Below, one piece after another: positions 1-37,854 of a stretch of 37,854 bases of DNA. Where the stretch lies: NCBI GenBank assembly GCA_020629755.1, contig JAHDCS010000019.1:1-37854 (forward strand), read 5' to 3'. The notes beneath the pieces are model-generated. The model was not told where the DNA came from. It did no database searches and saw nothing but the letters and a program-made list of their open reading frames with translations. This stretch comes from Flavobacteriales bacterium. Its GTDB lineage: Bacteria > Bacteroidota > Bacteroidia > Flavobacteriales_G > JALEGO01. The position numbers were made by a program, and so were the translations under genes. The first letter of the stretch is position 1, and the number at the start of each line of letters is the position of its first letter.

Positions 1-657
1 TTGCCCATGGGCCCAATCATACATAGGGTAGATACACCACTGGTCACCAGTTCGGTGGTGGCTAATATGTTTTATTCTGTACATTAACGGATCGCGCAAA
101 TGCATGTTTGGAGAGCTCATGTCAATCTTAGCTCGAAGTACACAATGCCCTTCTTTAAACGCGCCGTTTTTCATTTTTTCAAATAACAAAAGATTCTCTT
201 CAATAGATCGTTCTCTAAAAGGGCTGTTTTTTCCGACACTAGTCGGGGTGCCTTTCATTTCAGCGATCTGTTCTGCAGAAGAATCATCAACGTAAGCCAA
301 GCCTTTTTTAATTAGCGTTACAGCCCATTTGTATAATTGGTCAAAGTAATCAGAGGTATAATATACATCGGCCCATTTAAAGCCTAACCACTCAATGTCT
401 TTTTTGATGGCTTGTACGTATTCGTCGCTTTCTTTTTCAGGATTGGTATCGTCAAAACGCAAGTTTGTTTTGCCACCGTGTTTTTCGGCCATAGAAAAGC
501 TAATCCAAATGGCTTTGCAATGGCCAATATGCAAGTATCCATTGGGTTCTGGCGGAAATCGTGTTACAATTTCTTGATGCTTACCAGCTTTTAGATCAGC
601 GGTAATAATTTGGTCTATAAAGTGCCAAGGTTTTGAAAAATCACTTGAAACATCCAT
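1..657 (-). CDS. glnS: Glutaminyl-tRNA synthetase, N-terminal 219 residues (cut by window edge)
   Basis: Class I aminoacyl-tRNA synthetase that charges tRNA-Gln in the cytoplasm. The visible part begins at an ATG (655-657) and runs off the left edge, so the C-terminal catalytic half and anticodon-binding domains are missing. The nucleotide-binding signature [12 protein letters not shown] is at residues 35-46 (HIGH at 43-46), followed by the segment [11 protein letters not shown], typical of GlnRS and the related GluRS group. Later residues such as [15 protein letters not shown] fit the GlnRS active-site region. It lies 20 nt downstream of sppA on the same strand, so the two may be co-transcribed. 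Confidence is high for the GlnRS/GluRS family, and GlnRS is favoured by the N-terminal WHFIDQII segment. Confidence 0.93.
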
Positions 658-677
658 GCTTGAATACAGTTTCTTTG

Positions 678-2435
678 TTACTCTACATTAATTTGATAAG
701 GCAATCGAGCCTGAACGCCCTTAAGCTTTTCAAGAGTCTGAATTTGCTTAAACACACTATAATGTTTACCTAAAGAAGACTTTAAAAAACGTTCTTTTAC
801 TTCCTGACCTGTTAATTGCTCTATAATGATCTGAAATGGATCTTTTTCTTTAGGATATTCTGCCACAGCATAATCTTCAAGATTAGCCAATTCAGCGGCT
901 CGTTTTATAGCTTTTTTCATCCCCCCAAACTCATCTATAAGGCCAATCTGTTTGGCATCTTCGCCACTCCAGACGCGCCCTTCGCCGATGCTGTCTACTT
1001 GTGCTACGCTCATGCTTCTGCCTTCAGCTACTTTGCCTATAAAGTCTTTGTAAATTTTCACTACGCCTTCTTGAATAATCATCCGTTCAGATTCACTTAA
1101 GGGCTTAGTTAAATCATAAATATCAGCATAGTTGCCGGTTTTAACACCATCAAAAGTCATCCCGAGTTTATTGTTGTAAAATTTCTGCATGTTAGGAATA
1201 ACACCAAATACGCCAATAGACCCAGTAATAGAATTTTCAGAGGCCAAAATTTCATTTGATTCACAGGCGATATAATACCCGCCACTTGCAGCAACATCTC
1301 CCATAGAGACTACCACAGGTTTTTCTTTTTTAGCCAAAGCCATCTCTCTCCAAATCACATCTGAGGCCAATGCACTTCCGCCACCAGAATTTACACGCAA
1401 GACAATGGCTTTAACCTCTTGGTCTTCTCGGGCATCTCGTATCATTTTAGAGACCGACTCAGAGCCAATAGTTTCATGATCTCCTTTGCCAGACTCTATC
1501 CCCCCATAAGCAAAAATCATTGCCACTTTATCCGCATCAGATTTTTCTTTTTTATTCACTTTGGCACTGTATTTTGACAAACAAATACTGGCAATTTTCT
1601 CATCTTCAGGCACATCAAGTAAGGTTTTGAAATGCGCAATAAGCTCGTCTTTATAAATCAGTTTGTCGACCAGTTTATTTTCAAGCGCATCGCTAGCCTC
1701 TCGGTTGCTGAGATTATCAGCCATGCCTTGTAGATTTTCAACAGAGATCCCTCTGCTTTGAGAAATTTCGCGAAGCATCTGATCCCATAAGTCTTGAACG
1801 TAAGTCATGGTTTGTTCTTTATTAGCCGCGCTCATCTTCTCTAAGATCAAGGGTTCAATGGCGCTTTTAAATTTACCATGACGAATAATTTGAGGCTCAA
1901 TGTCTAACTTTTCTAGCGTACCTTTAATAAAGGCTATTTGAGAGCGTAAGCCTGTAAACTCAACCATCCCTTCCGGAAATAAAAACACAGAATCTGCAAC
2001 ACTGCTCAAATAATAACTTTTATGCGAGTATACTTCTGCATAACTGTAAATAAATTTTCCGCTTTCTTTGAAATCTATTAAAGCATCTCTAAGTTCTTCA
2101 ACTGTAGCCATACCGGCCTCAATGAATGTGGCGGGTTCAATAAAGATACCTTTAATTTTATCGTCTGTTTTAGCAGCCTGAATACTGTTAAGAGTCTGGT
2201 ATAAGCCAATTTGCGCAATCGACTCCATGGTGACGGGATTAAAATTAGCCAGTGGATTATCGATAGATCTGTCTACAATAGGCGCCTCTAATTTAAGATG
2301 TAGAATAGAATTGTTTTTAACCTTAATACCATCAGATGAAGAAAACGAAGCAGAAATAGCTAAGAACACAGCAGCTAAAAGAAAAAATAAACAAAGTCCG
2401 AAAAAACTGGTAAAAACAAGCTTTAGAAATTTCAT
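678..2435 (-). CDS. sppA: Signal peptide peptidase SppA, 67K type
   Basis: Membrane-anchored serine protease of family S49 that degrades cleaved signal peptides. An N-terminal membrane segment spans about residues 5-30. Two S49 repeats follow, as in the long 67K form, and the 585-residue length fits that form. The likely catalytic lysine is K190 in the motif GKFKSAIEP, and the serine is S384 in AASGGYY. The open frame extends 28 codons further upstream, but that stretch is not signal-like and starts upstream of a good -7 element (TACTTTTG, minus strand, 2508-2501), so the ATG at 2435 is preferred. It is divergent from the GT5 gene and is followed after 20 nt by glnS. Two of the repeated GGGGGGAT octamers fall in this gene. 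Confidence 0.93.
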
Positions 2436-2500
2436 TTTTAATAAAATTTTAAGAGGGTTAATGATTTGAAAAACAGATGTTTTATCATGATTACTGGGTG

Positions 2501-2508
2501 CAAAAGTA
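2501..2508 (-). promoter_or_regulatory. Candidate -7 element for sppA (TACTTTTG)
   Basis: On the minus strand the sequence matches the Bacteroidota -7 consensus TAnnTTTG exactly. A perfect TTG -33 box at the usual distance is not present (TTAGTT is seen instead). A start here gives sppA a leader of about 60 nt. Confidence 0.45.
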
Positions 2509-2519
2509 ACAGAAATCAC

Positions 2520-2550
2520 TTGAATAGTAACTAAAATTTATGTATTTTTG
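2520..2550 (+). promoter_or_regulatory. Candidate promoter for the GT5 gene (TTG-N20-TATTTTTG)
   Basis: TTG at 2520-2522 and TATTTTTG at 2543-2550 are separated by 20 nt, an exact match to the Bacteroidota promoter layout. The -7 element overlaps the upstream ATG at 2540, which supports the downstream ATG at 2579 as the true start of the gene. It is divergent from the sppA -7 element 35 nt away. Confidence 0.6.
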
Positions 2551-2578
2551 CATACAGAAACCAACTAAAACTCTCAGT

Positions 2579-3397
2579 ATGCAAAAGGTAAAGGTTTTAT
2601 ACATCTCTCAAGAAATCCTTCCGTATAATAAAGTAGAAACGCAAATTGCAAAAGTAACAAGAGAACTTCCGCAACATGTCAATGAGACGCATGAAAAAGA
2701 TGTGCGTTTGTTCATGCCCAAATACGGTTCAATCAATGAAAGAAGATACCAATTACATGAAGTGATTCGTTTATCGGGGATGAATATGGTCATTGATGAT
2801 GTTGATTATCCTTTAATTATTAAGGTGGCGTCTGTACCTGATGCTAAAATGCAGGTGTACTTCATGGATAATGAAGAGCTCTTTACTAGAAAGTCAGTTT
2901 TCGGAGATGAGTCTACGCCTTTCTTTGCGGATAACCATACTAGAATGGTCTTTTTCTGTAGAAGTGTATTAGAAACAATTAATAAACTTGGCTGGGTACC
3001 AGATATTATTCATTGTAATGGGTGGATGACTTCTCTAATACCTGCGTACATCAAAAAGAATTATGCTGAAGAGTCTGTGTTTAAAAATGCAAAAATTGTA
3101 TTTAGTACTTACAATGCACTTGAAGGAGAGTTAGACACTAGTCTTTCTAAAATATCAGAATACGGGAATGTTTCTTCGGAGATGCTATCTGAAATTTCTG
3201 AACCAAACTGGGAAAACCTTACCAAGTATGCGGCTAAGTATTCAGATGGTGTTGTGTTAAGTTGTAACAATAATGTGATGGAAGATTATCTTAATAAAAA
3301 TAACATTCCGTTTGTGAAAGAAACTACGGGTGAAGATTTTGATAAAATCAACACCTTCTATGATAGTGTATACGTACCTTTAACCGTTGAGGTTTAA
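2579..3397 (+). CDS. Short GT5-family 'glycogen/starch synthase' domain protein, probably non-catalytic
   Basis: 272 residues matching only the N-terminal half of GT5 glycogen synthases, which are normally about 480 residues; the C-terminal nucleotide-sugar-binding Rossmann domain is absent. The N terminus follows the family pattern (YISQEILPYNK, then RLFMPKYGSINER, then DIIHCNGWMTSLIPAYIK at about residue 145). The family's KxGGL nucleotide-sugar motif is replaced by KVETQIAKV, so both glycines are gone. Glycogen synthesis therefore looks unlikely. Compact proteins of this kind are known from Bacteroidota, usually annotated as glycogen synthase. The ATG at 2579 was chosen over 2540 because of the promoter. 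The DUF4270 gene begins 17 nt downstream, suggesting an operon. The true function is unknown. Confidence 0.78.
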   Translation: MQKVKVLYISQEILPYNKVETQIAKVTRELPQHVNETHEKDVRLFMPKYGSINERRYQLHEVIRLSGMNMVIDDVDYPLIIKVASVPDAKMQVYFMDNEELFTRKSVFGDESTPFFADNHTRMVFFCRSVLETINKLGWVPDIIHCNGWMTSLIPAYIKKNYAEESVFKNAKIVFSTYNALEGELDTSLSKISEYGNVSSEMLSEISEPNWENLTKYAAKYSDGVVLSCNNNVMEDYLNKNNIPFVKETTGEDFDKINTFYDSVYVPLTVEV

Positions 3398-3414
3398 GCC
3401 TCATAGTATTTGGT

Positions 3415-4743
3415 ATGATTCAAAATAAATCTAAACCATGGTCATTTCTTTTGTTGATCATGGTTTTTTTTATGTCTTGTTCCAAAGACAGTTTAATGGG
3501 CGATCAAGCTACGGATGCAGCTTTAGCTAAATTTTCCTTTACAGATCACATTAAGCCTGTTATCAAAACAGTATTTCAGGATCCTTTTCCGAGTTATACC
3601 CAGCAGAATGCTGAGCTGATTGAATCAACTGGTGCGGCGCCACTTTATATGTTAGGAGGTATTCATGATGTAAACATAGGAACATCTACCTCCTCTCTTA
3701 TTTTACAAGTTGCCCCAGTTACCCTGACCTTAACAGCCGATCAATTAGCGGCCTACTCGGTTGATTCTCTAACACTTTCTTTAGACCACAGCAGCAGTTA
3801 TGGCTATGCCTCTTCGCCCATGGCGTTTAGGGTGCATCAAATAACCCAAGAGCTTATCTCTTCAGACGATTATTTAACCAATGCTGTTCCTGAATTTAAT
3901 CCAGTGCCTATTGCCTCTACTCAAAGTCAAGTTTTTGATTTTACCGATAGTGTCATCACCGATTCAGTAGCGGCACCGCCTCAGCTAAGAATACCATTAC
4001 CCACTGATTTTGGCGATGCTTTAGTGGCCCAATCCTTAGCTGGAGAATCAGCGTTTTTATCTGAGTTTAAAGGATTATTCTTAACCTTAGATACACAGTT
4101 AATCTCAATCCCTCAACAAGGTCAAGTGTATAGTTTTGATATTTTTAGTGTGTATTCGGGTATTACGGTGTATTTGTCTGATGATAACGGCACAGAGATC
4201 TCTCTTCGATACCCCATCAAGTCTGATGGTGTTAATTTTCAAAGTTTTAAGCATAATTACCATCCCGCCGTATTCAATCAAATTAATTTAGACACTAGTG
4301 CATCAACGACCTATTTAACGTCTATGCAAGGTTTAATACCAGTTGTAAGCATTGATGATTTGGATGTGCTGAACAATGATTCTATATTCATAGCCAAAGC
4401 AAGTTTAATAGTTGAGCAAGAAGCCTCTTCAGAGTTTCCGACCCTATCTGTACACAATCAGCTAATGATTGTAGAGAAAGACACCAACACCACTTTTGGC
4501 TTTAGAAATATTTTAGATGCTTCTCTTGGGCTTTCTCACACGGACGGATCGTATGATATTTCGAGCAATACGTACACCTTTAATATCACCCGTTATTTGC
4601 AAGATAAAATACAAACAGGTGCGCCGATTGAATTTTATATTCATGCCAATCGTTTAGGGCTTTATGATCCGGCCATCACTATTTTTAATAATGCGCTCTC
4701 TAAACCAAGATTAGAAGTGTATTACAGTAAAATCAATCATTAA
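3415..4743 (+). CDS. DUF4270-type lipoprotein
   Basis: 442 residues. A lipoprotein signal peptide ends at C22 (hydrophobic SFLLLIMVFFMSC), so the protein is probably tethered to the outer or inner membrane. The body is rich in beta-strand-like Ser/Thr/Leu segments with no recognisable catalytic motif. The region after the signal (KFSFTDHIKPVIKTVFQDPFPSY) and the C-terminal pattern (YTFNITRYLQDKI, then LEVYYSKI) agree with DUF4270, a Bacteroidota family of unknown function often found beside the short GT5 protein and glmS, as here. It lies 17 nt after the GT5 gene and 51 nt before glmS. Family assignment is by recognition of context and pattern, not by a search. Confidence 0.75.
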   Translation: MIQNKSKPWSFLLLIMVFFMSCSKDSLMGDQATDAALAKFSFTDHIKPVIKTVFQDPFPSYTQQNAELIESTGAAPLYMLGGIHDVNIGTSTSSLILQVAPVTLTLTADQLAAYSVDSLTLSLDHSSSYGYASSPMAFRVHQITQELISSDDYLTNAVPEFNPVPIASTQSQVFDFTDSVITDSVAAPPQLRIPLPTDFGDALVAQSLAGESAFLSEFKGLFLTLDTQLISIPQQGQVYSFDIFSVYSGITVYLSDDNGTEISLRYPIKSDGVNFQSFKHNYHPAVFNQINLDTSASTTYLTSMQGLIPVVSIDDLDVLNNDSIFIAKASLIVEQEASSEFPTLSVHNQLMIVEKDTNTTFGFRNILDASLGLSHTDGSYDISSNTYTFNITRYLQDKIQTGAPIEFYIHANRLGLYDPAITIFNNALSKPRLEVYYSKINH

Positions 4744-4794
4744 TACAAGGCTCTAAAACATTTTTTTGTAAGTTGTAATCAGAATTGAATTTCT

Positions 4795-6633
4795 ATGTGT
4801 GGAATTGTAGGTTATATAGGTGAAAAACAAGTGTATCCATTCTTAATTAAAGGCTTAAAAAGGCTCGAGTATAGAGGATATGATAGCGCAGGAGTGGCGT
4901 TGCTAAATGGCGATATAAAACTTTACAAGTGTAAAGGTAAAGTAGCAGATCTTGAAAAGATAACCAAAGATCAAGATACAAAAGGGTCTATTGGTATTGG
5001 ACATACCCGTTGGGCTACACACGGACTGCCTAATGATGTCAATGCACATCCGCATTTTTCAGATTCTAAATCTATTGTGATGATTCACAACGGTATTATA
5101 GAAAATTATACAGCGCTAAGAAAAACATTAGAATCAAGAGGCTATACCTTTAGAAGTGAAACCGATAGCGAAGTGCTTTTAAATTTGATTGAAGACGTAC
5201 AAAAAAAAGAAAAACTTCCGCTAAATGAAGCAGTTCGAATAGCGCTATCAGAAGTGGTAGGCGCATACGCCATTGTGCTTTTTTCAAAAGAAAATCCAGA
5301 TCAGCTCATCGCGGCTAAAAAAGGCAGCCCACTTGTTATTGGGATTAGCAAAGATGAATATTTTTTAGCGTCTGATGCTACGCCAATTGTTGAATACACC
5401 CGAGAGGTTGTGTATTTAGAAGATTTAGAAATCGCCACTATTTCAAGAAAAGAGGGGCTTAAAATTGTCACGATTAAAAATCAGGAAATCACCCCTTATA
5501 TTCATGCCTTAGAGCTACAGATTGAAGCCTTAGAAAAAGGAGGCTATGAACATTTCATGCTCAAAGAAATTTATGAGCAGCCCCGATCTATTAAAGATAG
5601 TATGCGTGGACGTATTTCTGAGGATGGCTCAAGAGTAGCCTTGGGGGGTATTAAAGACTACGAAGATAAAATACTAGCTGCAAGGCGTATTATTATTATT
5701 GCTTGTGGCACCTCATGGCACGCCGGGCTTGTAGCAGAGTATTTATTTGAAGATTTTGCCCGCATCCCCGTTGAGGTAGAGTATGCCTCTGAGTTTAGAT
5801 ACAGAAACCCTGTAATTTATGAGGATGATGTTATTATTGCCATCTCGCAATCAGGTGAAACGGCTGATACACTTGCGGCCATTGAGCTTGCTAAAAGTCA
5901 AGGCGCTACTGTTATTGGGGTTTGCAATGTTGTAGGTTCTTCAATTGCTCGTGCCACCCATGCGGGGTCATATACCCACGCAGGGCCAGAGATTGGGGTG
6001 GCGTCTACCAAAGCCTTTACCGCACAGGTGACCGTTTTGACCTTGATGGCCTTAAGTTTGGGTCGTAAAAAAGGAACGTTGCCTGATCAGCGCTTTAACC
6101 GCCTAGTAGACGATCTTAAAAAGATACCTAGCAAAATAGAAAAGGTGCTGAAACAAAACGATAAAATTGAGCGCTTAAGTAAACTGTTTTTTGACGCCAC
6201 AAACTTTTTATATTTAGGCAGAGGTTACAGTTTTCCGGTTGCTTTAGAAGGCGCTTTAAAACTCAAAGAGATATCGTATATTCATGCAGAAGGATATCCA
6301 GCAGCAGAAATGAAACACGGCCCTATTGCGCTTATTGATGAACAGATGCCTGTGGTGGTTATTGCCCCTCGTGCTACGCATTATGAAAAAGTCGTGAGTA
6401 ATATTCAAGAAATTAAAGCCCGAAAAGGGGTCGTGATAAGTATAGTCACACAAGGCGATAAGGTGGTTAGTGAAATTGCTGATCATTGCATCGAAGTGCC
6501 CGATACCGATGAGGCATTAATGCCTTTGATTTCATCAGTGCCACTTCAATTGCTCTCGTATCATATTGCATTATTAAGAGAATGCAATGTTGATCAGCCA
6601 CGTAATTTGGCTAAATCTGTGACGGTAGAATAA
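4795..6633 (+). CDS. glmS: Glutamine--fructose-6-phosphate aminotransferase (isomerizing)
   Basis: Makes glucosamine-6-phosphate from fructose-6-phosphate and glutamine, the first step toward UDP-GlcNAc for peptidoglycan and LPS. The protein has the full family length of 612 residues. Met1 is followed by the nucleophile Cys2 (CGIVGYIG) of the class II glutamine amidotransferase domain (about 1-220), with RWATHG and HNGIIENY motifs. Two SIS isomerase domains follow (about 285-420 and 455-600), with SQSGETADT and the C-terminal end NLAKSVTVE typical of GlmS. The 51-nt upstream gap shows no glmS ribozyme, which would be unusual outside Firmicutes, and no clear promoter, so it may be read from the GT5 promoter. 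A TSUP gene follows after 3 nt. Confidence 0.97.
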   Translation: MCGIVGYIGEKQVYPFLIKGLKRLEYRGYDSAGVALLNGDIKLYKCKGKVADLEKITKDQDTKGSIGIGHTRWATHGLPNDVNAHPHFSDSKSIVMIHNGIIENYTALRKTLESRGYTFRSETDSEVLLNLIEDVQKKEKLPLNEAVRIALSEVVGAYAIVLFSKENPDQLIAAKKGSPLVIGISKDEYFLASDATPIVEYTREVVYLEDLEIATISRKEGLKIVTIKNQEITPYIHALELQIEALEKGGYEHFMLKEIYEQPRSIKDSMRGRISEDGSRVALGGIKDYEDKILAARRIIIIACGTSWHAGLVAEYLFEDFARIPVEVEYASEFRYRNPVIYEDDVIIAISQSGETADTLAAIELAKSQGATVIGVCNVVGSSIARATHAGSYTHAGPEIGVASTKAFTAQVTVLTLMALSLGRKKGTLPDQRFNRLVDDLKKIPSKIEKVLKQNDKIERLSKLFFDATNFLYLGRGYSFPVALEGALKLKEISYIHAEGYPAAEMKHGPIALIDEQMPVVVIAPRATHYEKVVSNIQEIKARKGVVISIVTQGDKVVSEIADHCIEVPDTDEALMPLISSVPLQLLSYHIALLRECNVDQPRNLAKSVTVE

Positions 6634-6636
6634 ATC

Positions 6637-7374
6637 ATGGAAGAAGGGCTGCTGATTTTTGTAGGCCTTCTGGTGGGCGTTATAAATGCAGTAGCGGGTA
6701 GCGGATCAGCTATAGTGTTGCCGGTGCTTATTTTTCTGGGGTATCCGCCACAAATTGCAAATGCAACAAATCGATTAGGTATTTTAGGACAAACGCTAGT
6801 GAGTTCTCTGGTGTTTATGCGTAATAAATCTTTAAAAGCATCTATGTTTATTAAGGTTGTGCCGGGTGTTATAGGGGCTCTTTTGGGGGCATTTCTAGTG
6901 CAACAACTAAGCAATGATTTTTTACTTGGTTTTATTAAAGCAGTTTTAGTAGTTGTTTTTTTAGGGGGGATTGGGTTTTTATTTCTTAAAAAAAATGCGG
7001 ACGCAAAAGCAAATGTTCAAGGGGGGGTACTGGGTGTTTTATTTTTCTTTTTTGGCGTGTATGGCGGATTTATTCAGGTCGGATTAGGGCTTGTGATTGT
7101 GGGGTTATTGCACTTTGTGTTTAAGATGGATTTATTAAAAGTAAATGTGCTTAAAAATGCGCTTGTATTAACGTATACAATTTTTGTGGTATTGTATTTC
7201 GGGGGGATGGGGCTTATAGATTATAAAGCAGGTTCTTTGCTCGCTATAGGCCAGATGATTGGTGGTTATTTAGGCGCCAAAGCGCTTTATGTAGAAAGAT
7301 TTTCTAAGTGGATTCGGGTGTTGTTTTTTATCATGTTGAGTTTTTGTGTGGGGATGTTGTTTGTGGAAGTTTGA
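6637..7374 (+). CDS. TSUP-family (TauE/SafE) membrane permease
   Basis: 245 residues, almost entirely hydrophobic, with about seven or eight predicted membrane segments in two homologous halves. The N terminus (LLVGVINAVAGSGSAIVLPVLIFLGYPPQIANATN) is the classic TSUP signature; the second half has the paired YGGFIQVGLGLVIVGLL segment. Family members export sulfite, sulfoacetate or related organosulfur anions, but the substrate cannot be told from sequence. Its start lies 3 nt after the glmS stop, so it is probably co-transcribed with glmS. Two GGGGGGAT octamers lie in the gene, both encoding Gly-Gly-Ile/Met. Confidence 0.9.
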   Translation: MEEGLLIFVGLLVGVINAVAGSGSAIVLPVLIFLGYPPQIANATNRLGILGQTLVSSLVFMRNKSLKASMFIKVVPGVIGALLGAFLVQQLSNDFLLGFIKAVLVVVFLGGIGFLFLKKNADAKANVQGGVLGVLFFFFGVYGGFIQVGLGLVIVGLLHFVFKMDLLKVNVLKNALVLTYTIFVVLYFGGMGLIDYKAGSLLAIGQMIGGYLGAKALYVERFSKWIRVLFFIMLSFCVGMLFVEV

Positions 7375-7415
7375 AAAAGGCTTTTATATCCCACCCAAAA
7401 AACATATATTCAAGT

Positions 7416-10400
7416 ATGGTAAGGAGATGTTGTTTTTTTATACTTTTTGTTTTTTCAGCAGCTCTTTTTAGCCAAGAGCTTTGTGTGTCTGATCAAATTT
7501 ATCATCTTAATAAGACACTTAATTCTGGGGTAGAGTCAGAGGTAGATTTTGAAGCATGGATGAGCAAAGTTATTGCAAGAAAAATGACTCAAAAATCAGG
7601 GCATGAAAAACTCTATAGGTTGCCAGTTGTTTTTCATATGTTATCAAACACATCTATTACGCCTGAGTATATACAAAAATTAGTTGAACATGCTAATGAC
7701 TATTTAAGAAAGCAAGTGGAGGAAGCGCAAAATGATGATCGTGCTGTGGATTTAAACATTGAATTAACTTTAGCAAAATATGGGCCCAATAATGAGTTGT
7801 TAACAGAATTAGGTATTCATAGATTTAATCCTTCAGATTCAACATCTTTTCCCTTACCTCCATACAGTACTACAAGTTTAAAGCTTTATAGAAAGGTGAT
7901 GCCAAAAACAAAGTGGAATTTTAATGAATATGTAAACATTTGGGTGATTCCATTATCAAACCAAGGAGTTATGGGTTACGCATCATTCCCAAACATTGGA
8001 AATTTTATTATTTTAAATGAAGATTTCTTAGTTACAGGATTAAATAACATATCACATGAATTTTTCTATGGAAGACTTTTAGCGCATGAATTTGGACACT
8101 ATGTGAGTCTGTTTCATTTATGGGGGAACTCTATTTTACGAAAAAATATTATCCCTTGTCTTTTTTCTACAGATTATTGTGACGACACACCTCAACAAGC
8201 CAATTCAACGGCTTATTGTAATCAAATAAAAAAAACCTGTGGATCTGTTGATATGATCGAAAATATGATGGACTATTCTGAGTGCAAATATATGTTTACT
8301 CAAGATCAAAAAAATAGAGTCCGTGCAACTCTAGAAGAAAGAAAAAATAGGAAAGGGCTCTTAAATTCAACAAAAATCGGCCTAGATACATGTGGTATGA
8401 TAGTATCAGTAAAAACGACAAATACTACAGATGTGTTCTCTTCTGATGGCACGGCTACAGTCTTGGTAAACGGAGGCACCCCCCCTTATCAAATTCAATG
8501 GAGTACTGGCTTAAATCAGGTTTCTATTGGTGGGTTATCGGCAAATGAGCAATATAGTGTAACGGTTCATGATGATAATAACTGCCCAAGCACTGGTTAT
8601 GGAGATGTAGAATCTGATTGTAATATTACAGCAGAAGTGAATATTCTTTCTTATGAAACAAGCTTTGCTAAACACAACGGTGTTGCGGAAGTGATAAATA
8701 TCACAGGAGGCACACCCCCTTATAATTTTTTATGGGAAAATGGAGAGACCAGCCAAATAGCTACTAAACTGAATAAAATACACGCTGATGTATTTATATC
8801 TGATCAAACAGGATCATGTTATGTTCAAATACCTATTCGAAAACGTAATCAAAATTACTGTGATGAAGTTGTCTTTCAACCTAGAGGGATATTGGAATGG
8901 GATGTGTTTCCAAGTCCTATAAACAGTAATTGGCTTACAGCACGATATACAATAATAAATGCACATTTAATATCAAACCTTGCCTTTAATAATAATCAAA
9001 TTGATCATGATAGTATACATCAAAGCATTAGGATTCATACAGGTGCTCCTACAAACTCTTATCATTTAAATGTATCATTTGATTTAAGTAATGCAGTTGA
9101 TTCATCTGTTCAAAATTGCGCTTTTGACTATCCTGTTTTTATAAATGATTCTAATTGTAATCAATCATCTCTAGAAAATATTTTAACTCAACAGGTTAAT
9201 CCTTCTATTTTTGGAGCTAGAGACGGTTCAATTCATTGTAATGATACAAATTATAATTATCAATGGAGTACTGGAGAAACTACACCAAACTTATTAAACA
9301 TCCCCGCTGGACTTTATAGGGTTACAATCTCTAGCGACTTGAATTGCCACAAAGTAAAACAGTTTATTTTAAAATCTGAATTTAACATCTGTGGTGACCC
9401 TTTGTTACGTATGTCAGAACCTTTAATTCAAGATAATGATGAATTTGATATTCAGGCTATTCAAGTTGGCGACTCTTTGGCTAAAGTTTATATTAAAGAC
9501 GGTTACCCTGGTTATAAAATTGCTTGGAGTTCAGGTGATTCTAATCAAGTAGCATCTGGTTTAGATCCAGGTGATTATTATGTTACTGTTATAGATAACT
9601 CTGGCCTAGGATGTGAGCTTGTTGATGTTGTTATTATAGTTCCTGTGGCCACAGGAATTTTAGACTGTTCTTCTTCTCAAGCGATTTCATGCGATCAAAC
9701 GTTATCGGTAGCGTCTTCTTCTGATGGGTCTAATGTTGATGCGTATAGCTGCAATAACTGGTCTGAAACCGGTCCGGAGCGCGTATTTACTTATACACCT
9801 GCATCTGATGGAGCTTTCTCTGCAAAACTTTCAAACTTTTCGGGGGCAGATCTTGATGTTTATATTTTAGGCAGTTGTGATCCGGATGATTGTATAGGAA
9901 CGACGGATTCAGATTCTGCATATTTTTCTGGGGGGATAGCTGGAACCACCTATTATATCGTTATTGATGCGGATGCCGGATCTGGGGTTGCTTGTGATTT
10001 AACGCTCTCTTGTTATGCAGTAGATTCTACAAGTAACAATACCTGCGCGATTGAAGTGATGGTCGATGTTACTCCTGAAAGCGGAGCGGGCTTAAATGAC
10101 GGGATGGCTGATGCCACGCAAACAGGCGCTTCTCTTTTTTCATATCAATATTATACGCTCGCAGATTCCTTAATAAGCAATACAGACCCTACGGGTAATT
10201 TAGCACCAGCAGATTACTATGTAGTAGGATACGATAATGCGATTAGTGGATGTTCCGATACAGCTTATTTCACAATTGAGGCTTTCAGCGCAGATACGAG
10301 TCAAAATCCTCAAGATTCTTGTCTGCTTTCTGTGAACATCATTCCAACACATCCTACCACAAGTATAAGTAACGATGGCAGTCTTTTAGCGGAAGTTACT

Positions 10401-11120
10401 GGAGCAGAAGGGCCATACACATTCTTATGGAGCAATCAAGGGGTTCTAGATCAATTAGATAGTCTCCCTGAAGGAAGTTACACCGTTACTGTAACAAATA
10501 GCGTTGGATGTGTAGCCATAAGTAGTATTGCTTTGAATGCCATAGATACATCGAGCAATCCTATTGACACCACCATAACAATCGACGATAGTTGTACGTT
10601 TACAATTGGTGTTTCAGGTACCGATGTGTCAGCAATAGGCGCTGAAGATGGAGCAGCTAACGTACAAGTCAATCAGCCTGGCACCTATACTTATCTTTGG
10701 AACACTGGAGACACATCTCCTGCTATTTATGGATTGTCTTCGGGTAGTTATGGGGTAAGTGTTACAGATACATTAGGATGTACACTCTTTAAACTTGTGG
10801 CAGTCAATGCACCGGACGGACAAGATACCAATGCGACATCTATTCAGCTTTCAGTACAACAATTAAATCAAGCCATAGTGCTTTATCCAAATCCGGTCGC
10901 TGATGTTCTGCACATTAATTTTAAAGAAGAGGTGAACGCTCCTTTTGAAATTTATAACATGTCCGGACAAGGCTTATACTCTTCGAGAATAAAACACTTT
11001 AAAAAAGATCAAGTACATAAATTAGACCTCAGTTATATTTCTAAAGGCAATTATTTCTTAACTGTGACCCTGAAAAATGGAAATAAAGCAACTAAACCCT
11101 TCGTTGTTTATAGGTTGTAA
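7416..11120 (+). CDS. Secreted M43-like metalloprotease with SprB repeats and T9SS C-terminal sorting domain
   Basis: 1234 residues. A signal peptide (hydrophobic CCFFILFVFSAALFSQ) is cleaved near residue 20. The zinc site HEFGHYVSLFH is at residues 224-234 (H224, E225, H228, H234), with a Met-turn MMDYSE from about 284; spacing and context fit peptidase family M43 (pappalysin/cytophagalysin-like). SprB-type repeats follow (GGTPPY..W..G.....GL...Y.VTV.D..C) from about residue 350 to 785. A PPC-like domain occupies about 750-866 and further repeats 877-1140. A type A T9SS sorting domain with YPNP at 1157-1160 closes the protein. It is probably exported and attached to or released from the cell surface. 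The open frame extends 36 codons upstream inside the TSUP gene, but the ATG at 7416 sits right before the signal peptide. The first two thirds read as more AT-rich than the end, which resembles the gene at 32875. Confidence 0.88.
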   Translation: MVRRCCFFILFVFSAALFSQELCVSDQIYHLNKTLNSGVESEVDFEAWMSKVIARKMTQKSGHEKLYRLPVVFHMLSNTSITPEYIQKLVEHANDYLRKQVEEAQNDDRAVDLNIELTLAKYGPNNELLTELGIHRFNPSDSTSFPLPPYSTTSLKLYRKVMPKTKWNFNEYVNIWVIPLSNQGVMGYASFPNIGNFIILNEDFLVTGLNNISHEFFYGRLLAHEFGHYVSLFHLWGNSILRKNIIPCLFSTDYCDDTPQQANSTAYCNQIKKTCGSVDMIENMMDYSECKYMFTQDQKNRVRATLEERKNRKGLLNSTKIGLDTCGMIVSVKTTNTTDVFSSDGTATVLVNGGTPPYQIQWSTGLNQVSIGGLSANEQYSVTVHDDNNCPSTGYGDVESDCNITAEVNILSYETSFAKHNGVAEVINITGGTPPYNFLWENGETSQIATKLNKIHADVFISDQTGSCYVQIPIRKRNQNYCDEVVFQPRGILEWDVFPSPINSNWLTARYTIINAHLISNLAFNNNQIDHDSIHQSIRIHTGAPTNSYHLNVSFDLSNAVDSSVQNCAFDYPVFINDSNCNQSSLENILTQQVNPSIFGARDGSIHCNDTNYNYQWSTGETTPNLLNIPAGLYRVTISSDLNCHKVKQFILKSEFNICGDPLLRMSEPLIQDNDEFDIQAIQVGDSLAKVYIKDGYPGYKIAWSSGDSNQVASGLDPGDYYVTVIDNSGLGCELVDVVIIVPVATGILDCSSSQAISCDQTLSVASSSDGSNVDAYSCNNWSETGPERVFTYTPASDGAFSAKLSNFSGADLDVYILGSCDPDDCIGTTDSDSAYFSGGIAGTTYYIVIDADAGSGVACDLTLSCYAVDSTSNNTCAIEVMVDVTPESGAGLNDGMADATQTGASLFSYQYYTLADSLISNTDPTGNLAPADYYVVGYDNAISGCSDTAYFTIEAFSADTSQNPQDSCLLSVNIIPTHPTTSISNDGSLLAEVTGAEGPYTFLWSNQGVLDQLDSLPEGSYTVTVTNSVGCVAISSIALNAIDTSSNPIDTTITIDDSCTFTIGVSGTDVSAIGAEDGAANVQVNQPGTYTYLWNTGDTSPAIYGLSSGSYGVSVTDTLGCTLFKLVAVNAPDGQDTNATSIQLSVQQLNQAIVLYPNPVADVLHINFKEEVNAPFEIYNMSGQGLYSSRIKHFKKDQVHKLDLSYISKGNYFLTVTLKNGNKATKPFVVYRL

Positions 11121-11136
11121 GGACTTTTGAATAAAG

Positions 11137-12333
11137 CTAATACCCCTTTCTAAGCCATGGCTTTGGGTTTAATTTGGTTTGCCCTTTCCAGATGCTGAAT
11201 AAAAATTTGGAAGAACCATCGTCTGAGTTGATTACAGAACCCAGGGTTTGGCCTGTTTTGATAGAATCTCCTTTCTTAACTTTTACGTTAGTGAGATTAG
11301 AATACACAGAGATATATTTTCCGTGTCTTACCATGACCGTAGTGCCAGAGCCAGGAATCATAATAATTGAACTTACTTCTCCGTTAAAGACAGATTGCAC
11401 ACTGCTGCCGTTTTTAGAGGTAAAATAGATACCCGGATTGTCAAGAGTTACATTTTTTTCAATTTCATGTTTTTGTTTACCAAAATTACCACTGATGAAT
11501 CCATTGTTGACAGGCCAAGGCAAGCGGCCTGTATTTTTTTCAAATTCATCCATTAAAGCCAGTTCTTTCTGACTTAATTTTTTACCTGCCCTTTTTTTAG
11601 CTTCTTCGGCAATGGCTTTTTCAATGGCTTTATTGAGTTTACTTAACTGATTTTTCTTTTTTTGAATGTCTTTTTTTAATGAAGATGACTTTGATTTTAG
11701 AAGATCAATCTGTTTTTTTCTCTCATTGCGTTCGCTATTCAGAGTTTTGTTTTGGTCATTTTCAATGCCCAATAAAGAAAGTTTTTCTTGCTTAGAATTT
11801 TCAAGTAAAGCCAGTTCTTTTTCAAGGGCAAGATTTTGAATGTTTATTTTTTCAGCCTGATCAACTCTGTATTGTGAATATTGTTGTAAGAATTTAAGCC
11901 TTTTGTAGGCCTGATTTAGGTCATTTGACGCTAAAACATACATGAGTTTATCGTATTTAGATCGGCTGATGTAGCTTTGCGCAATGATTTGGGCATACTC
12001 TTGTTTTAAGTGCTGTATTTTTTCTTTTTGTGCTTCAATTTCTTTTTGATGTTTGAAAATCTGAAGATTTAATTTTGAAAGCTGTGCCTGAATATTTGAG
12101 ATAAGCTGCTTGCGCAGAGTGATTTTGTGGCTTAATACTTTAAGACCGCTTAAAGAGCTTTTCTTTTCTTTGTTTATCTGTTTTAAGAGCGAGTTGTTTT
12201 CTTTGATTTTTTTTTCGATGGATGCTTTTTCTTTTTGTAAAGTTTTAGAAGATTTTTGAGCGTGCAAACATACATCCCCCCAACACATCAACAGCAAAAG
12301 AAATAGGGCAATATTTAGAGTCTTAAAGGTCAA
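11137..12333 (-). CDS. EnvC-like murein hydrolase activator with degenerate LytM (M23) domain
   Basis: 398 residues from a TTG at 12333. This start gives a normal signal peptide (hydrophobic NIALFLLLLMCWGDVCLHAQ); the only alternative is another TTG at 12387 that would add 18 residues and lengthen the overlap with the upstream gene. A long coiled coil (about 25-240, rich in K, E, Q and L) is followed by a LytM domain at about 290-398. The zinc ligands of active M23 enzymes are missing: the H..D segment reads NVTLDNPG, the HL position reads YSNL, and the HLHFE position reads FLFSIWKG. This matches EnvC/NlpD activators, which switch on amidases during cell separation. It is last in an operon, overlapping the DUF4292 stop by 11 nt. 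Confidence 0.87.
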   Translation of the reverse strand: MTFKTLNIALFLLLLMCWGDVCLHAQKSSKTLQKEKASIEKKIKENNSLLKQINKEKKSSLSGLKVLSHKITLRKQLISNIQAQLSKLNLQIFKHQKEIEAQKEKIQHLKQEYAQIIAQSYISRSKYDKLMYVLASNDLNQAYKRLKFLQQYSQYRVDQAEKINIQNLALEKELALLENSKQEKLSLLGIENDQNKTLNSERNERKKQIDLLKSKSSSLKKDIQKKKNQLSKLNKAIEKAIAEEAKKRAGKKLSQKELALMDEFEKNTGRLPWPVNNGFISGNFGKQKHEIEKNVTLDNPGIYFTSKNGSSVQSVFNGEVSSIIMIPGSGTTVMVRHGKYISVYSNLTNVKVKKGDSIKTGQTLGSVINSDDGSSKFLFSIWKGQTKLNPKPWLRKGY

Positions 12334-13141
12334 TGCGTTTGTAGGATGAAGGGATTTTAAAAGAAAAAGTAAGCGGTTCAAAGGCAAATTTGTCTAAGGT
12401 GTTAAAGACTTTTATTTTTTGATCGGCATTAATTATAAAATTTTGATGTAGAGGGATTTGAAAATCATCGTTTGTAAAACCAACGGATGAAAAATTGGTG
12501 TATGTGGCCGTAATACTTTGATTTTTAATTTGATCGGTCATGGTTTGTTGATAAACAGATTTTTGATTGGCATGAATTTTAGCGGTAAATAATTTGCTGT
12601 TAATGCTGTCTTTGTGTTGAAGGTGAATAAACTGATCTGATACTGGAGTGTTGATGATTTCTAGATTTTCTCTTATAAAGAGTCTGCCTAAAAAAAGGTG
12701 GATAAGGGTTTGGTCAGAGATGTCTGAAATACCAAATCCCTGAAAAGAAGATAAAGCTCCTTGTGTGCACGTAGACTCTAATCTGTTTAACATATAAATA
12801 GAGTCATTGGCTATTTTAATTCTGAATGCTTCAATGCCAAGAAGTGCCGTGACTGAAATCCAGACAATGCTATCCTTTTTAGTGCGGATATTTAACTTAA
12901 AACTTTTAATAGGCGATTTGATACTGTCGGCTTCAAATTTTGAGTTTACACGAAACGATAGGCAGTCATATTCTAATACGTTGTTTAGACTGTCTACTAG
13001 AACAGAGGGTTCTTGCGAAGAAGTATTCTGATTTACTGTATTGGTGTTTTTATGAATAGCACAGCTTGTTTTTTTTTTGCATCCCCCTAAAAATAATAAG
13101 AGCACACTAGAGGTAAAAAGTAGCCTGCTTATATTATTCAT
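12323..13141 (-). CDS. DUF4292-type lipoprotein
   Basis: 272 residues. A lipoprotein signal (LLLFLGGC, lipid-modified C21) is followed by a beta-rich domain with alternating strands (FRVNSKFEAD, then SFKLNIRTKKDSIVWISVTALLGIEAFRI), resembling the LolA/LolB-like fold of DUF4292. The function is unknown; a role in outer-membrane lipoprotein or envelope assembly is an inference from fold and context. The ATG at 13141 overlaps the TPR gene stop by 8 nt (ATGAATAA), implying translational coupling. The open frame continues 40 codons upstream into the TPR gene, but that part has no signal character. Confidence 0.8.
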   Translation of the reverse strand: MNNISRLLFTSSVLLLFLGGCKKKTSCAIHKNTNTVNQNTSSQEPSVLVDSLNNVLEYDCLSFRVNSKFEADSIKSPIKSFKLNIRTKKDSIVWISVTALLGIEAFRIKIANDSIYMLNRLESTCTQGALSSFQGFGISDISDQTLIHLFLGRLFIRENLEIINTPVSDQFIHLQHKDSINSKLFTAKIHANQKSVYQQTMTDQIKNQSITATYTNFSSVGFTNDDFQIPLHQNFIINADQKIKVFNTLDKFAFEPLTFSFKIPSSYKRIDL

Positions 13142-14915
13142 AGTAATATTTATCTGATATTTTTTTATCAATAAAATCAGAAGCCCCTCCCGTTTCTTTT
13201 GCTTTTTTCCATTGTTTTTCGGCACCAGAAACATCTTGTAAATGGAAAAGAATATCGCCATAATGCTCTACAATAACGCCGCTTTCACTTCCGCCAGACG
13301 CAATGGCTTTTTCAATCCATTCTTTGGCTTTTTTGTACTCTTTATTTTTAAAGAGAATCCAGGCATAGGTGTCGGCAAAGGTGGACGATTTAGGTTCAAT
13401 CTCTAGACTTTTTTTAGACATTGCTTTTGCTTTTTCTAAGCTTTCATTTCTCTCAGATAAATAATAAGCATAATTATTTAAAACCACTGCATTTTGAGGG
13501 TCTATCTCTAAAGCTCTTTCAAAATAGGCATCAGAATCGGTATAGTTTTTTAAACTGTTGTAGCTGTCGCCTAAAAGAGTATAGAATTGCAGCTTAAGAT
13601 TTGGATCAATAACAAGGGTAAGTCCATTTTCTAACATATCTACTGCCTTTTGATGTTCTTTAAGTTGATTATAGGCTACTCCACCAAAATAAAAGGGGAT
13701 AGGCTGGTTTGGAAATAACTCTATGCTTTTTTCGGCGCTAATGGCTAGAGAATCGTAGGCTTCTAATTCAGCTTCTAAAAGAGAGATTTGGTTCCAGATC
13801 ACGTATCTGGAAGGGTCAATTTCCCGTGCTTTTCTAAAGGCTGTAACGGCCTTTAGTTTGTTTTGTTTTTGTAAATAATAATCGCCAGCTACCGTATAGG
13901 CTTTTGCATCATTTGGATGGATTTTAATTAATGTGTCAATGAGTTCTTCGACTTGATTAGAGGTAATTGTACTAGAGTCCTTTTCAGTTTCTTCATATAA
14001 AGACAAAAGCGTGAATACTTTTTTGTCTATAGGCAAGAACTTATCATTAAATGCAGCGCACATTTCTATATGCGCCTTATTGTATTGTTTTTTTGAATAA
14101 TAATACCTAGACAAAGAAAGGCGTGTAAGACCATTTTTAGGGTCGAGCTGCTTCATTTTTTCAAAGGTTTGAAAAACAGCCTGGTCTTTCTTTTGTTTTA
14201 TTTGAATCTCAGCTAACTTTTGGTAATAATCAATTTCATTTGGTTCTTTTTCGATAAGGGCTTTAATTTCATTTTCTGCAGAGACGTCATCTTCAAGCTG
14301 CATGTATAATTGCGCTTTTTTAAAGGTGGTAATTTTACTTCTTGAGGTTTTTTTCTCAATTTGATTGTACACGGCAATTGCTTTTTTATACTCCCCTTTT
14401 GATTGGTAAATGGCAGATAAAGATTGCAGATAGCCAATGTTTTTGGGTTTTAAGTCAATAAGGCGTGTATAAACATCTGTTGCTTTGTCAAGATTTGAAG
14501 AAGACTCATACAGATATGCTTGATTTTCTAAATACCAGGTGTTGTCTGGATCAATGTTGTGTGCTTTTTCACCATATTCAATGGCTTGCCCCAGTAATTT
14601 ATTGACTTGCGCCGGGTACAAAGCGACCTTTTCAATACTCAATTTACTAAGCTCAAAATAGGCAGCGGCATTTTTTGGATCTAACGAAATACTTTTTTTA
14701 AATAAGTCTTCGGCGTTTTGTAAATTGCCAATTACTTTTTCTTTATTAGCGTCTATAAACATCCTCATGCTCTTTTCAGGCGACTCCATTTTGAGTTTAC
14801 CTGGACTCATGATGGTCGTTTGTGTTTCGGGCTCTAAGACAAGGCCTTTTTTACTTTTACATGAAATGAAAAGCAGCAATAAAATAGAAATAGGATATTT
14901 AAAGGACTTAATCAT
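13134..14915 (-). CDS. Tetratricopeptide-repeat lipoprotein
   Basis: 593 residues. The N-terminal lipoprotein signal (ISILLLLFISC) gives lipidated C19. The rest is an array of about 12-14 TPR units, for example AEDLFKKSISLDPKNAAAY, DAYFERALEIDPQNAVVL and AKAMSKKSLEIEPKSSTFA, with the usual A.....A...P spacing. It is probably a periplasmic-face scaffold for protein contacts; the partner is unknown but may be another product of this operon. The ATG at 14915 overlaps the nucleotidyltransferase stop by 8 nt (ATGATTAA); a TTG one codon earlier is a less likely start. The gene order nucleotidyltransferase, TPR, DUF4292, M23/EnvC is one I recognise from Flavobacteria. Confidence 0.9.
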   Translation of the reverse strand: MIKSFKYPISILLLLFISCKSKKGLVLEPETQTTIMSPGKLKMESPEKSMRMFIDANKEKVIGNLQNAEDLFKKSISLDPKNAAAYFELSKLSIEKVALYPAQVNKLLGQAIEYGEKAHNIDPDNTWYLENQAYLYESSSNLDKATDVYTRLIDLKPKNIGYLQSLSAIYQSKGEYKKAIAVYNQIEKKTSRSKITTFKKAQLYMQLEDDVSAENEIKALIEKEPNEIDYYQKLAEIQIKQKKDQAVFQTFEKMKQLDPKNGLTRLSLSRYYYSKKQYNKAHIEMCAAFNDKFLPIDKKVFTLLSLYEETEKDSSTITSNQVEELIDTLIKIHPNDAKAYTVAGDYYLQKQNKLKAVTAFRKAREIDPSRYVIWNQISLLEAELEAYDSLAISAEKSIELFPNQPIPFYFGGVAYNQLKEHQKAVDMLENGLTLVIDPNLKLQFYTLLGDSYNSLKNYTDSDAYFERALEIDPQNAVVLNNYAYYLSERNESLEKAKAMSKKSLEIEPKSSTFADTYAWILFKNKEYKKAKEWIEKAIASGGSESGVIVEHYGDILFHLQDVSGAEKQWKKAKETGGASDFIDKKISDKYYYE

Positions 14916-15918
14916 CAATAAAAATGTGGTTAAAATCTCCTACACTTACTTCACTAGGCTTTTGATTGCCATCTATGTGCACATAATTGCCAATCATAGA
15001 GTTTTTCAGGTTAACATTAATAAGCTCACTTTCTTTCTTAATTACTGTATCACTAATAATGGAGTTTACAATCGTTGATTTTTCTTCAATAGACACATTA
15101 GGGCCTAGGGTTGATTTTTCAATTTTAACGCCTTGGCCAATATATACAGGAGGGATGATTGTTGACGCGTTATCAATGACATACTCTTTAGAGGGCACCT
15201 CCCACCTTTGAAGTATCTCAGAAACCGATTGGACAAAAACATTTTTGTTGCCAAAATCCATCCAAGCATCTACTTTACCTGGCAAAAAAACCTGCCCTTT
15301 ATTTTGAAGGGCAATAAGCGCGTCTGTTAATTGGTACTCAGAAGATTTTGTGATGTTGTTGTCTATTAAGTATTCTATTTCAGCACGTAAATCTTGCCCC
15401 TCTTTAAAATAATAGGCTCCTATAATGGCTAAATCAGATACAAACTCTTGGGGTTTTTCAACAAATCCGGTGATTTGATTATTCTCATTGAGTTTTACAA
15501 CGCCAAACTGAGAGGGGTCTTCTATTTGTTTTACCCAAATTACACCATCCGCCTCTTTGTCAAGTGAAAAGTTCGCTTCAAAAAGGGTATCAGAAAAAGC
15601 CACAATAACAGGGCCATCCAAACACTGCTTCGCCATGTGCACAGCATGAGCTGTTCCGAGAGCTTGTTTTTGATAACAGATATGTACAGTATCTGCATAT
15701 TTTTTACCTACATCACGTAATTTTTTTTCGACCTCAGGACCAAAATCCCCAATGACAAAAGCAATCTCAGTAATGGGCTCTTCACATAGATGAGCTAAAA
15801 CCTCGACTAAACGTTCAACAATAGGCTTTCCGGCAACATGTAAAAGAGGCTTTGGAGTGGTGAGTGTGTGTGGCCGCATGCGTTTGCCAATGCCGGCCAT
15901 TGGGATTATAATTTTCAT
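14908..15918 (-). CDS. Sugar-phosphate nucleotidyltransferase with left-handed beta-helix tail
   Basis: 336 residues. It transfers a nucleotidyl group to a sugar-1-phosphate to make an NDP-sugar for LPS, capsule or other glycans. The N-terminal GT-A-like domain (about 1-235) carries the signature PMAGIGKRMRPHTLTTPKPLL with catalytic Arg/Lys, the VAFSDTLFEA metal-binding region and the FVEKPQ motif. The C-terminal part (about 250-336) holds hexapeptide repeats of a left-handed beta helix (YIGQGVKIEKSTLGPNVSIE). It resembles glucose-1-phosphate thymidylyl- or uridylyltransferases; the exact sugar and nucleotide cannot be assigned. It is first in the operon, with a -7 element TATCTTTA 15 nt before the ATG. 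Confidence 0.88.
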   Translation of the reverse strand: MKIIIPMAGIGKRMRPHTLTTPKPLLHVAGKPIVERLVEVLAHLCEEPITEIAFVIGDFGPEVEKKLRDVGKKYADTVHICYQKQALGTAHAVHMAKQCLDGPVIVAFSDTLFEANFSLDKEADGVIWVKQIEDPSQFGVVKLNENNQITGFVEKPQEFVSDLAIIGAYYFKEGQDLRAEIEYLIDNNITKSSEYQLTDALIALQNKGQVFLPGKVDAWMDFGNKNVFVQSVSEILQRWEVPSKEYVIDNASTIIPPVYIGQGVKIEKSTLGPNVSIEEKSTIVNSIISDTVIKKESELINVNLKNSMIGNYVHIDGNQKPSEVSVGDFNHIFIDD

Positions 15919-15932
15919 ACCTAAAGTGCCTT

Positions 15933-15940
15933 TAAAGATA
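15933..15940 (-). promoter_or_regulatory. Candidate -7 element for the nucleotidyltransferase operon (TATCTTTA)
   Basis: Minus-strand TATCTTTA fits TAnnTTT(G/A) and lies 15-22 nt upstream of the ATG at 15918. No clear TTG is found at the expected -33 distance. It is divergent from the rhodanese promoter 52 nt away. Confidence 0.4.
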
Positions 15941-15991
15941 CACTTTTAGCTTCTTTTTGAGCCTATATTTCTAAAATAAAATTAAAGGCTA

Positions 15992-15999
15992 TACATTTG
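15992..15999 (+). promoter_or_regulatory. Candidate -7 element for the rhodanese gene (TACATTTG)
   Basis: Exact TAnnTTTG match ending 14 nt before the ATG at 16014. The -33 position holds TTT rather than TTG. The mRNA leader would be only about 10 nt. Confidence 0.45.
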
Positions 16000-16013
16000 G
16001 TAAAAAATAAGCG

Positions 16014-16343
16014 ATGACTGACCTTTCACAAGACCAATGGAAAAAAGCAATTGCAGAAGATCAAAGTGCTGTGGTTTTAGATGTAAGAACACCTTCAGAA
16101 TGGGCAGAAGGCATTCAAAAAAACGCAGAGTGTATCAATTTCTTGGATACCCAAAACTTTTCTAGTGCTATTTTAGATCTAGACCCTAAAAAAACATATT
16201 ACGTGTACTGCAGAAGTGGCGGCAGAAGCGTTAGCGCATGTCAAATGCTAGAAAGCTCAGGATTCACACAAACCTTTAATTTATTGGGAGGAATGCTTGA
16301 ATGGGACGGCGAAGTTGTAGATCCACCACAACAAAACACCTAG
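16014..16343 (+). CDS. Single-domain rhodanese-like protein
   Basis: 109 residues, the size of a single-domain rhodanese such as GlpE or PspE without a signal peptide, so it is cytoplasmic. It has the VVLDVRTPSEW segment near the N terminus (residues 20-30) and the catalytic loop CRSGGRS with Cys66 in VYCRSGGRSVSA, followed by NLLGGMLEW. It probably transfers sulfane sulfur, for example from thiosulfate to thiol acceptors; the real acceptor is unknown. It is a lone plus-strand gene between two minus-strand units. Its stop codon is 5 nt from the dut stop, and both stops sit in one inverted repeat (16343-16356). Confidence 0.92.
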   Translation: MTDLSQDQWKKAIAEDQSAVVLDVRTPSEWAEGIQKNAECINFLDTQNFSSAILDLDPKKTYYVYCRSGGRSVSACQMLESSGFTQTFNLLGGMLEWDGEVVDPPQQNT

Positions 16344-16356
16344 CACATTTATGTGC
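16343..16356. repeat. Inverted repeat spanning two convergent stop codons
   Basis: GCACAT-TT-ATGTGC is a perfect 6-bp inverted repeat containing the last base of the rhodanese TAG and the dut TAA. It could form a small hairpin in either transcript. No U-tract follows on either side, so a terminator role is weakly supported. Confidence 0.35.
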
Positions 16357-16780
16357 CTGTTGAACCAAAACCACCTTTACCTCTATCAGTGGTTGTTAGA
16401 AGGTCAACTTCTGTAAATTTAGGCTGAATCACTTGAGCGAATACAAGTTGAGCAATTCTCTCGGCTGGTTTTATTTCGACCTGATTGTTAGAGAGATTTA
16501 CCAAGATAACACCAATTTCACCTCTGTAGTCACTATCAATAGTGCCTGGTGAATTAAGCACGCTTATCCCTTGTTTGTACGCGAGACCACTTCTTGGCCT
16601 TACTTGAGCCTCGTATCCTGTAGGAATTTCTAAAAAAATACCTGTTTGTATTAATGTGCGCTCAAGTGGTTGTAAGACAATAGGCTTTTCAATATTTGCT
16701 TGTAAATCAACGCCTGCTGATCCTTGAGTTTGGTATCTAGGAATTTCATACGAAGATTTATTGATGATTTTTACATTCAT
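16349..16780 (-). CDS. dut: Deoxyuridine 5'-triphosphate nucleotidohydrolase (dUTPase)
   Basis: Hydrolyses dUTP to dUMP and pyrophosphate, keeping uracil out of DNA and feeding dTMP synthesis. With the ATG at 16780 the protein has 143 residues, normal for the trimeric family. Conserved motifs appear in order: GSAGVDLQA (motif I), RPRSGLAYKQGI (II), NSPGTIDSDYRGEI with the catalytic Asp (III), RIAQLVFAQV (IV) and the C-terminal RGKGGFGSTG (V). The longer open frame from 16849 adds 23 residues not found in the family. recJ ends 80 nt upstream on the same strand. Confidence 0.96.
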   Translation of the reverse strand: MNVKIINKSSYEIPRYQTQGSAGVDLQANIEKPIVLQPLERTLIQTGIFLEIPTGYEAQVRPRSGLAYKQGISVLNSPGTIDSDYRGEIGVILVNLSNNQVEIKPAERIAQLVFAQVIQPKFTEVDLLTTTDRGKGGFGSTGT

Positions 16781-16860
16781 AATGAAGGCTAAACAGTTTC
16801 TTAAACTTAGTAATAATTCAGATAAAAAACTACTGAATGGTATCACCATTTAGCTCTATA

Positions 16861-18573
16861 TCAATAATGAATGTCTTTGATCATCAGTTGAGTATTTACA
16901 GAGCCATTCCAATAATTTTCTTCTAAGGTATACACAATATCAAAAGGTTTTCCAGAAGTGATGTACTCAAAATGCCTCCCCATTGAAAAACCTATGCCAG
17001 AGAAAATAATTCCTTGTGCGTTTTCTTGGGTTAAAGAAAATTTAACGTGTGAATTGTCTGCCCCAACACATTTAGAATATCCTGTGTCAATAACACCAGT
17101 AGTGATAAAAACAGGTTTCATATTTTCAGGGCCAAATGGGGCCATTTGTTTTAAAATACGCAAAAATTTAGGGGTGATTTTCTCAAACTCAATTTCAGCA
17201 TCAATATCTAATACAGGCGTGCACTGTTCAGGTAAAATAGTACGGTGTACAAAGGCTTCGAACTGTTGTTTAAATACAGGAATGTTTTCTGGTTTTATCG
17301 TCAGGCCTGCAGCGTATTTATGGCCACCAAATTGTTCTAACACTTCGCTGCATGCTTCTATGGCCTGGTATACATTATAGCCTTTTACTGAGCGGGCAGA
17401 TCCGGCCGCCTTTTTTCCGCTTTTAGTGAATACAATAGTGGGTCTATAATAAGATTCAATGAGTCGAGACGCTACTATACCAATGACGCCTTTATGCCAG
17501 TGTTCGGCGTATAAAACAGTAGTTTTAGCGCTTTTAAGTTCTGGGTCATTGTGTATTGTATCTAAGGCTTCAAGGGTTGTTTTTTGATCTAGAGCTCTTC
17601 GTTCTTGGTTGTGTTCATTGATGTTTTCTGCTAATATATGGGCGGTTTTTAAATCCTGATTAATCAATAAATCTACCGCTTTTGAGGCGTGAGCGATACG
17701 TCCGGCTGCATTGATGCGTGGCCCAAGTTTAAAAACTAAGTCTTCTACACTCAAGGGTTTTTGAGTATTTCGTTTTGAGGTGTGCAAAAGCCCTGTTAAT
17801 CCTTTGTTGGCTTTTGTGTTTAATTTTTGTAATCCAAAATGAACCAAAACTCTATTTTCACCTGTTAGAGGCACAATATCACAAGCGGTAGAAACGGCAA
17901 CCAAATCCAAAAGAGAATCGGCCGGTATCTCAGGCGAATCTATCTTAGATTCTATGGCTTTGCATAGTTTGTATCCTACACCGCAGCCCGAAAGCTCTTT
18001 ATAAGGATATGTGCAGTTGGCTTGTTTTGGGTTTAATATCGCATAGGCAGCAGGTAATGTTTCGGGAGGATGGTGATGATCGCATATAATCACGTCAATG
18101 CCAAGGCTATTGGCTTTATTGACTTTGTCAACCGCTTTGATACCGCAATCTAAAGTGATCAGTAGTGTGCATCCCTCTTCTTTTGCTTTTTCAATACCCA
18201 TGAAAGAAAGTCCGTATCCTTCTTTATACCGATCAGGAATATAATAGATGATTTGAGTGGAGTGTTGCTTTAAAAAACTAAAGACTAAAGACACAGCAGT
18301 AGAGCCATCTACATCATAATCACCATAGACCATAATTTTTTGGCCCGTAATTATCGCTTGCTCTATACGATCAACCGCTTTTTGCATGCCTTTCATCATA
18401 AACGGGTCATGTAAGTGTTGCGTAGAAGGCCTAAAAAACACTTTAGCCTTTTCAAAGGTGTCTATGCCTCGAAGCACTAAAAGTCTAGCTAAAACCTGAT
18501 CAATTTCTAAAGCATTTGATAAGCTAAGTACTTTAGTATTATTGACTTTTAGCTGCTGCCATTGGATATCCAT
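16861..18573 (-). CDS. recJ: Single-stranded-DNA-specific exonuclease RecJ
   Basis: 5'-3' single-strand exonuclease used in recombination and mismatch/base-excision repair. It is full length at 570 residues. The DHH phosphoesterase motifs are present: YGDYDVDGSTA, LDCGIK and the DHH box CDHHHPP, with LNPK and GPRINAAGR further on. The DHHA1 domain carries GGHKYAAG at about residue 410, and a C-terminal OB-like domain follows. The start ATG at 18573 gives MDIQWQQLKV, usual for the family. It is divergent from the thioredoxin-fold gene; no strong promoter was found in the 89-nt gap for this strand. Confidence 0.96.
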   Translation of the reverse strand: MDIQWQQLKVNNTKVLSLSNALEIDQVLARLLVLRGIDTFEKAKVFFRPSTQHLHDPFMMKGMQKAVDRIEQAIITGQKIMVYGDYDVDGSTAVSLVFSFLKQHSTQIIYYIPDRYKEGYGLSFMGIEKAKEEGCTLLITLDCGIKAVDKVNKANSLGIDVIICDHHHPPETLPAAYAILNPKQANCTYPYKELSGCGVGYKLCKAIESKIDSPEIPADSLLDLVAVSTACDIVPLTGENRVLVHFGLQKLNTKANKGLTGLLHTSKRNTQKPLSVEDLVFKLGPRINAAGRIAHASKAVDLLINQDLKTAHILAENINEHNQERRALDQKTTLEALDTIHNDPELKSAKTTVLYAEHWHKGVIGIVASRLIESYYRPTIVFTKSGKKAAGSARSVKGYNVYQAIEACSEVLEQFGGHKYAAGLTIKPENIPVFKQQFEAFVHRTILPEQCTPVLDIDAEIEFEKITPKFLRILKQMAPFGPENMKPVFITTGVIDTGYSKCVGADNSHVKFSLTQENAQGIIFSGIGFSMGRHFEYITSGKPFDIVYTLEENYWNGSVNTQLMIKDIHY

Positions 18574-18625
18574 TTTGCCAATTTAATAAATATTCATCTC
18601 CATTAACAGTAAATAAACGTTTAAG

Positions 18626-18656
18626 TTGACTTGTGCTTTTTGAAGAGCTAACTTTA
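18626..18656 (+). promoter_or_regulatory. Candidate promoter for the thioredoxin-fold gene (TTG-N20-TAACTTTA)
   Basis: TTG at 18626-18628 and TAACTTTA at 18649-18656 are 20 nt apart. The last base differs from the TAnnTTTG consensus. The -7 element ends only 6 nt before the ATG at 18663, so the transcript would be nearly leaderless. Confidence 0.4.
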
Positions 18657-18662
18657 CAACCA

Positions 18663-19142
18663 ATGACAAAACAACATTATATAACAGCTGTTTTAATTTT
18701 ATTATTTTCAGTTATTATCTCTTCTTCAGACTGCGGTTCTTCTCAATATTATGATGGCCATACTACTGGCAATGTGTCTACAGAAGAGTTGTTTTATGAA
18801 CCTTATAGTTCGTGGGTATATCCGGTGTACGCTGATTATCAGTTTAATCAGAATTATAGTTTGAATCAAAGCAATATACACATAGAAGTTTATTTTGGGT
18901 CTTGGTGTTGGATGAGCAGACAGCACGTTCCTGAGTTTATTAAAATTGCCCAATACTATAATTTAAATCATCAGCTCTTTGAGCTTAATACAGATAAAGG
19001 GTCTACAGAAGGATTTGAACGAGGTAAAGAGATCTATTATGTGCCTACTTTTGTGGTGTACAGAAACGGAACAGAAATCGGGCGTATCATAGAGCAGTCT
19101 ACAGATTTAGCCAAAGACTTAGAGCAAATCATTAATCAATAA
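18663..19142 (+). CDS. Exported thioredoxin-fold protein with a CxxS site
   Basis: 159 residues. An N-terminal hydrophobic segment (about 6-22, YITAVLILLFSVIISS) suggests export to the periplasm; there is no proper lipobox before C24. A low-complexity Tyr/Ser/Asn-rich stretch (25-70) precedes a compact thioredoxin fold. The active-site loop reads GSWCWMS (C82, S85), so the second Cys of CxxC is replaced by Ser. The cis-Pro loop is YVPTFVVY. A CxxS site cannot carry out ordinary dithiol oxidoreduction alone but can act in monothiol exchange or isomerisation. The ATG at 18663 was chosen over a GTG at 18633 because it lies directly before the signal segment. The substrate is unknown. Confidence 0.8.
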   Translation: MTKQHYITAVLILLFSVIISSSDCGSSQYYDGHTTGNVSTEELFYEPYSSWVYPVYADYQFNQNYSLNQSNIHIEVYFGSWCWMSRQHVPEFIKIAQYYNLNHQLFELNTDKGSTEGFERGKEIYYVPTFVVYRNGTEIGRIIEQSTDLAKDLEQIINQ

Positions 19143-19178
19143 GAGCGTTCTTTTTACGACTAAAACCTAAACAATTTC

Positions 19179-19829
19179 TTACTTTTTTGAAAGCGCACCA
19201 TATTTGTGTACAATCTTAAGATGCTCAGAGGTAGAAATAAGCGCTGGATTGCAGCCTGGTTTTCCTTCAGGAATAGGGCTGTGGATTTTATCGTAGTATT
19301 CTATCCAAGCAGGATGAAAAGCCGTGTCGTTTTTTAGTTTAAAGGTCATAGGCGCTAATGAGAAAAAATCTCTATTGTAGTTGGCTCTTTTATACATTTC
19401 ATAAACCATTTCAGAGCAATAATATTGTCCATTATGCATCATGTAATACTCATCATAAGGTCTTCCTATTAATTGTTTGGCATGGCGCAAAGCCCGGCCA
19501 ATAAATTTTATGTCTCTAGAATAAATCCGGCCGACCCAAACTTTTGGATTTGATTGATCGTCAACACTTCGGGTCAAAAAGCTATCTAAGGGTGTTTTAA
19601 CCACTCTTGGCGGAACAGCTTCTAACACGTAGGGTATATTTTCTTCGATAAGTACGACCCCCATGTGCGACATGTTGGTGTTTTCTATTCCGTGCGTAAC
19701 AGATTCAATCGCCTCACAAGTTGGGCCGCAATCTAAATCTTGAAATAAAAGATCACCTTGTTGCAGCTTAAATCCAGACGAAGAACATCCCCCCAAAAAC
19801 ATAATAAATAGACCTAAAAGAACTCTCAT
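19179..19829 (-). CDS. YiiX/YebB-like permuted NlpC/P60 lipoprotein
   Basis: 216 residues. The lipoprotein signal (LGLFIMFLGGC, lipidated C15) is followed by a permuted papain-like NlpC/P60 domain. A likely catalytic set is visible: H55 in NMSHMGVV, the family acidic residue E70 in YVLEAV and the cysteine C138 in YYCSEMVYEMY, with QQGDLLFQDL at the domain start. Relatives (YiiX family) are thought to be amidases or hydrolases acting on lipids or peptidoglycan; the substrate here is unknown. It starts 6 nt after the xth stop, so rbfA, xth and this gene look like one transcript. The GGC of the lipobox is encoded within a GGGGGGAT octamer. Confidence 0.82.
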   Translation of the reverse strand: MRVLLGLFIMFLGGCSSSGFKLQQGDLLFQDLDCGPTCEAIESVTHGIENTNMSHMGVVLIEENIPYVLEAVPPRVVKTPLDSFLTRSVDDQSNPKVWVGRIYSRDIKFIGRALRHAKQLIGRPYDEYYMMHNGQYYCSEMVYEMYKRANYNRDFFSLAPMTFKLKNDTAFHPAWIEYYDKIHSPIPEGKPGCNPALISTSEHLKIVHKYGALSKK

Positions 19830-19835
19830 AGAAGG

Positions 19836-20609
19836 TTAATTTACATTAATTTCTACAACTACAGGGCAATGATCTGAATGTTTAACATTGGGTAGAATGT
19901 AGGCATTTTGAATCAAAGATTTCATCTCTTTAGAGCACATGTGGTAATCAATGCGCCATCCCTTGTTGTTGGCGCGCGCATTTGCCCGGTAACTCCACCA
20001 TGAATAATGGTGTGCATCAGTGTTGAAAAGCCTAAAGCTATCGATAAATCCAGAAGCTAAAAATTGATTTACCCAGGCTCTTTCTTCTGGTAAAAAACCT
20101 GATGTATTTGCATTTTGTTTAGGATTGTGGATGTCAATTTCGGTATGACAAATATTATAATCCCCACAAATAATAAGATGCTTATGTTGTTTTTTTAACT
20201 CTTGCGCGAGTTCAAATATGTCTTTTAAAAAGACATATTTATACGCTTGGCGCTCATCACCTGAAGTGCCAGACGGAAAATAAATATTTAAGACAGAAAA
20301 ATTGTCAAAATCGGCGCGGATGCATCGCCCCTCAAAGTCGTGCTGATCAATACCTACACCATTTTGAATATGAAGAGGTTTTTGTTTTGTTAAAATTGCG
20401 GTGCCACTATAGCCTTTTTTTTGGGCTGAAAACCAATGGCAATGATAGCCTAACTCTTGAAATAAAAGCACGGGTATTTGGTCAGGAGTGGCTTTAATTT
20501 CTTGTAGACACAGCACATCCGGTTTTTCATGTGCCATCCACCCTAAAAAGTCTTTACGCAAAGCAGCGCGAATGCCATTGACATTGTATGAGATTATTTT
20601 TTTCGTCAT
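19836..20609 (-). CDS. xth: Exodeoxyribonuclease III / AP endonuclease
   Basis: Cytoplasmic Mg2+-dependent AP endonuclease and 3' exonuclease for base-excision repair. It has 257 residues, normal length. Motifs of the EEP superfamily are present: SYNVNGIRAA at the start, CLQEIKA with the metal-binding Glu, the conserved Tyr/Ser region YFPSG, GDYNICHTEID (catalytic Asp/Asn), WVNQFLASGFIDSFR, WSYR.NARANNKGWRIDY and SDHCPVVVEI with the terminal Asp-His. It directly abuts rbfA upstream. Confidence 0.95.
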   Translation of the reverse strand: MTKKIISYNVNGIRAALRKDFLGWMAHEKPDVLCLQEIKATPDQIPVLLFQELGYHCHWFSAQKKGYSGTAILTKQKPLHIQNGVGIDQHDFEGRCIRADFDNFSVLNIYFPSGTSGDERQAYKYVFLKDIFELAQELKKQHKHLIICGDYNICHTEIDIHNPKQNANTSGFLPEERAWVNQFLASGFIDSFRLFNTDAHHYSWWSYRANARANNKGWRIDYHMCSKEMKSLIQNAYILPNVKHSDHCPVVVEINVN

Positions 20610-20945
20610 TTATTTAAGTAACTGATCAATTTTTTGGGCTTTTTCAGCAGAGTCGTCTAAATAAAATTTTAGTTCAGGTATTTTTCTTAAGTGATGTCTG
20701 AGTTTTTCAGAGAGCTTGTGTCTGATCTCTTTCTTTTCTTTATTGCAGTTGGCTATCATCTTATCTGATTGGCTGGTCGGAAAAAAACTGATGAAAATTT
20801 TTGCTGAAGATAAATCAGAGGAGACCCTACATACGGTAAAGGTTGCTAAAACTCCGGTAGTGAGATGCGAAAAATACACAGGAAATAACTGAGAGATTTC
20901 TTCTAAAATGAGTTGGCCTACCTTTTGTTGACGCACAGAATCCAT
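20610..20945 (-). CDS. rbfA: Ribosome-binding factor A
   Basis: KH-fold protein that binds the immature 30S subunit and helps process the 5' end of 16S rRNA. It has 111 residues from the ATG at 20945. Family hallmarks are the N-terminal RQQKVGQLILEEISQLF, the central strand segment FTVCRVSSDLSSAKIFISFF and the C-terminal LRHHLRKIPELKFYLDDSAEKAQKIDQLL. The longer open frame (to 20975) adds ten residues outside the family consensus. xth follows without a gap and an ABC exporter is divergent. Confidence 0.92.
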   Translation of the reverse strand: MDSVRQQKVGQLILEEISQLFPVYFSHLTTGVLATFTVCRVSSDLSSAKIFISFFPTSQSDKMIANCNKEKKEIRHKLSEKLRHHLRKIPELKFYLDDSAEKAQKIDQLLK

Positions 20946-20985
20946 AATTTCAAAGCTAAGAAAAACTAAGAACACATCCGTTATA

Positions 20986-21016
20986 TTGCTTCACACTATT
21001 AAAGCCCCTACCTTTA
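20986..21016 (+). promoter_or_regulatory. Candidate promoter for the ABC exporter gene (TTG-N20-TACCTTTA)
   Basis: TTG at 20986-20988 and TACCTTTA at 21009-21016 are separated by 20 nt. The TTG would otherwise be read as an upstream start codon. The GTG start at 21022 is only 5 nt after the -7 element. Confidence 0.4.
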
Positions 21017-21021
21017 CAGAG

Positions 21022-22866
21022 GTGAAAAAGCTGTTTAAACTTCTCAGGTTTGTTAAAAATTATCCACAGGGATTGTTTTTTAATGTGCTGTTTTACATGC
21101 TGATGATTTTGTTTTCGGTATTCTCTTTTTCGCTGTTAATCCCATTTTTGGACGTGGTCTTTCAAAAATCAGTTGAAGATTACCAAAATATTGTCGCTTT
21201 AGGCATGCCGTCTTTTTACCCAAATCCAAAGTATTTTTTAGAATTATTTACCTATAAAATTGCAGGCGTCATTTTGAATCACAGCAATGGCAAAATGAAG
21301 GTGTTAACGATTATTTGCGCCACGATTTTGGTGGCTATTTTGCTTAAAAATATAGCCCATTATTTGGCGATGTATTTTGCGGCTAATGTCAGAAATGGTG
21401 TGGTTAGAGATATCCGAAAGAGCCTGTACGATAAACTCCTTTCGTTAGATGTAGATTATTTTACAAAACACCAAAAAGGCGATTTGATTTCAAGATCTAG
21501 CCATGATATTAATGAAATTCAATACACAGTACTCACCTCTATTGAGATGATTTTTAGAGATCCGTTTGGCATTCTTTTAATTTTTTCTTTTTTGTTTGCC
21601 ATACATGTTAAACTCACCTTATTTGTATTGATTGTGATTCCGGTTACAGGGGCTATAATAGGTGTTTTGGGGTCAAATCTTAGGAAATCGGCTAAGTTAT
21701 CTAGCGAATATGCCGCACAAGTGATGTCTTTTTTTGAAGAGAGTATCTCTGGGTTAAAAATCATTAAAGGATTTGGCGCAAAAGACTATATGAAAAGCCG
21801 TTTTGATGCCTTAAATCAACAGTTAATGCGCCTAAATATTAAGGTGATGCGACAAAAAGATTTGGCATCGCCTTTAAGTGAGTTCTTATCGGTGGTTATC
21901 CTTATTTCGGTCGTTTGGTTTGGGGGGATGTTAATTATTAAAGAATCTACTTTAGACTCTTCTGAGTTCATAGGATTCTTAGCCTTGTTTTCGCAAGTTA
22001 TTCCGCATGTGAAAGGCATTGCTACAGCTCAAATGAATTTGAATCGAGGGGCCGCAGCGGCAGAGCGGATACAACATTTTTTGAATTTGCCTCAAAAGAT
22101 CATCCCCCCGAAAAAAACAGAAAGATATAAAGGCTTATCGCATAGTATTGAATGTAAGGATGTCTCGTTTTCATATGACCAAAAAACAACGGTTTTAAAC
22201 GCGGTGAATTTAACCATACATAAGGGCGAAACTTTAGCGCTTGTGGGGCCTTCAGGAGGAGGGAAAACAACCCTTACAGACTTATTGGCTCGGTTTTATG
22301 ACGCGACCCAAGGCGCTATTTACATAGATCAAAAAAACATAAAAGAGCTTGATTTACAAGGCTATTACAATACTATTGGGATGGTTACACAAGATACATT
22401 TTTGTTTCATGACACCATTTTAAATAATATTCGATTTAATACGCCAAAAGCAGATGATCAGAAGGTTATTCAGGCGGCAAAATTGGCCTATGCCGATCAA
22501 TTTATTCAAGACTTTCCTCAGGGGTATCAAACCATAGTGGGCGATAGAGGTAATAAATTGTCAGGGGGGCAAAAACAACGGATTAGTTTGGCGAGAGCGT
22601 TTTTAAAAGATCCGCAGATTCTTATTTTGGATGAAGCCACTTCGGCATTAGATGCGGCCTCTGAAGAGTGGGTGCAAAAAGCCTTAGAGACCTTAATGAA
22701 AGACCGAACCACCATTATTATTGCCCATCGGTTAAGTACCATTCAAAAAGCCGATAAAATAGCAGTGATTGACAAGGGGCGAGTGATTGAGGTTGGCATG
22801 CATGAAACACTGATTAAAAAGCAAGGTGCGTATAAAAAGCTTTATGAGCTTCAGGTTTTTTCTTAA
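21022..22866 (+). CDS. ABC exporter, fused membrane and ATPase domains (MsbA-like)
   Basis: 614 residues from a GTG at 21022, chosen because KKLFKLLRFVKNYPQG aligns with the usual N terminus and because the upstream TTG (20986) looks like a promoter box. Six membrane segments lie in the first 320 residues, with HQKGDLISRSSHDINEIQ in the coupling region. The ATPase domain has Walker A GPSGGGKTT, Q-loop MVTQDTFLF, signature LSGGQKQR, Walker B ILILDEATSALD and H-loop IIAHRLSTI. It acts as a dimer in the inner membrane. MsbA-type lipid A/phospholipid flippase is a likely role, but drug or peptide export cannot be excluded. A strong terminator follows. Confidence 0.9.
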   Translation: MKKLFKLLRFVKNYPQGLFFNVLFYMLMILFSVFSFSLLIPFLDVVFQKSVEDYQNIVALGMPSFYPNPKYFLELFTYKIAGVILNHSNGKMKVLTIICATILVAILLKNIAHYLAMYFAANVRNGVVRDIRKSLYDKLLSLDVDYFTKHQKGDLISRSSHDINEIQYTVLTSIEMIFRDPFGILLIFSFLFAIHVKLTLFVLIVIPVTGAIIGVLGSNLRKSAKLSSEYAAQVMSFFEESISGLKIIKGFGAKDYMKSRFDALNQQLMRLNIKVMRQKDLASPLSEFLSVVILISVVWFGGMLIIKESTLDSSEFIGFLALFSQVIPHVKGIATAQMNLNRGAAAAERIQHFLNLPQKIIPPKKTERYKGLSHSIECKDVSFSYDQKTTVLNAVNLTIHKGETLALVGPSGGGKTTLTDLLARFYDATQGAIYIDQKNIKELDLQGYYNTIGMVTQDTFLFHDTILNNIRFNTPKADDQKVIQAAKLAYADQFIQDFPQGYQTIVGDRGNKLSGGQKQRISLARAFLKDPQILILDEATSALDAASEEWVQKALETLMKDRTTIIIAHRLSTIQKADKIAVIDKGRVIEVGMHETLIKKQGAYKKLYELQVFS

Positions 22867-22904
22867 AACCCGGTGGTTTTTGACATCAATTCGCTTCTCT
22901 TTTT

Positions 22905-22931
22905 AGACCCAAAAAATGGGTCTTGTTTTTT
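22905..22931 (+). terminator. Rho-independent terminator after the ABC exporter gene
   Basis: A 7-bp stem AGACCCA / TGGGTCT (22905-22911 and 22917-22923) with an AAAAA loop is followed by TGTTTTTTC on the plus strand. The opposite strand has A-rich sequence after the stem, so it acts in one direction only. Confidence 0.85.
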
Positions 22932-22951
22932 CTTATAAATGCGTATCTTTA
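22923..22951 (+). promoter_or_regulatory. Candidate promoter for the T9SS cargo/gcvH operon (TTG-N18-TATCTTTA)
   Basis: TTG at 22923-22925 and TATCTTTA at 22944-22951 are 18 nt apart, and the ATG at 22974 follows 22 nt later. The TTG overlaps the last base of the terminator stem and the start of its T-tract, so the two signals are nested. Confidence 0.5.
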
Positions 22952-22973
22952 TCATTCTTAAAATAGTCTAGTT

Positions 22974-24473
22974 ATGAAATCAATATATACTTTAGTTCTA
23001 GTTTTTGCTGTCACAGCATTGTCTGCTCAAATTACAATAGATGCCAATGATTTTGGCCAATTAGGCGATCAGGTTGTAGTGGCAAGAGATAATGTACATT
23101 TTACCACTTTAGATATTACCTCTACAGGTCAACAAACCTGGGATTTTAGTGCGTTTGTGATAACGAGTTATGAGTTTAATGAGTTTTCAGACCCTATGAG
23201 TGTTGCCAATGCAGCGCAGTTTTCTAACGCTAATATTGTGTATGCGACCAGTAATTTGAATACAATGCTCAATGCAAACGCTAGCGGCGTTGATATTGTT
23301 GGCTACGACGGTGATGCCGGTCTTATTTTAGGTGGTGCAGCACTTGGCGTCGAGTTATCAGTTCCGTTTGAAGATCCGATGAATTTCATTCAGTTCCCAG
23401 CCAATTATTTAGACAGTTATACAGACACCAATACCTTTGATCGAAAAGTAGATGCTGCTTCTTTATTGCCTAATGCCCCGGTTGATTCTATCCGTGTGGT
23501 GCACAATGCCACAGCGACACATACTATTGATGCTTATGGTACAATGATTTTATTGGGCGATACCCAAGCAGTACTTAGAAAAAAGAAAATTGATTACTTT
23601 ATTGATACTATTTACATTAATGTAGCAGGCAATTGGATTATCCCCCCAAACTTTGAAGATTATTTTGATGAAAATCCAAGAAAAGATACCATTATCACCT
23701 ATGAGTGGTATGCAAAGAACAGAAAGTATCCGCTTGTAACCATTCAGACAGATGCTAAAGATAGCATCACAGCGTCTAGTTTTTTAGCAGACAGCATGCT
23801 GATTGCCAATGCGTTTTTGCAATCTAATTTATTGTGTTATGGCGATTCTAATGCCGCGGCTGTAGCTTCTGTTATCGATTTAGGCACAGCGCCTTATACG
23901 TATGCTTGGAGCAATGGCGCTAGTGGGCAAACGGCAAGTAATTTATCGTCTGGATATCAATATGTTACCATTACAGATGTAGATGGCAAAATGGGAGTGG
24001 CGGCCACTTTTGTGCCTGAAGCCCTTGAAATTGTAACTAATCCGGCTATTTCTGGTTTAGGTTGTAACGCTTGCACGGATGGGCAAATCTCACTTATTCC
24101 TTCAGGGGGTACAGCACCCTATACTTATATGTGGAGTGGTGGGCAAACCAGCAGTACTATTTCTTCTCTCGATTCAGGAAATTATTCGGTAACGGTGACT
24201 GATGCTAATGCCTGTTCTGTATCTGAGGCTTTTTACGTGTTCCCACTTTCTCTTAAGTCTCTTGAAGAGAAAGCACCGCTTTTGGTATATCCTAATCCGA
24301 GCCGTGGCCTCTTACATTTAGAATACGAATCTGTAGTTAACATTTTTGATGTATCAGGTGCACTTGTTTTAAGCCTCAATCCGGTTGATCATGTGCTTGA
24401 TCTTTCAGCACTTCCAAAGGGCGCTTATTTTATTGAGCAAGAAAATAAATATTCAAAAGTCATTCTTAAATAG
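22974..24473 (+). CDS. T9SS-exported protein with two SprB-type repeats
   Basis: 499 residues. A signal peptide (YTLVLVFAVTALSAQ) is cleaved near residue 18. Residues 20-280 form a unique domain that I do not recognise. Two SprB-like repeats follow (TAPYTYAWSNGASGQTASNL and GGTAPYTYMWSGGQTSSTI, each ending in VTITD or VTVTD). A type A sorting domain with YPNP at 439-442 ends in LSALPKGAYFIEQENKYSKVILK. It is expected to be secreted across the outer membrane by T9SS. gcvH begins 11 nt after the stop. From memory, flavobacterial gcvH-vanZ-tonB clusters often follow sprA; here this cargo gene occupies that place. Confidence 0.85.
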   Translation: MKSIYTLVLVFAVTALSAQITIDANDFGQLGDQVVVARDNVHFTTLDITSTGQQTWDFSAFVITSYEFNEFSDPMSVANAAQFSNANIVYATSNLNTMLNANASGVDIVGYDGDAGLILGGAALGVELSVPFEDPMNFIQFPANYLDSYTDTNTFDRKVDAASLLPNAPVDSIRVVHNATATHTIDAYGTMILLGDTQAVLRKKKIDYFIDTIYINVAGNWIIPPNFEDYFDENPRKDTIITYEWYAKNRKYPLVTIQTDAKDSITASSFLADSMLIANAFLQSNLLCYGDSNAAAVASVIDLGTAPYTYAWSNGASGQTASNLSSGYQYVTITDVDGKMGVAATFVPEALEIVTNPAISGLGCNACTDGQISLIPSGGTAPYTYMWSGGQTSSTISSLDSGNYSVTVTDANACSVSEAFYVFPLSLKSLEEKAPLLVYPNPSRGLLHLEYESVVNIFDVSGALVLSLNPVDHVLDLSALPKGAYFIEQENKYSKVILK

Positions 24474-24484
24474 TTTACCAAATT

Positions 24485-24862
24485 ATGATTCCTGAAGGTT
24501 TAAAATATACCAAAGAGCACGAATGGGTTAAAATAGAGGGCGATACCGCCATAGTTGGCATTACAGATTTTGCCCAAAAAGAACTAGGCGATATTGTCTT
24601 TGTTGAAATTGATACAGAAGGAGAGCGCTTAGAAAAAGACGACATATTCGGAAGCATTGAAGCGGTAAAAACAGTATCTGATTTATTTATGCCTCTAAAT
24701 GGAGAAATTATTGAGGTTAACACTGCTTTAGCTGACGCCGCTGAAGTTGTAAACACAGATGCTTATCAAGAGGGCTGGATGATTAAAATAAAGATTGAAG
24801 ATCCTGCTCAAATTGATGATTTGATGTCTGCAGACCAGTATGCCGCTCACATACAAGGCTAA
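24485..24862 (+). CDS. gcvH: Glycine cleavage system H protein
   Basis: Lipoyl carrier that shuttles the aminomethyl group between the P, T and L proteins of glycine cleavage. It has 125 residues, the normal length. The N terminus IPEGLKYTKEHEWV and the lipoylation site SIEAVKTVSDLFMP (K62) are clear, as is the segment GEIIEVN and the C-terminal GWMIKIK. The gene sits between envelope genes, so its transcription is probably tied to them. The VanZ-like start overlaps its 3' end by 23 nt. Confidence 0.97.
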   Translation: MIPEGLKYTKEHEWVKIEGDTAIVGITDFAQKELGDIVFVEIDTEGERLEKDDIFGSIEAVKTVSDLFMPLNGEIIEVNTALADAAEVVNTDAYQEGWMIKIKIEDPAQIDDLMSADQYAAHIQG

Positions 24863-25214
24863 TAGAAAAGTACATAAGCTAGCATTCTTTTTTTGGCTTG
24901 GCTTAACTGCCTTTTTATGTTTAAGCCCAGGAAATGATCAGCCACCTCTTTTTTGGTTTGATGGATTAGATAAGTTGGTTCATTTTATATTGTTTTTTGT
25001 GCTTTGTTTTTTGGGGGGATTAGCCTACGGCGTATACAAAAAGAATTTGCTTGTAGGGTTGTTTTTATCAGCCGTTTTTTTTGAAGGAGCGCAAATGTAT
25101 ATCCCACTTAGAAGTTTTGAAATCGTAGATTTAGCTATGAATTTTTTTGGTGTTTTATTCGGAGGGATCATCCACGCAGTTGTATGTAAACCAAAGTCTG
25201 CCTTTTTTAAATAG
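24840..25214 (+). CDS. VanZ-like small membrane protein
   Basis: 124 residues with three or four membrane segments (LAFFFWLGLTAFLCLSP, LVHFILFFVLCFLGGLAYG, LLVGLFLSAVFFEGAQ and MNFFGVLFGGIIHAVVC). The pattern DKLVHFILFFVL and EGAQMYIPLRSFEIVDLAMNFFGVLFG are hallmarks of the VanZ-like family. The function of chromosomal VanZ-like proteins outside vancomycin/teicoplanin clusters is unknown. The start overlaps gcvH by 23 nt. A GGGGGGAT octamer encodes part of the second membrane segment. Confidence 0.85.
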   Translation: MPLTYKANRKVHKLAFFFWLGLTAFLCLSPGNDQPPLFWFDGLDKLVHFILFFVLCFLGGLAYGVYKKNLLVGLFLSAVFFEGAQMYIPLRSFEIVDLAMNFFGVLFGGIIHAVVCKPKSAFFK

Positions 25215-25266
25215 GCATAGACACTTTGACTAAATTTTTGTACATTTAGATCTTAACTTTAGGTTT

Positions 25267-25941
25267 ATGGAACTTAAAAAATCACCAGAAGCTAATCTTG
25301 AAAACAAGAGAAAGCTTTTTTTTGTTACAGGTCTTGCTTTGGCATTGGCTCTTGTTTTAGTAGCGTTTGAATGGAAGCAATATGAGCTTAGTGTCAAAGA
25401 CTTAGGCGACTTAGATGTAGAGCAAGAAGAAGAGGAGCTCATACCGATTACGCGACCAGAAGTACAACCTCCACCTCCTCCACCACCACCACCACAGCAA
25501 ATCGAATTAGATATTGTTGAAGATGAGGTAGAAACTGAAGATTTAGATATCGATTCAGAAATGGACGAAGATACCGAGACAGAAATTAAAGAGATCGTTG
25601 AAGAAGAGACCGTCGTAGCAGCGCCTAAAATTTTCACCATTGTTGAGGAAAGTGCTAAATTTCCGGGTGGAACTGCAAAAATGTATGAGTTTATTCAAAA
25701 AAACTTAAAGTATCCACAAATTGCAAAAGAAACCAATACGCAAGGCACGGTATACTTGCAATTTGTAGTGCATGAAACAGGTAAAATATCTGACGTTAAA
25801 GTAATGAGAGGAATTGGGGCGGGTTGTGACCAAGAAGCTTCTCGAGTGGTGAAAGCCATGCCGAATTGGATACCGGCGAAGCAAAGAAATCAGCCTGTGG
25901 CCATGTATTTTACACTGCCTATTAAATTTACATTAAGGTAA
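25267..25941 (+). CDS. Energy transducer TonB
   Basis: 224 residues with the full TonB architecture: a short cytoplasmic N terminus, one membrane anchor (about 17-37, LFFVTGLALALALVLVAFEW), a proline-rich spacer containing nine consecutive prolines, an unusually acidic stretch (about 80-120, rich in E and D) and a TonB C-terminal domain (about 140-224). The C-terminal domain shows YPQIAKETNTQGTVYLQFVV, GCDQEASRVVKAMPNWIPAK and a final FTLPIKFTLR. It links the ExbBD proton-motive complex to outer-membrane TonB-dependent transporters. exbB/exbD are not in the window. It is first of three consecutive TonB-domain genes, 52 nt after the VanZ-like gene, with TACATTTA and TAACTTTA elements in that gap but no TTG at proper distance. 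Confidence 0.93.
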   Translation: MELKKSPEANLENKRKLFFVTGLALALALVLVAFEWKQYELSVKDLGDLDVEQEEEELIPITRPEVQPPPPPPPPPQQIELDIVEDEVETEDLDIDSEMDEDTETEIKEIVEEETVVAAPKIFTIVEESAKFPGGTAKMYEFIQKNLKYPQIAKETNTQGTVYLQFVVHETGKISDVKVMRGIGAGCDQEASRVVKAMPNWIPAKQRNQPVAMYFTLPIKFTLR

Positions 25942-25952
25942 TTCCGTATAAA

Positions 25953-26345
25953 ATGGTTCGAGCCATTGCCCTAATTGTGTTGGTGTACTGCATGCATGGT
26001 AGTGTGTGTGGTCAAGAGAATGTAAAAACGGTAGGGGTGTATACCATCGTTGATAAAGAAGCATCTTACCCTGGAGGTGAAAAAGCCCTCTCTCGTTTTT
26101 TAGTGTCTAATATTATCTATCCTAGACGCGCTCAAAAGAAAAACATTGAAGGCACTGTGCTGATTCAATTTATTGTGAAGAAAAATGGAGGTATAGAAAA
26201 GGCCAAAATTCTAAAAGGCATAGGCGGAGGATGTGATGTGGAGGCATTGCGCGTAGTGAAAGAAATGCCGAATTGGAATCCTGGTGAGCAAGATGGCGTA
26301 GCTGTAGATATGTTTTTTACATTGCCTATTTCTTTTAGCTTATAA
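25953..26345 (+). CDS. Anchorless exported TonB C-terminal-domain protein (copy 2)
   Basis: 130 residues. An N-terminal hydrophobic segment (AIALIVLVYCMHGSVCGQ, cleavage near residue 20) is followed almost directly by a TonB C-terminal domain (about 40-130). There is no proline spacer. The domain is close to that of the preceding gene: IIYPRRAQKKNIEGTVLIQF, KGIGGGCDVEALRVVKEMPNW and FTLPISFSL. If the signal is cleaved, the protein is soluble in the periplasm and cannot itself draw energy from ExbBD; if it is retained, the domain would sit against the inner membrane. It is probably a duplicate of the TonB gene. It starts 11 nt after the upstream stop. Confidence 0.85.
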   Translation: MVRAIALIVLVYCMHGSVCGQENVKTVGVYTIVDKEASYPGGEKALSRFLVSNIIYPRRAQKKNIEGTVLIQFIVKKNGGIEKAKILKGIGGGCDVEALRVVKEMPNWNPGEQDGVAVDMFFTLPISFSL

Positions 26346-26357
26346 GGTTTTGTTACA

Positions 26358-26762
26358 ATGAGGATGTATGTCAATGTTTTCATGTTCTTCAAAGCAAGTC
26401 TGGTATTTAGTCAAGTAAACTATCAAAAAGAAAATAAAGAGCAATCTATTCATAGTTCTTTTGTAAACACTAAAGCACAATTTAAGGGAGGTTTTGACTC
26501 TTTAATGTTTTACATTCAACAAAACATGGTTCTGCCTAAAGAGCAACATGAGCTCAATCTTTATGGCCATGTAAAAGCTGATTTTTTAATCACAAAAAAC
26601 GGAAAGATTCAAGATGTTAAAATTATAGAATCACTTCATCCAATTTGTGATTCTCTAGTGATGGGGCTTATAAATGCTATGCCTAATTGGGAGCCAGCCC
26701 TGCATGGCAATATCCCTATTGAATCTAGATACACATTGCCTATAAACTTTGTGAAGCCATGA
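26358..26762 (+). CDS. Anchorless exported TonB C-terminal-domain protein (copy 3, divergent)
   Basis: 134 residues. A short signal peptide (VNVFMFFKASLVFSQ) precedes a diverged TonB C-terminal domain. The framework is kept (AQFKGGFDSLMFYIQQNMVLP, HVKADFLITKNGKIQDVKII, LINAMPNWEPAL, YTLPINF), but the GxGxGCDxEA motif of the first two copies becomes ESLHPICDSLVM. It lies 12 nt after copy 2 and overlaps the next gene by 4 nt (ATGA), so the two are probably translationally coupled. Function unknown; it may be an adaptor of the TonB system or a relic of duplication. Confidence 0.78.
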   Translation: MRMYVNVFMFFKASLVFSQVNYQKENKEQSIHSSFVNTKAQFKGGFDSLMFYIQQNMVLPKEQHELNLYGHVKADFLITKNGKIQDVKIIESLHPICDSLVMGLINAMPNWEPALHGNIPIESRYTLPINFVKP

Positions 26763-28240
26763 GATCTCTTTTTAGTCTTATTCTTTGGCTTTTTATAGGT
26801 GTTTGTATCAATCTAAGTTACAGTCAAGATACCATTGATGTGTATACTTTTGGGGATGGATATTACAATAAAGGGCATGCCATTGATCTAAGTATGGATA
26901 ATGGATTTATTATAGGCGGATCAAGTTTTAATGTACAGAACAATTCGTCAGACTTTTATGTCATCAAACTAGATAGCACTTTAGATAAACAATGGTCTTA
27001 TGTTTATGGATCAGATCATTTAGACGTCTTAACCGATGTTAAAGAATTGCCCAATCAAAACATCTTAATTCTTGGATATACCAACACAAATTTATCATCA
27101 GGCTATGATATTACCTTGCTATGCTTATCTGCATCAGGGCATTTTCTATGGCAAAAAGTATACAGCAGACCCGATTGGGACTTTGCCTATAAAATCATTG
27201 AGTTACCTAATCAAGAGATGGTTTTAATTGGCGAAACGTATAGCAATACACAAGGCAATTCAGATGCGTATTTGCTTTATGTAAATCAAAACGGAGACAG
27301 TTTAACGAGTCGTTTGTTCGGCACACAAAGATTTGAGATGTTTTCAGATGCAACACTGCTTTCAGATTCTTCTTTGGTGTTGTGTGGAGCGTCGTATCTT
27401 TCAGATAGTATTAGTGATATTTATCTGGTGTGCCAAACTCAATCTGGCACAACGCTATATGAAAAAACACTTTCTGGATCTCCCTTTGCTAGTGCTCAAG
27501 GTATTGATACAGATCAAAATGATCATCTTTACCTTTCAGGTACCAGTAATGGGCATAACCAAAGAATGGATAAAGACATTTTTACATTAAAGCTTTCAGC
27601 CTTAGCCGACACTATTTTTGATAAAGTCTATGCAGCCTCTTATGATACTAGTTTAATTGAAAACAAAGACGATTTTGGACATCAAATCTTTGTGCGCTCA
27701 AATCAAGAAGTATTAAATGTTGGGGTAACCACCACTTATGGGTTTGGCATAGACAGAATAGCCTTTTCACTTACAGATACTATGGGGCAAGATCTTTTAG
27801 CTCAATCGCCAGATCTTGATTATTCCATACAAGATATCGTAGAAAAAGATAGCATATTATATATGGTCGGAAGCACACAGTTAATAGGCAATGGTCAAGA
27901 TGATGTGCTGTTAATTACGATACAAAACATTCAGAATACATATGAGTTAAATACGCATGTACTGGCAGATACAGCCATTGTATCTGATCAGCTTAAACCT
28001 GTAAAAGAAAATACGGCATCTATTCAGCTCTATCCTAACCCAAACCATCAAGGCGAATTTTGGATAAAAGGCTCTAAAGTTCCTCACAAGATCAAGGGCT
28101 ATACGCTTAGTGGTCAGTGTGTTGATATGCGTTGCACTAATAATCATTGTGTCTTAAAAGACGCCTTGCCAGGGGTGTATATAATTGAGTGCATTTACAA
28201 TGGCAATGAGCGTTTTGCCTTTACCTTATTGGTAGACTAA
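26759..28240 (+). CDS. T9SS-exported protein with WD/propeller-like repeats
   Basis: 493 residues. A signal peptide (LFSLILWLFIGVCINLSYSQ) is cleaved near residue 22. Residues 25-390 contain repeated units of about 50-60 residues with the pattern GGSS..N..SDFYVIKLDS..D..W..VYG, typical of bacterial beta-propeller proteins. A type A sorting domain follows, with YPNP at 425-428 and GVYIIECIYNGNERFAFTLLVD at the end. Surface or secreted location is expected; no enzyme motif is visible. Its ATGA start overlap with TonB copy 3 suggests coordinate synthesis. Its last 20 nt overlap the convergent ABC ATPase gene. Confidence 0.82.
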   Translation: MRSLFSLILWLFIGVCINLSYSQDTIDVYTFGDGYYNKGHAIDLSMDNGFIIGGSSFNVQNNSSDFYVIKLDSTLDKQWSYVYGSDHLDVLTDVKELPNQNILILGYTNTNLSSGYDITLLCLSASGHFLWQKVYSRPDWDFAYKIIELPNQEMVLIGETYSNTQGNSDAYLLYVNQNGDSLTSRLFGTQRFEMFSDATLLSDSSLVLCGASYLSDSISDIYLVCQTQSGTTLYEKTLSGSPFASAQGIDTDQNDHLYLSGTSNGHNQRMDKDIFTLKLSALADTIFDKVYAASYDTSLIENKDDFGHQIFVRSNQEVLNVGVTTTYGFGIDRIAFSLTDTMGQDLLAQSPDLDYSIQDIVEKDSILYMVGSTQLIGNGQDDVLLITIQNIQNTYELNTHVLADTAIVSDQLKPVKENTASIQLYPNPNHQGEFWIKGSKVPHKIKGYTLSGQCVDMRCTNNHCVLKDALPGVYIIECIYNGNERFAFTLLVD

Positions 28241-28835
28241 GTATGTCTTGACATAGGTTTAATTCACGTTGTTCATTGGAGCCTATGATCATAATTTGAC
28301 CAGGCTTAGGGTTCTTTAAAAACGAGAAAACCCAATTTTGGTTTGCAGTATCTAGGTTACTGGTGGGCTCATCTAAAATTAAAATAGGTTTTTGGGTATA
28401 TAGCGTTAAGCCTAATAACAATTTTTGATACATCCCAGTTGAAAGGGTATGAATAGGTTCGTTTTTAATATCAGAAAAACCAATATGGTCTAACAATTCT
28501 GCCTTGCTTACGTACATCGTATGTGCCTGAAAATGTATGTCTAGCGTTTGCAGGATCGAAAAAGAATCAAATACATCTACATAGGGGGCGTAAAAACGTA
28601 CTTGTTTATACACATCAGTAACTGCAATAGCTTGCGTATTTACTTGCCAGTTAAGAGTGCCTGAATCAGGTTCTAAAAGCCCAGAGATTATTTTAAGCAA
28701 AGTGCTTTTTCCAGATCCGTTTGCTCCAGAAACACCATAAATATTACCGCCTTTAAATGTGTAGTTTAAATCAGTAAAAAGGGTGTTTTTATTGAAACAT
28801 TTTGAAACGTTTTCTAGCTTTATTTGCGTACTCAT
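28221..28835 (-). CDS. ABC transporter ATP-binding subunit (CcmA-like, small)
   Basis: 204 residues, a stand-alone nucleotide-binding domain. Walker A GANGSGKST is at 37-45, the signature is LSTGMYQK and Walker B is PILILDEPTSNLD. The Q-loop position reads FYAPYVDVF (no Gln) and the H-loop position reads IIGSNEQREL (no His). I recall similar changes in Bacteroidota relatives. A permease partner is not adjacent in the window. The ATG at 28835 is used rather than the TTG one codon earlier. The LolA-like gene ends 3 nt upstream, so they are co-transcribed; a role in lipoprotein or heme traffic is only a guess. Confidence 0.83.
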   Translation of the reverse strand: MSTQIKLENVSKCFNKNTLFTDLNYTFKGGNIYGVSGANGSGKSTLLKIISGLLEPDSGTLNWQVNTQAIAVTDVYKQVRFYAPYVDVFDSFSILQTLDIHFQAHTMYVSKAELLDHIGFSDIKNEPIHTLSTGMYQKLLLGLTLYTQKPILILDEPTSNLDTANQNWVFSFLKNPKPGQIMIIGSNEQRELNLCQDILSLPIR

Positions 28836-28838
28836 CAA

Positions 28839-29495
28839 CTAGCGCAAATCAATCACCTCAGAGGCTTTAGACTCATCAAAGGTAAAGCTAGAGTCATCAA
28901 TGGCAATGTTGCGCGTAGCTTTATTAATAGTGTAATTGTATTTATTACCATCTTTAGTTGAGATTTTAGCCTTGTACAACATATGATTGCTATCGATATA
29001 TACAACAATCGAATGGTATGGCTTTTCAGAAGCTTTCTCAGGAAATAACTTGATCATCTCGCATGATTTTCCGTCAATGTTTTTTTTGCCAATGTATTTG
29101 TACTTAAATCCTTTTTCATGTAGAGCAAAAATCTTTGATGGATTCATAAGCTCTTCTGCTTCTGCACTTATAGTGGCATCTTCAATTTGCACTTCGTCTA
29201 CGTTTTTCATATACAACCAACGTGTTTTGCTGTTGCTTACAATCTCGTAGTCTTCTAAAAGAATAATGTACTTTGTGCCCTTGAGTTTAAAGGTTCCTTT
29301 TTGGGTTTCATTAATGCCCTGATCTTTGTTTTCAAGTTGGTAGGTGAAATTGCAGTACAAAGTAGAAGAAGATCTAAATTTTTTAGCGACTTGATCTAGC
29401 ACAGTCTTGGCTTTTGGGTCTTTACTTTCTGAATTTTGAGCATTTATATAAAAGCTCATCCACAAACATCCAATAAGAAGCATTATGTTTTTCAT
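28839..29495 (-). CDS. LolA-like outer-membrane lipoprotein carrier protein
   Basis: 218 residues. A signal peptide (IMLLIGCLWMSFYINAQ) is followed by a single LolA/LolB-like half-barrel domain: KTVLDQVAKKFRSSSTLYCNFTYQL, GTFKLKGTKYIILLEDYEIVSNSKTRWLYM and MNPSKIFALHEKGFKYKYIG. The order of strands and the 'YxxxVxEVxI' segment match periplasmic lipoprotein carriers of Bacteroidota. It is expected to ferry lipoproteins from the inner to the outer membrane. It lies 12 nt downstream of ftsK and 3 nt upstream of the ABC ATPase. Confidence 0.88.
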   Translation of the reverse strand: MKNIMLLIGCLWMSFYINAQNSESKDPKAKTVLDQVAKKFRSSSTLYCNFTYQLENKDQGINETQKGTFKLKGTKYIILLEDYEIVSNSKTRWLYMKNVDEVQIEDATISAEAEELMNPSKIFALHEKGFKYKYIGKKNIDGKSCEMIKLFPEKASEKPYHSIVVYIDSNHMLYKAKISTKDGNKYNYTINKATRNIAIDDSSFTFDESKASEVIDLR

Positions 29496-29507
29496 ACTAC
29501 AAATTTA

Positions 29508-31877
29508 CTATAAGTCTCGCAAATACTGTTCCAAAGTATATTCATCCGGAAATAATACCTGACGGGCCTTGCTCCCTTCAGAAGGCCCTACGATGCCGGC
29601 AGCTTCTAATTGGTCCATGATGCGCCCTGCACGATTGTATCCGAGTTTTAATTTTCTCTGAATCATGGAGGTCGACCCTTGTTGAGTTCCAATGACTAAA
29701 CGAGCCGCTTCTTCAAACATTTCATCGCGGTCATCTAAATCAAGAGCGTTGTCTTTTGAACCACTTGCATCTGTATATTCTGGCAGTTCAAAGCCTTGGA
29801 CATAGCCTCTTTGATTGCCTATGAATGTACAAATTTCTTCTACCTCTGGGGTGTCAACAAATGCGCATTGAACACGAATAAGATCATTGCCTAAGGAAAG
29901 CAGCATGTCGCCTTTTCCGATAAGCTGATCAGCCCCGCCTGCATCTAGAATAGTTCTAGAATCTATTTTCGAGGTAACACGAAAAGCAATTCTGGATGGA
30001 AAATTGGCTTTAATTATGCCTGTAATTATATTTACGGATGGTCTTTGGGTGGCTATAATTAGGTGTATGCCAATAGCTCTAGCCAATTGAGCTAGACGAG
30101 CAATGGGTGTTTCTACTTCTTTGCCTGCCGTCATAATTAAATCGGCAAACTCATCGATCACAAGCACAATATAAGGTAGAAATTTGTGCCCATTTTGCGG
30201 ATTTAATTTACGCTGAATAAATTTAGAGTTATACTCTTTAAGATTTCTAACCATTGCTTTTTTAAGTAAATCATACCGCTCGTCCATTTCGATGCAAAGG
30301 GCATTTAATGTGGTAATTACCTTTTTTGTATCGGTAATAATAGCTTCTTGTTCGCCGGGCAGTTTAGCGAGATAATGCTTTTCAATTTTGTTGAATAAGG
30401 TGAGTTCTACTTTTTTGGGATCCACCAGCACAAACTTGATTTGTGAAGGATGTTTTTTATACAATAACGAAACCAAAATGGTGTTTAGCCCAACAGACTT
30501 TCCTTGTCCGGTAGCGCCTGCCATTAATAGGTGAGGCATTTTTGCCAAATCAGCAATATAGGTTTCATTAGAAATGGTTTTGCCAAGCGCAAGGGGCAGA
30601 TCCATTTTAGATTCTAAGAATTTTTCTGATGACAATACAGATTTAATACTTACAATTTCTGATTTCTGATTAGGCACTTCAATACCGACAGTTCCGCGCC
30701 CAGGGATAGGAGCGATAATACGAATGCCAAGGGCAGAAAGACTCAAAGCGATGTCATCTTCTAGATTTTTAATCTTTGAAATTCTTACACCAGCAGCTGG
30801 TACTATTTCATACAAGGTTACTGTTGGCCCAATAGTAGCTTTAATTTTTGCAATTTCTATTTTGTAATCTTTGAGGGTTTTAACAATGCGATTTTTGTTT
30901 TGTTCTAATTCTTCTCTATCAACACTAGCCTGGTCAGAAGGATAATCGATTAAAAGATTGGTATGTGGCATTTTAAAATCGCCTAAATCAAGAGTCGGAT
31001 CGTATAAAGAATCAATTTTACCTTGTTCTGCCTTAGAAGAGGTTGGCTCGCTGGTTGTTTCCTGAATTTCCAAATCAATATTTGCTTCAGGTTCCTTAAG
31101 GGTACTGTGAGTAGTTGTGTTTTTTGGGGGGATGTTTTTTTCCAATGGCAATGAGTCCGTTATAGGAGGATTATGCTCAATGGAAAAATCAATGCTTTTA
31201 TCGGTTGCGTCAAGCACTTTTTTTGTAGAGTCAAGCAAGGGCTCAGAAACCATTAAATCTGTTTGATGATGCGTAGGTGTTTTGGATTGAAGAGGAGAGG
31301 TTGAAGGCTTTCTTTTGAAAAAAGAAGAGAGCTGGCTGAATACCTGCGGGTAGAAATAATGCACAAACATGATAAGACCTCCTAAGCAAAAAATCATCCC
31401 CCCTAAAAATCCTAACGTATTTTCTATAAAGCTTGAAAGGTAGTACCCATACTTGCCTGATAAAAAATGGGTGTGTTGTTTTAACAAAAGACCAAAGAAA
31501 ACAGGAAATACAAGTCCTATAATTAAAAACTGTTTAACTGCCCATAATGGTTTAATCATCCATGTTTTAAACGATGTTTTAATGCCCAGTAAGAATAAAA
31601 TAAAAGGAACACTAAAAGACCATATCCCTAAAGCGTTGTACACTAAATGATGAGAGATGTAAGCGCCAACTTTTCCAAATAAATTTTCACACTTAATATC
31701 AGAAGATTTAAGTAAAGAGAGCAAACCCATCTGAATTTTATCTTGATCGATTTTCCAGGTAAATAAATACGACAAAATAGCCAGAAAAATAAATACACCA
31801 ATACAAATCAGAATAATACCGAGATAAAAAATCAACGGGCTTTTTGAGGGTGATGTTGTTTTTTTAGTTTTAGGCAA
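29508..31877 (-). CDS. ftsK: DNA translocase FtsK
   Basis: 789 residues. Four membrane segments lie in the first 190 residues, then a Ser/Thr/Pro/Glu-rich linker (about 190-300), then the alpha/beta translocase motor. Walker A GATGQGKS is at 454-461 and Walker B at VLVIDEFADLI; the ATQRPSVNIITG region follows. The C-terminal gamma winged helix (QRKLKLGYNRAGRIMDQLEAAGIVG) recognises KOPS-like sequences. It pumps chromosome DNA at the division septum for dif resolution. No ATG is available near the N terminus, so translation appears to begin at TTG 31877. Upstream on the same strand TATATTTA (about 31920-31930) is a possible -7 element. Two GGGGGGAT octamers lie in the gene. Confidence 0.95.
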   Translation of the reverse strand: MPKTKKTTSPSKSPLIFYLGIILICIGVFIFLAILSYLFTWKIDQDKIQMGLLSLLKSSDIKCENLFGKVGAYISHHLVYNALGIWSFSVPFILFLLGIKTSFKTWMIKPLWAVKQFLIIGLVFPVFFGLLLKQHTHFLSGKYGYYLSSFIENTLGFLGGMIFCLGGLIMFVHYFYPQVFSQLSSFFKRKPSTSPLQSKTPTHHQTDLMVSEPLLDSTKKVLDATDKSIDFSIEHNPPITDSLPLEKNIPPKNTTTHSTLKEPEANIDLEIQETTSEPTSSKAEQGKIDSLYDPTLDLGDFKMPHTNLLIDYPSDQASVDREELEQNKNRIVKTLKDYKIEIAKIKATIGPTVTLYEIVPAAGVRISKIKNLEDDIALSLSALGIRIIAPIPGRGTVGIEVPNQKSEIVSIKSVLSSEKFLESKMDLPLALGKTISNETYIADLAKMPHLLMAGATGQGKSVGLNTILVSLLYKKHPSQIKFVLVDPKKVELTLFNKIEKHYLAKLPGEQEAIITDTKKVITTLNALCIEMDERYDLLKKAMVRNLKEYNSKFIQRKLNPQNGHKFLPYIVLVIDEFADLIMTAGKEVETPIARLAQLARAIGIHLIIATQRPSVNIITGIIKANFPSRIAFRVTSKIDSRTILDAGGADQLIGKGDMLLSLGNDLIRVQCAFVDTPEVEEICTFIGNQRGYVQGFELPEYTDASGSKDNALDLDDRDEMFEEAARLVIGTQQGSTSMIQRKLKLGYNRAGRIMDQLEAAGIVGPSEGSKARQVLFPDEYTLEQYLRDL

Positions 31878-32006
31878 AGTAATTGATCGTTTTATGGTGA
31901 AATAGAGCCCATATGAATAAATATAAACATTGTTTCTCTTTCAAGAGTAACAAAAAATGCTGAAGTTAAGATCTATAGAGTATTGTTTGTGGGAGAGTAG
32001 TATGGA

Positions 32007-32693
32007 TTATGACTCCATGAAGCTGTTTAGTAAGCCTTTAATTTCGTCTTCAAATACAGAGTAATCTACTGCTTTGTAAGTATTTGGTATTTTGAAAAGC
32101 GCATCATCTACAGGTTGGGTGTTAAATGTTTTGGCTGTTAAAATCATTTTTAAACCCATTCTCTCAATCTGATAAGACATTGGAACACCCTTTATTTCTG
32201 GAAATGGAAATGACCAATTCGGGTCTTTGAAGCTAATGTCTTCAGTGTAAAAGACAGATTGTTCTTCAAGCTTGTCGGCTAAAATTTTAGCTTCTTTACA
32301 TGCAAAACCAGCGAGTTCTTTTGTGTTGGGGGTAAAGTTAACTGTTAAATTGCCATATTCTTTTTGGTTGATTTGCTGAACTTTTTCTTTGCTGAGCTTG
32401 CTCTTGATAAGCTGCGTGCCAAACTTAAAGCTTTGCTCTACCTCATAGGTGTTTGAATTGCCGACAAGGGTAATGGTTAGTTGGTCAGATTTATTGGTTA
32501 AAATAGAAGAAAATGTATTGTTTTTGAAGTGAAAAACCATCTCTTTGGGCATAAAGCCTAACACGAAATTTGAGGGGTCAATATCCGGGTACTCAATGTC
32601 ATAGACAATGGTTCCTTCAGAGGGTTTTTGAGTAGAACATGACGTAAAGGTTACAGTGATAACTGCGAGTAAGAGGCTAATGTACGTTCTCAT
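32007..32693 (-). CDS. Envelope lipoprotein of unknown function (GLPGLI/DUF4412-like)
   Basis: 228 residues from the ATG at 32693. A lipoprotein signal is visible (ISLLLAVITVTFTSC, C19). The body reads as repeated beta strands (GTIVYDIEYPDI, EMVFHFKNNTFSSIL, then FACKEAKILADKLEEQSVFYTEDI), a pattern seen in GLPGLI and DUF4412 families of Bacteroidota. No enzymatic motif was found. It lies 129 nt upstream of the ftsK start codon on the same strand; that gap holds only a weak promoter candidate for ftsK. Its own -7 element TATGTTTG ends 5 nt before the ATG. Confidence 0.65.
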   Translation of the reverse strand: MRTYISLLLAVITVTFTSCSTQKPSEGTIVYDIEYPDIDPSNFVLGFMPKEMVFHFKNNTFSSILTNKSDQLTITLVGNSNTYEVEQSFKFGTQLIKSKLSKEKVQQINQKEYGNLTVNFTPNTKELAGFACKEAKILADKLEEQSVFYTEDISFKDPNWSFPFPEIKGVPMSYQIERMGLKMILTAKTFNTQPVDDALFKIPNTYKAVDYSVFEDEIKGLLNSFMES

Positions 32694-32698
32694 TTGTA

Positions 32699-32706
32699 CA
32701 AACATA
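32699..32706 (-). promoter_or_regulatory. Candidate -7 element for the lipoprotein gene (TATGTTTG)
   Basis: Exact TAnnTTTG match on the minus strand, only 5 nt from the ATG at 32693. The -33 position has TTC instead of TTG at a 21-nt spacing. Implies a leaderless or nearly leaderless mRNA. Confidence 0.4.
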
Positions 32707-32874
32707 CATTTATTTTTAAACCTGTCTGAAGACTTGCATTTTTTTTCTTTTTATTTTGGTAAAATAGCTAAAAATAAAAGTGAAGGTCTGTTTTAATCCT
32801 CAATTCTTTAGAAGGTAAACATTCTTTTTTTAGAATAAAATAGTATCTTTTTTCTAAATCAAAGTTTGAATCTT

Positions 32875-34719
32875 ATGAATACTTTACGGGTTTTTTCTAT
32901 TGCATGTTTATTTATAACACTATCCTCTTCTTTTTATAGCCAATGTGCTATTGAAGTTTCTGTAAATGTTACGCACGAGTCTGCCGTAGGAGCAAATGAT
33001 GGACAGGGTGCAGCATCGCAAATGGGAGCGGTAGGAAGTAATTACTACATACATTATGATATTAACGGAAATTCAGTGTCTTTAAACAATACAGCCTCAG
33101 GCTTAGCGCCAGGCGATTACTATGTAGTGGCCATTGATAGTGGAGTAAGCAACTGTACAGATACCGCATATTATACGATTAACCCAGGAAGTGGAGGGAC
33201 GCCTTGTAATTTAGCAGCTAATATTACAGGGTCTGATGAAACAGCTGCAGGTGCAAATGACGGAACAGCCCAAGTAACCGTAACAGGTAACACTGGGTCA
33301 GTGACCTACTCATGGAGCAATGGAGAAACAACAGATAATATTAGTGGATTAACGCCTGACACCTATGTTGTGACTGTTACTGAATCGCCTACTTGTGAAG
33401 CGACTGCAAGTATAGTGATTAATCCGTATTCTGGTGGAGGTGCATGTTTGTTACAAGTAGACATTAATGCTACAGATGAAACGGCTGCAGGCGCCAATGA
33501 TGGTACTGCAGAAGCGGTAGTAACTGGTAATGCTGGATCTGTGACTTATGAGTGGAGCAATGGAGAAACTGTTCAAACAATTTCTGGTCTATCACCGGCA
33601 ACCTATTCAGTAACCGTGACAGAAACAGCTACTTGTATAGCGATTAATACGGTTACTATTCAGCCTTTTTCTGGCCCTGGATGTTCTTTAGATGTGGTCG
33701 TATCAGCTTCAGGTGAAACAGCTGCTGGCGCAAATGACGGAACAGCAACAGCAACTGTAATTGGCAATCAAGGCCCTTATAGTGTTATTTGGAGTTCTGG
33801 AGATACTACCGAATCATTATCTGGTTTATCACCAGGAGCCTATTCAATTACGGTAACTGATACAGCAGGCTGTACTGCCATAGGTTCAGCTTCGGTATTG
33901 GCCTTTGATACCTCTGGAGGTGGGGGTGGGTTAAATTGTTTATTATTTATTGTGGGCGCCATAGGAACCGATGAATTAACCCCTGCAGGAGGTGATGGAC
34001 AAGCAGTGGCCTCTGTGCCGCCTATTTTTCCTGGTCCAGTAACTTATGAATGGAGTAATGGTGAAACGAGTCAAATTAATGCATTTTTAGATGCAGGTAC
34101 CTATACCGTAACGGCAACAGATCAAAGTACAGGATGTGTTGATTCGGCTACTGTTATCATTGAGCCTTATGGCGGTAATCAAACAAGTGATTCTTGTGAC
34201 TTTGAAATTAGTATAAGTACTACAAATGTTAGTGATTCTGGTGCTGCTGACGGATCCGCACAAGTTACAGTAGATCCGCCTGGATCGTATTCTTATTCTT
34301 GGAACACAGGAGTGAGTGGCCCAGCTATTTTTGGGCTTCAAGAGGCCTCTTATTCTGTCACAGTGACGGATGATCAAGCAGGGTGTAGTCTTGAGGATCT
34401 TGCTTTTGTTGGCGGCCCAGGTGACACTAATACGGTTGGTTTAAATTTAATAGAGGTGTCTAAAAATGACATTACTATTTATCCAAATCCAGTGTCTGAT
34501 ATTCTTCATGTAGAATTTAAAGAAACGGTTAATGCACCATTTATGGTATATGACCTTAAAGGGCAGTTGTTATATACGTCTAGAGATAAATTCTTTAAAA
34601 AAGGGTCTGTGCATCAGCTAGATTTAAGCTATCTGTCAAAAGGAACTTACTTTTTGTCTATTCACTTAGATAATGCGCAAGTCATTACAAAGTCATTTCT
34701 GGTGTTAAGACTCTATTAA
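32875..34719 (+). CDS. T9SS-exported SprB-repeat surface protein
   Basis: 614 residues. The signal peptide (RVFSIACLFITLSSSFYSQ) is cleaved just before residue 24. A first unit begins CAIEVSVNVTHES (C27), then five SprB-type units begin at C111, C191, C270, C355 and C441, each about 80-86 residues, with the pattern C.....(S/T)..DETAAGANDGTA..V.GN.G...Y.WSNGET...ISGL.P.TY.VTVT...TC. A type A sorting domain with YPNP at 536-539 ends the protein. There is no catalytic domain, so it is probably an adhesin or matrix protein on the cell surface. First unit, last unit and sorting domain are clearly similar to the end of the M43-like protein at 7416. A TTG at 32866 is an alternative start; ATG fits the signal better. 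Confidence 0.88.
   Translation: MNTLRVFSIACLFITLSSSFYSQCAIEVSVNVTHESAVGANDGQGAASQMGAVGSNYYIHYDINGNSVSLNNTASGLAPGDYYVVAIDSGVSNCTDTAYYTINPGSGGTPCNLAANITGSDETAAGANDGTAQVTVTGNTGSVTYSWSNGETTDNISGLTPDTYVVTVTESPTCEATASIVINPYSGGGACLLQVDINATDETAAGANDGTAEAVVTGNAGSVTYEWSNGETVQTISGLSPATYSVTVTETATCIAINTVTIQPFSGPGCSLDVVVSASGETAAGANDGTATATVIGNQGPYSVIWSSGDTTESLSGLSPGAYSITVTDTAGCTAIGSASVLAFDTSGGGGGLNCLLFIVGAIGTDELTPAGGDGQAVASVPPIFPGPVTYEWSNGETSQINAFLDAGTYTVTATDQSTGCVDSATVIIEPYGGNQTSDSCDFEISISTTNVSDSGAADGSAQVTVDPPGSYSYSWNTGVSGPAIFGLQEASYSVTVTDDQAGCSLEDLAFVGGPGDTNTVGLNLIEVSKNDITIYPNPVSDILHVEFKETVNAPFMVYDLKGQLLYTSRDKFFKKGSVHQLDLSYLSKGTYFLSIHLDNAQVITKSFLVLRLY
33205..34400 (+). repeat. Tandem SprB repeat array (five units of about 240-260 nt)
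   Basis: Units begin near 33205, 33445, 33682, 33937 and 34195. The first three are also alike in nucleotides around the DETAAGANDGTA codons (near 33235, 33475 and 33712), so they probably arose by recent in-frame duplication and could still recombine. Confidence 0.8.
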
Positions 34720-34754
34720 GTAAAATTTAAAAGCCTAAGAGATACAACAGCAGA

Positions 34755-35243
34755 TTATCTTGAGAGTTCAATCACCTCAAGGTTTTGGACGCGCGTTTTA
34801 TGTATATCAAAACGCACAAGTGTTTTTACTTGATGAATGCCGTAATTTCCGAAAGCCCCAGGATTTATATGCAATAATTTGTTGGTATTGTCGTGCATTA
34901 TTTTCAGAATGTGTGAATGCCCACAAATAAAAAGATTGGGCTTATAGTTTTTTATCTTAGAGATAAGGTCTGGTTTGTATTTGGGGGGATACCCACCAAT
35001 GTGGGTGATTAGAATTTGACATCCCTCCACAGAAAAAAACCATTCTTTTTTCGTGCGAATTCGAATTTCTTGTCCGTCAATGTTTCCATACACAGCGCGC
35101 GTGGGTTTAAACTTTTCTAAATCGTCTAACACACTAATACTCCCGATGTCTCCGGCATGCCAAATTTCATCTACCTGTTTAAAATGTTTGTATATACGCT
35201 CGTCTAAAAAAGAATGCGTGTCAGAAAGCAGGCCTATTTTCAT
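34755..35243 (-). CDS. YfcE/MJ0936-type metallophosphoesterase
   Basis: 162 residues from the ATG at 35243, the normal size of the small phosphodiesterase family. All metal-site motifs are present: GLLSDTHS (D8, H10), WHAGDIGS (D32), VYGNIDG (Asn), LITHIGG (His) and ICGHSHI (two His). Relatives hydrolyse phosphodiester bonds in vitro; physiological substrates are unclear. The open frame runs 46 codons further upstream but those residues overlap truA on the other strand and are outside the family. It is divergent from truA with a 39-nt gap. Confidence 0.93.
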   Translation of the reverse strand: MKIGLLSDTHSFLDERIYKHFKQVDEIWHAGDIGSISVLDDLEKFKPTRAVYGNIDGQEIRIRTKKEWFFSVEGCQILITHIGGYPPKYKPDLISKIKNYKPNLFICGHSHILKIMHDNTNKLLHINPGAFGNYGIHQVKTLVRFDIHKTRVQNLEVIELSR

Positions 35244-35264
35244 GTTATACGTTTGTAAAGTCTG

Positions 35265-35272
35265 TACCTTTA
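35265..35272 (+). promoter_or_regulatory. Candidate -7 element for truA (TACCTTTA)
   Basis: TACCTTTA fits TAnnTTT(G/A) and ends 10 nt before the ATG at 35283. No TTG is found at the expected -33 distance. Confidence 0.3.
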
Positions 35273-35282
35273 TGCGTTGAAT

Positions 35283-36044
35283 ATGCATCGATACTTTGCT
35301 CAAATTTCGTATAATGGATCCAATTTCCATGGCTGGCAACGGCAAAATAATGCCCACAGTATACAACAAGAGATTGAACATGCGCTATCACTAATACTAA
35401 AAACAAAAACCGTTATTTATGGCTGTGGAAGAACAGATACAGGCGTTCATGCCCTTTACTATATTGCGCACTTTGAGGTAGAAGATTTACTTAATACCAA
35501 AGATTTTATATATAAAATTAATAGTGTTTTGCCTTCAAGTATTGCATTTAATGAAGTGTTTTGTGTTCATTCAAGGGTACATGCACGACATTCTGCGCTT
35601 TGCAGAACCTATGAGTATAGAGTTCATACACAGAAAAACCCCTTTTTAGAACCTTCTAGTTTGTATGTGCGACAAGCGCTTGATGTAGATTGTATAGATA
35701 AAGCATGTGCGTTTTTAATTGGCAAAAAAGACTTTACAAGTTTTTGTAAAAACAGCAAAGACCACTCTGTGTTATTATGTGATCTTATGAGTGCACAATG
35801 GGCTAAACGTAAAGGGTCTGATACAGAATATCTTTTTACAATAAAAGCAAATCATTTTTTACGAGGGATGGTGCGCAGCATTGTAGGCACTTTATTAGAT
35901 GTCGGAAAACAAAAAATTACACCCAAGCAGTTTGCCCAGATTATTGAGGCTAAAGATAGAAAAAGAGCTAGCGCATCTGCAAAAGCACATGGCTTATACC
36001 TTAAAGCGGTGAGCTATCCATCCACGATTTATTTGAATGCCTAA
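35283..36044 (+). CDS. truA: tRNA pseudouridine synthase A
   Basis: Converts U38-U40 of the tRNA anticodon arm to pseudouridine. It has 253 residues. The N terminus [19 protein letters not shown] is typical, and the catalytic aspartate is D52 in [11 protein letters not shown]. Later family motifs are [21 protein letters not shown] and the C-terminal [17 protein letters not shown]. The ATG at 35283 is chosen over a TTG two codons earlier. The next gene, an ABC exporter, begins 8 nt before the truA stop (ATGCCTAA). Confidence 0.96.
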
Positions 36045-37782
36045 AAGTAGTTCAGACATAGCAGTGCTTAAACGTTTAATTGGGCTTCTTAAGCCTAAGA
36101 AATCACTTTTTATATTGACCGCCTTTATTGCGTGCACGCTTGCTTTGGCTAGTCCTGTGAGGCCCATGCTGATTCAAAAAGCAGTGGATCAACATATTTT
36201 ATTAGGAGATTTAGAGGGCTTAAAGTGGATTAGTCTTTTGATGGTGGTTATTTTATTTTTTGAAGCCATTTTTCAATTTACCTATGTGTATTGTGCAAAT
36301 ATTTTAGCGCAATTTGTGATGCTTCGATTGCGCAATATGACCTTTAAAAGGTTGACTTCTTACCGGTTATCTTTCTATGACAACTCTACGGTTGGTACAC
36401 TGGTAACAAGAACTATTTCAGACATAGAATCACTCTCAAATGTTTTTTCATCTGGCTTGTTAACCGTTATAAGTGATGTGTTAAAATTACTTATCATTAT
36501 TGTGGTAATGTTGAGTATTTCCGTGCCATTAACCTTGTGGTGCTTGCTCACGGTTCCGTTTTTGATTTTTACCTCTTGGTGGTTTAAATCTGAGATTAAA
36601 AAGGCATATCAAATAGTGCGTAATAAGGTAGCCGATTTAAATACGTTTGTTCAAGAACATATTACCGGAATGAAGATCGTGCAAATATTTAACCGTGAAG
36701 CGGTAGAGTTTGATAAGTTTAAAAAAATAAATGCAGCTCATAGAGACGCCAACATTAAAACCATATGGGCCTATTCTATCTTTTTTCCGATGGTTGAGAT
36801 TTTATTGGCTATTTCACTGGCATTGATGATTTGGGTGGGCGCTAAAGGAGTTATAACTGGAGGGATATCACTTGGCGTTTTAATATCTTTTATTTTGTAT
36901 TTAAATATGCTTTTTAGACCTATACGTCAATTGGCAGATAATATTAATGTGCTGCAAATGGGAGTGGTAAGTGCGCGTAGAGTTTTTGATGCCATAGATT
37001 TAAATCAAACCATAACATACTCAAAAAATACAGGTTTAAAAGAGTTTGATGGACGCATAGAATTTAAGAATGTTTGGTTTGCATATACTGCTCATGATTG
37101 GGTGCTTAAAGATGTGAGTTTTTATATTAAGCCTTCACAGACTGTTGCTATTGTTGGGGCTACTGGATCAGGTAAAACTTCTATTATTAATTTAATTGGA
37201 AAGTTTTATGACTTTCAAAAAGGGGATATTTTACTTTCAAATCAGTCGGTTAAAGCGATACATCCATCTGAATTAAGAAAAAAAGTAACGCTTGTAAACC
37301 AAGAAGTATTCCTGTTTTCGCTTAGTATTCTTGAAAACATAACTTTAGGAAATCCTAATATTAGTTTAGATCAAGTTAAAACCGCAGCTAAGCTCATTGG
37401 AGCTGATGCTTTTATTAATGAGCTGCCTGGAGGGTACCACTTTAATGTGAAGGAGCGCGGTAGTATGCTTTCTGTGGGTCAGCGTCAGCTGATTTGCTTT
37501 GTACGTGCGTATGTGCACAATCCAAGGGTACTCATTTTGGATGAGGCAACCGCATCTGTTGATCAGCAAACGGAGAAATTGATTGAAAAAGCAACTGAAA
37601 AACTCACTGAGAATAGAACAGCCATTATCATAGCTCACCGTTTAAGTACCATTAAACATGCAGATAAAATCATGGTATTAGACAAGGGGAAGGTTGTGCA
37701 AGAGGGCACACATGAGTTTCTTATCTCTACAGACGGAAAATATAGAACTCTAGTCGAAGCTCAATTAGCTATGAATAGCTGA
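36037..37782 (+). CDS. ABC exporter, fused membrane and ATPase domains
   Basis: 581 residues. Six membrane segments occupy about 1-310, with the type IV exporter pattern ([29 protein letters not shown]). The ATPase domain has Walker [11 protein letters not shown]-loop LVNQEVFLF, signature LSVGQRQL (Gly to Val compared with LSGGQ), Walker [13 protein letters not shown] and H-loop IIAHRLSTI. It resembles MdlB/YheH-like multidrug or lipid exporters; the substrate is unknown. It overlaps truA by 8 nt, so it is translationally coupled to it. It ends 1 nt before the convergent citrate synthase stop, leaving no space for a terminator between them. Confidence 0.9.
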
Positions 37783-37783
37783 T

Positions 37784-37854
37784 TTAGGCTTTGTAATCTC
37801 GTGCATTAGACCCAACATAAACTTGTCGTGGTCTTCCGATTGGTTCTTTGTTTT
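37784..37854 (-). CDS. gltA: Citrate synthase, C-terminal 22 residues (cut by window edge)
   Basis: The minus strand of the last 71 nt reads NKEPIGRPRQVYVGSNARDY followed by KA and a TAA stop (37786-37784). PIGRPRQVYVG is the highly conserved C-terminal end of type II (hexameric) citrate synthases, the entry enzyme of the TCA cycle. The catalytic residues lie outside the window. The stop is 1 nt from the ABC exporter stop on the other strand. Confidence 0.88.
   Translation of the reverse strand, partial: NKEPIGRPRQVYVGSNARDYKA

Follow-up and report, generated by a model that had tools for sequence, protein, structure and literature searches.

A full tonB gene followed by two small anchorless TonB-domain genes, one case of a recurrent class in Bacteroidota

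TonB powers nutrient import through outer-membrane gates. In the stretch of DNA analysed here (the window; 37,854 nt from a Flavobacteriales bacterium), a gene for a full TonB (copy 1) is followed by two small genes (copies 2 and 3), and these small copies belong to a class of TonB domains without anchor that recurs across Bacteroidota. Their TonB C-terminal domain (TonB_C), its fold, the absence of a TonB-type anchor and spacer, the recurrence in the phylum and the likeness of the third domain strand (beta3) to that of a neighbouring TonB come directly from the computations. As to function, our preferred reading, plausible but held tentatively, is that both small proteins are exported TonB domains which, exerting no force themselves, bind TonB's receptors and modulate them.

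The initial annotation had described three consecutive TonB-domain genes, and all three lie on the + strand with scores far above chance and above the Pfam TonB_C cut-off (PF03544, 24.6 bits). The features of the locus are as follows:

24485..24862, + strand: gcvH, syntenic marker 5' of tonB (PF01597, 150.2 bits); order common to the congener G001 and the same-family genome G002
24840..25214, + strand: VanZ-like gene between gcvH and tonB (PF04892, 32.3 bits); similarly placed gene in G002, absent from that gap in G001
25267..25941, + strand: copy 1, full TonB (anchor, proline spacer, TonB_C), 224 aa (translation; PF03544, 66.9 bits)
25315..25371, + strand: copy 1 hydrophobic anchor helix, residues 17–35 (19-residue hydropathy 2.44 at residue 17)
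25468..25494, + strand: copy 1 proline run, residues 68–76, periplasmic spacer (read from translation)
25702..25935, + strand: copy 1 TonB_C domain (Pfam search)
25953..26345, + strand: copy 2, solo TonB_C protein, 130 aa (PF03544, 65.7 bits; AlphaFold mean pLDDT 90.9)
25953..26012, + strand: copy 2 putative signal peptide, residues 1–20, VCG↓Q (pattern and hydropathy only)
26109..26342, + strand: copy 2 TonB_C domain, residues 53–130 (Pfam search, structural match)
26310..26336, + strand: copy 2 strand beta3, residues 120–128 (DSSP of the model); described as the receptor-facing edge in known TonB-receptor complexes (PMC3602595)
26358..26762, + strand: copy 3, divergent solo TonB_C protein, 134 aa (PF03544, 43.6 bits; AlphaFold mean pLDDT 88.8)
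26358..26411, + strand: copy 3 putative signal peptide, residues 1–18, VFS↓Q, weak, with Lys in the hydrophobic stretch (translation, hydropathy)
26523..26750, + strand: copy 3 TonB_C domain (Pfam search, structural match)
26724..26750, + strand: copy 3 strand beta3, residues 123–131 (DSSP of the model)
26759..28240, + strand: downstream gene, 4-nt overlap with copy 3, beta-propeller-like repeats and weak T9SS-type tail (all matches below cut-offs)

Only 11 nt separate copy 1 from copy 2 and 12 nt copy 2 from copy 3, and no + strand terminator-like site was found from 25074 to 28201, hence none between the trio genes; under our preferred reading, copies 2 and 3 would be made in one gene run with the genome's sole Pfam-level full TonB. 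Promoter-like sites were not above shuffles (12 vs 14.0); two on the + strand lie at 25218–25246, before copy 1, and at 25927–25954, at the start of copy 2. No tRNA genes were found in the window. The coupling of copy 3 to the next gene, which the initial annotation had called T9SS cargo, is borne out by the 4-nt ATGA overlap into the gene at 26759, while the cargo call itself rests on sub-threshold tail matches (Por_Secre_tail, 17.7 bits for a cut-off of 27; TIGR04183, 19.6 for a cut-off of 23).

Copies 1 and 2 also pass the NCBIfam model TIGR01352 (43.2 and 44.9 bits, cut-off 27.1), and copy 3 falls below it (15.5). The translations agree with the earlier remark that copy 2 shares a GxGxGCDxEA core and an FTLPI end with copy 1 (GIGAGCDQEA in copy 1, GIGGGCDVEA in copy 2). 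Copy 3 had been said to have lost this core; its glycines and EA are indeed gone, but CD, MPNW and TLPI.F remain. In addition, the YP motif of copy 3 reads LP, so that the Tyr is gone, and its GxGGG loop is gone as well.

TonB has been described as a three-domain protein, with an anchor that contacts the motor and a spacer that spans the periplasm as two of the three (PMC12204202). Copy 1 has both, namely an anchor helix after a cytoplasmic stretch and a spacer with a proline run. Copies 2 and 3 consist of a short hydrophobic N-terminus, a linker of about 30–40 residues and the TonB_C domain, and hydropathy, pattern and translation show neither anchor nor spacer in them, as the initial annotation had stated; they are therefore not members of TonB as the three-domain transducer. 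They match models of true transducers (Pfam TonB_C, and for copy 2 also TIGR01352) yet should not transduce energy, since anchor and spacer are absent.

Structure prediction, suggested in the initial annotation, gave confident AlphaFold2 models in which both small copies are predicted to keep the TonB C-terminal fold (ten-residue pLDDT means over the domains of 97–99 for copy 2 and 91–98 for copy 3). The best PDB match of the copy 3 model was FoxA-bound TonB (6i97_D; Z 11.2, 1.9 Å, 88 aligned), and the copy 2 model matched a TonB C-terminal domain (9ddz; Z 10.4, 2.0 Å, 81 aligned) and 6i97_D (Z 10.3). BtuB-bound TonB (2gsk_B) gave Z 8.9 and 8.6 for the two models, and FhuA-bound TonB (2grx_C) gave 7.5 and 7.2, which is under the tool's advised trust level.

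Within the genome (2.36 Mb, with a tool-estimated completeness of 98%), PF03544 had no matches beyond the trio at E 0.001, and a 49-row profile found no fourth TonB_C even at E 10. A search with copy 3 as query counted a fourth, weaker match in the genome. ExbD matches occur at two loci: contig 84 carries exbB, a 137-aa gene and two exbD genes, and on contig 42 exbB-exbD precedes the gene of a TonB-like protein of 264 aa that begins with a hydrophobic segment; the C-terminus of this protein reaches 14.2 bits, below the cut-off. The receptor plug domain has 16 matches in the genome, 14 of them above cut-off. As the trio holds the genome's sole PF03544 matches, copy 1 probably serves most of the receptors, which are also those that a freely diffusing TonB domain would encounter.

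For a view beyond this genome, we collected loci by a copy 2 search of genome contigs, whole-genome searches and selected stretches, which yielded 211 distinct TonB_C frames. A frame was counted as a solo if it had at most 190 aa, a domain starting no later than residue 90, a hydrophobic core of at least 1.8 starting by residue 30, and the pattern of either a signal-peptidase site or a lipobox. Forty-four of the 211 frames, window copy 2 (L153) included, are solos by this filter, two near-identical pairs being counted among them (L053/L054). Copy 3 falls narrowly below the hydropathy threshold (1.76 vs 1.8) despite its VFS↓Q pattern. Three candidates were rejected as solos: L147 at a contig edge, L060 without a hydrophobic start, and L145_6549, which has 190 aa with an anchor. 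L141 (162 aa, LFA↓Q) failed the filter but looks like a solo on inspection. At least 17 of 60 genomes, that of the window among them, carry solos (a lower bound, with part of the short frames fetched), as do 18 of the 80 loci from the copy 2 search of genome contigs. Their settings range from exbB-exbD-exbD-tonB-solo (L055) to four TonB_C genes in a row (L118). We found no paper describing anchorless TonB_C proteins in the open-licence literature searched, the likeliest sources lying outside it, and we do not claim that the class is undescribed.

A receptor's TonB box is reported to pair with the third strand of TonB in known complexes (PMC3602595), and the YP motif is reported to touch the TonB box (PMC4446302). 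Adjacent genes were compared by the excess identity of beta3, with the rest of the domain matched, against nine other 11-column stretches. Adjacent solo and anchored genes (14 loci) showed an excess of +0.124 in beta3 (0/3000 draws as high), which together with an overlapping stretch (+0.140, p 0.001) is the largest; two further stretches were raised less (+0.077, p 0.012; +0.078, p 0.020). An earlier run counting 22 pairs gave +0.083 (p 0.003) for beta3. Anchored neighbours of anchored genes also show the excess (+0.096, 33 loci), and in solo/solo pairs it is weak (+0.079, p 0.08, 6 loci). In the window, agreement between copies 1 and 2 is 0.73 over beta3 and 0.49 over the rest. For the G001 copy 2 and the G002 TonB, which come from different genomes, the figures are 0.91 and 0.57, so that lineage or gene conversion could also yield the beta3 signal.

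The motif residues divide into those that solos keep and those that they lose, in a group comparison that treats related rows as independent. Counting copy 3 in, the YP motif is kept by most solos (Y in 40/45, P in 42/45). Solos relax the GxGGG loop and some beta3 positions, with Val at column 68 falling from 78% to 47%. The Gln just before beta3 is present in 71 of 73 anchored frames, 19 of 45 solos and 40 of 56 long proteins, and the Gln-Arg pair at this turn in 47/73, 3/45 and 5/56, respectively. After filtering, 11 neighbour pairs from 7 loci remained, and in every one of them QR stands in the anchored partner and not in the solo; in the window, the position reads QR in copy 1, QD in copy 2 and HG in copy 3. 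At L055, which lies outside the pair filter, QG stands in both the anchored TonB and the solo. Most of the QR sequences come from a single type of anchored protein. Because anchored proteins retain the Gln-Arg turn and adjoining solos have lost it, it is a candidate residue pair for force transfer.

Under our preferred reading, the N-terminus of a small copy would be cut off and its TonB_C domain would float free in the periplasm, where its third strand would pair with the TonB boxes of outer-membrane receptors. Lacking a connection to ExbBD, the free domain would be unable to pull, and TonB's access to its receptors would thereby be lowered or timed. The small protein would act as a brake or place-holder, and co-expression would couple its dose to that of TonB. 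In E. coli, expressing the periplasmic part of TonB is reported to inhibit uptake. Of the two small proteins, copy 2 is more likely to be the active form; copy 3, having lost the Tyr of YP and the glycine-rich loop, may bind a changed target or bind weakly. If receptors are bound, the proteins would add a level of regulation to nutrient uptake in a phylum reliant on TonB-dependent glycan and iron import, and would be natural tools that separate receptor binding from pulling. A wider proposal, of which we are doubtful, is that tonB genes of Bacteroidota repeatedly gave rise, within their own lineages, to exported C-terminal domains by which outer-membrane receptors are capped or reserved. These would form an inhibitory or timing layer of import, its marks being that the beta3 edge and YP are retained while anchor, spacer and Gln-Arg turn are lost in parallel.

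The strongest rival, possible although we would not expect it, is that solos have left transport and bind something else in the periplasm (peptidoglycan, ExbD, a T9SS or envelope protein, or TonB as a heterodimer), the fold serving as a small binding module. A same-strand TonB_C gene lies within 600 bp of 26 of the 44 solos, in a sample where loci found with copy 2 as query over-represent neighbours of TonB_C genes; the other 18 have none, so coupling to tonB is not general, which agrees with this rival. These 18 include all 11 solos that passed from one set of 20 stretches, and 3 of the 18 lie within 140 bp of a locus end. TonB_C also occurs in long proteins (56 aligned frames >300 aa), so this phylum does employ it as a module, and copy 3 keeps its fold despite the losses in YP and loop described above. 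Against a partner outside transport speak the retention of YP in most solos and the likeness of solos to adjacent anchored genes, which is greatest in the receptor-facing strand.

Relatives of the source organism bear on whether the small copies have a role at all. In the congener G001, gcvH is followed by tonB and, 11 nt downstream, by a 148-aa small copy that also starts MVR, after which comes a long opposite-strand gene that reads as purF; copy 2 thus has a syntenic counterpart there, and copy 3 has none, its counterpart being absent at the G001 locus. In G002, tonB stands after gcvH and a VanZ-like gene, so that counterparts of copy 1 lie behind gcvH in one relative and behind gcvH-vanZ in the other, and no small TonB_C copy was found beside the G002 tonB. 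A third genome of the family, G003, has a small exported TonB_C frame overlapping gcvH on one contig and another after two full TonBs on a second contig. Searched against the 59 other genomes, copy 3 gave ordinary TonB_C similarity only (best 69 bits among the matches listed, against 297 for itself). Of the trio, proposed earlier as something to seek in relatives, copy 2 has a counterpart in G001, and copy 3 has none among the matches listed.

Solos arose more than once. In a tree of 87 rows and 107 columns, whose support values are all rough, the solo label changes at least five times on well-supported branches when L147, L060 and L145_6549 are left out (at least six times with them); this recount covers 35 solo rows and 49 others of 200–300 aa, the latter chosen by length, not by anchor. 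At six loci, the solo's closest sequence is its own neighbouring TonB_C gene (L055, 78%; L133, 68%; L092; L082; L101; L072), with G001 among the six and the neighbour itself a solo at L092. The G001 copy 2 falls within the copy-1 clade of its family (support 100/95). Judged from these sequences, tandem duplication is a likely route of origin for such genes. For the window itself the trees are less specific: copy 2 is 48% identical to copy 1, which ranks 29th, and its closest sequence is a solo of Bacteroidales MAGs (two), at 60%. Constrained trees beat the free search when copy 2 was joined to the G001 copy 2 (+8.2 log units) or to copy 1 (+5.9) and when copy 3 was joined to copy 1 (+27.5) or copy 2 (+31.3), and forcing copy 2 into the family clade came out 4.9 log units lower than the free tree; with p-AU of 0.46–0.80 for all constrained trees, no placement of copies 2 and 3 was rejected. 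Duplication followed by a change of role, as the initial annotation had it, is made likely in its first part by the G001 copy 2 and the six loci, and a one-off gradient is not supported, as solos recur and copy 2 is not closest to copy 1.

Domain-only comparisons gave dN 0.48 and dS 1.39 for copy 2 against the G001 copy 2, and dN 0.24 and dS 2.97 for copy 1 against its congener counterpart. Since dS was high or saturated in all 14 pairs compared (with no NG86 dS value for 4 of them), the claim is limited to direction: dN is below dS for copy 2, which evolves faster than copy 1. We consider it unlikely that copies 2 and 3 are remnants, role-less duplicates being lost. The divergence of copy 3, with an end branch of 3.05 changes per column and the weak listed matches noted above, would fit loss, as would its absence from G001 and the lack of either small copy beside the G002 tonB, but both frames are intact, with Pfam scores well over cut-off and confident folds, copy 2 is kept in the congener with dN < dS, and solos were gained repeatedly in the phylum. 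Decay, named at the outset as what would overturn the reading, was accordingly not seen for copy 2, and for copy 3 the intact frame and confident fold speak against it indirectly.

The N-termini were read in the initial annotation as signal peptides. The most hydrophobic nine residues begin at residue 5 in copy 2 and residue 3 in copy 3, followed by VCG↓Q and VFS↓Q; their best nine-residue hydropathy is 3.11 in copy 2, whose N-terminus reads as a cleaved signal peptide, and 1.76 in copy 3, where a Lys lies inside the stretch and the export signal looks weak beside that of copy 2. The G001 copy 2 has the same cleavage pattern (AFT↓Q) without common residues. Within copy 2, YCMHGSVCG resembles the anchor motif of E. 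coli TonB; as an anchor motif it was rejected and the likeness taken as chance, because those residues are absent from the G001 copy 2. It is very unlikely that the small copies are working TonBs whose uncleaved N-terminus anchors them to ExbBD, with a short linker being enough: the 19-residue hydropathy of copy 2 (1.87) does lie near the anchored mean (2.11, 75 frames) and above the solo mean (1.71), but a small-x-small↓Gln pattern ends the hydrophobic stretch in 37 of the 44 solos (a lipobox in 4 more, neither in 3), the hydrophobic core starts at residue 8 in solos vs 24 in anchored copies (medians), the proline spacer is absent, and the G001 copy 2 keeps the pattern without the residues.

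Several known systems resemble the small copies in part. With TonB, the ExbBD transducer (PF03544/TIGR01352), they have the sequence and fold of the C-terminal domain in common, and they adjoin a full TonB; they differ in lacking the motor-contacting anchor and the spacer. A precedent is offered by soluble laboratory fragments of TonB (residues 33–239 and 103–239), which, as described, have no anchor, keep the receptor-binding domain and bind BtuB, FhuA and FecA (PMC11658791); those fragments are engineered and keep the spacer wholly or partly, whereas copies 2 and 3 are natural genes whose products probably carry an export signal. TbfA/TonB3 of Riemerella anatipestifer (Flavobacteriaceae) is likewise a TonB family protein unlinked to exbBD, and its over-expression is reported to have inhibited hemin uptake (PMC5109031); it is, however, of full size (31 kDa; PMC4446302), and the explanation put forward by its authors is that it competes for ExbBD rather than for receptors (PMC5109031). 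The NCBIfam family NF047760 (LIC_10042 family TonB-like, 156 positions) is similar in being short with a TonB-like C-terminal part, and copy 2 was rejected as a member (15.3 bits vs a cut-off of 100). Finally, SjdR (TonB1) of Anabaena, an 'exceptionally short' TonB-like protein ascribed a role in peptidoglycan and not in siderophore transport (PMC8597729, PMC8262864), is described as having the transmembrane domain and lacking the TonB-like periplasmic domain (PMC8262864), which is the reverse of copies 2 and 3.

One of the comparison loci places a solo protein (a short, putatively exported TonB_C protein without a TonB-type anchor or spacer) directly beside the machinery of energy transduction. 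At L055:999-4387, with gene order read by eye, a solo TonB_C gene closes a complete exbB-exbD-exbD-tonB run. The encoded domain is 78% identical to the TonB domain of the same run, and the solo, as judged from sequence, is evidently a recent duplication. This gene run would be a good experimental subject.

Pairs resembling copies 2 and 3 of the window were seen in two Bacteroidales MAGs (L053:3959-4926 and L054:1733-2700), where a solo with a kept core is followed by a divergent one. The first, kept-core member of this pair has VYTIVDKEASYPGG in common with window copy 2.

Other loci showed further architectures. At L174:3261-3749, a solo with a signal peptide pattern carries a hydrophobic, membrane-anchor-like C-terminal tail after its TonB_C domain. 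In Marinigracilibium pacificum and Mangrovivirga halotolerans, both named species, a solo of the lipobox type sits among complete tonB genes (L077:1653-4312 and L100:3635-5588). Two lipoprotein-type TonB_C genes stand side by side at L101:3662-4779, the first having a coiled-coil-like stretch (by eye) in place of the proline spacer. L118:3947-6637 holds a row of four TonB_C genes with signal-peptide-like starts (127, 348, 247 and 129 aa), of which the 348-aa and 247-aa products extend well beyond one domain.

In the window's own genome, a run on contig 42 (L034:692-2603) consists of exbB-exbD and, after them, a gene whose TonB-like product is 264 aa long and begins with a hydrophobic stretch. 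The TonB_C match of this protein is sub-threshold (14.2 bits), and the protein may be a divergent second transducer encoded by the genome.

Among adjacent anchored, non-solo TonB_C genes (33 loci), likeness in the receptor-facing strand also exceeded the prediction from the rest of the domain, as if these strands were kept alike by common receptors or gene conversion; this strand is beta3, which pairs with the TonB box in known TonB-receptor complexes.
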